Shown here: piece after piece, positions 1-64,000 of the stretch | How the letters are laid out: each line of letters starts with the position of its first letter | Position numbering within the stretch: position 1 is the stretch's first letter | Assembly: GCA_028287135.1 (NCBI GenBank) | Contig: JAQBQE010000002.1 | Location: forward strand, 186,001 to 250,000 | Length of the DNA: 64,000 bases | Reading direction: 5' to 3' | Source: Myxococcales bacterium | GTDB lineage: Bacteria; Myxococcota_A; Polyangia; Haliangiales; Haliangiaceae | Notes under the pieces: generated by a model | Told to the model about the DNA's origin: nothing | Seen by the model: only the letters and a program-made list of their open reading frames with translations | Databases searched by the model: none | Position numbers and translations under genes: made by a program

Positions 1-1
1 G

Positions 2-106
2 TACACGTGGATCGGGAGCGTCAAGACCGGCCAGAAGTCCGCGGATGCCTTGCTGATCGGCGACAAGGTCCTGCACGCGACGATCTCGGTCGGCAACCCG
101 CCCTGA
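2..106 (+). CDS. 3' end of a truncated gene, unknown product
   Basis: Only the last 34 codons lie in the window, ending at TGA 104-106. The tail contains WIGSVKTGQKSADALLIGDK and ends in GNPP. It is an alternating polar/hydrophobic stretch without a recognisable motif, compatible with the end of a beta-rich domain. The 61 bases between it and the convergent ABC permease gene show no clear terminator. Function cannot be assigned from this fragment. Confidence 0.45.
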   Translation, partial: YTWIGSVKTGQKSADALLIGDKVLHATISVGNPP

Positions 107-167
107 CGCGAGGTGTCCCGGCGACGCTGTCCACGGGATCTGACCGCGTTCCTCGAGATGCTGTGAG

Positions 168-956
168 CTAGCTCGACGCCGACGTGTAGCTGCGGATCGC
201 CGCGCGCCAGACCAGCCGGCTGAACACGAGCAGGAGGATCGCGCCTCCGATCGTCACGAGGGCGGTGCGCATGCCGAGCCGGCCGAGCAGCGCCATCGCC
301 GGATACGTCGTCATCACGGCGACCGGGATCACGAACGTGAACACGAACCGCCAGATCCCGCGGAACACCTGGACCGGCCAGCGGGCGGTGTCGAAGATCG
401 CGCCGAGCAGGTAGGTCAGGTTGTCGAGCCGCACGACCCAGAACGATGCTGCTGCGCACAGGATCCACAGCGAGTACATCGCGAACAGGCCAGCGACGAA
501 CATCAGCAGCGCGAGCGCGAGGTCTGCGACCGCCGGCGGAGCACCGCGCAACGTGAACGCGTAGATCGCGAGCGCGATCCCACCGAGCAGATCGAACGTC
601 TTCCACGGCTCGAACCTCGAGGCGGACACGATCGCCTGGGCGTCGACGGGCTTCAGCAGCACGTAGTCGAACGCGCCCGAACGGATCCGTTCGACGAGGT
701 CGACGAACGACGGGCTGACGACACCTTCCATCACCGCACGCACCGCCATGAAGAATGCGATCACGAGATAGGCGGACGGCTCGTCCCAGCCCGCGACGCT
801 GCCGCGGCCATCGAACAGCACCTTGATCGGCAGCAGCGTCAGCCCCATCCACGCCAGGGCCATGACGCCTTCGAGCAAGAAATCGGCCCGATACGCCATC
901 CCGGCCGCGGCGCTGACCCGGAGCTGCACGAGCAGGAGCTTGAAGTAGCGGGTCAT
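168..956 (-). CDS. ABC-2 type exporter permease, second subunit
   Basis: A 262-residue hydrophobic protein with about six membrane spans, matching the ABC-2 permeases of the COG3694/COG4587 kind that work in pairs with a NatA-like ATPase. The start is the ATG at 954-956 giving MTRYFKLLL. It overlaps the stop of the preceding permease by four bases, which is why I reject the much longer open frame running upstream. It is the last gene of the run ATPase, permease, permease and would form half of a heteromeric membrane channel in the inner membrane. The transported substrate cannot be inferred; these trios are often annotated as drug or lipid exporters. Confidence 0.88.
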   Translation of the reverse strand: MTRYFKLLLVQLRVSAAAGMAYRADFLLEGVMALAWMGLTLLPIKVLFDGRGSVAGWDEPSAYLVIAFFMAVRAVMEGVVSPSFVDLVERIRSGAFDYVLLKPVDAQAIVSASRFEPWKTFDLLGGIALAIYAFTLRGAPPAVADLALALLMFVAGLFAMYSLWILCAAASFWVVRLDNLTYLLGAIFDTARWPVQVFRGIWRFVFTFVIPVAVMTTYPAMALLGRLGMRTALVTIGGAILLLVFSRLVWRAAIRSYTSASS

Positions 957-1756
957 CCGCCGACCGCCTCGAATCGCTTGATGCCTCGGTTCCAGACCCA
1001 CAGTGCGAGGAGGAGCGTGACGATGGCCCACGCCAGCTGCCCGAACAGGATCGTCGCGACGTCCGCGGCATCGAGCGGTATCGTCATCAGCTCGACCGGC
1101 GAGCTCAGCATGAACCGGAACGGCATCACCTCCGCCGCCTTGCGGAGGACCCACGGCAGGAGATCGATCGGTAACAGGTACCCCGAGAACAGCGAGAACA
1201 TCCCGAAGTAGAGGTTGAGCAGCGCCATCGTCTTGGTGACGAAGAACCCGATCGCGCCGAGCATGAACATCACGTTGAACGTGATCACCCATGCGAGGAT
1301 CAGCGATGGAATGATCATCGCGAGCTGGAGTGGCTCGGTCGTCAACGCGCTCGCACCGGAGCTGACGAGCAGGATCACGGCGATCGGAAGCGCGACGACC
1401 GTGCGAAACGGGATCGCCGCGACGTGGCTCGACGCGAAGGCGACGTACGGATGCAGGGGGCGTAGCAGGCGCATCGACATCGCGCCGAGCCGGATCTCCT
1501 CGCTGACTTGCCACGCGACCCACGATCCGGTCAGGTTCCTGACGATCAGCGTGGACAGGTAGTAGGCGGTGAACCCGGCCGAGGTGTAGCCGCGGAACGG
1601 AGCCTCGGCGGCCACGCTGCTCCACAGCCCGAGCATCACGAGGGGCAGGGTGGTGGTCAGGATCCAGACGAGGAACTCGGCGCGATAAGCGACGGTCTCC
1701 GCGACGCCGACGCGCAACAGGGTCGGCAGCGCGCGCAGCGTCCTGCTGAGGCTCAC
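953..1756 (-). CDS. ABC-2 type exporter permease, first subunit
   Basis: A 267-residue integral membrane protein with about six hydrophobic segments (for example around residues 25-45, 105-130, 145-175, 180-200 and 235-255). It has the charged N-terminus MSLSRTLRALPTLLRVGVAE followed by AYRAEF, a pattern shared with its downstream partner (AYRADF), so the two are paralogous subunits. It starts with GTG at 1754-1756, overlapping the ATPase stop by four bases, and its own stop overlaps the next start. Together with the ATPase it forms an ABC-2 exporter. Substrate unknown. Confidence 0.88.
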   Translation of the reverse strand: MSLSRTLRALPTLLRVGVAETVAYRAEFLVWILTTTLPLVMLGLWSSVAAEAPFRGYTSAGFTAYYLSTLIVRNLTGSWVAWQVSEEIRLGAMSMRLLRPLHPYVAFASSHVAAIPFRTVVALPIAVILLVSSGASALTTEPLQLAMIIPSLILAWVITFNVMFMLGAIGFFVTKTMALLNLYFGMFSLFSGYLLPIDLLPWVLRKAAEVMPFRFMLSSPVELMTIPLDAADVATILFGQLAWAIVTLLLALWVWNRGIKRFEAVGG

Positions 1757-2775
1757 CCGGCGGCCTCGCGCGCTGCGGCGCCGTTGTCGACCAGGTCACG
1801 CGCCTCGCGCGATTTGCCGAACATCACGCGGAGGATCTCCTCGAGCGGCGGATCCTCGATCGCGAGATCCGCGACCTTGTACGGACCGAGCAGCTGGCCG
1901 ACGACGCCCGGGATCTCGCGCTCGGGCACCTTGATCGTGAGCCGCTGGCCGTCACGCACGAGCACGGTGCCGAGCTTGGCGATCGCGTCCTCGGGGATTC
2001 CGTCGGTGAGCGTGAACGACACCCGCTTGTCGGGATCCATCGTCTTGATCAGCTGCCGGAGATCGCCGTCATGGATCAGCGTTCCTGCGTCGATCACGAT
2101 GATCCGGGGACACAGCGCGACGACGTCGTCCATGTAGTGCGAGGTCAGGAGCACGGTCGCTTCGTGCTTCTGGTTGTAGCTGCGGACGAAGTCACGGATC
2201 GCGACCTGCATCGCGACGTCGAGGCCGATCGTCGGCTCATCGAGGAACAGCGTCGTCGGCCGGTGGAGCAGGGCGGCCGCGAGCTCGCACTTCATGCGTT
2301 CGCCGAGCGAGAGCTGGCGCGTGGGCTTGTCGAGGAGGGGCGCGAGATCGAGGAGCTCGGTAAGCTCGGCGAGCGTCTGCCGGAACTGAGCGTGCGGCAC
2401 ATCGAACACCGCGCGGTTCATCGCGTAGGTCTCCGACGGGGGCAGGTCCCAGATCAGCTGCGACTTCTGGCCCATGACGAGCGTGATCGCCTCGAGGAAC
2501 CTGGTCTGCCGGCGGAACGGCACGAAACCCTCGACTTCGACCTCGCCGCGCGTCGGATGGAGCAGGCCCGAGAGCACCTTGAGCGTGGTGGTCTTGCCGG
2601 CGCCGTTGGGCCCGAGAAACCCGACGCGCTCACCGCGCTCGATCGTGAAGCTCACGCCGTCGACGGCCTTGACCACCTCGTACTTGCGACGGACCAGCGA
2701 TCGCATCGCCGACACGAAGCCGGGAGGCCGCTTGTGCACCTTGAAGTGCTTCTCGAGATTACGCGCTCGGATCAC
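1753..2775 (-). CDS. ABC exporter ATP-binding subunit (NatA-like)
   Basis: This 340-residue protein carries the ABC ATPase signatures: Walker A GPNGAGKTT near residues 54-62, signature LSLGERMK near 155-162, Walker B LFLDEP followed by the conserved G/D loop, and the H-loop in LLTSHYMDD. The C-terminal ~100 residues form the accessory domain typical of COG4586 exporters. It starts at GTG 2773-2775, 17 bases after the regulator gene. It energises the two downstream permeases by ATP hydrolysis at the inner face of the cytoplasmic membrane. The GbsR-type gene immediately upstream suggests local transcriptional control. Confidence 0.92.
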   Translation of the reverse strand: MIRARNLEKHFKVHKRPPGFVSAMRSLVRRKYEVVKAVDGVSFTIERGERVGFLGPNGAGKTTTLKVLSGLLHPTRGEVEVEGFVPFRRQTRFLEAITLVMGQKSQLIWDLPPSETYAMNRAVFDVPHAQFRQTLAELTELLDLAPLLDKPTRQLSLGERMKCELAAALLHRPTTLFLDEPTIGLDVAMQVAIRDFVRSYNQKHEATVLLTSHYMDDVVALCPRIIVIDAGTLIHDGDLRQLIKTMDPDKRVSFTLTDGIPEDAIAKLGTVLVRDGQRLTIKVPEREIPGVVGQLLGPYKVADLAIEDPPLEEILRVMFGKSREARDLVDNGAAAREAAG

Positions 2776-2792
2776 GGCCTGGCCGAACCGTA

Positions 2793-3326
2793 CTACTTGT
2801 CACCGTCGCGCGCGGCCTTCGCGAGCTCACCGATCGATTTGATCGGGAGCGAGTCGATGGCCTCGCCCTGGAGCATCGACTCGAGGAGGTGCGAACCCAC
2901 CTGAGCAAGCTGCATGAGCCCGGTGACGCGCGCGGCGATCAGCTCGTGGCGTGCGTCGCTGCCTGGCTCGAGCTCCTTGCTCGCGGCCTCGAACGAGTCC
3001 GAGGCGCTCTTGATCCACTGCAGCTCGCGCTCGCGGAACACCCGGGACACCATCTTCCAGATGTTGGTCTCGGCCTCGTAGTGCTCCTTGCGCTCGCCGA
3101 CGACCCACGCCTTCTTGATCGCGCCCCATTCCTGGAGCTCGGTCAGCAGCATCGACACCGAGCCGGTCGACAGACCGAGGCGCTCTCCGAGATCTGCTGC
3201 GTTCAGCGGGTGATCCTCGAGGTAGAGCACGGCCCACATCCGGCCCATGTTTCGCTTGAACCCCCAGCCCTCGATCAGCGCGCCGACCGCATCGGCGACC
3301 TTGAGCACCGCCGGGTCGACCGTCAT
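2793..3326 (-). CDS. GbsR/MarR-type winged-helix transcriptional regulator
   Basis: A 177-residue protein. Residues ~20-85 read as a winged helix of the GbsR subgroup: GWGFKRNMGRMWAVLYL, then helix-turn-helix LNAADLGERLGLSTGSVSML, then a wing with GERKEHYEAE. The C-terminal helices are the expected dimerisation region. It overlaps the Hsp70 stop by four bases (ATG 3324-3326) and precedes the ABC exporter by 17 bases, so it is co-transcribed with both. The family usually represses neighbouring genes in response to small molecules. The effector is unknown here. Confidence 0.85.
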   Translation of the reverse strand: MTVDPAVLKVADAVGALIEGWGFKRNMGRMWAVLYLEDHPLNAADLGERLGLSTGSVSMLLTELQEWGAIKKAWVVGERKEHYEAETNIWKMVSRVFRERELQWIKSASDSFEAASKELEPGSDARHELIAARVTGLMQLAQVGSHLLESMLQGEAIDSLPIKSIGELAKAARDGDK

Positions 3327-4984
3327 TTCTTCTCGTCGTCGTCGGGTTTGCTGATCGCGTGCTCGCGCGTGGTCACGCGTACCGTGCCGCCCTGCATCGG
3401 CAGCCCTCCCACGTGCGAGTTCTCCTGGCGCCGGCGGTTGATGATCTCGACGATCTCGCGCTGCGAGAGACCACCCGACGGACGGATCGTCACACTGGCC
3501 TCGCGCCCGGTGCGGAGCTCGCGCGCCGTCACGCTGAGGATCGACTCGACGTCGACCGTCATCACCAGCTCGACGCGCGTCGATCCGGGCGGACCGGGCG
3601 GCAGATCGTCGAGCACGACCTGACCGAGCTTGCGGTTCTTCGTCACGTCGGTCGCGTCGCCCTGGTAGAGCTCGATCGAGACGAACTTCTGGTTCTCGGT
3701 GGTCGTCGCGAACAACCGGCGCGCCCGGACCGGCAGCATCGAGTTACGCGGCATCACGACCGCAAACCCGGAGTCGCCGACCTTGATGCCGATGTCGTGC
3801 GGCGTCACATCGAGCAGCGCAGCGTCGTTCGAGTCGCCCGCGAGGATGCCCGCGTAGTGCGCCGCGCCGAGGGCGACGACCTCGTCGGGATTCGCACCCT
3901 TCGACGGCTTCTTCTCGAAGATCGTCTCGACCACCGTCTGCACGCTCGGCCACCGCGTCATCCCGCCGACGAGCAGCACTTCCTCGAGCTGGTCGGGCTG
4001 CAGCCGGGCGTCGGCGAGAGCGCGGCGGCACGGTGCCTCGAGCCGATCGAGCAGGTCCTTGGTCAGCGTATCGATCTGCTCGCGCGTCACCGGGCGCTCG
4101 TAGTTGATCGGAGCGCCATGCTGGTCGTTCGCGAGGAACGGCAGCTGGATCATGGTCTCGGTCTCGACGGACAACGCCTTCTTCGCGTTCTCGCAGGCTT
4201 CGCGCAGGCGCGACATCGCCATCGGGATACCGGTCAGATCGACGCGGTACTGATCGAACACCTCGTCGACGATCCGCTCGAGCATCCGGCGATCCCAGTC
4301 CTCACCGCCGAGCGCGCTGTCGCCGCCGGTGGCCAGCACCTCGAAGATGCCGTTCTCGACCGACATGATCGAGATGTCGAACGTGCCGCCGCCGAGATCG
4401 AACACGGCGATCAGGCGACGACCTTCGCCGACGCGATGCGCGCCATAGGCGAGCGCCGCTGCGGTCGGCTCGTTGAGGATCCGGACCACGTCGAGGCCGG
4501 CGATCTGACCGGCATCGCGGGTCGCCTGGCGCTGCGCATCATCGAAGTACGCGGGCACGGTGACCACGGCGCGCGTCACCGGTTCGCCGAGTGCTTCCTC
4601 GGCGACCTGACGGACGCGGCGCAGGATGTGCGCAGCCACTTCCTGCGGGCTCACCGGCTGGCCGTGCACGCGGACCCACGCATCGCCGTTCGGAGCGGCG
4701 ACGATCCGGAACGGCGCGAGGCGCGCGAACCACGAGACGTCATCTGCGTTGACCTTGCGGCCGATCAAGCGCTTCACGCCGTACACCGTGGCTGACGCGT
4801 TGGTCACGGCCTGGCGCTTGGCCCGCGTCCCGACGGCGACCTGGCCGCTCGTCGACCAGCTGACCCACGACGGGACCGTACGCTCGTTGTCGAGGCCGAC
4901 CAGCGTCGTCGGATGGCCCTTGCTGTCGGTCGAGGCGACGCACGAGTTCGTGGTTCCGAGGTCGATACCGATGATTCTCGACAT
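3323..4984 (-). CDS. Hsp70-family chaperone with shortened C-terminus
   Basis: A 553-residue protein. The actin-like ATPase domain is complete: phosphate-1 loop GIDLGTTNSCVAS at residues ~5-17, VPAYFDDAQRQATRDAG, ILNEPTAAALAYG, and phosphate-2 FDLGGGTFDISIM. The substrate-binding beta domain follows (LDVTPHDIGIKV and VELVMTVDVESILSVTARE). The alpha-helical lid is largely missing: the protein ends about 85 residues short of typical DnaK, with an acidic/lysine tail. It starts five bases after the gene for a PilZ/J-domain protein, so the pair looks like a dedicated chaperone and co-chaperone rather than the housekeeping DnaK/DnaJ. It is the third gene in a seven-gene minus-strand run. Confidence 0.93.
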   Translation of the reverse strand: MSRIIGIDLGTTNSCVASTDSKGHPTTLVGLDNERTVPSWVSWSTSGQVAVGTRAKRQAVTNASATVYGVKRLIGRKVNADDVSWFARLAPFRIVAAPNGDAWVRVHGQPVSPQEVAAHILRRVRQVAEEALGEPVTRAVVTVPAYFDDAQRQATRDAGQIAGLDVVRILNEPTAAALAYGAHRVGEGRRLIAVFDLGGGTFDISIMSVENGIFEVLATGGDSALGGEDWDRRMLERIVDEVFDQYRVDLTGIPMAMSRLREACENAKKALSVETETMIQLPFLANDQHGAPINYERPVTREQIDTLTKDLLDRLEAPCRRALADARLQPDQLEEVLLVGGMTRWPSVQTVVETIFEKKPSKGANPDEVVALGAAHYAGILAGDSNDAALLDVTPHDIGIKVGDSGFAVVMPRNSMLPVRARRLFATTTENQKFVSIELYQGDATDVTKNRKLGQVVLDDLPPGPPGSTRVELVMTVDVESILSVTARELRTGREASVTIRPSGGLSQREIVEIINRRRQENSHVGGLPMQGGTVRVTTREHAISKPDDDEKK

Positions 4985-4989
4985 GGCGA

Positions 4990-6354
4990 TTATTCCTTCT
5001 TTCCCATGAGGCGGGTCAGAAGGCCCTTTCGCTCGTTGGTGGCCTGGCGCCGCATATCCGCGAGCTCACGTGCGGCGCGCTCGTTGGAAGGGTCGATCTC
5101 GAGAGCGGCCTCGAAGCGCTGTGCGGCCTCGAGCCGATCGCGCTGCGCGATCGCGCGCAGACCTTCAGCGACCTCGATGCCGGCGCGCGCCGACCGATCG
5201 CTCGGGTTTTTCTTCGCGGCGACCTTGTACGCGACCACGGCCTCGTCGAACTTGCCCTGGTCCATCAGCTCCTCGATCGGATTGACGTCCGAGGTGTCGA
5301 CGGGCGGTGGCGTGGTGGGCTCGGGCGCGAGGCGCGGTATGCCCTGGCTGCGCGTCGGAGAAGGCGCGGCGCGCGGCGCCGGAGGATCCATCGCGACCCG
5401 CGGCATGCCATGGCTCGGCGTGCGCGTCGACGACGGAATCGGCACGGTCGTCGTCGAGCTCGGCCGCGCGGGGGCGAGCGGCGGCACGGCGGCCGTCGGC
5501 GGCGGCGGAATTTCGCCTGGCCGCGCCGTCGGCGTGCCGTCCTGGATCGGCTTGGGCATCTCGTTCGGGCGCGGGATCGGTGGGATCTGACTCGTCGACG
5601 GGCGCGCCAGCGGCGGCTTGATCTGGACCGGTGGAGGCGTCGGTGCGCGGAGCGGAACGGCGCGAGGAGCCGCTGCCGGGCGGCCGAGCGAGGCGAGTGC
5701 CTGGGAGCGTCCGCTCTCGTCGCCGAGCTTGCGATAGGCATCGCGGATCAGGATGAAGATCTCGGCGGCGACCTGGCGCAGCTCCGTCGATTCGTAGCGA
5801 GCGAACAGGTCGGGGTGGTAGCGCTTCGTCAGCTCGCCAAAGGCCGCGCGAACATCGGCGTCCGTGGCCTCGTACCCGACGCCGAGCACGAGGAACGGGT
5901 TCAGCTTGCGGAGACTCTCCGCCTCGGAGAGCAGCGCCTTGATCAGGTCCTGCTCCGCCGCGACCACATCCTCGCTGTCGCTGATCGCCGGGATCGGTCC
6001 ACTGGTGGTCGACGTGCTGACGACGGGAACGCCAGCAGCCGGCGTGTTGCGCCGCTTGCTCTCCGATGCGAGCGCGCTCTCGATCATCCAGACCGAGCTC
6101 GCGGGGATCGGAGCGAGCTTGAGCTCGACGCCGGCGCCGCGCTGCGGATCGGTGAGGTGCTGGTCGACGAGGCCGGTCAGCACGATCACGGACGAGCTCG
6201 GCAGCGTCAAATCGATCCGGACCTCGGTGCCGAGCGGCGGCGGCGAGCCCGCCTTGAGGAACATCGTGCCGCGGCTCAGATCTCTCTTGTAGATCGTCGC
6301 CAGCTGCTGCCACGAGGCGCAGCGGAGCTTGATACTGAGCGGACCCGTAGCCAT
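4990..6354 (-). CDS. PilZ-like, J-domain and TPR fusion protein (candidate Hsp70 co-chaperone)
   Basis: A 454-residue multi-domain protein. Residues ~1-95 look like a PilZ barrel with KRDLSRGTMFLKAG. The DxSxxG signature is altered (DLSRGT) and no clear RxxxR precedes it, so c-di-GMP binding is doubtful. Residues ~150-215 form a J domain, LNPFLVLGVGYEATDADVRA, with the diagnostic HPD tripeptide in KRYHPDLFA. A proline-rich linker of about 130 residues follows, and the last ~90 residues contain two TPR-like helical pairs. HPD is the Hsp70-stimulating motif and the hsp70 gene follows after five bases, so a dedicated co-chaperone role is likely. The PilZ-like part may localise or sense. Confidence 0.85.
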   Translation of the reverse strand: MATGPLSIKLRCASWQQLATIYKRDLSRGTMFLKAGSPPPLGTEVRIDLTLPSSSVIVLTGLVDQHLTDPQRGAGVELKLAPIPASSVWMIESALASESKRRNTPAAGVPVVSTSTTSGPIPAISDSEDVVAAEQDLIKALLSEAESLRKLNPFLVLGVGYEATDADVRAAFGELTKRYHPDLFARYESTELRQVAAEIFILIRDAYRKLGDESGRSQALASLGRPAAAPRAVPLRAPTPPPVQIKPPLARPSTSQIPPIPRPNEMPKPIQDGTPTARPGEIPPPPTAAVPPLAPARPSSTTTVPIPSSTRTPSHGMPRVAMDPPAPRAAPSPTRSQGIPRLAPEPTTPPPVDTSDVNPIEELMDQGKFDEAVVAYKVAAKKNPSDRSARAGIEVAEGLRAIAQRDRLEAAQRFEAALEIDPSNERAARELADMRRQATNERKGLLTRLMGKKE

Positions 6355-6381
6355 CGGAAGATCCGCGAGATCATAGGCCGA

Positions 6382-7419
6382 TCAAGGGACGCGTGGCAAT
6401 GAGCGGTACCTCGCGAGGACACGTTCATGCCGCTCCTTGATCCGGTGTACGTAGGCCTGCTCGCGGGTCCGCCCGAGGGACTCGCGGGCGAGCTGGGCCA
6501 GGCGCTCGACGACGTCGTCGAGGTCGGCGAGGGGCTTCTGCACGAATCCGACGACCCCGAGGTCGGCCGCGCTGGCGGCCAGGTCCGCTTCGATAACCGT
6601 TGTCATAAGAAAGGCTGGGAGACCGGCGACCCGGTCCCGCAGCCGCCGGATCGTCTCCAGCCCGTCGATCCCCGGCAGCTGGGCGGCGACCAGCGCGAGG
6701 TCGAGCCCGGTGCTGGTGGCGAGGGTCTGGGCCTCCCGCACCGCCTCCTCGCCGGTCACGTAGGCAAAGGTCGCGATCCCGGCCGCCTCGAGCAGATCCG
6801 CGAGCTCGTCGGCGACGTCTCGATCGTGCTCCACGAGGAGCACCGCGGGCGCGCGGGTCTCGGCGGTGAACGCCGTGTACTCACCGGTCGCGCGGCGCGC
6901 CTGGGCGGCGAGCTTGTCCTCGGCGTCGATCGACCGGCGCTCGGTGCGGATCAGGTCGCGCAGCAGCTCCTCGATCATCGACCGCTGGCTCGCGAGCAAC
7001 GAGGCCTCCACGGAACGATCGCGCTGCTGCTCGGAGATCCGCGCGATGATCGTGCGCGCGGGAGCGGTTCCCTCGAGCTGCAGGTCGATCACGTCGCCCG
7101 CGCCTGCACGGATGCACGCGAGGATCAGCGCCGGGTTGCCGCCGGAGACGACGGCGATCGGCGTCGTATCCGGCAGCGCGGTGATGGCGCGGCGGATCGC
7201 CTGGCTGGCGAGCCTGGTATCCTCGATCTCGCCGCCGGAGGCTTCGCGCAGGTCGAGCAGCACGCACGGCGGCGCCTCGTAGCCGGCACTGATATCGACG
7301 GCGGCGGGCAGCTCGTCGACGACCGTCGTCGTCACACCACTCGCAGCAAGGCGTTCGACGAGGCCGCGGAGCGGGCCGGCGGCGCCATGGGGAGCAATCA
7401 GGATCGCAGCGTCTTCCAC
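6382..7419 (-). CDS. Receiver-like protein, phospho-acceptor Asp replaced by Ala
   Basis: A 345-residue protein starting at GTG 7417-7419. Residues ~1-135 have a receiver-like alternation (CVLLDLREASGG, PIAVVSGGNPALIL), then a helical linker (~135-185). Residues ~192-315 form a clearer CheY-like fold: VLLVEHDRDVADELADLLEAAG, LALVAAQLPGIDGLETIRRL, and the lysine in VGFVQKPL. Aligned with the canonical DLVLLDxxLPGxDG strand, the phosphorylated Asp is Ala (about residue 245). This is probably a phosphorylation-independent protein-interaction module. No DNA-binding output domain is visible. It lies 27 bases before the PilZ/J-domain gene and probably heads that operon. Confidence 0.75.
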   Translation of the reverse strand: MEDAAILIAPHGAAGPLRGLVERLAASGVTTTVVDELPAAVDISAGYEAPPCVLLDLREASGGEIEDTRLASQAIRRAITALPDTTPIAVVSGGNPALILACIRAGAGDVIDLQLEGTAPARTIIARISEQQRDRSVEASLLASQRSMIEELLRDLIRTERRSIDAEDKLAAQARRATGEYTAFTAETRAPAVLLVEHDRDVADELADLLEAAGIATFAYVTGEEAVREAQTLATSTGLDLALVAAQLPGIDGLETIRRLRDRVAGLPAFLMTTVIEADLAASAADLGVVGFVQKPLADLDDVVERLAQLARESLGRTREQAYVHRIKERHERVLARYRSLPRVP

Positions 7420-7425
7420 ATTCCC

Positions 7426-8186
7426 TCAGCGAAGAATCCAGCGGTGTTCGCCCGCAGCGACGATCTCGTCGACCCGGAACGGGGCGTCGAAGTGCGTCTG
7501 GGGCAGGTAGTAGGTGTCGAGCAGGTCTCGGTAGTGCGGGCTGCGGCTGTCGTAGATGACGCCGCCGGGGAGTGCCCACTTGATGTGGATCTGTGTGCCA
7601 TCTGCGATCGCGAGCTTTCGCTGCGCGGGACCGTCCGAGTACTGGGAGAAGTCGAGATCGCGCCAGCCCTGGTCCGAGCGATTGACCACGAAGTTGTCGC
7701 CCGACTTCGGAAAGCCAGGAGCACCGGGGGCCGGGAGGTCGAGTGCGGTGTTCGGGAACAGCGGCGTGATCCGGAGCCCCGGTGGAGCTTGCCCCACTGC
7801 CAGTCGGCGACGTTCGCGCTGCCGAATCCGGCGGTGGACTCGAGGTGGACCATCGCGTCGACCATCGCAGACATCATGATCCGCGCGCAGCTCGTCGGAT
7901 CGAGAGCTCCGAAGAGCTCCGACAGGGTGCCCGCGCCAAACCGTCGCAGGATGTCCATCTGCGGGAGTCGATCGTGGGCCATCACGTAGCCCTGCGCGAA
8001 CGCACCATCCGCGAGGTTCTGGGCGCGGATATGCGCGATGCCGTAGCTGTCCCGCGCGACGTGGACCGGGCGGTTCATGCCGACCTGGAGATCCGCATCG
8101 AGCGCCAGGACGTCGAACGGGCCCACCGCGGTGTCATCGCCACACGCTGCGAGCAGCGCGAGGAAGACGAACACGGAGCGGCACAT
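7426..8186 (-). pseudogene. Penicillin acylase family gene remnant (internal deletion plus frameshift)
   Basis: The N-terminus is intact: a lipoprotein signal ([15 protein letters not shown]) and acylase alpha-chain sequence [20 protein letters not shown] and [19 protein letters not shown] up to about codon 98. The frame then jumps directly to C-terminal beta-chain sequence (DWQWGKLHR). Around the CCCC run at 7777-7780 it shifts by one base to PGFPKSGDNFVVNRSD, FSQYSDGP and PHYRDLLDTYYLPQ. Family members are typically 700-800 residues; here only ~250 codons remain. The catalytic N-terminal Ser of the beta chain and most of both chains are gone. The single-base shift could be a sequencing error, but the missing middle is not explained that way. 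Confidence 0.8.
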
Positions 8187-8225
8187 GGCGCGGACCATAC
8201 CGGAAATGATCGTAGGATGTCCCGG

Positions 8226-9284
8226 ATGTCGCGACCGTCGTCCGAGCACCTGTTTCTTCGCGCGTGTCGACGTGAACCCGTCGAGCGCACGCCGATCTGG
8301 ATGATGCGCCAGGCGGGGCGCTATCTACCCGCCTACCGGGCCGTGCGCTCGCGCGCATCCTTCCTCGATCTGTGCCGCACGCCGGAGCTCGCGTGCGAAG
8401 TCACGCTGCAGCCGATCGACGAGTTCGGCTTCGACGCCGCCATCCTGTTCTCCGACATCTTGATCACGTTGCCGCCGATGGGGCTCGACGTCGCATTCCC
8501 GGAGTCGGGACCGAAGATCCTGACGCCGATCCGCACGCGGGAAGCGATCGACGCGCTGGTGGTTCCCGATCCGGTGGATGCCTTGCCGTACTCGCTCGAG
8601 GCGATCCGGCTGATCCAGAAGGGCCTCAACGGTCGCGTGCCGCTGATCGGCTTTGCCGGCGCACCGCTGACGATGCTGACCTATGCGGTCGAGGGTGGAG
8701 GATCGAAGGACTACCCGCAGACGAAGAAGCTGCTGTACGGAGATCCACAGGCAGCCCACGCCCTGCTCGACAAGCTCGCGCGGACCTGCGCCTCGTTCCT
8801 TGAAGCCCAGGTCGAGGCGGGTGCCGATGCCGTCCAGATCTTCGACAGCTGGGGCGGCATCGTCTCGCCCGGCGACTTCCGCGAGTATCCGCTGCGCTAC
8901 GCCAAGCAGGTGATCGCGCAGCTGCGTGCGTCGCCGACGTTCGCGAAGCGCAATGTCCCGATCATCTACTTCGTCAACGGCTGCGCGCCGTACCTCGACG
9001 ACTACGCGTCGAGCGGTGCCGATGTCCTCGGTGTCGACTGGCGCGTCGGCATCGATGAGGTTCGCCGTCGGGTCGGTGATGGAGTCGCGCTGCAGGGCAA
9101 CCTCGATCCGGGTGCGCTGTTCGCGAGTCCCGCCGAGATCCGCGTGCGCGTGGCCGACATCCTCGAGCGTGCGGGCAAGACCGGGCACATCTTCAACCTC
9201 GGTCACGGCGTGCTGCCGGAGACCAATCCCGAGCACGTGCGCGCGATGGTGACGGCGGTCAAGGAGCTCTCGGCGCACAGCTGA
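8226..9284 (+). CDS. hemE: Uroporphyrinogen decarboxylase
   Basis: A 352-residue cytosolic enzyme that removes the four acetate carboxylates of uroporphyrinogen III to give coproporphyrinogen III in haem biosynthesis. Diagnostic sequences are [16 protein letters not shown] near the N-terminus, [17 protein letters not shown] and the C-terminal [16 protein letters not shown]. The length fits the family (about 340-355). I chose ATG 8226 because AGGA at 8214-8217 lies eight bases before it; an in-frame ATG at 8217 is the alternative. Its stop TGA shares a base with the start of the next gene (TGATG), so translation is probably coupled to the oxidase that acts later in the same pathway. Confidence 0.97.
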
Positions 9285-10621
9285 TGCGGATCGCAGTGAT
9301 CGGCGGAGGACTCGGCGGATTGACCGCCGCGCGCGCGCTCGTCGGGGCAGGCTTCGATGCGCACGTGCTCGAGGCATCCCCGCGGCCGGGTGGCGTGATC
9401 GGCACGAGCTCGGTGGATGGCTTCGTTCGCGAGCACGCCGCGAGCTCGTTTCTCGGCGGGGCGGCTCACGGTGCGCTCGCCCTGTGCGAGGCGCTCGGCG
9501 TGCCGGTCGAGCAGGCGTCCCCGCGTGCGAAGCGACGCTGGATCTTTCTCGACGGCAAGCTCCGCGCACTGCCGAGCAATCCACTCCAGCTCGTGCGCTC
9601 GGATCTGCTGACCTGGCGTGGCAAGCTCGATCTCCTGCGCGAGCCGTTTCGCGAGGCGCGCGCCGGTACCGACGAGTCGGTGCATGCGTTCGCGGCGCGC
9701 CGGTTCGGGGCCGAGGCCGCACGCGCGATCGTGGCTCCGTTCGTGACCGGTGTGTTCGCCGCGGATGCGCACGATGTCAGCCTGGCGGCCGGGTTTCCGC
9801 GACTCGCCGCGCTCGACGCGCAGGGCGGCATCGCACGCGGGCTGTTGAAGCAGGCCGCAAAGGGCGTCGTGCGCAAGGTCACCGGCAAGGGAGCCGCGAG
9901 CGGACCGCGAGGGATGTTCGCGCCGCGTGGTGGGCTCGGTACCTTGATCGACCGTCTCGCGGGCGAGCTCGGCGACCGCGTTCACACCCACCGCCGGATC
10001 GGCGAGCTCGCGGCAACGGAGCGCGGCGTCCGCGTCGATGGCGAGGCATGGGATGCCGCGGTGCTCGCGATTCCCGCCGAGGATGCGATCGGACTCGTGC
10101 CGACGCTGCCGGCGGTGGCGATGCGCCTGGCAGCCTTTCATCGCGCACCCGCGGCGCAGGTCTACCTCGGGTTTGCTGCCGATCAGGTCCCGCTCGCGGG
10201 CGATGGCTTCGGCTTCCTCGTCGCCCAGGGCGAGGACCTGCGTGTGCTCGGCGTCGTGTTCGAATCGACGGTCTGGCCGGATCGCGCGCCCGCGGGCCAG
10301 GTCCTGGTGCGCTGCATCTTCGGTGGCAGTCGCGATCCGGATGCCGCCGGTCTCGATGACGCGATGCTGATCGCGCAGGCGACGCGCGATGTCGGGATCG
10401 CGCTGGGCGCTCGCGGCGTGCCGACCCACGCGAGCGTGGTGCGCTGGAGTCGCGGGATCGCGCAGTATCCGGTCGGGCATCGCGATCACGTGCGCGCCGC
10501 GGTCGCCGCCGCACGCTCGCATCGGATCGTGCTCGCCGGAGCGGACTATCGCGGGCCCGGCGTCAACGATCTATGCGCGGACGGCGACGTCATCGTCGAG
10601 GAGCTTCGATCGTGGACCTGA
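9284..10621 (+). CDS. hemG: Protoporphyrinogen oxidase, HemY type
   Basis: A 445-residue flavoprotein oxidising protoporphyrinogen (HemY-type enzymes may also act on coproporphyrinogen). Residues 3-30 are a dinucleotide-binding fold, IAVIGGGLGGLTAARAL, ending with the acidic VLEASPRPGG. SVDGFVREHAASSFLGG is in the expected place for the substrate/FAD region. The C-terminus carries the second FAD motif VLAGADYRGPGVNDLCADG. It overlaps hemE by one base at its start and the following lipoprotein gene by one base at its end (TGATG at both junctions), giving a tight hemE-hemG-lipoprotein unit. Confidence 0.92.
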   Translation: MRIAVIGGGLGGLTAARALVGAGFDAHVLEASPRPGGVIGTSSVDGFVREHAASSFLGGAAHGALALCEALGVPVEQASPRAKRRWIFLDGKLRALPSNPLQLVRSDLLTWRGKLDLLREPFREARAGTDESVHAFAARRFGAEAARAIVAPFVTGVFAADAHDVSLAAGFPRLAALDAQGGIARGLLKQAAKGVVRKVTGKGAASGPRGMFAPRGGLGTLIDRLAGELGDRVHTHRRIGELAATERGVRVDGEAWDAAVLAIPAEDAIGLVPTLPAVAMRLAAFHRAPAAQVYLGFAADQVPLAGDGFGFLVAQGEDLRVLGVVFESTVWPDRAPAGQVLVRCIFGGSRDPDAAGLDDAMLIAQATRDVGIALGARGVPTHASVVRWSRGIAQYPVGHRDHVRAAVAAARSHRIVLAGADYRGPGVNDLCADGDVIVEELRSWT

Positions 10622-11400
10622 TGCGCCCCGCCGCGTGGCTCGTGGTCGCCGGCTGCTCGAGCGGCACGCCGCGGCCGGCCGAGGATGCAAAGCGGATCCC
10701 TCCACCGGGGGATGCACAGCCAGCACCGATCGTGCACGACGCGCCGGTCGCGCCGACAGCCCCGGTCGGCGATGTCCAGGTCCGGGTCGAGTGGAGCAAT
10801 GTACCGCCTGCAGCGCGCAGCTCGCCCGGCAAGACCGCGTGCGGAACGCCGCGCGCTCCGGCGGTTGCGCCGACCACGACGTGGGGCATTCCCGAGGTGC
10901 TGGTGATCGTCGACGGAGCTCCCGGCGTCCCCGCCGACGCGCGCGTCCGGCTCCTCGACTGCGCCATTGCACCGCGGCTCGCGATCGGATCGTCGCTCGC
11001 ACTCGACAGCGCGATGACGCGACCGGCAAAGCTCGTCCTCGCCGCGCGCCGGACCGCTGCGGATCTGCGCACGAAGCTCGAGGCCCCACGCGCGCGCCCG
11101 ATCCTGCTCCCGATCGGGGGTCACGAGGTCACCTCGAAGCTCGAGGCAGGATCCGTCTACGAGCTCAGCGTCGACGAGCCGGGATCGAAGACGTCGCGCG
11201 AAGCCGCGTGGATCGTCGCGGCGAACGGAGCGATCACGGATGCCAGTGGGGTCGTGCTCGCGCGCGACGTCCCGGTCGGAACGCACGCGGTGCGCGTGTG
11301 GTTGCCACCGCGAGGCGGGCAGCCGGAGCGCCACGCGAGCGGAGAGGTCACCGTGGTCGCCGGTGATCTCGCAGAGCTGACGCTGAAGCTCGCGCCGTAG
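10621..11400 (+). CDS. Lipoprotein of unknown function
   Basis: A 259-residue protein starting at ATG 10621 (overlapping the hemG stop). It has a short lipoprotein signal MRPAAWLVVAGC and a Pro/Ala-rich spacer to about residue 55. A beta-rich domain follows with the stretch PADARVRLLDCAIAPRLAIG, faintly reminiscent of cupredoxin-like carboxypeptidase-regulatory folds but without recognisable copper ligands. The end is a repeat-like beta domain (GTHAVRVWLPPRGG, GEVTVVAGDLAELTLKL). Likely anchored in the outer or inner membrane after processing at the Cys. Its coupling to hemG is positional; no haem-related motif is visible. Confidence 0.78.
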   Translation: MRPAAWLVVAGCSSGTPRPAEDAKRIPPPGDAQPAPIVHDAPVAPTAPVGDVQVRVEWSNVPPAARSSPGKTACGTPRAPAVAPTTTWGIPEVLVIVDGAPGVPADARVRLLDCAIAPRLAIGSSLALDSAMTRPAKLVLAARRTAADLRTKLEAPRARPILLPIGGHEVTSKLEAGSVYELSVDEPGSKTSREAAWIVAANGAITDASGVVLARDVPVGTHAVRVWLPPRGGQPERHASGEVTVVAGDLAELTLKLAP

Positions 11401-11439
11401 GGCTGTCTCGCGTTGACCCACTGACGCGCGCGGCTCCGC

Positions 11440-11646
11440 GATGGAGGCAGCAGCCGCGCTGGATACGATGCGGATCATGAATCTGTCGAGCAATGCGACG
11501 TATGCCCGCGGCATCGATCTGCTCGAGGGCATCGTCGCGAGCTCACGAAGATCGGGGAGCTCGGCGTCGAGTACGCGGTCAATCCCGAGCCGAGCATCAC
11601 GCCGACGCTGTTCATCCCCGCGGTCGGCGCCACGGCGCGCCTCTAG
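11440..11646 (+). pseudogene. Possible decayed gene fragment in the hemG-rsm22 gap
   Basis: The 240-base gap between the lipoprotein gene and the convergent methyltransferase gene holds two coding-looking pieces in different frames. One reads ATYARGIDLLEGIVAS (about 11502-11545). The other reads ELTKIGELGVEYAVNPEPS followed by TPTLFIPAVGATARL, ending at TAG 11644-11646. They would join by one frameshift near 11540-11545. I do not recognise the family. It could equally be chance open sequence in GC-rich DNA. Confidence 0.3.
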
Positions 11647-12773
11647 CGAAGCTTCGACGGCTCGCGCCGCTCGACCGGCGTGTCGGCCGTGACCTCGACG
11701 CGCTCGCCGTCGACCGGCGCCGGAACGATCACGACATCACCGCGATCGGCGCGTTCGATCTCGCGGTTCGCGTCGGTGCGGTTGCGCTTGAGCAGGCGCA
11801 GCGGCACCCAGCCGGCATCGTTGCACCCCATCACCTCGAGCTTTCCCTTCTGCGTGCGCGGTGCGCCGACGATCCGCCATGCCCCGGGCTCCTCGACGAG
11901 CGCCAGCGGGCCTCTCCGCAGCACCAGGTACGAGAACTTCATCCCGCCATCGCGCAGGTGCGTCAGCCGCGAGAGCTCCGCGGTCTTCGGTGGCAGCTTG
12001 ATCGCGCGGTCCTCGTGGCACCAGTCCTCGGGCCGCGCGAGCGACGGGCAGGGCGCGATCGCTCGGACGCAGGGCGCGAACACGTGCGCACCACGCCCGA
12101 TCGCCTCGTCGCGTAGCTCGTGGAGTGCGCGCGAGGTCTCGCGCAGCGCCGGCTCGATCAGGATCACCGCACCGTCATCGCCGACCGCCGCGAGCGCTCG
12201 CTCGACGACGGCGAGCCGCGCCGCCGCAGGTAGCTCGTTGAGCAGCGTCCCGGCGATCACGAGATCTGCGTCGGCGAGCTTGGCGGAGGTCGCATCGTCG
12301 ACGCGCGTGGTGATCGTGACGTCGAGCTTCCGGGTGGCCGCGAGGCCGCGGACCGCCGCGGCTGCGATCCCGAGGGCGGCCGCGTCGCGGTCGATCGCGG
12401 TGATCACGAGGGCCGGGCGCTCCGGCTCCGGCAGGCTCGCGATCGTCTCGATCATGCCGAGGCTCATCGCACCGCAGCCCGCGCCGAGGTCGATCACCCG
12501 CAACGGTCGCGCGGATGGCAGCGCACCGCGGCCGATGAGCTCGCCGAGCGGGATCGAGATCTTCATCGCATCGGCGATCGTGAAGAACACCGCGCGCGCT
12601 GCGAGATCGCCGGTCTTGTTCGCCGGGGTCGAGAGCCGATCGCGGTCGCTCGTGTAGCGCTCGGAGCGGTCGACGATCGCCTTCAGCAGGGGAGAGGTCG
12701 CAAGAGGTGCTTCGCCGATCGCGGCACGGGCGGCGGCATACACGGCATCTTCGAGCTCTCGATCAGGAGACAC
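11643..12773 (-). CDS. Rsm22-like SAM-dependent methyltransferase
   Basis: A 376-residue class I methyltransferase. The SAM-binding motif is VIDLGAGCG at residues 93-101, preceded by the Rsm22-type N-terminal helical region (YTSDRDRLSTPANKTGDLAARAVFF). The central GTLLNELPAAAR and the cysteine set C235, C242 and C252, in APCVRAIAPCPSL and DWCHED, match the pattern of the Rsm22/METTL17 family, where such cysteines bind a metal or Fe-S cluster and the protein assists small ribosomal subunit assembly. It starts at GTG 12771-12773, nine bases after the PP2C gene. A ribosome-associated role is by family; the rRNA target is not known. Confidence 0.82.
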   Translation of the reverse strand: MSPDRELEDAVYAAARAAIGEAPLATSPLLKAIVDRSERYTSDRDRLSTPANKTGDLAARAVFFTIADAMKISIPLGELIGRGALPSARPLRVIDLGAGCGAMSLGMIETIASLPEPERPALVITAIDRDAAALGIAAAAVRGLAATRKLDVTITTRVDDATSAKLADADLVIAGTLLNELPAAARLAVVERALAAVGDDGAVILIEPALRETSRALHELRDEAIGRGAHVFAPCVRAIAPCPSLARPEDWCHEDRAIKLPPKTAELSRLTHLRDGGMKFSYLVLRRGPLALVEEPGAWRIVGAPRTQKGKLEVMGCNDAGWVPLRLLKRNRTDANREIERADRGDVVIVPAPVDGERVEVTADTPVERREPSKLR

Positions 12774-12782
12774 CGCGAACGC

Positions 12783-13955
<1,173 letters not shown>

Positions 13956-14026
13956 TCAGATGCCTTGAACGCAGGAATCTTCACCCGGGCAACCCCTGGC
14001 GGCAAGCGGTTCCACAGAAATGCGTC

Positions 14027-14959
14027 TCATCTCCGACGATCGATCGCAATTGGTGGGGGTGGTGTGCCCGCCGAGGCCATCGCACGGCCCTGCGCAGCGA
14101 GCCGGGCGACACAGAGCTCGATGGCCTCGGCCTCACGGTCGACGGTGACGAACCGGCGGGCGAGCCGCTGGGCGACCGCTGCGGTGGTTCCTGATCCGGC
14201 AAACCAGTCGGCCACACGATCGCCGGGCGCGGTCACCGCGCGCAGGATTCTCTCGATCAGGCGCTCGGGCTTCTGGGACGGCCACCCCGTGCGCTCGCGA
14301 TCCGAGTGATTGAGGGTCTCGATATCGGTCCACCAGTCCTCGGGGACCTTGCCCGCGGCCACCGGATAGCGATAGACGCGGCCGGTCTTCCGGTCGGTCT
14401 TTTCCTGAACCGGGGTGCCGCCATCGAGGACGACGCGCATGTGCGAGCCACCTCGGCGCGGGACGCGCACCGCATCGGGGTAGAACGCCCAGTCGGCCGA
14501 GCGCGCGTACCACAGGATCGTGTCGTGCTTCCGGGCGAAGCCCCGACGGCTCTTCCCGCCGACGGAGTAGCACCAGACGATCTCGTTGACGAAGCGCTCG
14601 CGCCCGAACAGCCGATCGAGTGCGACCTTGACGTAGTGGACCGCTCGATAGTCGAGGTGCACGAACAGCGACCCCTGCGGCGCAAGCACGCGGTGGCTGT
14701 GCTCGAGCATCGGCGACAGCCAGGCGATGAACGCATCGGGATCATCGGCGCGATCCGCATACTGGTGGCCGCGGCCCTGCCGCACGATGCCCGTCCCGAA
14801 CGGTGGATCGATGTAGATCGCGTCGAGCGTGGCGTCGTCGTGCTGGGCGAGCACCTCGAACGCGTCGCCATGGACGATCTGGTCGGCGGGCCGATCCGGG
14901 CCCCCGAACTCGAGGCGCGCGACCGAGCCCACGTCCTGCGACGGATCGATCGTCTCCAT
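14027..14959 (-). CDS. Orphan site-specific DNA methyltransferase (beta class, DPPF)
   Basis: A 310-residue amino-methyltransferase. The catalytic motif [13 protein letters not shown], comes first and the SAM-binding motif [14 protein letters not shown], near the C-terminus. This order defines the beta class, which methylates adenine N6 or cytosine N4. Between them are a target-recognition segment with [17 protein letters not shown] and the [20 protein letters not shown] element common in this group. The start is ATG 14957-14959; the frame is open further upstream but this places the start 25 bases from the divergent gene. No endonuclease gene is nearby, so it may be a regulatory or solitary methylase. 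Recognition sequence unknown. Confidence 0.88.
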
Positions 14960-14984
14960 CCCGTCGCGACAGTACACTGACCGC

Positions 14985-15296
14985 GTGCGCTTCGGCCCCT
15001 GGTACCCGCTCGCCTCCGCTGGCGAACATGCGCCCGCCGCCGAAGGGATCTTGCAGGTCCGCCAGGCCACCGGGCTCATCGACTACCCCCAGGGGAAGAG
15101 TGCCATGCTGTGGTACGGCCACACGTCTGATACCCGTGCGTCAGCGCTCGCGCTGGCCACTGCGCACGCCGGCAAAGATCTGCTGTGTCGCCACCTGATC
15201 GAGATCGAGGACGCTACTGACCTCGGCGCGTTCTGTGCGAAGTTAACCGGAGATTTCGCCCGCCGGTTCGGGGGCCTGCCGATGTACCTCCGATGA
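14985..15296 (+). CDS. Small conserved-looking protein, possibly GIY-YIG-like
   Basis: A 103-residue protein starting at GTG 14985 (MRFGPWYPL). The core [20 protein letters not shown] followed by MLWYGHT resembles the GIY...YIG spacing of GIY-YIG-fold proteins, but the catalytic Arg/Glu arrangement is not clear, so nuclease activity is uncertain. It is divergent from the DNA methyltransferase with only 25 bases between starts, and its stop overlaps the next start (ATGA). The proximity to the methylase may be meaningful or accidental. Confidence 0.6.
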
Positions 15297-15841
15297 ACCT
15301 CGTCGAAGCCGAAGATGTTGGACCTGTCGAAGGTGACGCGCCGCTCGTCACGCCGCCTCGACCGTTGCACCGTCGTGTCTCGGTCTCGCTGCTGTTCACG
15401 CTGACGGTCCTGATCGGTACGGTCGTCGCGATCTACATGACGTTTCCGGCCCGCGACAACGTGCTGGTCACCGAGGCGATCGACCGCCACAAGGAACCAC
15501 CGAAGGCCTGGGATCTCACGGCGCCGACCGTCCCCGAGCTCCGCGCCTGGGTGATCGGTATCGCGGGCAAGGATGCACCGATGCCGACCGCCGAGCAGGC
15601 GGTCGTCGGTGCGCAGCGAGTCGCCGTTCTCAATCGCGATGCGGCGCTGATGCGGCTGAGGATCGGTGCCGACGACGTGACGTATCTGATCCAGCGCACC
15701 CGCGGAATCGCGCCCGAGAGCACCGAGCGCAAGGACGGCGATCTGCGCGCGCTCGCGTGGCGCTGCGGCCTGTACATGTGCGCGGCCGTCGGTCCGGACG
15801 CAACGTCCGCGACCTGGCGCGCCGCGTTCCCATCGCGTTGA
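15293..15841 (+). CDS. Single-pass membrane protein of unknown function
   Basis: A 182-residue protein: N-terminal ~28 cytoplasmic residues, one membrane span at about 29-50 (VSLLFTLTVLIGTVVAIYM), then an exported domain. The last ~60 residues (VTYLIQRTRGIAPE, LRALAWRCGLYMCAAV, ATWRAAF) resemble the periplasmic end of anti-sigma-like membrane proteins, but no zinc-binding ZAS motif is present. The ATG overlaps the previous stop by four bases, so translation is coupled to the small protein upstream. I cannot assign a function. Confidence 0.6.
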   Translation: MNLVEAEDVGPVEGDAPLVTPPRPLHRRVSVSLLFTLTVLIGTVVAIYMTFPARDNVLVTEAIDRHKEPPKAWDLTAPTVPELRAWVIGIAGKDAPMPTAEQAVVGAQRVAVLNRDAALMRLRIGADDVTYLIQRTRGIAPESTERKDGDLRALAWRCGLYMCAAVGPDATSATWRAAFPSR

Positions 15842-15908
15842 TGAACCGCCAGGCTGCACGCTGATCGGCGCACGTGTGGTGCCGTCGTGCGGGGCACGCG
15901 GGGGGAGA

Positions 15909-16048
15909 GATCAACCGCCAAGGCGCCGCGGACGCCAGAAGAGGTTTGTGACCCGGATCCGGTGTTTCCGCTGGCGGGTGCGGCGTCTTGGCGGTTGATC
16001 CAGCTCTGGGCTTTCCGCTGGCGGGTGCGGCGCCATGGCGATTGATCC
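15909..16048. repeat. Intergenic direct and inverted repeat cluster
   Basis: The 264-base gap between two convergent genes contains two direct copies of a 37-base unit at 15965-16001 and 16012-16048, 47 bases apart. Both start TTTCCGCTGGCGGGTGCGGC and both end in TTGATCC; they differ at only four positions. An inverted partial copy (GATCAACCGCCAAGGCGCCGC, 15909-15929) faces them and could form a long imperfect stem with the first copy. No open reading frame or transposase remains. It may act as a bidirectional transcription end or be a small dispersed repeat. Confidence 0.6.
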
Positions 16049-16105
16049 GATCAGGATCTCGGGCGCGCGCACACCGTGGCGGTTCGTCTCTCCTCGTCTG
16101 TACCC

Positions 16106-16753
16106 TCAACGAGGTTCGGGCGTCAGCGTCAGGCACGCGCGGCCGGTGCCGAGACTGCCGGTGATCGCCACGCACACCCGGTTCTCTCGATCGCCGGTGA
16201 TCGAGAATGCTCCGGGGATCACGACGCGATTACCGCACGCGAGCTGCGCCGGCGCGAGCGGGCGATCGGCGGTCGCGGTGCCGGCCTCGGTCACGCTGAC
16301 GTCGAACGCCGCCGACGCTGCGGGCGGGCAGGTCACGACGACCTTCCACCGATCACCCGGCGCAAACGTCCGCACGTCGTCCCGGACCACGCCCCCGCGC
16401 TCGCGCACGACATCGACGATCACGTCGCCCACGCCCTTCACGGCGACGACGTTGTCGCGCAGGGCCGGCGTGTCCTCACCGCGCCATGGGGCGAGCACGA
16501 GCACGGCGATCGCTGCAGTGACGGCCAGCCCGAACGCCGGGACGAGCCACGCCCACGGCGAGCGGCGGCGCCGGAGCTCGGGCACCGCGAGCGGGGGCAG
16601 CGCGACCAGATCACCGTGGATCTCGTCGAGGCAGTGCTTGCACGCGGGACACGCGGCGACGTGACTCGCGATCGCCGGATCGGCGGCGCCGGTCGCGAAC
16701 CGTTCGAGGCGGAGCCACGAGATCGGCTCGCCGATGCACGCGAGGTTCGTCAC
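16106..16753 (-). CDS. Anti-sigma factor with zinc-finger (ZAS) motif
   Basis: A 215-residue single-pass membrane protein. Near the N-terminus, HVAACPACKHC contains the HxxxCxxC zinc motif of ZAS-type anti-sigma factors. One membrane span follows at about residues 66-88 (WAWLVPAFGLAVTAAIAVLVLA), and the remaining ~125 residues are an exported beta-rich domain. Its GTG overlaps the stop of the ECF sigma gene by four bases, the usual sigma/anti-sigma arrangement. It would hold the sigma factor inactive at the membrane until an envelope signal arrives. It is last in the caspase/Cys-rich/sigma operon. Confidence 0.85.
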   Translation of the reverse strand: MTNLACIGEPISWLRLERFATGAADPAIASHVAACPACKHCLDEIHGDLVALPPLAVPELRRRRSPWAWLVPAFGLAVTAAIAVLVLAPWRGEDTPALRDNVVAVKGVGDVIVDVVRERGGVVRDDVRTFAPGDRWKVVVTCPPAASAAFDVSVTEAGTATADRPLAPAQLACGNRVVIPGAFSITGDRENRVCVAITGSLGTGRACLTLTPEPR

Positions 16754-17241
16754 GCGGACGCCTCCTGACCCCGCAGCGCGATCACCTCGTCGCGAATGCG
16801 ATCGAGCCGCTTGCCGATCGTCTTGCGCGACAGGCCCAGATGCTCGGCGATCTCCTCCTGCGTCATGTCGTCGACGAACCGCGCGACCAGGACCTCGAGG
16901 TGGCTCTGGTCGAGGCGCTCGGTCAGCGCGGCGATCAGGCCGAGACCCACGACCTGATCCTCGAGCTTCACGCGCGCGACGGGCGCAGCGGACTGCTGCT
17001 CGCGCAGGAGCAGGCGTGCCCGCGTGCCCCGGTCGCGAACGACGTTGAGGCAGCGGTTCGTGATCGCCCTGTAGAGGTACGGGAGGTCCATGTCGCGGTT
17101 CCAGCGAGGAATCAGATCGACGAACAGCGCGTGCACGACGTCGGTCGCATCTTCGCGATCACGCAACATGCGTTCGGCCTTGCGAACGAGCGCGGGCCCG
17201 TACGCTCGGTACGCCGACTGGGGATCACTGACAGCGTCCAC
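16750..17241 (-). CDS. ECF-type RNA polymerase sigma factor
   Basis: A 163-residue sigma factor. Region 2 runs over residues ~10-65 (LVRKAERMLRDREDATDVVH, LYRAITNRCLNVVRDRG). Region 4 is the C-terminal HTH MTQEEIAEHLGLSRKTIGKR. The start is placed at GTG 17239-17241 because it gives the normal length; it overlaps the Cys-rich protein gene by 17 bases. A long upstream open frame is antisense/out-of-frame to that gene and is rejected. It is followed by its membrane anti-sigma factor with a four-base overlap, so activity is expected to be controlled by release. Confidence 0.88.
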   Translation of the reverse strand: MDAVSDPQSAYRAYGPALVRKAERMLRDREDATDVVHALFVDLIPRWNRDMDLPYLYRAITNRCLNVVRDRGTRARLLLREQQSAAPVARVKLEDQVVGLGLIAALTERLDQSHLEVLVARFVDDMTQEEIAEHLGLSRKTIGKRLDRIRDEVIALRGQEASA

Positions 17242-18304
17242 CCTGGATGCCAACCTGTGAGCATGCGCCCGGCGCGAGGTCGTCCTCGATCGGACAGTCG
17301 CCCGGGCCATCGCAGGCCCGGCCATCGTCGCACTGCTTCCGCACGGCACCGTTACAGTGACCGCTGACGCAGTCGTTGTCGGTCGCGCACGCCTCGTTGG
17401 CGGCTCGGTTGTGCAGGCTCGGTGAGCACACCCAGGGTCCGTTGACGTAGGCGTACGAGCACTGCTCTCCACCCGCGCACGTCGTGTTGCACGTCGAGCA
17501 CACACCCTTGAAGCACAGGCTCGTCGCGCATTCGTCGTCGATCCGGCACTGCTCGCCGAGCTCGTGGGTGCCGGTCGCGACGCAGGTGTGCGGGACGAGG
17601 AGTGCGCCGGAGATCGCCTCGCCACGGCCACAGACCTCGCCGGAGCTGCACGTATCGTCCTTGCAGGCGACGCAGGCCTGCGTGACGCCGAGCCACGAGC
17701 CCGGGGTCGAGACGTACTCGCAGAGACCGCTATCGCAGCTCGTCGGCAGCGTGCACGGTGCGCCGAGCGGCCGCGTGACCGTCGCGATCTCGGGCAGCCC
17801 GAAGCAGTCGGTGTCGTAGTCCGCTGCGATCTGGGCGAACACCGCGCGACCGCTGCCGACCTTCGAGATCTGGAAGCGCACACCGCTGAACGGCGGCGTG
17901 ATCTTGATCTTGTAGCTCAGCGGCTTCCAGTGTGACGTGGGCATTCGTTCCGATAGGTCGATCGAGCCATCGCCGAACACATCGACCTCGAGGCGAGCCT
18001 CGACGTTCTCCTCGACGTTGGCCACCAGGTCGAACCGGATGCACGTGCCGCTGCTGCTGCTCGCGGACGTCAGCTGCGAGATCGCGGCGTCGGGCCCGAT
18101 CAGCTCGACGCCCGCATCGGACTCGTGCCAGGTCGGGACCCGCTTGGCGTCGCCGCGGGTGATCTTCCACACGCAGAGCTGGTCTCCGCACCACAGGTCG
18201 AAGCCAGGATCGCGGAGGATCGGAGGTTGACCGCAGCCGCCGTCGGCACCGAGCTGCGAGCCGGCCGCGGCGATGACGAGCATCATGGAGAGATGAGTTC
18301 GCAT
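17225..18304 (-). CDS. Secreted cysteine-rich protein
   Basis: A 359-residue exported protein with N-terminal signal MRTHLSMMLVIAAAGS and a possible cleavage near residue 20. Residues ~25-165 form a beta-sandwich-like domain (WCGDQLCVW, RFQISKVGSGRAVFAQIAAD) that could bind carbohydrate. Residues ~180-359 hold four or more disulphide-type repeats of the pattern C-x4-C-x-SGLC, CATSLCFKGVCSTC and CVSGHC, the Dickkopf-like Cys repeats frequent in myxobacterial surface proteins. It lies nine bases after the caspase-fold gene and overlaps the sigma gene, so it is part of that operon and is a likely sensed or delivered envelope component. Function unproven. Confidence 0.78.
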   Translation of the reverse strand: MRTHLSMMLVIAAAGSQLGADGGCGQPPILRDPGFDLWCGDQLCVWKITRGDAKRVPTWHESDAGVELIGPDAAISQLTSASSSSGTCIRFDLVANVEENVEARLEVDVFGDGSIDLSERMPTSHWKPLSYKIKITPPFSGVRFQISKVGSGRAVFAQIAADYDTDCFGLPEIATVTRPLGAPCTLPTSCDSGLCEYVSTPGSWLGVTQACVACKDDTCSSGEVCGRGEAISGALLVPHTCVATGTHELGEQCRIDDECATSLCFKGVCSTCNTTCAGGEQCSYAYVNGPWVCSPSLHNRAANEACATDNDCVSGHCNGAVRKQCDDGRACDGPGDCPIEDDLAPGACSQVGIQGGRCQ

Positions 18305-18312
18305 GGCGTCCT

Positions 18313-19968
18313 CTAGTAGCTGTAGGAGAGGGCGAAGGTGCCGCGGTGTCCGCCGCTGGCGTGGGTGTCACCGATCTCGTTGTTGATCGCGCGGGCGTAG
18401 TCGAGCGCGTAGCCCACCGACATGCCGACGCCGGGGAAGTACGGGCTCTCGAGGTGAAGGCCCGCCGCCACGGCAAGCGCCGGACCAAAGAACGTCTCGG
18501 TCGCCTTGCTGCCATCGACCTCGGTGAACCTGGTCGTTGCGATCGCCAGGCCCGCGCCGAGGCGACCGTAGATCGCCAGGTTCGAGAGCAGGCCACTGCG
18601 CGCGAACGGCTGGAGCACCGTCGCGACGCCACCGATCGTCGCCGTCGACCACTGCATCTCGAGCGCGGTATCCGTGTCAGCGCGCCGCCACCGTGGCGCG
18701 CCCGCGAGGCTGCCCGACGCACCCACCCAGAGCCGGCGCTCGATCTGACGGATCGCCGTGATCGAGACGCCGGAGCTCAGCTTGAACGTGCCCTGGTCCT
18801 CGAATCCGAAGTCGCGCAGCGTCTGGGTGTAGCCGTCCTGTCGCTCGGGCCCCGACGTCAGGCCGATCTCGATCCGCGTCGGTCGGTCGAACCCGCCGCC
18901 CTTGCCCGTCGCGACGACGATCGCCTCGGTCGTGCAGCGGCGCAGATCGACGACACCCCCGCCGGCACCCGCCGCGATGACCTGACAGCGTGACAGCTCG
19001 GAGCCGCGGCGGACCAGCACCTCGTACTCACCCGGCGCGACCGCGATCCGCACCGCTGCGCCCTTGGCCTTGTAGGTCTCCGCGACGACCGCTCTTGCGC
19101 GGCGATCCTGCACGAGCGTCTTGCCCTCGAGCGACGCGGGGAGCTCGATCGCGGAGGTCGCGGCGCGCGGAAACGACATCGGCACCTCGCCGTGGCCCTT
19201 GAGATCGACCTCGAGGCTGACGTGCTGACCACCGACGGCGGTCTCGGCGGTCGCGAGCAGGGTCTGGTGATACGCATAGCGATAGGCCTCGTCGATCGAG
19301 ACCTGGCCGTCCTTGTTGGCGTCACCTGCACCGCGCATCCCGACGAGGAGGTGGTGCGTGAAGTACGACGACCTCAGCTGCTCGCTCTCCTGCGACAGCT
19401 CGCTGCCACTCGACGATGCGAGGACGGCGATCCCGCTTGCGTCGAGCTGGCTGCGCGAGTTGAACGAGAAGTCAGCGGCCGGCGTCGCGCCCTTGACCCG
19501 CGAGAACGCACCGCTCTGGCAGGCATCGAGCACCACGACCGTGAGCTGCGCGGGGACCGAGAACAGCCGGGCCCGCAGCTCCGCCAGCGGCATCTGCTCG
19601 GCCCCGAGATCGAGCGCGGTCGCGCGCGCGTGCCCCGAGTAATAGAACAGCACGCGTGCCTTCTTGCCGGCGGCGAGGTCCGCCGTGACCCTCGCGCCGA
19701 GCCGGGTCAGCCGCTCGCGCAGCAGGTCCGGTGTTGGATGGACGATGACGTCGACGCCGGCGGCGGGATAGCCACCAAGCTCGGTCAGCAGACTGCCCAT
19801 CCGGCGCGCATCTTCCTCGGCGTAGCGCAGCTCGATCTGTCCCGGACCCCCGGCGTTCGATCCGACGACCACCGCGTACGTCGAGACGCCGGCCGACAGC
19901 TCGTCCGCCTGGGCGCTGGGCAGCGCGGCGAGGAAGGCGAGGAGGAGGAGGAGGAGGGGGCGGAGCAT
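18313..19968 (-). CDS. Exported caspase-fold protein with C-terminal beta-barrel-like domain
   Basis: A 551-residue protein. Residues 1-21 form a very leucine-rich signal peptide (ends QADE). Residues ~28-260 form a caspase (peptidase C14) fold: YAVVVGSNAG at the first strand, catalytic His113 in FYYSGHA and catalytic Cys150 in VVLDACQSGAF. An EF-hand-like DANKDGQVSIDEA occurs near 225-237. A linker with an adhesion-like beta domain follows. The last ~170 residues alternate in the manner of outer-membrane barrel strands and end in LSYSY, an aromatic terminus typical of barrels. The start is ATG 19966-19968 with GAAAGG just upstream. It heads an operon with a Cys-rich protein, ECF sigma and anti-sigma factor. 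Confidence 0.85.
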   Translation of the reverse strand: MLRPLLLLLLAFLAALPSAQADELSAGVSTYAVVVGSNAGGPGQIELRYAEEDARRMGSLLTELGGYPAAGVDVIVHPTPDLLRERLTRLGARVTADLAAGKKARVLFYYSGHARATALDLGAEQMPLAELRARLFSVPAQLTVVVLDACQSGAFSRVKGATPAADFSFNSRSQLDASGIAVLASSSGSELSQESEQLRSSYFTHHLLVGMRGAGDANKDGQVSIDEAYRYAYHQTLLATAETAVGGQHVSLEVDLKGHGEVPMSFPRAATSAIELPASLEGKTLVQDRRARAVVAETYKAKGAAVRIAVAPGEYEVLVRRGSELSRCQVIAAGAGGGVVDLRRCTTEAIVVATGKGGGFDRPTRIEIGLTSGPERQDGYTQTLRDFGFEDQGTFKLSSGVSITAIRQIERRLWVGASGSLAGAPRWRRADTDTALEMQWSTATIGGVATVLQPFARSGLLSNLAIYGRLGAGLAIATTRFTEVDGSKATETFFGPALAVAAGLHLESPYFPGVGMSVGYALDYARAINNEIGDTHASGGHRGTFALSYSY

Positions 19969-20008
19969 GACGACCTTTCGGGCTGTGACCCTATGACACG
20001 CGACCCTC

Positions 20009-20024
20009 CGGGTTTGGGAACCCG
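20009..20024. terminator. Short perfect hairpin between dinB and the caspase operon
   Basis: CGGGTTTGGGAACCCG forms a 6-bp stem with a TGGG loop in the 118-base gap after the dinB stop (minus strand) and before the caspase-fold start. No U-run follows in the minus direction, so a weak intrinsic terminator or a regulatory inverted repeat are both possible. The same gap must hold the promoter of the caspase operon. Confidence 0.35.
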
Positions 20025-20086
20025 AATCTACATGGCAACAAGCGGAACGAACCGCGGAGTTGCGGCAGCTTGGCGGTTGCCCCCGG

Positions 20087-21274
20087 CTATTCGTCGTCAG
20101 GGTCGCCGAGGTGCACGGCACGGCGGATCGTCGCCTTGCCGAACTTGGCGGCCAGCTTGTCGATCGTGTCGCCGAGCCGCTCGCCGCGGGCGCGTCCCGC
20201 CTCGTCGAACCCGAGCTGGCGTGGTGCATTGCGGGGCTCGAGCGAGGTCGCCGAGATCCCGCACAGCCGGACCCGCGCGCCCTTGCGCGGCTCGATCGCG
20301 ACCTTGGACAGCAGCCCGATCGCGGTGCGTGCGAGCACGCCGCCGTCGCTACTCGGCGCATCGAGCGTCGTCCGCCGTGTGATCTGACGGAAGTCGTCGT
20401 ACTTGATGATCAGCACGACCGCACGGGCGCGGAGCTGTCCCTCGCGCAATCGCACGGCCACTCGATCCGCCTGCTCGAGCAGCAGCACCGCGAGCTCGCC
20501 CTTGTCGTCGATGTCGTCGTCGAACGTCGCCTGGTGGCCGACCGACACCGGATCCGACTCCGGCTCGACGGAGCGTGCGTCCTCGCCGCGTGCGAGCGCG
20601 GCGAGATGATGGCCGGTGGCGGCACCGAGGCGACCGACCAGCGCGGCCTCGGGATAGCGCGCGACATCGCCGATCGTCGACAGGCCCATGCTGGCGAGGA
20701 TCTCTCGCGTCGCCGCGCCGACGCCCCATAGCCTGGTCATCGGCAACGGGTGGAGGAACGACAGCAGCTGGTCGGCCGGCACGATCCGGAGCCCGTCGGG
20801 TTTGTCGATGTCGGAGGCGATCTTCGCGGCGAGCTTGATCGGCGCGACCCCGACCGATGCGACCAGCGACATCTCCTCGCGCACCCGGCGCTTGATCGCC
20901 TGCGCGATCGTCTTGCCGTCACCGAGCAGGCGCTCGCTCGCGGTGACATCGAGGAACGCCTCGTCGAGTGACAGCCCCTCGACCTCGGGCGAGTAGTCAC
21001 CGAGGATCTGGAAGAAGCGCTGCGACGCTTCGACGTACCGATCCATCCGGTGGCGGACGACGATCGCACGCGGGCATCGGCGCAGCGCCTCGGCCATCGG
21101 CATCGCCGAGTGGATGCCGAACGTGCGCGCCTCGTACGAGCACGCGGCGACCACCCCGCGTCGCGCCGATCCACCGACGAGCACGGGCTTGCCACGCAAG
21201 GACGGATCGTCGCGCTGCTCGACCGCCGCGAAGAACGCGTCGAGATCGACGTGCAGGATCGTCCGCGGGGTCAC
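20087..21274 (-). CDS. dinB: DNA polymerase IV (Y family)
   Basis: A 395-residue translesion polymerase. The catalytic palm motifs are intact: [19 protein letters not shown] with the metal-binding Asp, [20 protein letters not shown], and [11 protein letters not shown] with the paired acidic residues. Little-finger sequence follows, and the C-terminus ends with a possible beta-clamp contact region (RQLGFDEAG). It starts at GTG 21272-21274, seven bases after the CopD/HemJ-like gene, on the same strand. It would extend past damaged template with low fidelity. No LexA-type box was recognised upstream. Confidence 0.95.
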
Positions 21275-21281
21275 GCGCGCG

Positions 21282-21779
21282 TCACCGGACGGATTCGACC
21301 GCCGGAGCCGGGGCGACCGTCTTCGCGAACATCTTCGGACCGCGGAACACGAGGATCACGATCACGGTGATCGAGACCATGAACACCGACCACAGCCACT
21401 GCGGAACCGGCTTGAAGTCACCCTTTCCGAATCGCTTGATCCGCGCGCGCAGCATGCCGTGGACCGAGAGCACCCCGAGCACGACCAGCGTCAGCTTGAT
21501 GTGGAACCAGCCGGCGCCCGGCGCGGCGAACAGGTTGGTCGTCGGATGCGTTCCACCCTTGGTCAGCGCCATGACGAGGCCCGTGATGATCGCGCCGGCG
21601 GCGGCGAGATCCATCGAGAGGGCGATCGATCGCTCCATCAGGGTGAGCTTCTCGTGGCTGTCCTTCGGGGCGTGCTGGTGGAGACGAAGCAGCCAGTAGA
21701 CGCTGAACAGGCCTCCGATCCACAGAAACAGCGAGATCACATGCCCCGCACGGAGCCAGAGCTGCACGTCTTCGTTCAT
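21282..21779 (-). CDS. CopD/HemJ-like integral membrane protein
   Basis: A 165-residue protein with four membrane segments (residues ~12-32, 52-72, 85-105 and 130-150). Conserved-looking histidines lie in [25 protein letters not shown] and [10 protein letters not shown], together with a basic loop [14 protein letters not shown]. This arrangement resembles the UPF0093/HemJ protoporphyrinogen oxidases and CopD-type proteins. HemJ function is uncertain because a HemY-type oxidase is encoded 11 kb away in the same window. Start ATG 21777-21779. It is the first gene of a two-gene unit with dinB. Confidence 0.72.
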
Positions 21780-21847
21780 GGCTGCAAGGTAACACCCGGT
21801 CCGACATCCCGCTCGGGGTCGACGAGGAGTATGATCGATCGCTCGAC

Positions 21848-22813
21848 GTGGCACGCGTCCTCAAGATCTTCTTCCACGACGCCTGCTTCGACGGCACGAC
21901 CTCTGCCGCGTTGTTCGCGGCGTTCTATCGCGACGTCATCGATCGCAACGTCGACCTGCGCGCGGTCGGGATGGTCCACAAGGACGGCGATCCGTTCGAC
22001 GGCATCCCGCTCGACGCCGACGATCACGCATGCGTCGACTTCCGGTTCTGCGCCGACCCGAGGATGCGCTGGTGGTTCGATCACCATCCAACTGCGTTCC
22101 AGCCGGCCGCGCTTCGCGACGTGTTCGATGCCAAGCACCTCGCGACCTGGTTCTTCGATCCGAGTGCGCCGTCCTGCGCCGGGCTGATCGCGCGTTCGCT
22201 CGGGACGGGCTGGGACTGGAAGCCGCCCGCTCACCTGCTCGAGGCGGTCCAGTGGGCCGACACGATCGATGCGGCGCGGTTCGAGAGCGCGGAGGCTGCG
22301 GTCTCCCTCGCGCAGCCCGCGCAGCGGCTCGCCGCATGGCTCGCGCACGGACGCTCGCCGATCGATACCGCGCGGTACGTCGACTGGCTGTCGCGGTCCT
22401 CGCTGTCCGAGGTCGCGGCGCGTCCCGACGTCGCGGCGCAGCTCGCCGCGGTGGCAGACGAGCGGGCGACCGAGATCGAAGCCGTCAAGGATCTCGGCGT
22501 GTGGAACGGAGATGTGATCGTGTTCGATCGATTCTCCGAGGTCGGTGCGCGGAGCCCGGGCTTCCTCGGGTACCTCCTGTTCCCGAAGGCGCTGTACGCG
22601 GTGACCGCGACGCGCACCACGCAGAACATCAAGATCTCCGTCGGTGTGAACCCGTGGAGCGACAAGCCGCGGCGCCACGACATCGGTGAGCTGTGCGCGC
22701 GGCACGGCGGAGGTGGTCATGCCGTCGTGGGTGGCGTCACGCTTCGCGGTGATGAGCTGCCGAGGGCGCAGGCCACGTTCGCGGCGATCGTGCGAGAACT
22801 AGCGGACGGGTGA
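21848..22813 (+). CDS. DHH-family phosphoesterase
   Basis: A 321-residue protein starting at GTG 21848. It has the N-terminal acidic motif FFHDACFDGTTSAALF, then WWFDHHPTAF (the DHH tripeptide variant FDHHP), and C-terminal DHHA1 features NPWSDKPRRHDIGELCARHG followed by GGGGHAVVGG. The family hydrolyses phosphodiester or phosphoanhydride bonds with Mn2+ (RecJ-like nucleases, oligo-RNases or c-di-nucleotide phosphodiesterases). The short length and missing accessory domains fit a nanoRNase/phosphoesterase-like member rather than RecJ. The exact substrate is not inferable. It is divergent from the CopD/HemJ-like gene. Confidence 0.82.
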   Translation: MARVLKIFFHDACFDGTTSAALFAAFYRDVIDRNVDLRAVGMVHKDGDPFDGIPLDADDHACVDFRFCADPRMRWWFDHHPTAFQPAALRDVFDAKHLATWFFDPSAPSCAGLIARSLGTGWDWKPPAHLLEAVQWADTIDAARFESAEAAVSLAQPAQRLAAWLAHGRSPIDTARYVDWLSRSSLSEVAARPDVAAQLAAVADERATEIEAVKDLGVWNGDVIVFDRFSEVGARSPGFLGYLLFPKALYAVTATRTTQNIKISVGVNPWSDKPRRHDIGELCARHGGGGHAVVGGVTLRGDELPRAQATFAAIVRELADG

Positions 22814-22835
22814 GGGGCGTCGCGATTACGCTCGC

Positions 22836-25433
22836 TCAGCGCTTCTTCTTCTTCTTGTCCTTCGCCTTCGCCTTCTCCTTCACGTTCTCCGGCTTTCCCT
22901 TGTCCTTCGCCTTGGCGCCGCGCGCGGGTGTCGCCTCGCGTGCGATGTACAGGTTGATCCGCTCGCGGAGCTCGTTCGTCGTCGTGCGCAGCTCGGCGAT
23001 CTCGTCGCGCAGCCGTTTGACGTCCTCTCCGACCGAGGTACCGGCCTCGAGATCGCGGATCACCTCGCGACCGCGACGGCGCAGGCGTGGATCGAGGTCG
23101 TGGTCGACCAGGCGCTGCAGCGCTCCGATCGCGGCGGGGTCGGCGATCATGCACAGGCCCTCGACCGCCGCCGCCTGAACGCGAAAGTCGCGATCGGTGA
23201 GCAACAGCTCGATCCGCTCGCGGACATCCCGCTGCTCGCGATCGCGGCGCCCGCGTACGAGCTGAGCGAGCGCCATGGTGGCGGCACGCCGCCCATGGGT
23301 GACCCGGCCCCACCGCGTACCCTCGACGAGCAACCCGAGCGCGCTGTCGTCGCGCGCCTCGGCGAGCCCCTTGTAGGCGTTCGACCGGATCACATCGGTG
23401 AACGAATCGCGGGTCGCCGCCAGACGCAACACCTCGCTCGCACGCTGCGTGCGGGTCTTGCCGAGCGAGAGCGCCGCCTCCGCCTCGACGTAGTAGCTCG
23501 CATCACCACGCTCGACGAGGCTCGCCAGCGCAGCACCGGCCGCTGCATCGCGAATGAAGTGACCGAGTGCCTGCGCGATCATCCGGCGTGCACGCGGACT
23601 GACCTCCGCGCTGAGCGCCTCGATCAGCCGATCGCGAGCACTCGCGGTCCGGATCGACGCGAGTGCGAGCGCGGCGGATCCGCGCACGGCCCAGTACGGA
23701 TCGCGCGACAGCGATCGCCCGAGCGCGCGCTCTGCCTCGAGGCCGCCGCGCTTCGCGAGCGCCAGCGCCGCGACGCCGCGATCGATTCCGAGCGTCGCGT
23801 GTGCGAGCTGCGCGGTCCACAGTGGCTCGGACTTCTCGACCTTGAGCGTTCCGAGCAGCACGCGGCCCGGATCGAAGATGATCTGCGACGGCTCCTGGTC
23901 GAGCCGTACGTGGAACACGTGATGCGCCTCGCGAATGTCGAGCGGATGATCGATGTCCTGATCGCCCACCCGGAACCGAGCCTTGGTCGGCAACCGGAAC
24001 AGCGGCGTCTGCGCGTCGACCTTCTGCTTCTGCTCGACCGTGATCTTCGCGAGGTTCTGGTCGGGATCCCACGCGACCTCGACCTCGAGCTCGGGATGAC
24101 CTGCACCGTCGATCACCCACTGGCTGAGGAACCAGTCGACGTTCTTGCCGGTCGATTCCTCGAGCGCTCGCGCGAGGTCGCGGGACTCGACGACCCCGTG
24201 ACGATGCTTGGTCAGGTAGTGGGACAGGGCGCCAAAGAACGCATCGTCACCGAGGTAGTGACGCAGCATGTGGAGGACGCGGCCACCCTTCTCGTAGAGG
24301 TGGTGATCGAAGATGTCGATCGGCTCGTGGAAGACCTTGGTCGCGATCTTGCGGCGATACCGGTTGGTGTCCTCGCCGAAGTACATCTCGGCCCACTCCT
24401 CGAGCTCGAGGTCGGCGGCGTCGCGGCCTTCGTGATGCTCGCGCCAGATGTACTCGGCGTAGGTCGCAAACCCCTCGTTGAGCCAGCCTTCGCCCCAGTC
24501 CCGGCAGGTCACGAGGTCCCCGAACCACTGGTGCGCGAGCTCGTGCGCGACGAGCGAGTCGATGTCGTAGTCGAGCGCGGCTCGCTCGTCCATCAACACG
24601 GTGTCGGTCAGCGTCGTCGCGCTCGTGTTCTCCATGCCGCCGAAGATGAAGTCGGCGACGAACACCTGGGCGTAGCGCGGGTACGGGTAGGGAACGCCGA
24701 ACTTCGTCGAGAACAGCTCGAGCATCTCGGGCGTGCGTGCGAGGGTGCGCTCGGCCTCGGCCTCACGTCCGCGCTCGACGTAGTACACGACCGGCATGCC
24801 ACGCCACTGCGTCTCGATCGCTGCGAAGTCGCCGACCGCGAGCGTGATCAGGTAACAGCTGTGCGGAACGTCGAGCCGCCAGTGCAGCGTGCGCTTGCCG
24901 GCGTCCGTCCGATCGCTGACGAGCGTCCCGTTGGAGAGCGCGAACAGCTGCTCCGGCACGGTGACCGTGACCTCGCTGGTCGCCTTCTCGTTCGGTGCGT
25001 CGAAGCACGGGAACCAGTACCGCGAGTCCTCGTCCTGGCCCTGGCTCCACACCTGGCTCGGCTTGTCGGGATACGCGTCGTCGGGAGCGATGAAGTAGAG
25101 ACCGCGCCGCGGCGAGCTGCGATACGCGACGGAGATCACCAGCTCCGCGCCGGCAGCGAGCGGCCTGGCCAGCTCGATCCGTAGCTTCTTGCCGTCGTGG
25201 CGGAAGGCCGCGGTCTTGCCCCCCACGGTGACCTTCTCGATCGTGAGCTCGACCGCATCGAGCTCCACGGCGCGGGTATCCGGAGCGATCACCGCCCCGC
25301 GCAGCGTCGCCGTCCCCGCCACGGTGCGCTTGACCGGATCGACCTCGATCTCGAGGGCGATGTGCGCGATGTCGACGACGCGATCAGGTGCCCAGCGCGG
25401 ACGCGTGCCAGGGAAAGCAAACTCACGATTCAT
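22836..25433 (-). CDS. M1-family metallo-aminopeptidase with HEAT repeats and lysine-rich tail
   Basis: An 865-residue zinc aminopeptidase. The exopeptidase motif GGMENTSATTLTD precedes the zinc site HELAHQWFGD (HEXXH), with the third ligand Glu in WLNEGFATYAEY. The N-terminal beta domain begins near residue 15, and the catalytic part runs to ~450. From ~530 the sequence becomes helical HEAT-like repeats (YWAVRGSAALALASI, VRGRRDREQRDVRERIELLL). The protein ends in a strongly basic stretch with runs of Lys. No signal peptide, so probably cytosolic. It would trim N-terminal residues from peptides. The HEAT region and Lys tail are additions to the basic M1 design. Confidence 0.92.
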   Translation of the reverse strand: MNREFAFPGTRPRWAPDRVVDIAHIALEIEVDPVKRTVAGTATLRGAVIAPDTRAVELDAVELTIEKVTVGGKTAAFRHDGKKLRIELARPLAAGAELVISVAYRSSPRRGLYFIAPDDAYPDKPSQVWSQGQDEDSRYWFPCFDAPNEKATSEVTVTVPEQLFALSNGTLVSDRTDAGKRTLHWRLDVPHSCYLITLAVGDFAAIETQWRGMPVVYYVERGREAEAERTLARTPEMLELFSTKFGVPYPYPRYAQVFVADFIFGGMENTSATTLTDTVLMDERAALDYDIDSLVAHELAHQWFGDLVTCRDWGEGWLNEGFATYAEYIWREHHEGRDAADLELEEWAEMYFGEDTNRYRRKIATKVFHEPIDIFDHHLYEKGGRVLHMLRHYLGDDAFFGALSHYLTKHRHGVVESRDLARALEESTGKNVDWFLSQWVIDGAGHPELEVEVAWDPDQNLAKITVEQKQKVDAQTPLFRLPTKARFRVGDQDIDHPLDIREAHHVFHVRLDQEPSQIIFDPGRVLLGTLKVEKSEPLWTAQLAHATLGIDRGVAALALAKRGGLEAERALGRSLSRDPYWAVRGSAALALASIRTASARDRLIEALSAEVSPRARRMIAQALGHFIRDAAAGAALASLVERGDASYYVEAEAALSLGKTRTQRASEVLRLAATRDSFTDVIRSNAYKGLAEARDDSALGLLVEGTRWGRVTHGRRAATMALAQLVRGRRDREQRDVRERIELLLTDRDFRVQAAAVEGLCMIADPAAIGALQRLVDHDLDPRLRRRGREVIRDLEAGTSVGEDVKRLRDEIAELRTTTNELRERINLYIAREATPARGAKAKDKGKPENVKEKAKAKDKKKKKR

Positions 25434-25612
25434 GCGTCGCAGACTCTACCTGAGACTGGTTCGCGCCGTGGAACCGAGCGGTGGACGGCTCGCCCGTGCG
25501 TGCGCGCACTGCGTGGCGATCCGTGGACGGCGAAGGAAGCGAGCTGTCGTCGTCGATCCGTGCGCGGTCGTCGCATCGCGCCTGGGCATGCGCGTTGCTC
25601 TCGTCGGGCCGC

Positions 25613-26602
25613 ATGCACACGAGCGGGATCGTGGTGGGCGGTAACTACGTGGTCGGCCCACAGATCGGAGAGGGCGGAATGGGCGTCGTCTACGAGGCAA
25701 CGCAGTGGTCGCTCGCACGCACGGTGGCGGTGAAGCTGCCGCGACCGGAGCTGTGCTCGTATCCGTTCGTTCTCGATCGGTTCCGGACCGAGGCGCTGGC
25801 AGGAAGCAGGCTGCGGCATCCGAACCTGGTCTCGGTGATCGATTACGGCCACGAGCACGGCATGCCGTTCCTGGTGACCGAGCTCGTCGTCGGCCGGCTG
25901 CTCGGGCAGCTCGTAGCACACGAGCCACTCGAGCTCGAGACGATCGTCGAGCTCGGCGAGCAGGTGCTAGCCGCGCTCGGCGAGGCCCACGCCGCCGGCG
26001 TCATCCACGGTGACGTCAAGTGCGACAACGTCCTCGTCGAGACGGTGCGGACCGGCCTGCGCGCGCGCCTGATCGATTTCGGGCTCGCGTCGATCGCGGA
26101 CGCGCCGTCGCTGATCGGCGCGGAGCGAATTCTGTCCGGAACACCGGAGTACCTGGCGCCCGAGGTGATCCGGGGCGAGCCACCGACGTGCGCTACCGAC
26201 ATCTATGCGGTCGGCGTGATGCTGTACCAGCTGCTGACCGGGACCACGCCGTTCTCGGGTGGCTCGACACGCGACCTGCTGAGGCGGCACGTGACGGAGG
26301 ATGCAATCCCTCCGTCGCAGCGGGCCCGGAAGCGCCCGATCCCGCAGGCGCTCGACGAAGTCGTGATGCGTGCGCTCGCGAAGGACCCGGCCGAGCGTCA
26401 CGAGGACGCCGATGCCTGCGCCGCGGCGCTGCGCGCGTCACGCCCGGCGATCCAGCGCCGGGTCGACCGGCCGTTCGAGCTCGCGCTCGTCGACACCTCG
26501 GACACGATCATGGCCGCGTATCGCGACCTCGTGCAGTCCGGTCTGCTGCAGGCGTACGAGCAGACCGCGCGAGCGCCGACGGTGGCGCTCGCTGGAACGT
26601 GA
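25613..26602 (+). CDS. Hanks-type Ser/Thr protein kinase with HGD catalytic loop
   Basis: A 329-residue soluble protein that is almost entirely a kinase domain (residues ~12-275): glycine loop GEGGMGVVYEA, Lys41 in AVKLP, DFG 155-157 in LIDFGLAS, and GTPEYLAPEVIRGE. The catalytic loop reads VIHGDVKCDNVL, so the HRD Arg is Gly133 while Asp134, Lys136 and Asn139 remain. That is the non-RD type, which may not need activation-loop phosphorylation. A ~50-residue tail follows without a membrane span. The ATG at 25613 is the first that gives a normal N-terminus; the frame is open further up. It ends back-to-back with the aminotransferase gene. Confidence 0.88.
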   Translation: MHTSGIVVGGNYVVGPQIGEGGMGVVYEATQWSLARTVAVKLPRPELCSYPFVLDRFRTEALAGSRLRHPNLVSVIDYGHEHGMPFLVTELVVGRLLGQLVAHEPLELETIVELGEQVLAALGEAHAAGVIHGDVKCDNVLVETVRTGLRARLIDFGLASIADAPSLIGAERILSGTPEYLAPEVIRGEPPTCATDIYAVGVMLYQLLTGTTPFSGGSTRDLLRRHVTEDAIPPSQRARKRPIPQALDEVVMRALAKDPAERHEDADACAAALRASRPAIQRRVDRPFELALVDTSDTIMAAYRDLVQSGLLQAYEQTARAPTVALAGT

Positions 26603-27814
26603 TCAGCTGAGCAGGGCGAGCGCGCGGCCGAGCCGGCCGACGCCTTCCTGGATGTTCGCCATCGAGGTCGCGTACGACAGCCGCACGTAGCCCGGCGCAC
26701 CGAAGCCCGAGCCCGGGACGACTGCCACCTTGCCGACCTCGACGAGCCAGTCACAGAGCTGAACGTCGTCATCGAGCACCGAGCCCTCGGGGGACTTCTT
26801 GCCGATGTACGCCGAGACATCCGGGAACGCGTAGAACGCGCCCTTGGGCTCGCGGCATGTCACGCCGGGGATCGCGCGCAGCAGCTTCAGCATCTCGAGG
26901 CGGCGCTCGTCGAAGGATTTGCGCATCGTCGCGACGCAGTCCTGCGGACCGGTGAGGGCGGCGATCGTGGCGACCTGCGAGATGTGCGAGGCGTTGGTCG
27001 TCGACTGGCCCTGGATCTTGGTCATCGCCTTGATCAGCGGCAGCGGGCCCGCCGTGTAGCCGATGCGCCAGCCGGTCATCGCGTACGTCTTCGAGACGCC
27101 ATCGACGAGGATCGTGCGCTTGCCAGCCTCGGGATGCACCGCGGCGATCGAGAAGTACTCGGCGTCTCCGTAGACCAGCTGGCGATAGATGTCGTCGGAG
27201 ATGATCAGCAGATCCTTCTCGACGCAGATCTTCGCGAGCGCTTCGATCTGCGCCTTCGTGTAGACGGCGCCGGTCGGGTTCGACGGGTTGTTGAGGACGA
27301 TCGCGCGGGTGCGTGGCGAGCACGCGGCGCCGACCTGGGCGGCGGTGACCGCGAAGTCATCCTCGGCCTTGGTCTCGAGGATCACCGGACGACCGCCGGC
27401 GAGCATCACCATGTCGGGATAGCTGACCCAGTACGGCGCCGGGATCAGGACCTCGTCGCCCGGATCGAGCAGCGCCATGAACAGGTTGAACAGCGAGTGC
27501 TTGGCACCGGCCGAGACCAGGATCTGATCGGGCTCGAGCGCGACCTTGTGCACGCTCGACAGCTCCGCGGCGATCGCCTTGCGCAGGGCGAGCAGGCCGG
27601 CGACGTCGGTGTACTTGCCGACGCCGGGCTTATCGAGCGCAGCGCGAGCGGCCGCCTTGATGTGCTCCGGCGTGTCGAAGTCCGGCTCACCGGCACCGAA
27701 GCTGATGATGTCGATTCCGTCGGCCTTGAGCTTGGCAGCCTTCGCGGTGACCGCGAGGGTGATCGACGGCTTGATGGGATCGAGACGGGACGCGATTTTG
27801 ATCGGGGTCGGCAT
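26603..27814 (-). CDS. aspC: Class I PLP-dependent aminotransferase (aspartate aminotransferase type Ib)
   Basis: A 403-residue cytosolic fold-type I enzyme. It has the sequence LDPIKPSITLAVTAKA typical of the Ib subgroup, substrate/cofactor segments IISFGAGEPDFDTP and NNPSNPTGAVYTKAQIEAL, the Schiff-base Lys in VDGVSKTYAMTGWRIGYTAG, and the C-terminal Arg in YVRLSYATS. It exchanges amino groups between aspartate (or an aromatic or related amino acid) and 2-oxoglutarate. It starts three bases after the coaD stop, so rsmD-coaD-aminotransferase form one transcription unit. Its stop directly abuts that of the convergent kinase gene. The symbol is by resemblance; the amino acid preference is uncertain. 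Confidence 0.92.
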   Translation of the reverse strand: MPTPIKIASRLDPIKPSITLAVTAKAAKLKADGIDIISFGAGEPDFDTPEHIKAAARAALDKPGVGKYTDVAGLLALRKAIAAELSSVHKVALEPDQILVSAGAKHSLFNLFMALLDPGDEVLIPAPYWVSYPDMVMLAGGRPVILETKAEDDFAVTAAQVGAACSPRTRAIVLNNPSNPTGAVYTKAQIEALAKICVEKDLLIISDDIYRQLVYGDAEYFSIAAVHPEAGKRTILVDGVSKTYAMTGWRIGYTAGPLPLIKAMTKIQGQSTTNASHISQVATIAALTGPQDCVATMRKSFDERRLEMLKLLRAIPGVTCREPKGAFYAFPDVSAYIGKKSPEGSVLDDDVQLCDWLVEVGKVAVVPGSGFGAPGYVRLSYATSMANIQEGVGRLGRALALLS

Positions 27815-27817
27815 GGA

Positions 27818-28308
<491 letters not shown>

Positions 28309-28312
<4 letters not shown>

Positions 28313-28866
28313 GCCGGCACCTCGAAGAACGAGATCAACGTATCGCCGTAACGGCGCTGGTCCGTTCGTAGCAGAGATCCCAGCGCGTCGGGGGGCGCGT
28401 TGTGCCGATCGTGCTCGATGACGATCACCGCGCCCGGTGCGAGATTGCCGGGTGGGATCGCGAGCGCGGACCGCGTCGCGAGGTCGGATTTGTAGGGCGG
28501 ATCGATGAACACGAGCCGCCATGGCGCGGCGGGGACCAGCTTGGCGGCCTGGGCCACGGCGTCTCCGGACACGACCAGGGCCCGGGCCTCGAGGCCCAGG
28601 TCCCGGAGATTTCCGCGAATCGCGGTCACCGCCGGCTTCCCGCCGTCCACAAAGGTGGCGTGGACGGCCCCGCGCGAGAGGGCCTCGATCCCGAGGGCTC
28701 CAGACCCCGCGAACAGGTCCAGGACGTGGTCGCCCTCCAGCGAGCCCATGATATTGCCGAGGATATTGAACACGGCCTCGCGGACCTTCTCGGAGGTCGG
28801 GCGGGTCCCAGCTCCCGGCGGCGCCCTCAGGACCCGGCCGCTCAGGCTGCCGCCGACGATGCGCAC
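28309..28866 (-). CDS. rsmD: 16S rRNA (guanine-N2)-methyltransferase, RsmD family
   Basis: This protein of about 185 residues modifies G966 (E. coli numbering) of 16S rRNA using SAM. It begins VRIVGGSLSGRVLRAPPGAG followed by RPTSEKVREAVFNIL, the standard N-terminus. The SAM motif is LDLFAGSGALGIEALSRGA and the catalytic motif VFIDPPYKS. I place the start at GTG 28864-28866 because family members start at this MRI-type sequence; an in-frame GTG at 28909-28911 would add 15 residues. Its four-base overlap with coaD couples the two genes. A divergent ligase gene starts 60 bases away. Confidence 0.94.
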
Positions 28867-28926
28867 ACCCGAACAGTGCCCGATCTTTTTTGTGGTCGCG
28901 CCGGTAGTCACTTACAATTTGCCGGC

Positions 28927-30531
28927 ATGTCTCAGGTCGGGAACCTGGCCGCGTGGCTCATCGAGGGCGCGCTGGCGAACGGTGCGGGTCCGCGGGGAGC
29001 ACTGCGCGAAGGCGGTCGCGTCTGGACCTATGACGAGCTCGCGGCCAACGTGGCGAAGCTGTCCGCGGCCCTGCGCACCCTGAAGCTGCAGCGCGGCGAG
29101 CGGGTCCTGATCCTGATGCGCGACACGCTCGAAGCGGCGACCGCGATCCTCGGCGTGATCCACGCGGGCGCCGTGGCGGTGCCGGTGTCCGAGCTGTCGA
29201 CCCCTGATGATGTCGGTGCGTACGTCGTCCACGCCGGCGCGGTGATCGCGATCGTCGATGACGAGCACGAGGCGGTCGTCGATGCCGTGCGCAGCGAGAC
29301 CCCGACCCTGCGCGAGGTCATCTGCGTCGACTCGAAGCTGCAGAGCAGCCACGACTTCCAGAAGATCGTCGACGCTGCGACGCCCCAGCCGGCGGTCGCG
29401 ATGGGGAGCGATGATGTCAGCATGCTGCTCTACTCGGCGGGCTCTGGCCCGGGGGAGCTGCGGGCAGTTCCGCACTGCCAGCGGACGATCGCGGCCGCGC
29501 ATGATTCGTTTGCGCGCGAGCTGCTCGGGCTGACGTCCACGGATCGCGTGCTGTCGGTCGGTCGGCTGTCGACGGCGTATGGCCTCGGCGCCGGCCTGCT
29601 GCTGCCGATGGTCGCGCAGGCAGAGGCGCTGCTGTTCCCGGAGCAGCCGCAGAGCAAGCTGATCTTCGAGGCGCTCGAGAGCTATCAGCCGACGATCCTG
29701 TTCGCGACGCCGTCGGTCTACGCCCAGCTCGCCCACGATGCAGAGGCGCAGAAGATCACGAAGCCACTCGCGACGCTGCGCCATGCCGTCGCCGGTGCCG
29801 AGGGCATGCCCGAGCGCCTGATCCCGCGGATTCGTTCGGTGCTCGGGACCGAGGTCGTTGTCGGCTATGGCCTGACCGAGATCTTCCAGTTCGCGCTCGC
29901 CGGAAAGAGCAACGATCCGGGGGCGCGGCCGGGTGTGTGCGGCAAGCCGCTACAGGGTGTCCAGGTCCGGCTCGTCGACGAGGATGGCGATCCGGTCGGA
30001 GTCGACGAGATCGGGACGCTCGAGCTGCAGTGCGGCTCGCTGTTCCGCGGCTACTGGGGCGGCAGTTCCATCGATGCCGGGGCGGAGATCGATCTGCGGC
30101 CCGACGGCTGGTTCACGACGCGCGACCGCTTCATGGTCGATCGCGAGGGCTACTACCATCACTGCGGCCGGGTCGACGATCTGTTCAAGGTCGGCGGCAA
30201 GTGGGTCTCGCCCAGCGAGGTCGAGCGGGCACTGACGGCGCACGAGGCCGTGTGGGAAGCGGCGGTGATCGGCGCCGACGATGACGAGGGGCTGATGAAG
30301 CCGTTCGCGTTCGTCGTCACCAACGTCGGCCAGGAGGGCGGTCCCAAGCTCGAGGCCGAGCTCCGCGAGTACGTGAAGAACTCGCTCGCGCCGTACAAGT
30401 ATCCGCGCTGGATCGAGTTCGTCGAGACGCTGCCGCGCGGACCGGGTGGCAAGCTGCTGCGCTACAAGCTGCGGACACCGAAGCAGCGCCGTCGCCACGC
30501 CGAGACCGGTCAGTACAAGCCGGAGAAGTGA
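28927..30531 (+). CDS. AMP-forming acyl-CoA ligase-like protein with altered P-loop
   Basis: A 534-residue member of the acyl-adenylate (ANL) superfamily, closest in layout to benzoate-CoA-ligase-type enzymes: FATPSVYAQLAHDAEA, VAGAEGMPERL, GYGLTEIFQFAL, DGWFTTRDRFMVDREGYYHH, CGRVDDLFKVGGKWVSPSEV and the C-terminal catalytic Lys in LPRGPGGKLLRYKL. The ATP-gripping loop at residues ~168-183 reads LLYSAGSGPGELRAVPH, in place of the usual YSSGSTGxPKGVxH: Thr and the P-K pair are lost. Activity may therefore be reduced or changed. It is followed by the T3SS-like ATPase neighbourhood after seven bases. Start ATG 28927. Confidence 0.85.
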   Translation: MSQVGNLAAWLIEGALANGAGPRGALREGGRVWTYDELAANVAKLSAALRTLKLQRGERVLILMRDTLEAATAILGVIHAGAVAVPVSELSTPDDVGAYVVHAGAVIAIVDDEHEAVVDAVRSETPTLREVICVDSKLQSSHDFQKIVDAATPQPAVAMGSDDVSMLLYSAGSGPGELRAVPHCQRTIAAAHDSFARELLGLTSTDRVLSVGRLSTAYGLGAGLLLPMVAQAEALLFPEQPQSKLIFEALESYQPTILFATPSVYAQLAHDAEAQKITKPLATLRHAVAGAEGMPERLIPRIRSVLGTEVVVGYGLTEIFQFALAGKSNDPGARPGVCGKPLQGVQVRLVDEDGDPVGVDEIGTLELQCGSLFRGYWGGSSIDAGAEIDLRPDGWFTTRDRFMVDREGYYHHCGRVDDLFKVGGKWVSPSEVERALTAHEAVWEAAVIGADDDEGLMKPFAFVVTNVGQEGGPKLEAELREYVKNSLAPYKYPRWIEFVETLPRGPGGKLLRYKLRTPKQRRRHAETGQYKPEK

Positions 30532-30538
30532 TCGCTCC

Positions 30539-31306
30539 GTGATCGGAGAGGCGCTCGCGACGACGATCGCCACGGCCGATCGGACCGTGCTCGATCGGAT
30601 CCGCGGTCCGATCGGCGACGCCGCGCGGGCCGCGTTCGACCGGCTCGCCGGGCAGACCGCCGAGCAACGACGCGAGCAGCGGATCACCTGGTGCGCGGCC
30701 GCGCGTGCGCCCGTCCCGCCCGGGATCCGCGGCGTCGACCCGAGCTGGATCGAGGCGGCGCTCGCGGATCTGCCCGCGCGTGCGCGCGACGCCGTCGCGG
30801 AAGGCGCATCGACCGCGGTCGACGTCTGGCTCGCGCGCTGGGCATGCGCGGAGATTCCGCCGATGCCGTCGATCGATCCGCTGCTGATCCGGCCGCGGAC
30901 GATCGTCGATCTCCCACGCCTCGCGGCGCCCGCGCTCCAGGCGTGGCTCGAGGACGTCGGCGCCGACCAGCTCGCGTTCGCCCTCGGACCCCATGCACCG
31001 CCGGCGGCGGCGGTGTTCGGCGACCGGGTGCTCGCAGCGGTCGCCCGCGTGTCCTCGCCCCCGCGTGCAGGATCCCTCGGCCAGCGCCGGGCGGCGATCG
31101 AGCGAGCCCGTGTCGAGCCGGGACCCGGAGCGCTCGCGATCATCGGCGCACGTGCAATGGCTCCCCACACCGATCCGGTGCTCCGCCGGCAGCTCGTGCT
31201 GCGACTGCCCCGGGCGATCGGGATCGGCCTGGCCCGGGAGCTGCGGAGCCATGCGCGCGCTCCCGTCGAGCACACCGCCACCTCGGCGGCGTTGTTCGCC
31301 TCCTGA
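30539..31306 (+). CDS. Unknown Ala/Arg-rich helical protein upstream of the FliI/SctN-type ATPase
   Basis: A 255-residue protein starting at GTG 30539, seven bases after the ligase stop. It is almost entirely helical, rich in Ala and Arg, without a signal or membrane segment. Segments such as SWIEAALADLPARARDAVAE and LQAWLEDVGADQLAFALG have the spacing of FliG-like or SctK-like cytosolic components of flagellar/injectisome export gates, but the similarity is only by eye. Its position before a lipoprotein and an export-type ATPase gene supports such a role. I cannot name it. Confidence 0.6.
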   Translation: MIGEALATTIATADRTVLDRIRGPIGDAARAAFDRLAGQTAEQRREQRITWCAAARAPVPPGIRGVDPSWIEAALADLPARARDAVAEGASTAVDVWLARWACAEIPPMPSIDPLLIRPRTIVDLPRLAAPALQAWLEDVGADQLAFALGPHAPPAAAVFGDRVLAAVARVSSPPRAGSLGQRRAAIERARVEPGPGALAIIGARAMAPHTDPVLRRQLVLRLPRAIGIGLARELRSHARAPVEHTATSAALFAS

Positions 31307-31352
31307 CACATGGCCGTTGCAGCGCGAGCCGCGGTCGATTACCACTGATCGG

Positions 31353-32222
31353 ATGATGAGGACGCCGTGGCTCTGCCTCGTGATGCTCTCCGCGTGTGCG
31401 AACAACGTCCCGCAGGATCGAGCGACCGGTCCTGACGGACGGCTCAAGGGCGCCCAGCGGATCGCGCTCGCGGAAGGCGAGGGCCGGGTGCGCGGCATCG
31501 TCACCTATCCCGGTGGCGATCGGGTGGACTGGAAGCTGATCGAGCTGCCGGCGGGAAAGCGCGGAAAGCTCGACCTCCAGATGTCGTGGACGACGCCACG
31601 CCCGGGTCTCAAGGTCGCGTTCGACGTGTTCGATCAGTGGAACACGCCGGTGATCAAGGCCTCGACGAGGTCGCGCGGTCGTTCGCGCAACGCTTCGATC
31701 ACCGGCGCGATGGGGAAGTACTTCGTGCGGATCTATGCGCCCGGGCGGGGCGACGCCGGCGCGTACAACCTGACCGCTGCGTTTCTCGAGGATCCGCCGG
31801 AGGACGGCGGGCTCGACGTGCTGAAGCTGCCGATCCCGGATCCGCCGCGGCTGCCCGATGTCCCGGTCGCGGCCGATCCGGTCGCAACGCCCACGCCGCC
31901 GCCGGTGGCGCCGCCGCCGGTCACGCCCCCGACACCGCCGATCACCCCACCGGTGACCCCGGCCGTGGTCGCCGCTCCGCTGACCGCGCGCGTCCTCAAG
32001 ATCGAGGTCACGTCGAGCTACGTCGACATCACCGTCAGCGCTGGCTCGGAGTTCGGTGTCGCGAAGACCTGGAAGGCGAGCGTGTTGACCGGGCAGACCA
32101 CCACGCCGCTGTCGGGAGGCGCCGCGACCGTCGTTCGCGTCGACAAGCGCACCACCGTCCTCCGGGTCAACCTGAGCGCCGCGACGATCCAGGCCAACAA
32201 CATGGTGCGGCTCTCGCCCTGA
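31353..32222 (+). CDS. Lipoprotein with proline-rich linker in the export-ATPase locus
   Basis: A 289-residue lipoprotein: signal MMRTPWLCLVMLSAC with the acylated Cys at ~15, an N-terminal beta domain (residues ~40-150, ending KYFVRIYAPGRGDAGAYNLT) resembling bacterial pre-peptidase C-terminal domains, a Pro/Thr-rich linker (~165-210), and a C-terminal beta domain (VLKIEVTSSYVDITVSAGSE, VRVDKRTTVLRVNL). It would be anchored to a membrane in the periplasm. ATGs at 31353 and 31356 are equivalent starts. It lies 13 bases before the ATPase gene, so the two are probably co-transcribed. Exact role unknown. Confidence 0.78.
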   Translation: MMRTPWLCLVMLSACANNVPQDRATGPDGRLKGAQRIALAEGEGRVRGIVTYPGGDRVDWKLIELPAGKRGKLDLQMSWTTPRPGLKVAFDVFDQWNTPVIKASTRSRGRSRNASITGAMGKYFVRIYAPGRGDAGAYNLTAAFLEDPPEDGGLDVLKLPIPDPPRLPDVPVAADPVATPTPPPVAPPPVTPPTPPITPPVTPAVVAAPLTARVLKIEVTSSYVDITVSAGSEFGVAKTWKASVLTGQTTTPLSGGAATVVRVDKRTTVLRVNLSAATIQANNMVRLSP

Positions 32223-32235
32223 TATCATCGCGCCC

Positions 32236-33732
32236 GTGAAATCCGGGCGTGTGATCGGGGGCGACGAGCACGAGGCTCGCACCACCGCCGAGCAGATCCT
32301 TTCCGAGGCGCGCGCCGAGGCGGCGAAGCTGCGCGCCAGTGCCGCCGCGGAGGCCGACCGCGTGCGCCTCGATGCTCGGCGCGATGCCGAGCGCCACGCT
32401 GCGGCGGCGGCTCACGATCGGGCCGGGACCCCGCAGCGACCGGCCTCGGATTCGACGCCCACGGTCTCGTTTCCCGCGGTCGGCGCGGGGGCGGTCGACG
32501 AGGTGGTCGGGCTGGTGCTGCGGGCGAACATCCACGGCGTCGCGCTCGGCGAGGTCGTCAAGATCGACCGCCGCGATCGCTCGCCCCTGTCGGCCGAGGT
32601 CGTGGGATTTCGCGGCGAGCAAGCCGTGCTGCTCCCGCTCGGTGATCTCGCGGGGGTCGCACCCGCGAGCACGGTCTGGCGCACGGGCGCTGCGCTCTCG
32701 ATCCAGTGCGGGGACGATCTGCTCGGTCGCGTCCTCGACGGAACCGGCGCACCGATGGACGGTGGAGCACCGCTGACCGGCGAGGCCTGGAGCGTGGATC
32801 GCGCGGCACCACCAGCGCTCGATCGCCCGCCGATCACGGCGCCGCTCGCCACCGGCGTGCGCGTGCTCGACACCATGCTCACGCTCGGGCGAGGCCAGCG
32901 CGTCGGGCTGTTCGCCGCGGCGGGCGTCGGCAAGTCGACGCTGCTCGGCCAGATCGCACGTGGATCGAGCGCCGACGTGATCGTGCTGTGCCTCGTCGGC
33001 GAACGTGGTCGAGAGCTCGCCGAGATCCTCGGTGACGAGCTCGCGCCGGCGCGTGCGCGGACCGTCGTCGTGTGCGCGACGAGCGATGCACCGGCGCTCG
33101 TGCGGTTGCGTGCGGTCCATGTCGCGACCGCGATCGCCGAATGGTTCCGCGATCGCCGGGGAGCATCCGTGCTCCTGCTCTGCGATTCGCTCACGCGCGT
33201 TGCCCGGGCGCAGCGCGAGGTCGGGCTGTCGGCCGGCGAACCGGCCGCCCGTCACGGCTATCCACCGAGCGTGTTCGCGCTCCTGCCGCGGCTGATCGAG
33301 CGCGCTGGCGCCACGCGCGACGGCGTGATCACCGCGATCTACACGGTGCTCGTCGCCGGCAACGACATGGACGAGCCGATCGCCGACGAGGTGCGCGGGC
33401 TGGTCGACGGTCACATCGTGCTCGACCGGCGGCTCGCGCAGCGCGGCCACTTCCCGCCGATCGACGTGGTGGGGAGTGCGTCGCGCCTGATGCAGCGGGT
33501 GATCGATCCCGGTCACGCCGATGCTGCGGCCCTGCTGCGCGCGAAGCTCGCGGTCTACGAGGAGCACCGGGATCTGATCACGCTCGGCGCGTACCAGGCA
33601 GGTCGCGATCGGACGATCGACGCGGCGATCGCGGCGTACCCCGGGATCGAGCAGCTCGTGCGCCAGCGGCGGGACGAGGCGGCGGACTGGGACGCGTCGG
33701 TGGCCCGGCTCCTGGCGCTCGCGGCACGCTGA
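32236..33732 (+). CDS. FliI/SctN-type export ATPase with FliH/SctL-like N-terminal coiled coil
   Basis: A 498-residue protein. Residues ~10-60 form an Ala/Glu/Arg coiled coil (ARTTAEQILSEARAEAAKLR and following) like the N-terminus of FliH/SctL stator proteins or F-ATPase b subunits. From ~80 it is a complete type III secretion/flagellar ATPase: LLGRVLDGTGAPMDGG, P-loop in FAAAGVGKSTLLGQIARG, LVGERGRELAEIL, Walker B VLLLCDSLTR, and GHIVLDRRLAQRGHFPPIDV followed by SASRLM. It starts at GTG 32236. No flagellar or injectisome structural genes are visible within the window, so the ATPase and its two upstream partners are either a split locus or a reduced export device. Confidence 0.88.
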   Translation: MKSGRVIGGDEHEARTTAEQILSEARAEAAKLRASAAAEADRVRLDARRDAERHAAAAAHDRAGTPQRPASDSTPTVSFPAVGAGAVDEVVGLVLRANIHGVALGEVVKIDRRDRSPLSAEVVGFRGEQAVLLPLGDLAGVAPASTVWRTGAALSIQCGDDLLGRVLDGTGAPMDGGAPLTGEAWSVDRAAPPALDRPPITAPLATGVRVLDTMLTLGRGQRVGLFAAAGVGKSTLLGQIARGSSADVIVLCLVGERGRELAEILGDELAPARARTVVVCATSDAPALVRLRAVHVATAIAEWFRDRRGASVLLLCDSLTRVARAQREVGLSAGEPAARHGYPPSVFALLPRLIERAGATRDGVITAIYTVLVAGNDMDEPIADEVRGLVDGHIVLDRRLAQRGHFPPIDVVGSASRLMQRVIDPGHADAAALLRAKLAVYEEHRDLITLGAYQAGRDRTIDAAIAAYPGIEQLVRQRRDEAADWDASVARLLALAAR

Positions 33733-33738
33733 CCGACC

Positions 33739-33823
33739 GCTGTCAGTCCCCTGGCCAGACCTGACGCGGCCTGGCTGACACGGGGGATCGAGCCCCGGGT
33801 CGACCCCTCAGCGAGGCGTGCGA
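33739..33823. other. Inverted repeats in the 273-base gap after the ATPase gene
   Basis: The gap 33733-34005 contains a bulged inverted repeat (TGTCAG at about 33740 against CTGACA at about 33774) and, just after it, CGGGGGATCGAGCCCCGG, a short GC-rich stem. These may end transcription of the ATPase unit, although no T-run follows. Further on, TACACT near 33867 could be a -10 element for the following large regulator gene, but no convincing -35 is visible. Confidence 0.35.
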
Positions 33824-34005
33824 ATAGCGCACCAGGCACCTCACACCAGCCGTCGCGAATGAGAGGTACACTACAACCCGCACACCATTTCACGTGGTTG
33901 CGCAGGCGATCGTTCCATGCCGACTCGCACCTACCATGGCGCAGGCCTTGCTGTTCTTGCCGATTGCCTATGCAGCGGCGCCGCCCATCCAAGATCACGA
34001 ACCCC

Positions 34006-37000
34006 ATGACTCCCATCGGCCTGGTGCCGTTCGTCGGCAGGCAAGCGGAGCTGGCTGAGCTCAAGCAACACCTCGCGGTCGTCTCGCTGGTGTCGCTGCA
34101 CGGTGCGCTCGGTTCCGGCAAGACCCGTCTTGTCAGTGAGCTCGCGCCCGGGCTCGGCGCTCCCTGCACGGTGATCGACTGTCATCCCGGTGATCGCGCA
34201 TCCGCGTTGCGCGCCCGCGCCGAACGCGCGCTGCGCTGCGTGCCGGGCACGTTGACCCAGACGCTCGTCCAGCAGGCGCGCGTGCTCGTGATCGACGACA
34301 TCCAGCACCTCCGCACCGACGAGGCGACCAGCCTGCTGTCGCCGCTGCTCCTCGGTCAGACCGCGCTCGGTCGCGTGATCGTCGTCGGTCGCGATCCGCT
34401 CGCTGCTGCGGTCGGCGCCCAGATCGCCGAGGTCGAGCTCCAGGGCCTCGATGCCGACGCTGGCGGCCAGATGTGGGCCAGCCTCGAAGAGACCTATGGC
34501 GAGGTGCCCGGGTTCGATGCCGCATTTGCACGTACGCGCGGTGTACCGCTCGGGCTTCGCCGCGAGTTCGCGCGCGCGCGGTTCGGTGCCGGCGCGTGGG
34601 ACCTGACGACGCTCGATGCGCCGGCTCGCGCCGCACTCGAGGCCCTCGCGATCCTGCGTGCGCCGGTGGCTCCGGCCGCGATCTCTGCACTCGCACCGGG
34701 TGTCGATATCGAGGCTGCGCTGACCGGCCTCGTCGCTCGCCAGCTCGCCGACGGCGTCGGTGATGGCCGGATCGTCGTGCACGAGGTCGTCCGCGTCGAC
34801 GTCCTCGCGCAGATGGCCCCCGAGACCAAGATCCGCCTGTCGAGCGCGGCCGCCGAGCTGGTCGCCAGCACGGGTGCGCTCGCGAGCGGTCCTCGGCTCG
34901 CCTGGCACGCCGGTGACGATGGTGCGTTCGGCGCAATGGACCAGATCACGCGCGTTCGCGAAGTGGTGTGGCACTGGATCGCCGCCGGTGATCGCGACCG
35001 CGCCGCGGACGCACTGCTCGCGGATCGTGATCTCGCCGCGCGCAGCGGTGGGGCAGGCGAGTTCGAGTCGCTGCTCGACGCCTTCGGCGAGCGCCCGCGT
35101 CGTCGCACCAACAGTCATTCCGATGTCGCGCAGACCGGCGCGGCCGAGCTCGTGCGTGCCCCGCTCGATCCCGAGCGCGCGCGTGCCCTGGCGGCCCTGC
35201 GCGTCGAGATCGCCGTCCGTGGTGGCCGGTACACCGAGGCATTCGAGCGTGCGAGCGCTGCGCCCGGAGCGGTGTCGCCGCATCTTCATGCCGAGCTGAC
35301 GCTCGCCTCTGGCGATGTCGCGTCGGCACGCCGCGCGCTGACCGGGCTGCTCGGCGCCACCGATCAGAGTGAACGCGCGCGCGCGATCGCGCTGCTCACC
35401 GAGCTCGAGCTCCTCGCCGGCAAGCCCGAGGCAGCCGCCGCGCACCTCGCGTCCGCTGGCGATCTCGCCGGTGCCGATCCGCTCGCGCGCGCGCGGATCC
35501 ACCTCGCGACCGCGCGTGTCGACGAGTACATGGGTCGCGTTGCCGCGATGCGCTCCGCGCTCGCGCGTGCACACGGGGCGTGCAAGAGTGCCCCGGCATG
35601 CCTCGAGGCCAGTGAGCTGTCGGCGATCGTCGACGCGCGTCGCGCGATCGGGCTCGCCCGCGAAGGCCGGCTCGTCGAGGCCGCGACCGCGCTCGATGCC
35701 GCCGATGCCGCCGCGCGCGATCTCGACGCCGTCGCGGTCTCCGATGAAGTCCTCGCCGCGCGTGCCCTCGTCGCGCGTCGCCGTGGTGACAGCACGCTGT
35801 CGGCCTCTCTCCTCCAGGACGTCGTGCGTGCGCGCCGCGAGCGCGGTGACGAGCTGGGTGCCCTGCGCGCCGAGCTCGATCTCGCCGAGCTCGAGATCGT
35901 TCGCGGTCAGCCCGCGGTCGCCTCCGAGCTCGCGAGCGCCGCCCTGGCGTCGAGTGTCCGTCGCGAGCTCGCTCATCTCGCGGCACGCGGCAACGCCGTG
36001 GTCGCCGCGATCGATCTCCTCGAGATGCGGCTCGATGCAGCGCTGCCGCGGCTCGAGCAGCTCTACGGTCAGCCCACGCTCGATGCGGCCTCCGCCGCGA
36101 CCGTCGCCGTCCTGCTCGCCAGCGCACGTGCCCAGAGCGGCCAGCGTGCCGGCGCCGTCGAGCTCGCCCAGAATGCAGGCGCCGAGGCGCGTGACGAGCT
36201 CGATCGCAAGCTCGCCGGGGCCGAGGTGGCGCTCGCCGCCGGTGATGTCCAGCTCGCTCTCGAGCTCGCACGCGACACCGCGATTCTCGCGGAGCGCTCG
36301 CATCGCACGATCGAGCTCGCGTCCGCGCTCGTGATCGTCGCGCGTCTCGAGCTGGCGCGTGGTGATCGCGGCAATGCGCGCGCAGCTGCGACCCGCGCCG
36401 CCCGCGAGGCGCACTCCGCCGGGCTCGTCCGTGCTCGCGTCCACGCGCTGCTCGCCCTCGCGGCGCTCGCACGCGACGACGACGATGCACCGTCCGCCGT
36501 GTCGTACGCGCGCGATGCTGCCGAGCTCGCGATGACCGCCGGGCTCCCGGTCGAGCGGCTCGTCGCGCACGCCGCGCTCGATGCGATCTCCGGTGCCGAG
36601 GCGGTCGCCGATCCGTCGGCGCCGAGCGCCGCGACGATGGCTCCGACCGCGATCGAGGGCGCTGCCCGCCTGCTCACGGATCTCGGTCTCACCGCACAGC
36701 GACCCTTCCGCGTGATCGACGCCGAGGGCGTGCCGAGCGATGTTGCCGATGCCAACCCCGAGGTCCTGCGCCTGCCGAACCGCGCGCTCGCCGTCGATGG
36801 CGTTCGCGAGGTGATCTGGCGCCACGGCGTGGAGCTCGCCGACCTCCGCCGCCGCAGCCTGCTCAAGCGCCTGCTGTTCCTGTTCGCCTCGGCACCGGGC
36901 AAGGTGTTCTCGAAGGAAGCGATCGTCCAGGCGGTGTGGAACGTCGAGTACCACCCGCTGCGCCACGACGCCGCGCTGTTCACGAACATCATGCGAATCC

Positions 37001-37101
37001 GCCGCCTCCTCGGCGAGGACGGTTCCGAGATCATCCGGGTGACCGAGGACGGTTATCGCTTCGTGCCGCCGCGTGACTTTCTGTTCGTCATTCCGAGGTG
37101 A
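34006..37101 (+). CDS. STAND-type ATPase with TPR repeats and C-terminal OmpR-type winged helix
   Basis: A 1031-residue regulator. Residues ~8-45 hold FVGRQAELAEL and Walker A GALGSGKT (33-40); Walker B is VLVIDDIQH (93-101). The nucleotide-binding part runs to ~330, followed by about 550 residues of Ala-rich helical TPR-like repeats. The last ~95 residues are an OmpR/PhoB-type winged helix (LLKRLLFLFASAPGKVFSKE, NIMRIRRLLGEDGSEIIRVT, EDGYRFVPP). This is the layout of signal-integrating transcription regulators of the MalT/SARP-like STAND class, with the DNA-binding part at the C-terminus. Start ATG 34006 gives the normal N-terminus; 33970 is an alternative. Its stop overlaps the next gene by four bases. 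Confidence 0.85.
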   Translation: MTPIGLVPFVGRQAELAELKQHLAVVSLVSLHGALGSGKTRLVSELAPGLGAPCTVIDCHPGDRASALRARAERALRCVPGTLTQTLVQQARVLVIDDIQHLRTDEATSLLSPLLLGQTALGRVIVVGRDPLAAAVGAQIAEVELQGLDADAGGQMWASLEETYGEVPGFDAAFARTRGVPLGLRREFARARFGAGAWDLTTLDAPARAALEALAILRAPVAPAAISALAPGVDIEAALTGLVARQLADGVGDGRIVVHEVVRVDVLAQMAPETKIRLSSAAAELVASTGALASGPRLAWHAGDDGAFGAMDQITRVREVVWHWIAAGDRDRAADALLADRDLAARSGGAGEFESLLDAFGERPRRRTNSHSDVAQTGAAELVRAPLDPERARALAALRVEIAVRGGRYTEAFERASAAPGAVSPHLHAELTLASGDVASARRALTGLLGATDQSERARAIALLTELELLAGKPEAAAAHLASAGDLAGADPLARARIHLATARVDEYMGRVAAMRSALARAHGACKSAPACLEASELSAIVDARRAIGLAREGRLVEAATALDAADAAARDLDAVAVSDEVLAARALVARRRGDSTLSASLLQDVVRARRERGDELGALRAELDLAELEIVRGQPAVASELASAALASSVRRELAHLAARGNAVVAAIDLLEMRLDAALPRLEQLYGQPTLDAASAATVAVLLASARAQSGQRAGAVELAQNAGAEARDELDRKLAGAEVALAAGDVQLALELARDTAILAERSHRTIELASALVIVARLELARGDRGNARAAATRAAREAHSAGLVRARVHALLALAALARDDDDAPSAVSYARDAAELAMTAGLPVERLVAHAALDAISGAEAVADPSAPSAATMAPTAIEGAARLLTDLGLTAQRPFRVIDAEGVPSDVADANPEVLRLPNRALAVDGVREVIWRHGVELADLRRRSLLKRLLFLFASAPGKVFSKEAIVQAVWNVEYHPLRHDAALFTNIMRIRRLLGEDGSEIIRVTEDGYRFVPPRDFLFVIPR

Positions 37102-37817
37102 ACCAGGTGGCAAGCACGGGGAAGCGGTCCGCGACGAAGACGAGGACGAACCGCCCCGCAGCGAGGGCGACGAAGCCTCGACGCGCAACCCCGAAGGCGA
37201 AGGCTGCTGCTCGCACGGCCAGGGCGTCGCCAGCGTCGGCAAAGCGCGCAGCACCGAAGGTGAAGGGCGCGGCGTCGAAGGCGAAACGCTCGGCGAAGAA
37301 GAGCAGGGGCTCGGCGAAGACCTCGCGCTCGTCGCCGAAGACCAAGGCCTCGCCGGCGTCGGCGCACGCGACACGCGAGGCTGCGATCTCGCGCTGGCTG
37401 ACGTTCGTCGAGCAGCACGGCGTCGTCCTCGCATCCGCGCGTGGCCCGGTCCCGTCGCTCGCCTCCGAGGTCGTCGGCGAGCCGATCGTGGGCAGCTGGT
37501 GGTCGCATCCGCGCGCGCAGCTGATCTTCGAGATGCTGTCGGCGATCGATGATGACGTCGACGTGCGCTGCTTCAAGCTCGTCGACGGCAAGGTCACGTT
37601 CGTTCACCGTCGCGTGTGGCCCGCGCTCGTACGGCTCGCGCACGATGGCGTGCTCACCGCCGATCGCCTCGCATCGTTCCAGCAGGAGCACATGCCGACC
37701 GGCGAGCACCGCAACCTGGTCACGCCGTTCCCCGAGTGGGTCCCCGAGGAAGTCGCCGCGGCCGCCGCGTCGCTGACCGTCGAGCAGGCGCGCGCGCAGC
37801 TCGGTCCGTGGGTCTAG
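37098..37817 (+). CDS. Protein with histone-H1-like Lys/Ala tail and conserved C-terminal domain
   Basis: A 239-residue protein starting at GTG 37098, overlapping the STAND regulator stop (GTGA). Residues 1-95 are Lys/Arg/Ala/Ser-rich, like eukaryotic H1 or bacterial HctB-type tails, and would bind DNA non-specifically. Residues ~97-180 form a folded domain with SRWLTFVEQHGVVLASARGP, VVGEPIVGSWWSHPRAQLIF and DGKVTFVHRRVWPALVRL, a domain seen in proteins of unknown function. The ~60 residues after it are helical. Coupled translation with a transcription regulator suggests a chromatin-linked role; this is inference. Confidence 0.72.
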   Translation: MNQVASTGKRSATKTRTNRPAARATKPRRATPKAKAAARTARASPASAKRAAPKVKGAASKAKRSAKKSRGSAKTSRSSPKTKASPASAHATREAAISRWLTFVEQHGVVLASARGPVPSLASEVVGEPIVGSWWSHPRAQLIFEMLSAIDDDVDVRCFKLVDGKVTFVHRRVWPALVRLAHDGVLTADRLASFQQEHMPTGEHRNLVTPFPEWVPEEVAAAAASLTVEQARAQLGPWV

Positions 37818-37857
37818 ACATTTGACACCACGCCCGGCCGTGTGGTGTTCGTGGTGG

Positions 37858-38529
37858 ATGAAGACCAATGTGCTGGCAGCAGTGTTCGCGGTCGTCCTGG
37901 GTGGATGCGGATCGAAGGGCGGAGGTGGCGATGAGGTGATCGCCAAGGTCGGCGAGCTCGAAAAGTCGATGTGCGCGTGCGCAGATGAGGCGTGCGCGAA
38001 GAAGGTCCGCGAGGAGCATGCTGCATACGTCAAGGGTGGCGCGATGAAGAAGCCCACCGACAAGCAGATGTCGACGGTGATGGACACCGAGCGCAAGATC
38101 GATGCGTGCGAGGCGAAGTTCGTGCTGAGCGAGACAGGAACGATGTCGCTCGACCAGCTGAAGAAGGGCCTGGCATCTGCCAAGCAGAAGGTCGCCGCGG
38201 GCCAGTATGCCCAGGCGGGCTTTGACTGCAGCCCGAGCTCGGCCGATTCGTTCCGCAAGGACTACGGCGCGTTCGCCGAGAGCAAGCCCGACATCAAGGC
38301 GTTCCTCGACGAGTACGGCGCGTACTGCAAGGAAGGCATGCACATCGAGGCGGCGACGACCCTCGCCACGAAGGCGGAGGCCTCGCGCACCGCGACGCCG
38401 ACCGGCTCGATCCCCGAGTGCGGGTCCCCGGACGTCACGCTCGCCGAGGTCAAGCTCAAGGACGTCGCGGGCGGTCCCGAGAAGCTCGCGCCGCTCAAGG
38501 CGCGGTACGACAAGGCGTGCGGTCACTGA
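37858..38529 (+). CDS. Lipoprotein of unknown function
   Basis: A 223-residue protein with lipoprotein signal MKTNVLAAVFAVVLGGC. The mature part is helical and charged, with cysteines in MCACADEACAKKVREEH, KIDACEAKF, FDCSPSS and AYCKEG that could form disulphides. The pattern resembles small cysteine-containing myxobacterial lipoproteins. The start is ATG 37858; an open frame extends upstream but the signal peptide begins here. No enzymatic motif is visible. Confidence 0.75.
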   Translation: MKTNVLAAVFAVVLGGCGSKGGGGDEVIAKVGELEKSMCACADEACAKKVREEHAAYVKGGAMKKPTDKQMSTVMDTERKIDACEAKFVLSETGTMSLDQLKKGLASAKQKVAAGQYAQAGFDCSPSSADSFRKDYGAFAESKPDIKAFLDEYGAYCKEGMHIEAATTLATKAEASRTATPTGSIPECGSPDVTLAEVKLKDVAGGPEKLAPLKARYDKACGH

Positions 38530-38548
38530 TCGCAACCCGAGCCCACCG

Positions 38549-38881
38549 ATGAAGCTTCCCTCGCTCGCGTTCACCGTCACCGACTGGAAGGACGTCCCGC
38601 CGACCCGCCATCCCGGCGAGCGCGGCGATGCGCTGTGGCGGACGCTCACGCTCGGCGACGTGCGCGTACGCGTGGTCGAATACTCGCCGGGTTACATCGC
38701 CGACCACTGGTGCAACCGCGGGCACGTCCTCTACGTGGTCGCCGGTGAGCTGATCACCGAGCTCGAGGACGGGCGCACCTTCACGCTGACGCCGGGGATG
38801 AGCTACCAGGTCTCCGACCACGGCGACGCCGCGCATCGGTCCACGACGGCGACGGGCGCCACGCTGTTCGTCGTCGACTGA
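38549..38881 (+). CDS. DHCW-motif cupin-fold protein
   Basis: A 110-residue single-domain cupin. The stretch YIADHWCNRGHVLYVVAGEL carries the DHCW-type motif (here D-H-W-C) and GHVLYVVAGEL is the first cupin motif. The second cupin motif is FTLTPGMSYQVSDHGDAAH. These small proteins bind a metal and are of unknown biochemical role. It begins 19 bases after the upstream lipoprotein stop and may share its transcript. Confidence 0.85.
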   Translation: MKLPSLAFTVTDWKDVPPTRHPGERGDALWRTLTLGDVRVRVVEYSPGYIADHWCNRGHVLYVVAGELITELEDGRTFTLTPGMSYQVSDHGDAAHRSTTATGATLFVVD

Positions 38882-38900
38882 GCTGTGCTATCCGTCGGAG

Positions 38901-39797
38901 ATGGCACCGACGGATCGCAAACAAGCGAGCGACTTTCCGCCCGAGGTCCTCGAGCTGTTCGATGGTTACGTCCACAACGCACTGAGCCGCCGCGACTTCC
39001 TGACGCGTGCAGCGAAGTATGCGGTTGGCGGCATGACCGCGCTGGCGATGCTCGACAGTCTCCAGCCGAACTTCGCGTGGGCGGAGCAGGTGAAGACGAC
39101 GGACAAGCGACTGAAGGCCGAGTACGTGACGTATCCGTCACCCAAGGGGTCCGAAACGACCCGTGGCTATCTCGCGCGGCCCGCCAAGGGGAAGGCGAAG
39201 CTGCCCGCCGTCGTCGTGATCCACGAGAACCGCGGGCTCAATCCGTACATCGAGGACGTCACCCGCCGGCTCGCCCTCGCGGGTTACCTCGCGTTCGCGC
39301 CCGATGCGCTGGCTCCGCTCGACGGCTATCCGGGCGACGAGGACAAGGCGCGCGAGCTGTTCGGAACGCTCGATGCTGCGCATCGCACCGAGGACATGGT
39401 TGCGGCCGCCGAGTACGTGAAGGCGCGCAAGGATGCGACGGGCAAGGTCGGCGCGGTCGGGTTCTGCTTCGGCGGCGGTGTGTGCAACATGCTCGCGTCG
39501 CGGCTGCCGTGGCTCGCCGCCGCGGTCCCGTTCTATGGCTCCGGCGTCAGCGCCGATGAAGCCAAGACGATCAAGGCAGCGCTCCTGCTCCACTTCGCCG
39601 AGACCGACGAGCGCGTGAATGCTGGATGGCCTGCGTACGAAGCGGCGCTCAAGACGAACCGGGTCCGGTACGAGGCGTTCGTGTATCCCGGCACGCAGCA
39701 CGGGTTCCACAACGACACGACGCCGCGCTACGCCGAAGCGGCGGCCAAGCTCGCGTGGTCACGCACGCTCAAGCACTTCAAGAAACACCTGCGCTGA
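38901..39797 (+). CDS. Tat-exported dienelactone hydrolase family protein
   Basis: A 298-residue alpha/beta hydrolase. Residues 29-60 are a Tat-type signal: SRRDFLTRAAKYAVGGMTAL. The hydrolase core has the dienelactone-hydrolase features VVIHENRGLNPYIEDVTRRL, the nucleophile elbow GFCFGG with Cys189 in place of Ser, Asp in FAETDERVNA, and His in PGTQHGFHND, i.e. a Cys-Asp-His triad. The family (carboxymethylenebutenolidase) opens lactone rings or hydrolyses esters. The Tat signal suggests a folded periplasmic enzyme. Starts at ATG 38901, 19 bases after the cupin gene. Confidence 0.9.
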   Translation: MAPTDRKQASDFPPEVLELFDGYVHNALSRRDFLTRAAKYAVGGMTALAMLDSLQPNFAWAEQVKTTDKRLKAEYVTYPSPKGSETTRGYLARPAKGKAKLPAVVVIHENRGLNPYIEDVTRRLALAGYLAFAPDALAPLDGYPGDEDKARELFGTLDAAHRTEDMVAAAEYVKARKDATGKVGAVGFCFGGGVCNMLASRLPWLAAAVPFYGSGVSADEAKTIKAALLLHFAETDERVNAGWPAYEAALKTNRVRYEAFVYPGTQHGFHNDTTPRYAEAAAKLAWSRTLKHFKKHLR

Positions 39798-39800
39798 CGC

Positions 39801-40404
39801 TCACTGAATGACTACGATCTCCTCGGTCCATTGCGCGATGTGATTGCCTTCCGTCAGCAGCTGGAACGGCAACCGCACAGCAGGTCCGGTCGCCGGCTGC
39901 CCCGCGAGGGCGCGCTCGGGATAGAACGGCGCGAGCCACAGCTGCGGTCGCTGGGCACCGGGTGAGCGCACGCCGAACGGGCGGCGCGACGCGACCGTGA
40001 ACCACAGCACCTTTTCGGTCGCCGTCGGTCACCGTCTGCGTCATGAACACCTCGAAGGTCTCGGTATCCGCGAGGCCGTCGACCACGGCCGACAGCACGC
40101 CTGGACCGGCCGCCGATCCACTCGCCACGAGCTGCGCGCTGGTCACGCTACCGAGGCTCGCCGGCATGACCTCGAAGGTCGCGGCAGCGGTGACGTCGGT
40201 CTCGGTCCCGTCCGCCGCGATCAGCGTCACCGTCACGCCGGGTGCCGGCGCCACGCCGTCCGCCCAGTCGATCCGCTGCGCCGACAACCCGACGCGCAGC
40301 GAGCCGGGACCGGCATCGCCGCCGCTGGTGTCATCGCCACCGCCCGTGTCGGGGCGCGCACAGCCGAGGACCAGGAGACTGAGCGAGACGAGTCGAAGCA
40401 ACAT
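39801..40404 (-). pseudogene. Frameshifted lipoprotein gene
   Basis: The N-terminus reads MLLRLVSLSLLVLGC (lipoprotein signal) and a beta-rich Ig-like stretch up to FMTQTVTDG. Around 40011-40025 the coding frame moves to another frame, reading KVLWFTVASRRPFGVRSPG and GNHIAQWTEEIVVIQ before the stop at 39801. The shift lies beside a four-base T run (40012-40015). Either the gene is broken or the run is a sequencing error; if corrected, the product would be a ~200-residue lipoprotein. It is convergent with the dienelactone hydrolase gene. Confidence 0.65.
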
Positions 40405-40589
40405 ACGCGGGACTGCTTCAAGGGCCATGCCCCTCGGAGACCACCGAGATCATTGATCTCGTCGCAGCCACCCACGCACGGACAACCGACCCCGGGTTCG
40501 TGACCTCGGCGAGCGAGACCTACATGGCGCGACCTCGGGTGTCTAGCTGGGCTGGATCGGATGGACCCATGACAGACGGTCATGAAGGG

Positions 40590-40770
40590 CCTGTCCTGGT
40601 CGACGTGATCGTGCTCGATCAGTACGTCGGACTGACGAACACCGATGCGCATGGCATCGGCGAGCCATCGAATGTCGCCACGGCCGCGGCGGTCGCCAAG
40701 GCCGTCTACAACGCGATCGGCGTACGGATCCGGGAGCTGCCAATGACACCGCGGACCGTGCTTGCGGCCC
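40590..40770 (+). pseudogene. C-terminal fragment of a molybdopterin-binding xanthine/aldehyde dehydrogenase subunit
   Basis: The frame reads NTDAHGIGEPSNVATAAAVA, then KAVYNAIGVRIRELPMTPRT, then VLAA. This matches the extreme C-terminus of large molybdenum hydroxylase subunits, which end GEPxxVxTAAAIANAVxxAxGVRVRELPxTPxxVLAAL. Only this piece remains, with no upstream domains. Immediately after it another coding-looking piece, SFFVTPETGDSYAHATVCQG, runs in a different frame to a TGA at 40874. The ~460-base gap 40405-40866 thus looks like a graveyard of gene fragments. Confidence 0.7.
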
Positions 40771-40866
40771 GCTCGCGAGCTTCTTCGTCACGCCCGAGAC
40801 CGGTGATTCGTACGCCCACGCGACCGTGTGCCAGGGCACCCGCAGTTGCTACCGGCGCGATGACTC

Positions 40867-41763
40867 TCAGTGACTGAGTGTCGGCTGCTTCGCGATCTCC
40901 GTCGCGAGTGCGGTGACGCCGGCGGCATTGCCTAGCTGCATCGAATCGATCGCGCTGCTCGGGACCAGCACGATCGTCGAGTTCTGCTTGAGGCCCTCGT
41001 ACAGCATGTTCATCGCGCGGAGATGGAGCGCGGTCGGATCGTTCGCGTACGTCCGCGCGGCCTCGGAGAACTTGTCGGCGATCTGACGTTCGGAGTCGGC
41101 GAGGATGACGCGCGCCTGCCGCTCGCGTTCGGCCTGCGCTTGCATCGACATCGCATCCTGCAGACCCGTGGGGATCAGGACATCACGAACCTCGACGGAG
41201 ATCACGTCGATCCCCCACGGGTCGGTGCGGGCGTCGATGATCTGCTGCAGCTCGTGCGAGATCTTGCCGCGGCCCTCGAGCAGCTCGGCCAGGTACGTCT
41301 TGCCGATCACGTCACGCAGGGCGGTCTGTGCGGCCCAGCTGATCGCGCTCTCGTAATCCGCGACCGCCAGCGCGGCTTTCTGAGGATCGAAGACTTTCCA
41401 GAACAACACCGCGTCGACGTCGACGGGCACGGTGTCACGCGTCAGCGTCTTCTCGGCCTTGAACGAGGACGTGATCACGCGGACGTCGATCGTGTAGGGC
41501 GTCGAATCGATGATCGGGATGACACCGAACAGGCCGGGGCCGCGCAGTCCGCGAAACTTCCCGAGGCGAAGCACCACGACTCGCTGCCACGCCGCGGCGA
41601 CGCAGATCGCACGCGCGACGAACCCACCGACGATGAACGCGACCAGCACGACGCCTGCGCTCGCGGGAGACGCGAGGGTTCCGAACAAACCGCGCGCGAG
41701 CAAGAAGCCCGTCAGCACGATGAGGAAGAAGACAAGTCCGCCGAATGAGCTGCTTCTGGGCAT
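40867..41763 (-). CDS. SPFH/Band-7 (stomatin/slipin) membrane protein
   Basis: A 298-residue protein with two hydrophobic segments at residues ~8-28 and ~32-55, followed by a Band-7 domain: RVVVLRLGKFRGLRGPGLFG, PIIDSTPYTIDVRV, TLTRDTVPVDVDAVLFWKV, and the helical QDAMSMQAQAERERQARVIL region used for oligomerisation. It ends SMQLGNAAGVTALATEIAKQ. Stomatin-like proteins organise membrane microdomains and are often paired with NfeD proteins, but none is nearby. Start ATG 41761-41763. Confidence 0.92.
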   Translation of the reverse strand: MPRSSSFGGLVFFLIVLTGFLLARGLFGTLASPASAGVVLVAFIVGGFVARAICVAAAWQRVVVLRLGKFRGLRGPGLFGVIPIIDSTPYTIDVRVITSSFKAEKTLTRDTVPVDVDAVLFWKVFDPQKAALAVADYESAISWAAQTALRDVIGKTYLAELLEGRGKISHELQQIIDARTDPWGIDVISVEVRDVLIPTGLQDAMSMQAQAERERQARVILADSERQIADKFSEAARTYANDPTALHLRAMNMLYEGLKQNSTIVLVPSSAIDSMQLGNAAGVTALATEIAKQPTLSH

Positions 41764-41879
41764 ACGCAACCAAGTTGCATTGCACGTGCCGCGGGCGCGC
41801 ATCACCTGCTTCCTCGCATCGTGGGCGCCGCGACCGCCCCGAGAGTCCGCGGGATCGCGTGTTAGCGTCCACCACATCG

Positions 41880-42088
41880 ATGCCGCGCTTCACCTCCGCT
41901 CTCTGCCTGGTCGTCGCTGTTGCTGGTGCCGGCTGCTCCTCCGCACGCACCACCGTCCAGTGGGCGCACGTCGAGGATGTGGTGCCGATCCAGAGCGTCA
42001 CGGTGTTCTCGACGACCCAGAGCACGGGCTTCAACGGCCTCATGCGCGACTTCGCCAGGATGGCGTGCTCGCGGCGTGCTCGGGCTAG
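41880..42088 (+). pseudogene. Truncated lipoprotein gene
   Basis: A clear lipoprotein signal MPRFTSALCLVVAVAGAGC is followed by about 45 plausible residues (TVQWAHVEDVVPIQSVTVFS, TGFNGLMRDF). The reading then either runs on antisense through the receiver gene or, after one shift near 42055, ends at TAG 42086-42088 (QDGVLAACSG). Both options look like a broken or truncated gene. It is divergent from the Band-7 gene. Confidence 0.35.
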
Positions 42089-42092
42089 CAGC

Positions 42093-42494
42093 CTAGGACA
42101 GGTGCTCATGGATGGATCGTTCGATCCGCAGCCGCGGCGGGATGTGCGTTTCGACGAGGGTGGCCAGGGCGTGCACGCTGAAGGGCTTGCGGAGATGCCC
42201 TGCGGCTCCGATCTCTTGCGCGCTACGTGCGGCGTCATCCGCCGCCGTGATCACGATGACAGGCACGCGCCACAGGTCGCGTGCGCGCATGGCCTCCGCG
42301 AATGCCCAGCCGTGCATGATGGGCATGTTCATGTCGAGCAGGATGAGATCCGGAAGGCCATGGGCCTCGATGAGCGCGAGCGCGGCAAGACCGTGCTCGG
42401 CTTCGAGCAGCGTGCGCTCGGGTCCGCTCAACGCGGTACACAGGAGATCGCGTAGGTCGTCGTCATCCTCGACGACCAGGATGGTGCTCTTCAT
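42093..42494 (-). CDS. Single-domain response regulator (CheY-like)
   Basis: A 133-residue receiver domain: acidic pocket ILVVEDDDD, phospho-acceptor Asp in LILLDMNMPIMHGW, Thr in VIVITAAD and Lys in GHLRKPF. All key residues are present, and no output domain. Start ATG 42492-42494. It is downstream of the NtrC-type gene on the same strand after a 288-base gap that contains two hairpins. It may act as a phosphate sink or an adaptor for the nearby sensor kinase. Confidence 0.9.
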   Translation of the reverse strand: MKSTILVVEDDDDLRDLLCTALSGPERTLLEAEHGLAALALIEAHGLPDLILLDMNMPIMHGWAFAEAMRARDLWRVPVIVITAADDAARSAQEIGAAGHLRKPFSVHALATLVETHIPPRLRIERSIHEHLS

Positions 42495-42506
42495 GCCGCC
42501 TCCGCA

Positions 42507-42526
42507 CGGACCAGCGCCCTGGTCCG
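42507..42526. promoter_or_regulatory. Perfect 8-bp inverted repeat in the leader of the receiver gene
   Basis: CGGACCAGCGCCCTGGTCCG forms an 8-bp stem with a four-base loop, 13 bases upstream of the receiver start codon. It would occlude the ribosome-binding region if formed in RNA, or could be a protein-binding operator. Confidence 0.5.
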
Positions 42527-42653
42527 CTCGACGGCTCGGGTGTTCAAGACATCTGCTAGGTCCCGCTCCATGATTCAGTCCCGCTGACTCCGAAGTTTCT
42601 GGTCTGCACCCTCGCTCTCCGGTGTCCGGTTGAATGCTGATGCAAGTGGAGGT

Positions 42654-42675
42654 CCGCGATCGATCTTCATCGCGG
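42654..42675. terminator. Hairpin downstream of the NtrC-type regulator gene
   Basis: CCGCGAT at 42654-42660 pairs with ATCGCGG at 42669-42675 across an eight-base loop, about 110 bases after the regulator stop in the minus direction. It lacks a T-run, so it could be a weak terminator or mRNA-stabilising stem. The rest of the 288-base gap shows no ORF I would support. Confidence 0.35.
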
Positions 42676-42782
42676 TCGACAGCTCGATGTGCGCGAGCTT
42701 CCACGATCCGATCGGCGATGCTCGTTCGGGGAGATCACCGACTCCTCGAACGGCGGACCCCTCCTCGGTCGTCTCCGGGGAG

Positions 42783-44180
42783 TCACCGCGGACGGCGTTC
42801 GAGCACGATGTCGAGCCGCTTCATCCGTCGGTACAGCGCCTGACGACTCATGCCAAGCTCGGCCGCAGCCTTGGACACCACGCCTCTCGCACGGACCAGC
42901 GCCTCTTCGATCGCTGCGTGGTGGGGCTCGAGCTCGTCCGCGTTCATCGTCGGCGCGATTGCATCGGCATGCCGGGCTGCCGGCGTGGTGGCGCCGAGAC
43001 CGAGGTCATCGGGTCGGATCGTTCCGGTCGTGCAGACCAGTGTGGCTCGCTGCATCCGGTTCTGAAGCTCGCGAACGTTGCCGGGCCACTCGTGCGCCAG
43101 CAGGGCGTCGCGCGCCTCGGCCGAAAGCGTGGCCGGTGAGCTGCCCTCGGCTGCAAAGCCCGCAAGAAACCGTTCGGCGAGCGCGATGATCTCGTCCGGA
43201 CGGTCGACCAGTGCTGGAACACCCAGCTCGATCACGTTGAGCCGGAAGTAGAGATCCTCGCGAAACGCACCCGTCGCAATCGCGCGTGACAGGTCGACGT
43301 TGGTCGCGCTGACGATCCGGACATCGGCCTTGCGGGTCACGCTCGAGCCAAGCCGTTCGAACTCGCCGGTCTGGAGCACGCGCAGGAGCTTCTGTTGCCC
43401 GACCATGGAAAGGTTGCCGATCTCGTCGAGGAACAACGTTCCGCCATGCGCTGCCTCGAAGCGGCCGATGCGTGGCTTCGTGGCACCGGTGAACGCGCCG
43501 GCCTCGGCGCCGAACAGCTCCGCCTCGAGCAGCTCGTCGGGCAACCCGCCCGCGTTCACCTTGACGAACGGCTTGTCTCGACGCCGCGAGTTCGCCTGCA
43601 CGATCTCCGCGAGCTTCTCCTTGCCGGAGCCGTTGGGCCCGGTGATCAGGATCGGCGCATCCGACGGCGCGACGCTGACCGCGAGCGAGACCACGGCATG
43701 CATCGCCTCGCTCGAATACACGAGACCGCACAGCTCGTGCCGGACCGCGAGGCTCTGCCGCGCACGCCGGCTCCGAGCCCTGAGTCGGGTGTTCTCGCCT
43801 GCGAGCTCGCGTAGCCGGAGCAGATTCTTCACGGTCGTCACGAGCTTGTGGTCGTCCCACGGCTTGGCGACGTAATCGATCGCTCCTTCCTTGACGAGGG
43901 CTACCACCGTCTCGAGCGAGGTCCACGCCGTCATCAGGAGCACCGGCAGATCCCCATCGAGCTCGCGCATCGCGCGAAACAGCGCGACTCCTTCCTCGCC
44001 CGTCGTCTTGTTGGCCGTGAAGTTCATGTCCTGGACGACCACGCCGACATCCTCGCGGGCGATCAGATCGAGGACCTCCGACGGTCCGTTCGCGACCAGC
44101 GTCTCGATCCCGTGCAGATCGAACAGCACTTCTAGCGCGGTACAGATCGCTCGCTGATCGTCGACGATGAGTACCTTCAC
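42783..44180 (-). CDS. NtrC-family sigma-54-dependent response regulator
   Basis: A 465-residue activator. The N-terminal receiver has VLIVDDQRAICTALEVLF, phospho-acceptor Asp in VVVQDMNFTANKTTGEEG and Lys in DYVAKPWDD. The central AAA+ domain has Walker A GPNGSGKEKLAE, the sigma-54-contacting loop GAFTGATKPRIG, Walker B GTLFLDEIGNL and HEWPGNVRELQNRMQRAT. The C-terminal Fis-type HTH is GVVSKAAAELGMSRQALYRRM. Starts GTG 44178-44180. It follows tonB by 25 bases and is the natural partner of the sensor kinase at 46.2-47.5 kb. Two sigma-54-type promoters with shared palindromes lie in its neighbourhood (see 46101 and 52750), making it their likely activator. Confidence 0.94.
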   Translation of the reverse strand: MKVLIVDDQRAICTALEVLFDLHGIETLVANGPSEVLDLIAREDVGVVVQDMNFTANKTTGEEGVALFRAMRELDGDLPVLLMTAWTSLETVVALVKEGAIDYVAKPWDDHKLVTTVKNLLRLRELAGENTRLRARSRRARQSLAVRHELCGLVYSSEAMHAVVSLAVSVAPSDAPILITGPNGSGKEKLAEIVQANSRRRDKPFVKVNAGGLPDELLEAELFGAEAGAFTGATKPRIGRFEAAHGGTLFLDEIGNLSMVGQQKLLRVLQTGEFERLGSSVTRKADVRIVSATNVDLSRAIATGAFREDLYFRLNVIELGVPALVDRPDEIIALAERFLAGFAAEGSSPATLSAEARDALLAHEWPGNVRELQNRMQRATLVCTTGTIRPDDLGLGATTPAARHADAIAPTMNADELEPHHAAIEEALVRARGVVSKAAAELGMSRQALYRRMKRLDIVLERRPR

Positions 44181-44205
44181 GTCAGCACCATACGCGGTCA
44201 GGACC

Positions 44206-44979
44206 TCAGCGTGCGACGGCGAATGTGCACGTGTACGTCAGATCGGTCGCGACCGGCGCCTTGTGAGCGTCGAGCGGGGCCTGCCAGCGGGACCCCGCAA
44301 GCGTCCGCTGACATGCGACGCCGAAGCCAGGCAGGGTTTCCGAGACGACGCGGGTCGTCCCGACGCGACCATCGATCAGGATCCGCGCTCTCACGACCGC
44401 GCTGCCGCCCGTTCCAGCGAGCCGGGCCTCGCGCGGATAGTTCGCCGCGAGCCGGTCATCGAGGTTCGGTGCACGCGGTGGCCGCGACAGATTCCCGAGA
44501 GCGACCACGCGATCGCTGGTGGCCGGCGTGGTCGCGACACGACCGCGCTGGATCGCCGGAGAGGGCGTGCGCTGCTGCGCGATCGGGCCGCTCATCGAGC
44601 CACCGTCGCCGACCGACGTCGACCATCCGGCGCCTTCATTGGTCAGGGTCACACCCGAGAAGTCAGCGGGGGGCGTGGTCGCAGGCGGCGTCACATCCTC
44701 GACGGCCGCTTCAGGGCGAGTGGCGAGCTGCTGCACGGCGGGCCGCGGCGCGCGCGCCACGGGCCGTCGTGCGGCGGCGATCGGCGGTTCCACGACGGGG
44801 ACCACGGCCGGTGGTGGTGGTGGCGGTGGCGCAGCCTCGAAGGAGACGAGGATCGGCGGGGCCGGCGTCGGCGCAACCGCGGCGTCGGCCGCCGGCAGCA
44901 GCGCAAGGCTCGCGACGTGCGCCAGGATGCTGCCCGCGATCACGAGGAGGAACGTCGGCGAGCTCGGCTCGTTCCACAT
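44206..44979 (-). CDS. tonB: TonB energy transducer
   Basis: A 257-residue protein: one N-terminal membrane anchor (FLLVIAGSILAHVASLALL, residues ~9-30, containing the His expected for contact with ExbB/ExbD), a long Pro/Ala/Thr periplasmic spacer with a poly-Pro run, and a C-terminal TonB domain (LAANYPREARLAGTGGSAVV, ARILIDGRVGTTRVVSETLP). It is co-transcribed with exbB and exbD: one base separates the exbD stop from its start. It carries proton-motive energy to the TonB-dependent receptor encoded at 50-52.7 kb. Confidence 0.9.
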   Translation of the reverse strand: MWNEPSSPTFLLVIAGSILAHVASLALLPAADAAVAPTPAPPILVSFEAAPPPPPPPAVVPVVEPPIAAARRPVARAPRPAVQQLATRPEAAVEDVTPPATTPPADFSGVTLTNEGAGWSTSVGDGGSMSGPIAQQRTPSPAIQRGRVATTPATSDRVVALGNLSRPPRAPNLDDRLAANYPREARLAGTGGSAVVRARILIDGRVGTTRVVSETLPGFGVACQRTLAGSRWQAPLDAHKAPVATDLTYTCTFAVAR

Positions 44980-44980
44980 G

Positions 44981-45394
44981 TCAGCGGCGCTCGCCTTCGG
45001 GTTCGACGTTGATCGCGAACTTCGTGACTCTCTCCTGCCGGAGGACGTCGATCACGTGAACCACACGAGCGTGGGGTGTGCGCCCGTCGGCCGCGATGAT
45101 CGCCTGCGGCTCGTGGCTGTCCGACCGCGCCGCGATGATCCCTCGGCGCAACCCGGCCTCGTCGGTGGGGGTGGCATCGAGGAACAGCTGACCATCGGAG
45201 GTGATCGACACCGCGAGCACGACCGGAGTCGTCTCACCGGTCGCACTCCTGGGGAGGTCCATCGGGATCGTCTTGGCGGCGACGTAGCTCGCCGTGATCA
45301 TCATGACCACGAGGAGAACGAGCGTGATGTCGACCAGCGGGGTCACGTTGATGTCGGTGATGAGTGCGTCGTCGTCGAGTGCGCGGGAGGCCAT
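44981..45394 (-). CDS. exbD: ExbD/TolR-type biopolymer transport protein
   Basis: A 137-residue single-pass membrane protein. It starts with charged residues then ITDINVTPLVDITLVLLVVM, the signature with the essential Asp in the membrane span, followed by a periplasmic domain ending in HVIDVLRQERVTKFAINVEP. It works with ExbB to harvest the proton gradient. It lies 27 bases after exbB and one base before tonB. Confidence 0.94.
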   Translation of the reverse strand: MASRALDDDALITDINVTPLVDITLVLLVVMMITASYVAAKTIPMDLPRSATGETTPVVLAVSITSDGQLFLDATPTDEAGLRRGIIAARSDSHEPQAIIAADGRTPHARVVHVIDVLRQERVTKFAINVEPEGERR

Positions 45395-45421
45395 GGCAGT
45401 TCCTTTCGTTCCGAGGTCTGG

Positions 45422-46048
45422 TCAGGAAGCGGTGTGGAGCTGAGCGAGCAGCTCGCGACCGAGGGCGTCGGCCCGCGCGAGGCGAGCCTTGATCACACGC
45501 TGAAACGCGTTGAAGAACGCGACGGCAGGCAACGCGACCAGGATGCCGATCGCCGTGGCGACGAGCGCCTCACCGACCTCCGACATCAGCCCGGAGGTCA
45601 CCTTGCCCGCGCTCTGATCGAGGAGCGCAAACGCCCGCACGATGCCGATCACGGTGCCGAGCAGGCCCACGAAGGGAGCGTTCGCGCCGAGCGTGCCGAG
45701 AAACGTCAGTCGTTTCTCCATCTGCAGCTTCGCGAGCTGCGCCGCGCCCACCATCATTTCCTCGACGGCCTCGGGGCCGGCGTCGGACCGTCCGAGCCCA
45801 GCGCCGACGATGCGTGCCTCGAACGACGGCGAGCGCGCGAGCCGCGCCTTCGCGGCCTCGAGATCGCCGCGGCGCAGGAGGCGCATCATGTCCACGCCGA
45901 GTGCGCCCACGTGATCGCGGGTGCGGACAAGCGCGATGGCGCGTTCGGTGGCGATCGCGAAGCCGATGATCGAGAGAGCGACGAGTAGCCACATCACCCA
46001 TTCAGCGCCATTCATTGCGAAGTCCGTGAGTCGAGCTTGGAGGTCCAT
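45422..46048 (-). CDS. exbB: ExbB/TolQ/MotA-family proton channel protein
   Basis: A 208-residue protein with three membrane segments (residues ~15-35, ~115-140 and ~155-180). Conserved sequence is LGTLGANAPFVGLLGTVIGI and VGEALVATAIGILVALPAVA with the pore-lining Thr/Ala positions of the family. The start is ATG 46046-46048, giving MDLQARLTDFAMNGAEW. A sigma-54-type promoter and palindromes lie 50-135 bases upstream. First gene of exbB-exbD-tonB-regulator. Confidence 0.93.
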   Translation of the reverse strand: MDLQARLTDFAMNGAEWVMWLLVALSIIGFAIATERAIALVRTRDHVGALGVDMMRLLRRGDLEAAKARLARSPSFEARIVGAGLGRSDAGPEAVEEMMVGAAQLAKLQMEKRLTFLGTLGANAPFVGLLGTVIGIVRAFALLDQSAGKVTSGLMSEVGEALVATAIGILVALPAVAFFNAFQRVIKARLARADALGRELLAQLHTAS

Positions 46049-46100
46049 GGTCCGAGTGCCTTTCGAGGTTCCGGTTGTTTGCGGTTCGTCCGATGCCTTG

Positions 46101-46116
46101 TGCAGCGGGCGTGCCC
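46101..46116 (-). promoter_or_regulatory. Sigma-54 type -24/-12 promoter for exbB-exbD-tonB
   Basis: Read on the minus strand the sequence is GGGCACGCCCGCTGCA. It matches TGGCACGNNNNTTGCW at all but two positions and has the invariant GG and GC dinucleotides with correct spacing. The predicted start of transcription is near 46090, leaving a 42-base leader before the exbB ATG at 46048. Palindromic activator sites lie upstream at 46154-46182. Confidence 0.65.
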
Positions 46117-46153
46117 GGCCAACCCCGCGAGATCTGGGCGGCAACCGGCGAAC

Positions 46154-46182
46154 TGTCCGCGGACACCCGGACACGTGTCCGG
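46154..46182. promoter_or_regulatory. Paired palindromes, candidate upstream activator sites for exbB
   Basis: Two perfect palindromes lie in tandem: TGTCCGCGGACA (46154-46165) and CCGGACACGTGTCCGG (46167-46182). Both are built from the half-site GGACA. They lie about 65-90 bases upstream of the predicted sigma-54 start, within the range used by NtrC-type enhancer binding proteins. The same half-site recurs upstream of the TonB-dependent receptor gene. Confidence 0.65.
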
Positions 46183-46207
46183 CCACGTCCGGGGGCGAGC
46201 GGCGGCG

Positions 46208-47458
46208 TCAGCTTCGGGTGAGCGTCAGCGTGCCGACCGCGCCGTCGAGCGGTGCGCTCCGGTGCTGCAGGCGAACGTGCACGGCGAGCCCGCCGCCATC
46301 GCGGTTCTCGAGCCGGAGTCCACCGCCGTGGGCCTCGACGATCTCGCGGCACAGCGTCAGGCCGAGGCCCGAGCCGCGCTCCTTCGTCGAGTAGAACGGC
46401 ACGAGCGCACTCTCCATCACCTGGGTGCTCATTCCGGGTCCGCGATCCGCGATCGTCAACCGGACGCCGCGGGCCCCGAGCGACACCACCGACACGGTCA
46501 CCTGCTCGGGTGGACCACCGGCCTCGGCCGCGTTCTTGAGCAAGTTGATCGCGACTTGCTCGAGCTGGACTGGGTCGAGCCACGCCGGATCATCGGGGAG
46601 CTCACCGTCGAGGCGCACTGAAGGCCACAGGGCGAGCAGCCGATCCACGAACGGGCGCCACGCAACCTCGACCTTGCGCGGCATCGGCAGCCGGGAGAAC
46701 TGCGCGTAGCCGTCGAGGAACACACGCAGATGCTCGGTGCGTTCGGCGATCGTCGCGAAGATCCGCTCGAGCTTCGGAGCCAGCGGGCTGCCCTCGACCA
46801 CGAGGCGACCCGAGTGGACGAGACTGGATACTGGCGCGAGCGAGTTGTTCAGCTCGTGGCAGAACACGCGGATCATTCGCTTCCACGCGTCGGCTTCCTG
46901 ACGATGGAGCTCGCGCGACAGGTTCTTGACGAGGACGAGCACCATCGCCTGGCCGGCGACCACGAACCGCCGCTTGGCGAGGTTGTAGGTCTGGCGCTCG
47001 CCAGCGGCATCGTCGACGGAGAACAGCTCATCGCCGTCTCCGAGCAGCGCTCGTCGCAAGGCGTCGGGGGCACGGCCCAGCATGGCGACGAAGTTCTCCC
47101 CCTGCGGATCGCGATTCTCGAAGAACAGCTCGCGGGCAGCGGCATTCGCGATCGAGATGCGGCCGATGTCGGAGAACATCACGATCGCCGAGGGAGCCCC
47201 CTCGATCGCGGCACGCAGCAGCGCTTCGGTTTCGGTGGCGGCGGCGGTGTCGCTGCGCCGAGCGTCAGCGAGCTCTCGCGCGGTCCGGAACACGTCGGCG
47301 AGCGCGGGGTGACGCGGGGAGGGCGGATCCTCTCCAGCGGCAAGCGAGCGGATCGAGAGGCTCAGAGCCCAGATGCGGCGAGCCGCGAGCACGTGCTGGA
47401 TCGCGAGCAGGAGAAGCCCGATTCCGATCCCGGCAAGCAGCCACAGCGCGCCGCTCAT
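46208..47458 (-). CDS. Membrane-anchored sensor histidine kinase (NtrY/NtrB-like)
   Basis: A 416-residue kinase: one N-terminal membrane span (LWLLAGIGIGLLLLAIQHVL), a PAS-like domain around residues ~80-180 (APSAIVMFSDIGRISIANAA), the phospho-accepting His in FCHELNNSLAPVSSLVHSGR, the N box QLEQVAINLLKNAAEAGG, and ATP-binding G boxes IADRGPGMS and GSGLGLTLCREIVEAHGG. It is separated from exbB by 159 bases containing the sigma-54 promoter, so it may be expressed independently and phosphorylate the NtrC-type protein and/or the receiver protein at 42.1 kb. Confidence 0.93.
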   Translation of the reverse strand: MSGALWLLAGIGIGLLLLAIQHVLAARRIWALSLSIRSLAAGEDPPSPRHPALADVFRTARELADARRSDTAAATETEALLRAAIEGAPSAIVMFSDIGRISIANAAARELFFENRDPQGENFVAMLGRAPDALRRALLGDGDELFSVDDAAGERQTYNLAKRRFVVAGQAMVLVLVKNLSRELHRQEADAWKRMIRVFCHELNNSLAPVSSLVHSGRLVVEGSPLAPKLERIFATIAERTEHLRVFLDGYAQFSRLPMPRKVEVAWRPFVDRLLALWPSVRLDGELPDDPAWLDPVQLEQVAINLLKNAAEAGGPPEQVTVSVVSLGARGVRLTIADRGPGMSTQVMESALVPFYSTKERGSGLGLTLCREIVEAHGGGLRLENRDGGGLAVHVRLQHRSAPLDGAVGTLTLTRS

Positions 47459-47609
47459 GCGACTGACCCGTTGGCGTGCTGCAATCCGCGCACGGTACGC
47501 CGAAACGACGCCCGTGGTGGCGGAGAGAGGTGATAGCGTTCGTCCCGTCCCGTAGCTTGCCGACGATGGTCAGCCGAACGTGTGGTCTCCGGCTCATCCA
47601 TTGTCCTCC

Positions 47610-49256
47610 GTGGCACGTCACAAATCATCACCGGCCACCGAGGACAGCGAGGAAGCACGCGCGTTCCTTCAGACCAGGTTGGCGCTGTTCTGGAAGGTGT
47701 TGTTCCTGGTCACGCTGGCTGGCGGTGTCCTCGGACTGACCGGGCCGATCGTCAATCCAGGCCCCGACCTGCTGTTCACATTCGGCGTGATCGCTCTGGC
47801 CGGAACCCTGTGGTGGCTGTGCCGGCGGGGAAAGCGGTCGATCCGGTTCTGTCGGATCGCGGATGGCGGCGGTCTCGTGGGCGTGTCGCTCGTTGGCGTC
47901 TTTCTGGCGCGCTATCTCCTGGCGGCGTTCGTCCGCGAGCATTCGCTGGTGACCTCGGAAGGCACCCTGATGGCCGATGCGTACCTGGCCATCATCGATC
48001 TGTTCCCGACCGCGATGTTCCTCGCGATTCGTGCCGCGCTGATCCCCTCTTCTCCTCGTCGAACCATCCTCGTCACGGCTCTCGTCGGCGCCCCGAAGAT
48101 CCTGCTCGCAACCATCCTGGTACCGGCGGCCGATGGTGGGCTCGCATGGCGCGGCTCGGGCTCCGGCGCCTATCCCTGGCTGCCGGGAACCTCGATCATG
48201 ATGTGGACCGTCACGATCATCACGTGCGCCGTCATCTCTCGCGTGATCTACGGCCTGCGGGCCGAGGTTCGCGAGGCGCGCCGGTTCGGCCAGTACGTGC
48301 TCGAACGGAAGATCGGTGAAGGTGCGATGGGCGTCGTGTACCGCGCCACGCACGCCATGCTGCGGAGGCCGGCGGCGATCAAGCTGCTTCTCAAGGACCG
48401 CGCGAGCGAGAGCGACCTGGTGCGCTTCGAGCGCGAAGTACAGCTGACGAGCCGGCTCGTTCACCCGAACACGATCTCGATCTTCGATTACGGGCGAACC
48501 GCCGAGGGCGTCTTCTATTACGCGATGGAGTACCTCGACGGCCTCGACCTCCAGCGCCTCGTCGATCACTACGGACCTGTCGAGCCGGCACGCACGATCC
48601 ACATCCTCGCGCAGATCAGCGGCGCTCTTGCCGAGGCGCATGCGCTCGGGCTGATCCACCGCGACATCAAGCCGGCCAATATCGTCCTGACCGAACGACC
48701 CGACGAGCCCGACGTCGTCAAGGTGGTCGACTTTGGTCTCGTGAAGAAGTTCGGTGGGAATCTTGCCGCGTCGGCGGCCAGCGACGCGATCATCGGAACA
48801 CCGCTGTACATGGCGCCGGAGGCCATCACGCAGCCAGATACCGTCGATGGACGCGCCGATGTCTACGCGGTCGGCGCTGTCGCGTACTTCCTGCTCACGG
48901 GGCAGCACGTGTTCCAGGCGACGACCGTGCTCGAGGTGTGCAGCAAGCACATGCTGGAGGCGCCGGTACCTCCGTCGGAGAGGTTGGGCAAGGCGGTGCC
49001 CGCGGACCTCGAAGCGATCGTACTGGCGTGTCTCGCGAAGGATCGCAACGCGCGTCCCGCGTCGGCCGCCGTTCTGCGGACCGCTCTCCTTGCCTGCGCC
49101 GACGCCGTACGAAACGACCTGCCAGCGGCCCGATCCTGGTGGGAGGCGTTCCGCGTCGCGCAGAAGGACAGCACGAGTGCGGCCGACGACGGTGGTTCGG
49201 GTCCAGGCACGATGGCGATCGATCTCGGCGGCCGGAGCATCGACGCTGTCCGCTGA
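47610..49256 (+). CDS. Membrane Ser/Thr protein kinase
   Basis: A protein of about 548 residues. The first ~220 residues contain six or so hydrophobic segments (starting FWKVLFLVTLAGGVLGLTG), forming an N-terminal membrane domain like those of other myxobacterial sensory kinases. The kinase domain follows (~230-500): KIGEGAMGVVYRA, AAIKLLLKD, LIHRDIKPANIVL, VVDFGLVKKF, GTPLYMAPEAI. It is an RD-type kinase with all catalytic residues. The C-terminal ~50 residues end GTMAIDLGGRSID. The start is uncertain: GTG 47610 is chosen, GTG 47580 is the alternative. It is divergent from the sensor kinase gene and convergent with the lipoprotein gene. Confidence 0.9.
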   Translation: MARHKSSPATEDSEEARAFLQTRLALFWKVLFLVTLAGGVLGLTGPIVNPGPDLLFTFGVIALAGTLWWLCRRGKRSIRFCRIADGGGLVGVSLVGVFLARYLLAAFVREHSLVTSEGTLMADAYLAIIDLFPTAMFLAIRAALIPSSPRRTILVTALVGAPKILLATILVPAADGGLAWRGSGSGAYPWLPGTSIMMWTVTIITCAVISRVIYGLRAEVREARRFGQYVLERKIGEGAMGVVYRATHAMLRRPAAIKLLLKDRASESDLVRFEREVQLTSRLVHPNTISIFDYGRTAEGVFYYAMEYLDGLDLQRLVDHYGPVEPARTIHILAQISGALAEAHALGLIHRDIKPANIVLTERPDEPDVVKVVDFGLVKKFGGNLAASAASDAIIGTPLYMAPEAITQPDTVDGRADVYAVGAVAYFLLTGQHVFQATTVLEVCSKHMLEAPVPPSERLGKAVPADLEAIVLACLAKDRNARPASAAVLRTALLACADAVRNDLPAARSWWEAFRVAQKDSTSAADDGGSGPGTMAIDLGGRSIDAVR

Positions 49257-49264
49257 CAGAACGA

Positions 49265-50155
49265 TCACTTGACGCAGAGCGCGCGAGTCGTCGCGTCGAG
49301 ACCACCGCGCAGGTCGCGGACGACGAAGCTGAACGTCACGCGCAATCCCTCGGCGGGAACCTCCTCGGCGGTCGGTGGCGTCCACTCGACGGCGACCGGC
49401 GAGACCTCACGCATGTCATCGGCCTCGACGTACGCGTATCGCTGCGTCAGCTCGCCCGCGGTCGCGAACACCGAGAGCTGGAGCTCCTCGCGCCATGGCG
49501 CGGGCTCGTCAACCACCGCGAACATCTCGCGAGCGGACGCCTCGAAGGCAACGCCGACGAGTACGTCGTTCGAATCCGCGGAGATCTCCGGCAACCCTCC
49601 ACAGCCGGGCTCCTTGCGGTCGTTCCACGCGACGCCCGCGAACGTGAACGGCGCGTCGATGATGTTTGGATGGTGATTCGTCGCGCCGTCGCGCGCGATG
49701 AAGATGTGCTGCGAGACCCGGTCGGCCAGCGACCCATCGTCACACGACGCAGCGAACGTCGTCGCGTCGATGATCGCGTTGCCGCTGGCGCAGATCGCAC
49801 CGAGGACGACGAACGATCGCGTCGCAATGTCCGCAGGCACCGCGATCGACATCACCGGCACCGGCCCACGCGACTGCGAGCTGGCGAACACGGCCCCGTC
49901 GCAGATCGGGAACCCGGACGAGGTCGCCGCCGGGCAGGCGGCAAGAATCCACGAGAACTCGGGCGAAGCGCCGGGCGATGCCGTGAGCCAGGTGACGGTC
50001 GCGTGCTCGCCGGGGCGCGGCCAGGCGCGCTGCGGATCATCGTCGACGGTGACCTTCGCGCCGAGCACGCGGTCGCGGGCGATCAGCGTCGCCGGATCGA
50101 GGCTCGAGGCGCATGCGGAGAGCGCGAGCAGGACGAGGGGGATGAGCTTGGTCAT
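49265..50155 (-). CDS. Lipoprotein downstream of the TonB-dependent receptor
   Basis: A 296-residue protein with lipoprotein signal MTKLIPLVLLALSAC and a mature part rich in short beta strands, containing cysteines in LAACPAATS, FPICDGA, GAICASG and AASCDDGS. It starts 22 bases after the receptor stop on the same strand, so it is co-transcribed with it and may be a surface lipoprotein that assists ligand capture, as is common for receptor-linked lipoproteins. Ligand unknown. Confidence 0.8.
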   Translation of the reverse strand: MTKLIPLVLLALSACASSLDPATLIARDRVLGAKVTVDDDPQRAWPRPGEHATVTWLTASPGASPEFSWILAACPAATSSGFPICDGAVFASSQSRGPVPVMSIAVPADIATRSFVVLGAICASGNAIIDATTFAASCDDGSLADRVSQHIFIARDGATNHHPNIIDAPFTFAGVAWNDRKEPGCGGLPEISADSNDVLVGVAFEASAREMFAVVDEPAPWREELQLSVFATAGELTQRYAYVEADDMREVSPVAVEWTPPTAEEVPAEGLRVTFSFVVRDLRGGLDATTRALCVK

Positions 50156-50177
50156 GATGGTTCCTTGCAAACGGGGT

Positions 50178-52733
50178 CTAGAGCTCGCCCTTGATTCCGA
50201 GACTCGGGATCAGCGGGAGGCCGGGGATGTCGTTCTGCTGCCGGTAATCGAAGCTGTACTCGGTGCCTTCGCGGTTGCTGCGGTTGTAGGCGTTCTGCAG
50301 GTCGAGGTAGCCGGCGCACGGATGGCCCGCGATCTGAAACTGCTTCTCGACGCGCACATCGAGCCGGTGGAAGGTCGAGCTCCGCGTGCTGTTGATCGCG
50401 CCGTAAAGCGCGCGATACGAATCGATGTCCGCGTCGAAGATGCTGCCGCTCACCGGGGTCTCCGGGTTGCCGCTGACCAGGCGGAACGTGCCGCCGACCT
50501 CCCAGCCGCGGCCGAGCTTGACCGAGCTGGCGACCGTCAGGATGTGCGTCTGGTCGTAGTCGAACAGGCGCCACATGCCGGCGTCGTTTCGTTCGCTGCG
50601 CGACAGGGTGTAGGACACCAGCCCGGAGACCGGGCCGCCCGGCTGCCATCGCCCCGCGAACTCGGCGCCGTAGATCCGACCGCTGCCCGCGTTCACCTTC
50701 ATGCCGCCCGGGCCGGCGACGATCATGTGATCGAGGCTCTTGTAGTAGCCCTCGACGCCGACCGACATGCGGCTCGAGATCTTGTGGTCGAAGCCCAGCC
50801 CGTAGTGAATCGCCTGCTGCGCACGCAGGCCAGGGTTACCGAACCCAGGGATCGATTCGTCCTCGGTGGGCGGTTGCGAGAACTGCCCGAGCCCGCCCTT
50901 GAACGTCGTGGCGCCGAGCGTGTAGCGCGCCGTGAGGCGTGGATCGACGGTCGTCTGATCGATGTCAGCGAACCGGTCGACGCGAACACCGGCCGTGATC
51001 GCGAGCGGCGCCACCGGCGCGATGGTGGCCTCGGCATAGGCCGCGGGCCGGAACCACGTGCCGCCCTTCTCGTCGACGTGCACCTCGTTCAGACGATCGC
51101 CACGGTAGGTCTTGTCGGGGTTACCTTCGACCTGCGGGATCTGCGGGCCCGAGTACCAGACGTCTCCGATCGTGTGATGGACGTCCAGCCCCCAGGCGAA
51201 CTGCAGATACTTCGACGCCGTGGCGTGCCAGTCCGCACGACCGAACACCTCGTACGCGTCGATACCGCCGCCGAGCAGTCCGCCGACTTCGATGGCAAAG
51301 CGGTTCTTTCCACCGGTCACCGAGATCTCCTGATCGAGACCGGGCCAGGTTCGCTTCCAGTCCGCGCGCACCCGGTGAAACGCTCCATCAACACCGAGGC
51401 GATCGCGGGTCGTCGAGGCGCCGCTCGGATTGGCGAGCACAACCTGGAGCTCGTCGGTGCTGCCGTAGCCGATCAGCCGGAGCCGGTTGTTGCTGTCGGG
51501 CTTGTACGTCGTGATCGCCTGCCAGTCGGTGTAGACCGGTGTCGCCGCGACGGGGGCGTCGGTCGCCCTCAGCAGCGGTCCGATCCAGGCGTCGATGTGA
51601 CTGCGGCGACCGCCGATCGCGAACGAGGTCTTGTCGTTGATCGGGCCCTCGACCAGAGCCGACGCATCGATCATGTTGAGGTCGAGCTTGGCGTGAAGGC
51701 GATCGGTGAGCGGGTCGCGCAGCTCGGCCTCGATGACGCCACCGATCTTGCGCCCATAGTGGGTCGAGAAGTTGCCGGGGAATAGCTCGACGCTCTTGAG
51801 CAGAGAACCGTTGACGAAGCTCGTCAGGCCACCGAGGTGATAGAGCTGCGAGACCGGTGCACCGTCGAAGAACACCTGACTGTCTCCCGGTGCGCTGCCG
51901 CGAACGAGGATCGTCCCCGCACCACTGGCAGGGCGGGCGACGCCGGGCAGCAGCTCCAGGGCGCGGAGCGGATCGCCGCGGGTCCCCGCGAGCTTGGTCA
52001 ACTCCTCGCCCTCGAGCGAGCGGCGCGTGATCTCGCGGACCGGTGCTTCGATCGTCGCGACCGCGCCGTACGATCCGGTGTCCTCGCGCGCCGCGGTGGA
52101 GTCCAGACGATACGTGACCTCGGCCGCCTCGCCAGCGATCACGTCCTCGTCCTGCGCGAACGCGGCGTGATCGAGTGCACTGATCGCGATGTGGTAGTGG
52201 CCGGCCGGCAGCTCGTCGATCGCGAACCCACCGGACTCGTCGGTGGTCACGCGATGTACGCCGCCCTTGGCGCTGGTGGCCACCACCTCGACGCCACCGA
52301 GCGCGACGCCATCTGCGCGCGACAGGATCCGGCCCTCGATGCGACCCGAGACCACGGCGGCTGGAGCGGCAACCACCGGGGCAGGGCGTTCGAGCGTGAA
52401 CGCATAGCGGTAGTGAATGCGCGCGGCGATCGGAGCGCCATCCTTGATCGCCGGCGCGAACACGAACTGACGAACCGCAGCGAGGGCTGCCTCGTCGAAG
52501 CCGTCACCGACCAGCGCGAGCACCCGTGCATCGAGCACGCGGCCGTCTGCTCCGACGGTGACCTCGAGCTCGACGGACGCCTCGCGACCAGCGTCGCGTG
52601 CGGCGGTGGGATAGTCCGCAGGCACGAACGTCGCGATCGTCGGAGGTGTCGCGACAGGTTGGGCACCTGCCGGAGCTGCCGTGAGGAGTGACGCGAACAA
52701 CAACGCCGACAGCGTGGTGCGAAGGTGGTGCAT
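50178..52733 (-). CDS. TonB-dependent outer-membrane receptor with N-terminal TonB-like domain
   Basis: An 851-residue protein: signal peptide 1-25 (ends AGAQ). Residues ~30-115 resemble a TonB C-terminal domain (FVPADYPTAARDAGREASVE, VGADGRVLDARVLA, AVRQFVFAPAIKDG). Residues ~125-210 form a carboxypeptidase-regulatory beta domain (RIEGRILSRADG, YHIAISALDH). From ~230 come the plug and barrel (LELLPGVARPASGAGTILVR, GSAPGDSQVFFDG, HYGRKIGGVIEAELRDPL). The C-terminus is LIPSLGIKGEL. It would import a ligand across the outer membrane using the adjacent TonB/ExbBD. The start ATG 52731-52733 begins the signal peptide. A sigma-54-type promoter is just upstream. Confidence 0.92.
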   Translation of the reverse strand: MHHLRTTLSALLFASLLTAAPAGAQPVATPPTIATFVPADYPTAARDAGREASVELEVTVGADGRVLDARVLALVGDGFDEAALAAVRQFVFAPAIKDGAPIAARIHYRYAFTLERPAPVVAAPAAVVSGRIEGRILSRADGVALGGVEVVATSAKGGVHRVTTDESGGFAIDELPAGHYHIAISALDHAAFAQDEDVIAGEAAEVTYRLDSTAAREDTGSYGAVATIEAPVREITRRSLEGEELTKLAGTRGDPLRALELLPGVARPASGAGTILVRGSAPGDSQVFFDGAPVSQLYHLGGLTSFVNGSLLKSVELFPGNFSTHYGRKIGGVIEAELRDPLTDRLHAKLDLNMIDASALVEGPINDKTSFAIGGRRSHIDAWIGPLLRATDAPVAATPVYTDWQAITTYKPDSNNRLRLIGYGSTDELQVVLANPSGASTTRDRLGVDGAFHRVRADWKRTWPGLDQEISVTGGKNRFAIEVGGLLGGGIDAYEVFGRADWHATASKYLQFAWGLDVHHTIGDVWYSGPQIPQVEGNPDKTYRGDRLNEVHVDEKGGTWFRPAAYAEATIAPVAPLAITAGVRVDRFADIDQTTVDPRLTARYTLGATTFKGGLGQFSQPPTEDESIPGFGNPGLRAQQAIHYGLGFDHKISSRMSVGVEGYYKSLDHMIVAGPGGMKVNAGSGRIYGAEFAGRWQPGGPVSGLVSYTLSRSERNDAGMWRLFDYDQTHILTVASSVKLGRGWEVGGTFRLVSGNPETPVSGSIFDADIDSYRALYGAINSTRSSTFHRLDVRVEKQFQIAGHPCAGYLDLQNAYNRSNREGTEYSFDYRQQNDIPGLPLIPSLGIKGEL

Positions 52734-52749
52734 GGGCGAACAGAGCCAC

Positions 52750-52765
52750 AGCACCCGGCGTGCCA
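52750..52765 (-). promoter_or_regulatory. Sigma-54 type -24/-12 promoter for the TonB-dependent receptor
   Basis: On the minus strand the sequence is TGGCACGCCGGGTGCT, differing from TGGCACGNNNNTTGCW at one base. The GG and GC pairs are 10 bases apart as required. The predicted start is near 52739, only about six bases before the ATG, so a very short or leaderless mRNA is implied unless transcription starts slightly earlier. Three half-palindrome repeats lie upstream at 52809-52851. Confidence 0.65.
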
Positions 52766-52808
52766 CGCTCGTCGCCTCGCAGTTCGCAGGGTTCGGCGCC
52801 TAGCCGGC

Positions 52809-52851
52809 GGACACCTGACCGGAGCGCGGACAGCTGTCCGGACACGTCACG
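52809..52851. promoter_or_regulatory. Three GGACA-based repeats, candidate activator sites for the receptor gene
   Basis: The perfect palindrome GGACAGCTGTCC (52828-52839) is flanked by two imperfect copies, GGACACCTGACC (52809-52820) and GGACACGTCACG (52840-52851). They share the half-site GGACA with the exbB upstream palindromes and sit about 70-110 bases upstream of the predicted sigma-54 start. Confidence 0.65.
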
Positions 52852-52852
52852 G

Positions 52853-53152
52853 TCAGTCGGCGATCCGGCTGACGGTGAGGTTACCGACGAGCGCCTCGCC
52901 CGTAGCGCTGGTCCCGGCGCCACCCGAACGCAGCTCGTGACGGTTCAGCTTCCACCAGTGCGCAGCGCGAGCGTTCGTCCAGCGGCCCGATGCCACGCAG
53001 GCGCGAAGGAGCTCGCGAAGTACGTGCGCCGACGCGGGACGATCTTCCGGTCGCTTCGCAAGATAGATCAGGCTGATGATCGCGAGCACACGACCGAACC
53101 GGGATAGCCGGCTCTGCCACAGCTCGTGGTCGATCGCGCCAGCGGAGTCCAT
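52853..53152 (-). pseudogene. Remnant of a Ser/Thr kinase gene
   Basis: A 99-codon frame. The second part (YLAKRPEDRPASAHVLRELL, AAHWWKLNRHELRSGG) is the C-terminal end of a Hanks-type kinase, matching the end of the intact membrane kinase in this window (CLAKDRNARPASAAVLRTAL, WWEAF). The first ~30 residues (MDSAGAIDHELWQSRLSRFG, RVLAIISLIYL) look like the N-terminal membrane segment of such a kinase. The whole catalytic domain is missing, so an internal in-frame deletion fused both ends. A small functional protein cannot be ruled out. Confidence 0.6.
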
Positions 53153-53397
53153 TGCACTCTATAGACCGGAACCGTCGGGAATGCGCGTAGGCCTCCCCGC
53201 ACGTCATCCATTCTCCGCAACTCGTCACCACATCGATCACGCCATCACCGCCGGGCTCGACCGATCGCTCCGGATCGGGTCGCGGCGAGATCGCTCAGCG
53301 GGGGCGGCGTGATGAGCGCCGCAGGCGCGCTGGGGCGGGCAGGTGGATGGCTGACTCCGTCGGTCTCAGGCCGATGCGCTGTCGACCGGTGAGCGAC
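53153..53397. other. Intergenic region without a recognised gene
   Basis: This gap lies between the kinase remnant and the DUF1003 gene. I see no supported ORF, RNA gene or repeat in it. The sigma-54-type element at its right edge is listed separately. Confidence 0.5.
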
Positions 53398-53413
53398 TGG
53401 CACGTGGTCTGCT
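53398..53413 (+). promoter_or_regulatory. Sigma-54 type -24/-12 element before the DUF1003 gene
   Basis: TGGCACGTGGTCTGCT differs from TGGCACGNNNNTTGCW at one base and has correct GG/GC spacing. The predicted start is near 53424. No GGACA palindrome is seen directly upstream, so the activator may be different or may act from the distant sites at 52809-52851. Confidence 0.5.
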
Positions 53414-53458
53414 CCGAACACGGGTGTGGGTACCGCATCGCAGGGCCATGTCGCCGAG

Positions 53459-53959
53459 GTGATCACGCGCAACATTCACGCGATCATTCAGGCGCGTGAT
53501 GACGCGACGGCGCTCCGTCCTCCCTCGCACAGGGTCGCGGACAGGATCACGGCCTTCACGGGGAGCATGGCGTCGGTCGCGCTGCACGGGTTGTTGTTCG
53601 GCGGCTGGCTGGTGCTCAACGCGGGCGTTGTTCCGGGTGTCACGCCGTGGGATCCGTTCCCGTTCGTGATGCTCGCGATGTGGGCGTCGGTCGAGGCGAT
53701 CTTCCTGACGACGTTCGTGTTGATCAGCCAGAACCGGATGCAGCGGCTTGCCGATCAGCGCGCGGACCTGAACCTGCAGATCGACCTGCTCGCGGAGCAT
53801 GAAGTCACCCGACTCCTCGAGCTGGTCGACGAGATCGCGAAGCGCCTGGGAATCCCGCGGCCACCGGACCGCGAGCTCGAGATGCTCAAAGAGGATGTCG
53901 CGCCGACGACGGTACTCGAACAGATCGAGGAGATCGAGCGCACGCGACACGAGCACTGA
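53459..53959 (+). CDS. DUF1003 membrane protein
   Basis: A protein of about 166 residues. It begins ITRNIHAIIQARDDA, followed by HRVADRITAFTGSMASVALH, the DUF1003 signature. Two membrane segments follow (SVALHGLLFGGWLVLNAGVV; FVMLAMWASVEAIFLTTFVL), then SQNRMQRLADQRADLNLQID, a coiled-coil end. DUF1003 proteins are of unknown function, sometimes linked to metal or stress. The start is placed at GTG 53459 because the sigma-54 element predicts transcription from ~53424; GTG 53426 is in frame and would add 11 residues. Confidence 0.85.
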   Translation: MITRNIHAIIQARDDATALRPPSHRVADRITAFTGSMASVALHGLLFGGWLVLNAGVVPGVTPWDPFPFVMLAMWASVEAIFLTTFVLISQNRMQRLADQRADLNLQIDLLAEHEVTRLLELVDEIAKRLGIPRPPDRELEMLKEDVAPTTVLEQIEEIERTRHEH

Positions 53960-53965
53960 GGTGCG

Positions 53966-55093
53966 CTAGTTGATCCAGGGCGGCCGCGCGGGCTTGTTCG
54001 GATCGCCATCGCTGGTCGGTCCATCTGTCTCGTCGGGCTCCGCGAGCGGATCCTCCCCGGGCCACGGCACGTAGCTCGGTGCGAACACGGCAGATGGGGC
54101 GAGCGCAGCGGCGCGAGCGGCAGTCTCGGCACGCTCGGCCTCGAGGCGCTGCTGCTCTTCGAGATCCCACTGCGCCATCCGCTTGCGGTTCTGCCGCCGG
54201 CGTCGCCAGTACGCGAGGGTCAGCAGGAACGCGCAGAAGATCCACAGCGCGAGGCCGAGGAGCCCGACCGGCATCAGCATGTATCGATTCGTCAGATCGC
54301 TGCGCCACTCCTCGAACAGCTCGCGGAGCGGGCGACCAAACGCGATCTTCGCGGCGCTATCGAGATCGCCGGTGCGGCCGACTTCGGTCAGGAACCGGCG
54401 GAACGGCCAGCGATCGCCATCGTCGTTCTTGTCCTCCCAGCGACCGCGTCGCGACAGGAACCCGACGAAGTCATAGCTCTGCGCGTACGCGCGGTGCGCC
54501 GGAAGCTCCTCGCGCGGGAACGTGCGATCGAGCTCGTCGAGGGAGACCACGCCGCCGAACCATGCCATCCCCGCGAGCGTCTCGGTGCGGTCCCACGACC
54601 ACTCGCCGGAGTGCTGGTACGCGAAGCCTTCGTGCAGCCAATGCGGAGCGCGCGCACCAAGGGCAACGCCGAGCGCGATGTGACCGAGCTCGTGCTTGAG
54701 CGTGCTCATCGGATCGACGAGATTCGCGTTGCGGCGCACTGCGATCGAGATGATGCCGAGGTCGGGATACGCGACACCGATCGCCCACGGCGGGGCACCG
54801 CGTCCAGCTGGCGCGACCGCGGCCAGGTCAGACGAGTCGCGCACGAGGCGGACCTCGATCCGGCGTGGCCGGGGCAGATCGACCAGGTCGGCGGAGATCC
54901 GGGTCAGCGCAGCCTCCGCGCCTTCGGCGAGCTTGGCGGCCTGGGACTCGAGGCCTGACTCGGCGTAGACCGTGACCCGGCCGCGACTCGCAGCCTCGGA
55001 CAGCTGCGGCGCGGCGAGCGCAGGGCGCGCCCAGACGAGCAGCGTCATCACGACGGTGATCAGCCACGCAAACGTACGAGCTCGCATCGTCAT
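53966..55093 (-). CDS. Peptidase-MA-like membrane protein
   Basis: A 375-residue protein: N-terminal signal (MTMRARTFAWLITVVMTLLV...ALAAP), a gluzincin-like domain with the zinc motif in STLKHELGHIALGVA followed by APHWLHEGFAYQHSGEW (HExxH and a downstream Glu), one membrane span near residues 285-310 (LMPVGLLGLALWIFCAFLL), then a charged helical cytoplasmic tail and a Pro-rich end. The active site would face the periplasm. It overlaps the upstream gene by four bases and is the last of a PilZ, PEGA-like, peptidase run. Substrate unknown. Confidence 0.85.
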   Translation of the reverse strand: MTMRARTFAWLITVVMTLLVWARPALAAPQLSEAASRGRVTVYAESGLESQAAKLAEGAEAALTRISADLVDLPRPRRIEVRLVRDSSDLAAVAPAGRGAPPWAIGVAYPDLGIISIAVRRNANLVDPMSTLKHELGHIALGVALGARAPHWLHEGFAYQHSGEWSWDRTETLAGMAWFGGVVSLDELDRTFPREELPAHRAYAQSYDFVGFLSRRGRWEDKNDDGDRWPFRRFLTEVGRTGDLDSAAKIAFGRPLRELFEEWRSDLTNRYMLMPVGLLGLALWIFCAFLLTLAYWRRRRQNRKRMAQWDLEEQQRLEAERAETAARAAALAPSAVFAPSYVPWPGEDPLAEPDETDGPTSDGDPNKPARPPWIN

Positions 55094-56283
55094 GGGTAGT
55101 GGAGCTCCACGTGCTGGGTGTTGCTCGCGGAGTCGTGCAGGTAGAGCAGGGTGGCTCCGCCCACGACCGCACCGAGGATCGTCGCGTAGACCCACCACTT
55201 CGTGGGTTCATCGACGCGATCCTTGCCGCCGCGGAGCTTTGGATCCTCGAGCAGCAACGGCTGATCGGGGTCGGGTGCGCGGTCGGCCCAGGTCTGGACG
55301 CGGTCCGCGATCACCGCGACCAGGCGCGGTGCATCGGCGAGCTCTCCGGTTCCGTCCTCACCACCGAGCAGACGCGGCGGCTCGGAGCGTCCCACCCGGC
55401 CCCACGCCTGGATCTGATCGCCACGGCGTACGATCGCGACGCGCGCGTTGACAGCGAGCAGCGCCTCGCCGAGCTCGGCTGGAGCGGGCAGGGTGCCGCG
55501 CCAGCTCGCGACCCGCTGCGCGAGGGCGGCGTACGCGCCCCGCTGTTCTGGCATCGGCACGGTGATCGTCGTCTGCGTGCGCACCGCGGTGCCTGCGGCC
55601 CAGCCCCGACGCGTGCCGGCGGACGCCGCGATCACGTGCTCGCCGGCGCGGACATGGGTCTTGAGCGGCGAGGTCCCGACCCGCTGGAAGTCGATCCAGA
55701 TCGCGGCGCCGGGGACCTCGGCCTTGATCTCGAGCGGAACCATGTCGTGGTCGAGCACCGCGTCGACCTCGGGGTACCGGGTCCACACATCGAGGGGGAC
55801 CTCGGCAGGACGCGGGCCGAGCGCTCGCAGGCGCGCGGTGGCGGTCATCGCTGCATCGGAATCGCCCATGCGGTCGGCGCACAGCAGCCGATAGGTCCAG
55901 GCACGCGTGAGCTCGGGGACGGCACGGCCCGCTGCCTGGCGCGCGGCTGCGATCCCGATCGCGGTCTGGCTCGCGACGATCGTCGCCGGGCAGTCGAGGG
56001 CGCCGAACGCGCGCTGCGCATCGCCGATCGCGACAGCGAGCTGGAGCTCATCAGGCTCGGTGCTCTGGCCGCCGAGGGCATCCTCGACACCATCGCCGAG
56101 CACCGGTTCGAGTCCACCCGCAACGATCGCCGCCGCGAGCTTCTGCCGGACCGCAGCATCGGAAGGTCCGAGATCGAACACCGCAACGCGCTCACGTGGC
56201 GCGGCGGTGGCGGTGGTCGCGACGAGCGCGACCGCTGCCAGAGCTAGGCTGCCAGCGACTTGAAGTACTCGTTCAACGCCCAT
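55090..56283 (-). CDS. Exported PEGA-like protein with C-terminal membrane span
   Basis: A 397-residue protein. Signal MGVERVLQVAGSLALAAVAL, cleaved near AAPRE. A periplasmic N-terminal half (RVAVFDLGPSDAAVRQKLAA) resembles the helical sensory regions of other myxobacterial exported proteins. A PEGA-type beta domain sits near residues 195-245 (AAIWIDFQRVGTSPLKTHVR, AGEHVIAASAGTRRGW). A C-terminal membrane segment lies close to the end (WWVYATILGAVVGGATLLYL). It overlaps the PilZ gene start region by 40 bases and the peptidase gene by four. Probably structural or signalling in the envelope. Confidence 0.78.
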   Translation of the reverse strand: MGVERVLQVAGSLALAAVALVATTATAAPRERVAVFDLGPSDAAVRQKLAAAIVAGGLEPVLGDGVEDALGGQSTEPDELQLAVAIGDAQRAFGALDCPATIVASQTAIGIAAARQAAGRAVPELTRAWTYRLLCADRMGDSDAAMTATARLRALGPRPAEVPLDVWTRYPEVDAVLDHDMVPLEIKAEVPGAAIWIDFQRVGTSPLKTHVRAGEHVIAASAGTRRGWAAGTAVRTQTTITVPMPEQRGAYAALAQRVASWRGTLPAPAELGEALLAVNARVAIVRRGDQIQAWGRVGRSEPPRLLGGEDGTGELADAPRLVAVIADRVQTWADRAPDPDQPLLLEDPKLRGGKDRVDEPTKWWVYATILGAVVGGATLLYLHDSASNTQHVELHYP

Positions 56284-56555
56284 ACGTCACGCGCCCGCAA
56301 TCCGTCGAACTGGACGCCGACCGAGGTCGTGTCGGCCCAACGCACGGTCGCGCCGATCTCGATCGCATCCGCGGCGGTCGGGACCTTGAACGTGAGGTTG
56401 ACGCGCTCGCCCATGGCATGACGCTTCGACGCGGTGATCAGCGCACCGCCGAGCGAGAGGTTCATGATCGTGCAGGCCTCGTTGGCGCCCGTGATCGCGA
56501 GCGTGGCCTGGACCGAGACTACGTAACGTGCAGATGTACGGCGATTGTCGGCCAC
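56244..56555 (-). CDS. PilZ-domain protein
   Basis: A 103-residue single-domain protein. It begins ADNRRTSARYVV (RxxxR-like arginines) and contains CTIMNLSLGGALI, the D/NxSxxG motif (N-L-S-L-G-G), so c-di-GMP binding is plausible. It ends DVWALNEYFKSLAA. Starts at GTG 56553-56555. It precedes the PEGA-like exported protein and the peptidase on the same strand, with overlapping frames, so the three are probably expressed together. Confidence 0.9.
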   Translation of the reverse strand: MADNRRTSARYVVSVQATLAITGANEACTIMNLSLGGALITASKRHAMGERVNLTFKVPTAADAIEIGATVRWADTTSVGVQFDGLRARDVWALNEYFKSLAA

Positions 56556-56673
56556 GGATATCCCTCGTGACCATTGTATGCGGTGCGGCCGCGAACATCA
56601 TCGAGTGCGACCGGGGATCCACTCGGAAAAGCATGGATCCGAATCGGCGGCGCGCACCTACCTGATGTGGCGG

Positions 56674-57777
56674 CTACGACAGCTTGATGTCGATGTAGGC
56701 CTTCTTGCGCAGCTCCTCGAGCCAGACCTGCGTCTGCTTGTCCATCTCCTTGCGGCGGAGCTCACGGGACAGCTGCTCCTTCATCTCGGGGAATGGCTTG
56801 AGGTTCGACGTCTGGACCTCGGTCACGTTGAACACGTGGAGGCCCTGCGGGCCGGTCACCGGGCCGCGGATGTCACCCTTCTCCATCGCGAACACGATCG
56901 GCTCCCACTCGGGGTTCGCCATGCTGCCGCGCTGGAAGTAGCCGAGCTCGCCGCCGGTCGCCTTCGTGCTGACGTCATCGGAGACGTCGGCCGCGACCTT
57001 GGCGAAGTCCTCGCCACCCTTGATCCGGTCCATCGCCTTGGCCGCCTTGTCCTTGGCCTCGGCGATCTGCTGCTCGGTCGGGTGCTCGGGAAGCTTGAAC
57101 AGGATGTGCGACAGCTTGACCGCGCTGACCGAGTCACTGCGGCGCTGCATCTGATCGTACTTCGCGCGGATGTCCTCGTCGGTGATGTTGACCTTGTGGG
57201 CAACCAGCTGGTTGACCGCGCGCAGCCGGAGCAGCTGGCGGCGGAGGTCCTGCTTGTAGTTCGCGACCGTGTAGCCCTGCGCGGCGAGCACCTGCGCGAG
57301 CGCGGCGTCATCGAGGTTGTTCGTCGACTTGATCTCGTCGAGCGCGGCCTGGACCTCGCTCGATTCGACCTCGATCTTCGCGGCCTCGGCGGCCTGGACG
57401 ATGAGCTCCTCGTTGACCATCTCGTCGAGCACCTGGCTGCGCAGCTTCTCGATCCGGCGATCGCGCTCCTTGGGATCGGCGATCTGCTGCGCTTCGCCGA
57501 GCACCGGGATCATCCGCGCCTCGAGCTCGCTGCGCAGGACGATCGCGTCGTTGATCACGGCGACCACGCGCTCGAAGATGATCTTCTTGCCGGCATTGGG
57601 CGACGTGGTCGGAGCCGCGGTCGCGGGCTTCGTCGGGGTCGTGGGGGCCGTCGGTGCGGCCGGGGGCGTGGTCGTGGTCGGCGCCTTGGCGGCGTCGTCC
57701 GGAGCAGCCATGGCAAACGTCGGTGCACCGAGGGTGAGACCGGCGACGATCAGGAGCTGCAGCTTGCGCACGACCAT
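56674..57777 (-). CDS. surA: SurA-like periplasmic peptidyl-prolyl isomerase/chaperone
   Basis: A 367-residue exported protein: signal MVVRKLQLLIVAGLTLGAPT, Thr/Pro-rich linker to ~60, SurA N-terminal chaperone domain (FERVVAVINDAIVLRSELEA, VLDEMVNEELIVQAAEA), then one parvulin domain around residues 225-330 (KLSHILFKLP, GGELGYFQRGSM, GPQGLHVFNVTEV). It helps outer-membrane proteins fold. ATG 57775-57777 is preferred for its AGG-containing upstream region; the frame also opens at 57813 and would then overlap the upstream gene by four bases. The gene order mfd, PpiC lipoprotein, SurA is shared with other deltaproteobacterial groups. The symbol is by domain layout. Confidence 0.9.
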   Translation of the reverse strand: MVVRKLQLLIVAGLTLGAPTFAMAAPDDAAKAPTTTTPPAAPTAPTTPTKPATAAPTTSPNAGKKIIFERVVAVINDAIVLRSELEARMIPVLGEAQQIADPKERDRRIEKLRSQVLDEMVNEELIVQAAEAAKIEVESSEVQAALDEIKSTNNLDDAALAQVLAAQGYTVANYKQDLRRQLLRLRAVNQLVAHKVNITDEDIRAKYDQMQRRSDSVSAVKLSHILFKLPEHPTEQQIAEAKDKAAKAMDRIKGGEDFAKVAADVSDDVSTKATGGELGYFQRGSMANPEWEPIVFAMEKGDIRGPVTGPQGLHVFNVTEVQTSNLKPFPEMKEQLSRELRRKEMDKQTQVWLEELRKKAYIDIKLS

Positions 57778-57809
57778 TGTGACCTGTCTTCCAGGGTTTC
57801 CGTTGCCCG

Positions 57810-58883
57810 TCATGGGGCGGGCTTCTCGGCTCCCGTGCCACCCGGAACCGGGTCGACAGGGGCATTCGGAGGTGGCGGGGGCGTCTGCGCACCTCCCATC
57901 GCGGGCGGCGTGAGGTCGTGGCCGTGTCCGTCATCGACGGCGGTCGACGTATCGATCCGTACGCGTGCGAGATTGGCCTCGTTGATCTCGATCTTCGACG
58001 AGCTCCTGAGCCCATCGACGAAGTCCTTCTGCGCCTTCATCCGGCTGTCGCGAAACAGCTTGTTTCTGATCGCGGGCTTCGCATCCTCGAACGACTTGGT
58101 CATCGACTTGCGCCGGCCGGTCTGCTTCAGCACGTAGAACGTGCCGTTACCGGCATCGATCGTGGTCGACACATCGCCCGTGTTGATCAACGCGAACGCA
58201 CCCTTGACCACCGGCGCGGGGAGCTCCTTGGTCTGCGCATCGAAGTAGCGCAGGTCGCCACCGGCAAGCTTGGTGTCCTCGTCGCTCGTGTACTTCATCA
58301 CGAGATCGCGAAAGCCCTTGTTCGTCTTGCCGGCCTCGCCGCGCGCCTCGAGGGCAACACGATCTGCCTGCGCGCGGTTCTTGAGGATGATCGCGGACAC
58401 CCGGACCTCCTCGGGCTTCACGTACTCGGCGAGATTTGCGTCGTAGTACGCCTTCATGTCGGCGTCGGGCACGGTCTCGGCGGTGACCTTTGCGTCGAAC
58501 TCGTCGCGCATCAGCTTCTGGATCATCACCTGCTTCATCGTGCGGACGACCTCGGGATCCTTGTCGAGGCCGCGCTTGTAGGCTTCCTTCGCGAGCACCT
58601 CGAACCGGATCAGCGAGTCGAGAAACTCCTTCTTCTGCTCGAGCGACGTGTAGCGCGCACGGATGTACGGCGACTGCCGGTTGATCCGCTCCTGGAACTC
58701 GCCGAGCGTGATCGTGACGTTGTCGATCTTCGCGAGCGGCTGGCTCAGCTCCTCGACGTTCTGCGGCGGCGCAGACGGTGCGCCGGGGCCACGGCTCGGG
58801 GCGGCCTGTGCGTCTTCGGCCTTCTTCTGGCAGCCGCACAGCGCTGCGCACGCGAGGAGGACCACGACAGGAACCCTAGTCAT
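57810..58883 (-). CDS. PpiC-type peptidyl-prolyl isomerase lipoprotein
   Basis: A 357-residue lipoprotein: signal MTRVPVVVLLACAALCGC, SurA-N-like helical domain (IDNVTITLGEFQERINRQSP, SLIRFEVLAKEAYKRGLDKD), and parvulin domain around residues 175-280 (VRVSAIILKNRAQADRVALE, LAGGDLRYFDAQTKELPAPV, TFYVLKQTGR). Acts in the periplasm in maturation of envelope proteins. It lies 10 bases after mfd and 32 before the SurA-type gene. Pro-rich tail. Confidence 0.9.
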   Translation of the reverse strand: MTRVPVVVLLACAALCGCQKKAEDAQAAPSRGPGAPSAPPQNVEELSQPLAKIDNVTITLGEFQERINRQSPYIRARYTSLEQKKEFLDSLIRFEVLAKEAYKRGLDKDPEVVRTMKQVMIQKLMRDEFDAKVTAETVPDADMKAYYDANLAEYVKPEEVRVSAIILKNRAQADRVALEARGEAGKTNKGFRDLVMKYTSDEDTKLAGGDLRYFDAQTKELPAPVVKGAFALINTGDVSTTIDAGNGTFYVLKQTGRRKSMTKSFEDAKPAIRNKLFRDSRMKAQKDFVDGLRSSSKIEINEANLARVRIDTSTAVDDGHGHDLTPPAMGGAQTPPPPPNAPVDPVPGGTGAEKPAP

Positions 58884-58893
58884 CACAATGACT

Positions 58894-62484
<3,591 letters not shown>

Positions 62485-62529
62485 CGGCGCGGAACCCTAG
62501 CACTTCACCGCAGTCGCGCCTCCACGGCC

Positions 62530-63303
62530 TCAGGGCGAACGCGCGCAGCGAAAGCCGAGGTATGCCTCGGGCACCATCGGGTCCTCGGACGCTCGACCCG
62601 CCGTCCGTACGTTGCGTGGCGTGTTTCCGTAGTAGCCCCCTCGCACGGAGCGCGACGTTCCGTTCGGAGGGCCCTGCGGGTCGTTTGTCGGGCTCGTCGT
62701 GTAGTACGTCGGGTCGAACCAGTCCTGGGTCCACTCCCAGACATTGCCGGCCATGTCGAAGGCGCCATAGGGACTACGGCCCGAAGGACGCGAGCCGACC
62801 GGCAGCGGCTCGGCGCCAGCGCAGAGGTCGAAGATCGCGAGATCGCACGTCGGCGCCGCCTCGCCCCAGGGATACGTGCGGCCATCGTCGCCCCGTGCGG
62901 CCTTCTCCCACTCCGCCTCGGTGGGTAGGCGCTTCCCGTCGAACGCGCAGTACGCATCGGCCTGTGACCACGTCACCTGTCGCACGGGATGGTCAGGTGT
63001 CAGATCCGGATCGAAGTCGGTTGCGGGATGGGTGCAGGCCCCGCTCGTCACACAGCGCGCGTAGGCGAGCTGGGTCACTTCGGTCTGGTCGATGGAGAAC
63101 GCGGACAGGGTCACGACGTGGACCGGATCTTCGATAGTCCTGCAGTCCGCCTCGTTGGGGACACGGCAACCCATCGTGAACGGACCCGCGGCGACGAGGA
63201 CCTCGGTCGCGACCGCCGCGGCATCGCTGGCAGCGCCGAATCCGATCCGCCCGCATCCCGCGAGCATGACGAGCCCGAGCCTCCCGACGCGACCTACCCT
63301 CAT
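62530..63303 (-). CDS. Lipoprotein with formylglycine-generating-enzyme (SUMF1/FGE-like) fold
   Basis: A 257-residue protein with lipoprotein signal MRVGRVGRLGLVMLAGC and an FGE-type domain: FSIDQTEVTQLAYARCV, HPVRQVTWSQADAYCAFDGK, RLPTEAEWEKAARG, AFDMAGNVWEWTQDWFDP, SVRGGYYGN and YLGFRCARSP. The catalytic paired cysteines of true FGE are not evident, so a binding or structural role is more likely than sulfatase activation. Starts at ATG 63301-63303; ATGs at 63312 and 63315 are possible. Confidence 0.9.
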   Translation of the reverse strand: MRVGRVGRLGLVMLAGCGRIGFGAASDAAAVATEVLVAAGPFTMGCRVPNEADCRTIEDPVHVVTLSAFSIDQTEVTQLAYARCVTSGACTHPATDFDPDLTPDHPVRQVTWSQADAYCAFDGKRLPTEAEWEKAARGDDGRTYPWGEAAPTCDLAIFDLCAGAEPLPVGSRPSGRSPYGAFDMAGNVWEWTQDWFDPTYYTTSPTNDPQGPPNGTSRSVRGGYYGNTPRNVRTAGRASEDPMVPEAYLGFRCARSP

Positions 63304-63374
63304 GCCGATCATCATCGCACGTGCAGCTTTCGACGTGGCCTGCGTCCATGTCGACGTGTCGCGGGTAGCGCCGC

Positions 63375-63962
63375 TCAGAGCTTGTAGCCGCGCTTGAGCA
63401 GCTGCCGCGCATCGGCCGCGAACGCCTCGGGGCCAGGCACCTCGAACTCGAAGGTATCGGCGAGCCGGTCGATGACGTTGAAGGCGAAGCACACCGCGAG
63501 CGCATCCTCGATCTGCTCGCGGGAGACGCCGGCATCGAGCAGCGCGCGCATTGTCGCGGGCGTGACGCTCGCGTGATCCGTGGTCACCGTGCGCAGCATG
63601 CGCAGGGTCAGGCGCAGCTTCTCGTCGATCGGCGCGGTGTCGAGATCCGCGAGCACCGCGGCGACCTTGTCAGCTTCTCCGTAGGCCTGCACCGCGACCG
63701 CGGTGTGAGCACACGTTCAAAAGTCGCATTCGTTGACCTTCGACACGAACGCCGCCATCAGCTCGCGGTCGCCCACCGACCACGCGGACGGTCCACGCAG
63801 ACAGTCCTGGAACACGCGGGACATCGGCTCCCCGAAGAACTCCGGCCGATACAGCAGGGTCTTGATCACATCGGGGGGCGGCTTGCGCGAGACCACACCG
63901 ATGAACCGCAGGAGCGCCTTGTGGCGGAGGCGATGACCGTCGTCGAGGACCGCGAGCCTCAC
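63375..63962 (-). CDS. Carboxymuconolactone decarboxylase/AhpD-fold protein, probable selenoprotein (Sec at in-frame TGA)
   Basis: The frame runs from GTG 63960-63962 to the stop at 63375-63377 as 195 residues if the single TGA at 63717-63719 is decoded. Before it the sequence is WSVGDRELMAAFVSKVNECDF; after it, TCAHTAVAVQAYGEADKVAA. In AhpD/CMD proteins this segment is C-x-x-C-x-x-x-H, and the TGA sits exactly where the second, peroxidatic Cys should be (C79, U82, H86). The frame is unbroken on both sides, with family-like sequence throughout. A hairpin with a GGUC loop follows (63690-63705). Likely a peroxidase or thiol-disulphide enzyme. Its GTG overlaps the stop of an upstream gene. A nonsense mutation is the alternative. 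Confidence 0.8.
63690..63705 (-). promoter_or_regulatory. Candidate bacterial SECIS hairpin
   Basis: Starting 11 bases after the TGA on the minus strand, CACCGC-GGTC-GCGGTG forms a perfect 6-bp stem with a GGUC loop. The loop lies 17-20 bases downstream of the TGA, in the window for SelB-recognised SECIS elements, and places G in the first two loop positions. A 2x2 mismatch and a short lower stem (GCU/GGC) can extend it. The GGUC loop resembles that of E. coli fdhF. Confidence 0.6.
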
Positions 63963-64000
63963 GACCGGCCCTCGAGCGCCGCGGTCAGCGCCGCGTGTGC
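63959..64000 (-). CDS. 3' end of a gene running off the right edge
   Basis: On the minus strand the frame reads AHAALTAALEGRS and ends in a TGA at 63959-63961 that overlaps the GTG of the probable selenoprotein gene (GTGA). Only 13 residues are visible, so the product cannot be named. The overlap indicates that the two genes are co-transcribed. Confidence 0.5.
   Translation of the reverse strand, partial: AHAALTAALEGRS

What the first reader, a model, noticed from the sequence alone, without database searches (positions are those of the whole stretch)
30539..33732. Orphan flagellar/injectisome-type ATPase fused to a stator-like coiled coil
The ATPase has an N-terminal FliH/SctL-like segment fused to a complete FliI/SctN domain, and is preceded by a helical unknown protein and a lipoprotein. 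No ring, export-gate, needle or flagellin genes are in the window. It could be one island of a split type III-like apparatus or a reduced export machine.
Basis: partly seen in the sequence, partly recalled or inferred. Interest (0 to 1): 0.65.

Follow-up and report, generated by a model that had tools for sequence, protein, structure and literature searches.

The report
Stator-ATPase fusion in scattered secretion machine
In one family of predatory-type soil bacteria (Kofleriaceae, myxobacteria) the motor enzyme of a needle-less protein-export machine has swallowed the tail of its own anchoring protein, whose other half appears to be gone, and the gene beside it looks like a link between the flagellar rotor protein FliG and the injectisome adaptor SctK.

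Summary
32236-33732 is a FliI/SctN-family ATPase with an ~80-residue N-terminal extension. The ATPase groups with the non-flagellar T3SS ATPases of myxobacteria, including Myxococcus xanthus, not with FliI or F1. The rest of the machine lies elsewhere in the same (59.5% complete) genome: SctV alone on C57; FliO-SctR-S-T and SctU on C36. In neighbouring families the same locus reads SctK-SctL-SctN. In the window's family SctL is missing and its N-terminus (SctQ-binding peptide plus coil) is fused to SctN: 20 of 20 family genomes with this SctN, 0 of 95 other ATPases checked. No SctL C-domain was found in 30 family genomes. The helical protein at 30539 is SctK by position, weakly resembles PscK in fold, and its family profile matches FliG in the PDB (E 3e-4). 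SctU has lost the NPTH self-cleavage motif (10 of 10) and SctJ is truncated. Best reading: a reduced, scattered, needle-less T3SS in which each ATPase subunit carries its own spoke. The binding partner and function are inferred, not shown. The lipoprotein is a lineage-limited insertion, not part of the core.

The parts
30539..31306 (+). SctK/FliG-like sorting-platform adaptor (255 aa, all helical)
   Evidence: Sits directly upstream of SctN (or SctL-SctN) in genus, family, order and class relatives. Iterative HMM from this protein reaches the M. xanthus SctK-position protein (3e-30) and then true FliG (2.5e-5), no reversed decoy listed. Profile A2 against PDB: 7 of 8 hits FliG, best 3.3e-4. 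AlphaFold pLDDT 83; best fold PscK, Z 7.5 over 151 residues.
31353..32222 (+). putative lipoprotein inserted between SctK and SctN; lineage-limited, probably not part of the machine
   Evidence: Homologues at this place only in 3 other genus genomes (G003, G005, G008); no Pfam/NCBIfam match; the family and order relatives read lack it here.
32236..33732 (+). SctL(N-terminus)-SctN fusion ATPase, whole gene
   Evidence: TIGR01026 497 bits; clade of 19 fused ATPases SH-aLRT 99 inside the myxobacterial non-flagellar SctN clade; N-terminal box in 20 of 20 family members.
32248..32277 (+). conserved N-terminal box R-V-I-G-G-D-E-H-E-A (residues 5-14), proposed SctQ-binding peptide (APAR-like)
   Evidence: R[VIL][IL]x[GA]xxx[DE]A in 20 of 20 family members, 0 of 95 other ATPases; matches SctL N-terminus by profile-profile.
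32260..32421 (+). coil from SctL (residues 9-62, one predicted helix)
   Evidence: AlphaFold H9-62, pLDDT about 81-89 for most of it; SctL model positions 9-65 match here, E 2.4e-5 genome-wide.
32422..32481 (+). disordered linker where unfused SctN carry a short N-terminal helix-like segment (presumed SctL-docking helix)
   Evidence: pLDDT below 50 at 63-81; N-terminal comparison of fused and unfused SctN.
32854..33483 (+). ATPase nucleotide-binding domain (residues 207-416), P-loop intact
   Evidence: PF00006 6.4e-78; P-loop residues G230, G232, K233, S234, T235 invariant or nearly so in alignment A1.
33505..33711 (+). T3SS ATPase C-terminal domain (residues 424-492)
   Evidence: PF18269 2.5e-20.
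33970..37101 (+). AAA + repeat + winged-helix (Trans_reg_C) regulator, conserved downstream neighbour
   Evidence: Pfam AAA_22 and PF00486; homologues downstream of SctN in family and order genomes, including unfused ones L023 and L024.
28927..30531 (+). AMP-binding ligase, conserved upstream neighbour that anchors the locus comparison
   Evidence: PF00501; homologues at the same place in other fetched loci of the family and order.

Best explanation
[quoted passage not shown] 30539-31306 encodes the SctK/FliG-like adaptor. 32236-33732 encodes SctN with the N-terminus of SctL (SctQ-binding peptide plus coil) fused to its front; the SctL C-domain, which normally clamps the ATPase, appears to be gone. 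Proposed working: the export gate (SctR-S-T-U-V, with FliO) sits in the inner membrane; SctK and SctQ form the pods; each ATPase subunit is held to a pod by its own covalent N-terminal tether instead of by an SctL dimer; ATP hydrolysis unfolds or releases substrates into the gate. Because SctU lacks the NPTH self-cleavage motif and SctJ is shortened, there is probably no needle-building phase and no substrate switch. Shown: identities, fusion, gene scattering, NPTH loss, SctJ truncation, purifying selection. Inferred: SctQ binding by the fused peptide, 1:1 spoke-to-ATPase ratio, export function, substrates.
For: SctN identity and phylogeny with myxobacterial non-flagellar SctN, apart from flagellar FliI of the same genomes. 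Machine parts in own genome: SctV, FliO/SctR/S/T and SctU. Fusion: the extension profile over 1205 called proteins lists, besides the fused ATPases, only proteins in SctL position; hhalign to SctL prob 95.7, E 1e-8; the SctL model hits the family's ATPase genes only at its positions about 8-72; same locus with a separate SctL in sister families. SctL C-domain not found in 30 family genomes. SctK. NPTH loss in 10 of 10 family SctU; SctJ short and divergent. dN/dS 0.22-0.42 for N, V, R, S, T, U and FliO, no internal stops. SctL/FliH N-terminal peptide binds SctQ/FliM-FliN SPOA domains (PMC4443714, passages).
Against: The own genome is 59.5% complete; SctQ and SctJ were not found in it. SctK evolves fast (dN/dS 0.46-0.61) and its PscK fold match (Z 7.5; Foldseek E 1.1) is below the tool's caution level for helical proteins. 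The box is similar to, but not shown to be, a SPOA-binding peptide. Loss of NPTH and shortening of SctJ also fit slow decay. Secretin, SctI, SctF, SctO and SctD were not searched. In the SctL search at most 42 candidates per genome were scored, so a very divergent SctL C-domain could be missed.
Confidence: 0.75

Rival explanations
1. Decaying relic: the scattered genes are what remains of a T3SS that is being lost, and the fusion is a by-product of deletion of most of sctL.
For: NPTH lost, SctJ truncated, SctL C-domain not found, dN/dS of the T3SS genes somewhat above housekeeping genes. Some family genomes have no such SctN at all (10 of 30, some of them incomplete).
Against: Same fused architecture in 20 genomes of several genera, conserved P-loop and box, dN/dS 0.22-0.42 without stops in seven genes at three loci, SctV of the non-flagellar type in all 20 of these genomes.
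Confidence: 0.12
2. The N-terminal extension is an unrelated coiled-coil tail; the true SctL is elsewhere and too divergent to see.
For: The region is alanine-rich and coiled; the extension profile also hits six short frames in other families that I did not assign to SctL, at 3e-4 to 4e-10.
Against: Non-coil box shared with SctL N-termini; SctL missing from exactly the locus where the extension appears; the presumed docking segment of SctN is replaced by a disordered linker.
Confidence: 0.08
3. The ATPase has left the secretion machine and works alone (for example as a chaperone-release or regulatory ATPase) with its SctK-like neighbour.
For: No other recognised T3SS gene lies beside it in the stretch read; neighbours are metabolic and regulatory.
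Against: Co-retention with SctV in 20 of 20, SctR in 14 of 16 and SctQ-type SPOA genes in 16 of 20 genomes.
Confidence: 0.05

Closest known systems
Needleless T3SS* / 'Myxo' non-flagellar T3SS of Myxococcus xanthus
   Same: SctN in the same myxobacterial clade, SctK-like gene upstream, FliO with SctR-S-T (FliO reported for both M. xanthus systems in PMC12248157, passages), no needle genes recognised there, conserved and probably vertically inherited loci (PMC3459982 section 9; PMC12075869 passages).
   Different: M. xanthus has J-K-L-N-O-P-Q clustered and a full SctL (O and P named by position). Here genes lie at separate loci, SctL is reduced to a fused N-terminus, SctU lacks NPTH and SctJ is about 170-190 aa against 272.
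Injectisome SctK-SctL-SctQ-SctN sorting platform
   Same: SctK, SctQ (in relatives), SctN and the SctL N-terminal peptide are all represented.
   Different: No separate spoke dimer; tether covalent and very variable in length (31-133 residues from box to barrel).
Flagellar FliG-FliH-FliI
   Same: Gene order and FliG_C-like sequence of the SctK family.
   Different: ATPase is not in the FliI clade of the same genomes; FliG_N and FliG_M not detected in the window protein.
Scattered T3SS of Chlamydiales (PMC3459982, passage)
   Same: Core genes spread over several loci.
   Different: Different lineage; that passage reports scattering, not a fusion.

Membership tests
Non-flagellar T3SS, myxobacterial type | SctN-type ATPase grouping with other myxobacterial non-flagellar SctN | tested here: met
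   fused clade SH-aLRT 99 within a clade (100) holding M. xanthus, Anaeromyxobacter and Lujinxingia SctN.
Non-flagellar T3SS, myxobacterial type | Export gate SctR, SctT, SctU, SctV in the same genome | tested here: met
   Own genome: SctV TIGR01399 579 bits, SctR NF009438 183 bits; SctU PF01312 69.6 bits, SctT PF01311 59.3 bits. SctS (89 aa) read by position between R and T and by phmmer hits to its counterparts.
Non-flagellar T3SS, myxobacterial type | SctJ inner-ring lipoprotein | tested here: inconclusive
   None in own genome. Relatives: short divergent SctJ in 13 of the 20 genomes with fused SctN, missed by PF01514 and found by a custom profile.
Non-flagellar T3SS, myxobacterial type | SctQ with SPOA domain | tested here: inconclusive
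   None in own genome; SPOA hit off the flagellar contig in 16 of 20 fused genomes (neighbourhood read in G004, G005, G009, G012, G019 only).
Non-flagellar T3SS, myxobacterial type | Full-length SctL stator | tested here: not met
   Only model positions about 8-72 at the ATPase gene or flagellar FliH; one further hit in G018 (positions 115-175) lies in a sigma-54-type regulator frame.
Non-flagellar T3SS, myxobacterial type | SctU NPTH self-cleavage motif | tested here: not met
   Absent in 10 of 10 family SctU aligned; present in 2 of 2 flagellar FlhB.
Canonical injectisome | Secretin SctC and needle SctF | not tested
   No secretin or needle search was run.
Flagellar export ATPase FliI | Groups with FliI | tested here: not met
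   family FliI (L159, L160) lie in another clade.
F-type / Rho ATPases | Groups with F1 subunits or Rho | tested here: not met
   F1 models 138-178 bits against 533 for SctN; the own-genome rows presumed F1 lie far off. Rho itself was not placed.
FliG/SctK | FliG_C-like sequence | tested here: met
   Window-family profile against PDB: FliG E 3.3e-4, 7 of 8 hits; Myxococcaceae and M. xanthus members reach Pfam FliG_C over the cut-off in 3 of 4 scanned (38.9, 37.5, 24.4 bits against 23.3; L098 below at 16.3).
FliG/SctK | FliG_N and FliG_M domains | tested here: inconclusive
   No Pfam match in the window protein at E 1; too divergent to exclude.
FliG/SctK | PscK (SctK) fold | tested here: inconclusive
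   Best match by both aligners, Z 7.5, 151 residues, rmsd 4.5; next rows Z 3.8; Foldseek E only 1.1.
FliG/SctK | Gene position between SctJ and SctL/SctN | tested here: met
   J-K-L-N in M. xanthus and Lujinxingia; K-L-N in sister families; K-N in this family. The Lujinxingia K-position protein was not reached by the iterative HMM.

The most novel reading that the evidence does not exclude
Kofleriaceae run a stator-less type III export machine: the ATPase ring is tied to the SctQ pods by covalent tethers of its own, without SctL dimers, without needle assembly and without a substrate switch. Its SctK is a living intermediate showing that injectisome SctK descends from flagellar FliG.
Probability: 0.42. 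Interest if true: 0.8.

Novelty: new variant of a known kind. Interest (0 to 1): 0.62.

Why it matters
SctL/FliH is treated as a separate link between pods and ATPase. A natural fusion that keeps only its SctQ-binding end and drops the ATPase clamp would show which half of the stator matters and fix spoke-to-ATPase stoichiometry by genetics. Whether SctK is FliG is marked 'FliG (?)' in a 2014 table (PMC4045390, passage); a 2015 paper says OrgA (SctK) lacks a clear flagellar homologue (PMC4443714, passage); the PscK fold was called unique (PMC8211105, passage). The myxobacterial family joins FliG_C sequence with SctK position and, weakly, PscK fold, which makes that question testable. The lineage also shows a T3SS losing NPTH and part of SctJ while kept under selection.

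Tried and rejected
First idea, rejected by my own later test: that SctJ is lost in this family. PF01514 gave no second SctJ, but a profile from myxobacterial SctJ found short, divergent copies, so I report truncation, not loss.

Idea that the helical protein is SctL: rejected, since in sister families it stands upstream of a separate full SctL and its profile matches FliG, not FliH.

A SctL C-domain hit in G018 (C129:21695-21883) was followed up; it falls inside a frame that reads as a sigma-54-type regulator with an FHA-like N-terminus (read by eye, no family search), so I set it aside as unrelated.

Coupling to a Tad/Kil pilus: the Tad protein RcpC (PF16976) was found in only 4 of the 16 fused-SctN genomes among the 33 searched, and not in the own genome, so I do not claim a Tad partner. 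RcpC may not be the right marker for Kil.

The lipoprotein as a ring or pilotin part: rejected as core because it was seen at this place only in three other genus genomes.

My first regular expression for the box had one position too many and found 0 of 20; corrected. Literature: phrase search for FliH-FliI/SctL-SctN fusion, 0 papers; SctL+SctN+fusion+myxobacteria listing read, no such report seen in the listing; SctK+FliG+type III secretion from 2018, 0 papers; wider searches seen as listings only (some papers listed there were then read by passage, as cited). Subscription papers are mostly not held; I did not look up the 2022 Cell Reports paper on the M. xanthus system and know it only from citations in the papers read.
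Full report
What is there. The window is C3:186001-250000 of a 4.84 Mb, 59.5% complete genome. 32236-33732 encodes a FliI/YscN-family ATPase (TIGR01026 497 bits over a cut-off of 380; best model SctN TIGR02546, 533 bits, under its own cut-off of 605). Only three ATP-synthase-family hits exist in the assembled genome; the other two fall on very long branches, presumably F1 alpha and beta, so this is the sole SctN/FliI there. A record matching one same-genus contig (27,616 bases in both) is titled Kofleriaceae.

The rest of the machine. PF00771, PF01312 and PF00813 searches place SctV on C57 (7187-9055), SctR on C36 (2886-3638) and SctU on C36 (13502-14467). Reading C36 gives FliO (PF04347 43 bits), SctR, SctS, SctT as a run; SctU lies about 9 kb further on. 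SctV scores best with HrcV (579 bits) over FlhA (496) and SctR best with a YscR-type model. Among the 20 family genomes with the fused SctN, non-flagellar-type SctV is in 20 of 20; SctR in 14 and SctU in 11 of the 16 of them that were searched; a SPOA gene off the flagellar contig in 16 of 20. SctV, SctR-S-T and SctQ keep many of the same neighbours across species, as expected of vertical inheritance.

The fusion. In other families of the order and class the locus reads SctK, SctL (about 160-220 aa), SctN. The f3 genome G031 keeps the same AMP-ligase, coaD and aspC neighbours as the window. In the window's family SctL is missing there and SctN carries an extension of 31-133 residues from the box to the barrel. 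The evidence that the extension is SctL's N-terminus: an HMM of 15 extensions, searched over 1205 called proteins, lists besides the fused ATPases only proteins in SctL position, best 7e-8, M. xanthus 5e-5. Profile-profile comparison with SctL gives probability 95.7, E 1e-8 over 46 columns. The SctL model, run over 76 genomes, hits the family's ATPase gene only through its positions about 8-72 (G000 2.4e-5, G011, G020, G005, G003, G014). The box R[VIL][IL]x[GA]xxx[DE]A is in 20 of 20 family members and 0 of 95 other ATPases. In six-frame searches of 76 whole genomes the extension profile finds all 20 fused genes and 10 other places: 4 in SctL position (G030, G075, G044, G052) and 6 other short frames not followed up, so cross-hits to other coiled coils probably occur.

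Is the other half of SctL elsewhere? In 30 family genomes the SctL model found only those N-terminal hits, FliH on flagellar contigs, and one hit in a regulator frame. At most 42 candidates a genome were scored. In unfused SctN a short segment of the LxEALAALDxxNPLR kind precedes the barrel; in fused SctN it is replaced by alanine/proline-rich sequence, disordered in the model. That this segment docks SctL is recalled from FliI/FliH work, not tested. One member (G009) has a tether of only 31 residues but keeps the box.

The helical protein. Starting from the window protein, iterative HMM search gathered SctK-position proteins, then the M. xanthus 720-residue protein between SctJ and SctL (first E 3e-30), then two FliG proteins of other phyla (2.5e-5), with no reversed decoy listed in seven rounds. 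Those two carry all three FliG domains. M. xanthus and two of three other Myxococcaceae members scanned carry Pfam FliG_C over the cut-off. The profile of 13 members matches FliG in the PDB at 3.3e-4; 7 of 8 hits are FliG. The AlphaFold model (pLDDT 83) is closest to PscK (Z 7.5, 151 residues), with FliG at Z 3.8 and 3.5; Foldseek alone gives PscK at E 1.1. The fold evidence alone is weak; position and sequence carry the case.

Phylogeny. In a tree of 109 ATPase cores the 19 fused ones form one clade (SH-aLRT 99). They lie inside the myxobacterial non-flagellar clade (100) and away from flagellar FliI of the same genomes (98) (quick method, no bootstrap). One fusion event is the simplest reading.

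Other reductions. SctU has lost NPTH in 10 of 10 family sequences and in the f3 genome; f2 and f7 have NPDH, f4 NSEH, f8, f9 and two flagellar FlhB NPTH. SctJ in three family genomes is 168-189 aa (200 in f3) against 272 aa in M. xanthus, with matches confined to the C-terminal part of the model; PF01514 missed it. dN/dS between congeners: SctN 0.22-0.27, SctV 0.30-0.36, SctT 0.28, FliO 0.28, SctS 0.38, SctR 0.42, SctU 0.42, SctK 0.46-0.61; five comparison genes (murA, hisG, coaD, aspC and the AMP-ligase) 0.14-0.25; no internal stops. This argues against simple decay.

Mechanism. In studied systems the N-terminal peptide of SctL/FliH binds SctQ/FliM-FliN SPOA domains and is followed by a coiled coil (PMC4443714, passages). 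SctL links pods to ATPase (PMC8211105, passages). Here the same peptide and coil are attached to the ATPase itself, so each subunit should reach a pod without an SctL dimer. M. xanthus uses a needleless T3SS* in prey lysis (PMC12075869, passages), which makes predation the likeliest role, but nothing here tests function, and the Tad marker RcpC is absent from most fused genomes.

Relation to the known. The system works like the needleless T3SS*, and its parts are members of the non-flagellar T3SS families, but two usual features were tested and not met: a full SctL and the SctU NPTH motif. I therefore file it as a new variant. My searches of the held library found no report of an SctL-SctN or FliH-FliI fusion nor of a T3SS in Kofleriaceae (listing only).

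Noticed in passing
L049 6728-7186 (G000:C57), also L066, L067, L076: A gene of about 150 aa that looks like a small outer-membrane beta-barrel (by eye) follows SctV directly and is conserved beside it in other family genomes; dN/dS 0.34. A possible outer-membrane partner of the export gate.
   Followed up: partly
G034 C14:31548-31709 and C65:39881-40661: A 78-residue open frame like the SctL N-terminus (4e-10 with the extension profile) and broken SctV pieces in one order relative; looks like a T3SS being lost.
   Followed up: no
L064, L065, L069: SctQ-like genes stand next to a large (about 1360 aa) exported-looking protein, folD and parA/parB-like genes in three genomes.
   Followed up: no
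L102, L113: Polyangiaceae-type SctN genes stand alone, with neither SctK nor SctL beside them, so scattering goes beyond this family.
   Followed up: no
window 33970-37101: A large AAA/repeat/winged-helix regulator is conserved downstream of SctN in fused and unfused loci; a candidate regulator of the machine.
   Followed up: partly
L095 5055-7217: The M. xanthus SctK-position protein is 720 aa, about three times the usual size, with FliG_C near residue 150 and a long C-terminal part without a T3SS match.
   Followed up: partly

Follow-up and report, generated by a model that had tools for sequence, protein, structure and literature searches.

A selenocysteine-containing AhpD-like protein from a Myxococcales genome bin, with a conserved hairpin in its gene and a probable CMD-fold partner

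A gene near the end of a 64,000-nucleotide stretch of DNA (the window; C3:186001-250000 of a 4.84-Mb genome bin that is 59.5% complete) is confirmed, by comparison of sequences, as a real selenoprotein gene, because its in-frame TGA codon is shared with relatives, a hairpin is conserved behind that codon and homologues carry Cys at the position. We are very nearly certain of the overall explanation, which is a genuine AhpD-like/CMD selenoprotein with hairpin-directed selenocysteine (Sec) decoding at UGA82, a redox site and a probable partner complex. In this mechanism tRNA-Sec and SelB would insert Sec at codon 82 under the direction of a hairpin whose GGUC loop lies 17 nt downstream. A preliminary description of the DNA had proposed the selenoprotein, and the Sec machinery, the TGA/Cys pairing and the conserved hairpin now support it. 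The features are collected in Table 1.

Table 1. Positions of the selenoprotein gene and its associated features in the window
Feature	Position	Strand	Remarks
AhpD-like (CMD-fold) selenoprotein gene	63375..63962	minus	195 residues with Sec82; GTG start (63962-63960), true TGA stop (63377-63375)
Sec codon (in-frame TGA)	63717..63719	minus	Position of the second Cys in CxxCxxxH
Predicted bacterial SECIS hairpin, CACCGC-GGUC-GCGGUG	63690..63705	minus	Distance from UGA to loop, 17 nt
Partner gene, 3' end	63959..64000	minus	103 aa; whole gene L012:3960-4271 minus, past the window end

The frame consists of 81 codons from the GTG, the TGA, 113 sense codons and the stop. The preliminary description had located the single in-frame TGA at the same coordinates, leaving the strand unstated, and had likewise recognized the motif C79-D-F-U82-T-C-A-H86 with the TGA at the second Cys. 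It had also called the sequence family-like on both sides of the TGA. The Pfam CMD match (PF02627; cut-off 23, score 41.4 bits) covers residues 48-109 and so spans the codon, and this match, like the TGA kept by relatives, exceeds what chance would give.

The position of the TGA is maintained among relatives. Fifteen relatives were obtained by scanning public genomes; in three of them (a Kofleriaceae MAG, a Deltaproteobacteria MAG and a MAG labelled Acidobacteria) this codon is likewise TGA, and in the rest it encodes Cys. Exactly one TGA is present in all 24 matches within the order, two of which (L054 and L055) belong to another group, the classical TIGR01926 proteins, and in 15 of the 16 matches within the phylum, the exception (L056) having TGT at the Sec position. 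Among 301 Chloroflexota genomes most of the divergent matches have one TGA too. L077, which has one TGA and one TAG, was excluded. Within the subfamily of the window protein 42 genes, drawn from two phyla and from many independent assemblies, carry the TGA at the Sec82 codon in intact frames; Cys forms read TGC or TGT there, a Sec/Cys pairing seen across 42 Sec and 12 Cys genes. The preliminary description had named unrelated codons or other stops in relatives as evidence that would speak against Sec; in the aligned homologues the position is TGA or Cys. The first Cys of the motif, C79, is invariant in 35 Sec rows and is lost in some Cys forms (L026, L028 and L071), and most relatives have the motif C-E-F-U-T. 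One locus (L065) carries on its plus strand two AhpD-like genes close together, each with an in-frame TGA (at about 845 and at about 1744), the second of the window subfamily and the first of a different AhpD-like group.

These comparisons bear on the possibility of a pseudogene or a sequencing error, in which a Cys codon (TGC or TGT) was mutated or misread to TGA. The Cys forms do show TGC or TGT, one base off TGA, at this very codon, and the assembly is fragmented; yet the same TGA is kept in the 42 genes of two phyla, in independent assemblies, with intact frames and with a conserved hairpin, and we regard such an accident as extremely improbable.

No other single observation speaks as strongly for the selenoprotein as the conserved hairpin. 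All six stem pairs are formed in 41 of the 42 Sec genes and five pairs in the other one; the loop reads GGUC in 41 of them and AGUU in the remaining gene. Cys forms, twelve in all, lack the hairpin and have 1-5 pairs of the stem. In an alignment of 29 sequences 100% of the stem cells are paired, against a shuffled mean of 94.2%, and seven cells show changes on both sides, a number that none of 500 shuffles equalled. Two stem pairs covary (G-C/A-U, and G-U/C-G/A-U), a count that is by itself not unusual (52 of 500 shuffles). Across 35 Sec genes codons 87-91 show a synonymous identity of 1.00, where 0.40-0.48 is expected, and these are the five largest excesses in the gene. This lack of synonymous variation, together with the conservation of the hairpin, points to selection on the RNA at these codons, beyond that on the protein alone. 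The evidence for the hairpin is one of conservation and not of energy, since the z-scores of minimum-energy folds, computed on fixed stretches, were only modest (-0.5 to -2.3) and the single-sequence minimum of some relatives is a different fold. Bacterial SECIS elements are described with a small apical loop containing a G (PMC1088965), and the hairpin found here agrees with this description, its loop being small with G as the first base. L054 and L055, from genomes of the same family, have a different downstream hairpin, again with a GGUC loop, which perhaps mirrors a preference of SelB. Neither the hairpin nor the absence of selB from the bin, described below, had been foreseen.

The same bin contains a tRNA-Sec (73.6 bits, called by ARAGORN as well), selA (525 bits) and selD (311 bits; L015:77-922, minus strand, contig C66). 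The selD gene has an in-frame TGA, in the context GGG-U-AAK as read by eye, and for this reason SelD of the source genome is probably a selenoprotein too. A search by family did not find selB in this 59.5%-complete bin; the best candidate, of 82 bits in a 1044-aa frame, and the others, which score lower, fall far short of the cut-off; they probably represent translation GTPases of other kinds and were not counted as selB. The sel genes looked for at the suggestion of the preliminary description were thus found with the exception of selB. Given the incompleteness of the bin this absence is weak as counter-evidence, and since 27 of 35 genomes in the order carry selB, the gene most likely sits in the missing part. 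In the phylum, tRNA-Sec was found in 31 of the 34 genomes with Sec forms, and the remaining three (G003, G028 and G353) have selB or selA. In the phylum sample selA is present in 14 of the 15 Sec-form genomes, compared with 208 of 331 for all genomes; the exception (G328) has a tRNA-Sec and no selA at the threshold used. All ten Chloroflexota genomes checked have selA. Two tRNA-Sec matches per genome were seen in G010 (C163, 7 kb apart), in G108 (on two contigs, C7 and C68) and also in G132, which could be assembly duplication.

Another option is that the locus holds two separate genes, with a programmed stop at the TGA and re-initiation at the GTG at 63692. Translation table 11 indeed yields an ORF on either side of the TGA, with 81 and 105 aa, as the preliminary description had anticipated for standard gene callers. 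But the division would fall within the active site, between C79 and H86, the Cys forms are single uninterrupted proteins, and the Sec machinery and a SECIS-like hairpin are present, so that we give hardly any credence to two genes. A reading of the UGA as another amino acid, such as Trp, through a changed code or a suppressor, is possible in principle and found no support, and it is just as improbable, as the window gene and several relatives terminate in TGA, relatives carry Cys and not Trp at the position, and a Sec-specific tRNA and selA are present.

We return to the selenoprotein and its possible function. Among NCBIfam models TIGR01926 (peroxidase-related enzyme) fits best, with 70.6 bits for the window protein and 70.8-71.9 for relatives; as its cut-off of 81.8 is missed, we treat this family as a near neighbour and do not file the window protein as a member. 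NF041238 (AhpD_rel_CFYUT; 43.2 bits, cut-off 175) and TIGR04030 (40.1 bits, cut-off 233) do not reach their cut-offs either. The AlphaFold2 model, built on a 15-row alignment, has a pLDDT of 88.8 and a pTM of 0.85, and the closest structures in Foldseek are the AhpD-like peroxidase-related proteins 2pfx, 6k40, 3c1l, 2prr and 2oyo (TM 0.70-0.75). Mycobacterium tuberculosis AhpD has five proton-relay residues, E118, C130, C133, H137 and His132 (PMC3141380). A profile alignment to its structure 1gu9 (E 0.0098; offset 51; starts 65-124 on 116-172) places E67, C79, U82 and H86 on E118, C130, C133 and H137, and the fifth residue, His132, corresponds to Phe81. Sec82, in place of Cys133, would thus form a thiol/selenol redox site with Cys79, Glu67 and His86, in which Sec82 may be the attacking selenolate and C79 the resolving thiol. 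Judged from the active site, the most likely reaction is the reduction of hydroperoxides or of a related electrophile, and the family makes a peroxide the likely substrate.

The gene upstream of the selenoprotein is its constant neighbour. Its stop and the start of the selenoprotein gene share 4 nt (GTGA), and a profile search found this partner at all 53 loci examined (41 Sec and 12 Cys), where it mostly ends within a few bases of the enzyme gene start; the partner that the preliminary description had guessed to lie just beyond the window is therefore real. At one locus (L074; G613:C185:2080-2655, minus strand) the partner follows a Cys-form AhpD-like domain as an in-frame C-terminal fusion. 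The 103-aa ORF has no Pfam match above the cut-off, and against NCBIfam there is a weak hint to TIGR01926 positions 107-160 (E 0.003). The model of a partner from another locus (L021) has a pLDDT of 95, and Foldseek matches it to AhpD-like structures with probability 1.00 and TM up to 0.71, at an E of 0.06 at best. The program hhalign places the partner profile on enzyme-profile residues 60-185 and leaves a gap at the CxxC stretch (probability 72%, E 4e-6). We read the partner, from these models and profiles, as a CMD-fold protein without the catalytic CxxC stretch. The gene overlap, the constancy of the pair and the fusion suggest that it probably forms a complex with the enzyme. ORF listings of six Cys-form loci gave no obvious common neighbours beyond the gene pair. 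Downstream of the selenoprotein in the window (62530-63341, minus strand) lies a gene for a FGE-sulfatase-domain (formylglycine-generating-enzyme-like) protein, probably a lipoprotein (LAGC motif).

A further question is which of the two residues came first. In a tree of 57 proteins, the root of which rests on four outgroup rows, Cys forms lie at two places within the Sec forms. One is L074; the other is a clade of 11 (100/93), and the window protein is among the Sec rows closest to it (99/96). Given these outgroups, Sec looks to be the older state in the subfamily and to have changed to Cys at least twice. The Cys forms outside the phylum were retrieved with the window protein as seed, so their placement in the tree may be biased and others may have been missed. 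From a first tree it had seemed that Cys forms occur in organisms lacking Sec machinery; this idea was dropped, as L056, of the same class, and several other Cys-form genomes have selA. A broader proposal, to which we give about even chances, is that of an undescribed, mainly Sec-using AhpD-like subfamily that forms a two-protein unit with a CMD-fold partner lacking CxxC, occurs at least in Myxococcota and Chloroflexota, was ancestrally Sec and turned to Cys two or more times, with one Cys lineage reaching Actinomycetota, Bacteroidota and Acidobacteriota.

Such genes are split by standard-code gene callers and lose their active site in the process, and the window selenoprotein is probably unannotated. 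The nearly invariant hairpin provides a simple signature for finding genes of the subfamily. The constant partner and its natural fusion make this a candidate heteromeric selenoenzyme that is open to testing, and the Cys clade nested in Sec forms is a natural experiment on giving up selenocysteine.

A search for selenoproteins in Myxococcota found no paper in the body of literature that it covered. The kind of protein itself is known, as the preliminary description had said, since AhpD-like selenoproteins carrying CxxU were described for the Sargasso Sea in 2005 (PMC1088965) and for GOS (PMC2398784), and a 2026 review catalogues AhpD-like selenoproteins under TIGR01926, PF02627, NF041238 and NF041047 (PMC13188914). 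What is apparently new, as far as we are aware, is the CMD-like partner of ~100 aa at all 53 genes and an ancestral Sec with at least two changes to Cys. By their descriptions in the available portions of these papers, the marine-metagenome proteins AhpD-like 1 (COG2128), AhpD-like 2 and CMD-like (PF02627) share with the window protein the CMD fold, the CxxU and a SECIS-like hairpin whose small loop contains a G (PMC1088965; PMC2398784; PMC13188914); those descriptions mention no partner of ~100 aa such as the window subfamily has, and this subfamily also falls short of the TIGR01926 cut-off. The TIGR01926 enzymes (2pfx, 2oyo, 6k40, 3c1l and 2prr) have a similar length and the same catalytic E-x(11)-C-x-x-C-x-x-x-H, with about 22-26% identity to the window protein, and the classical TIGR01926 selenoproteins L054 (135.8 bits) and L055 form a separate group in the tree. 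NF041238 and TIGR04029/TIGR04030 (Avi_7170/Avi_7169) are of the CMD/AhpD type as well; NF041238 has a Sec form, by its name with C-F-Y-U-T compared with C-E-F-U-T in most window relatives, and the window subfamily differs from these families by a partner encoded in its own gene of ~100 aa or, in L074, fused at the C-terminus. In M. tuberculosis AhpD (1gu9/1knc) the four relay residues align although the overall similarity is weak, and where this enzyme has Cys133 and His132 the window protein has Sec and Phe81.
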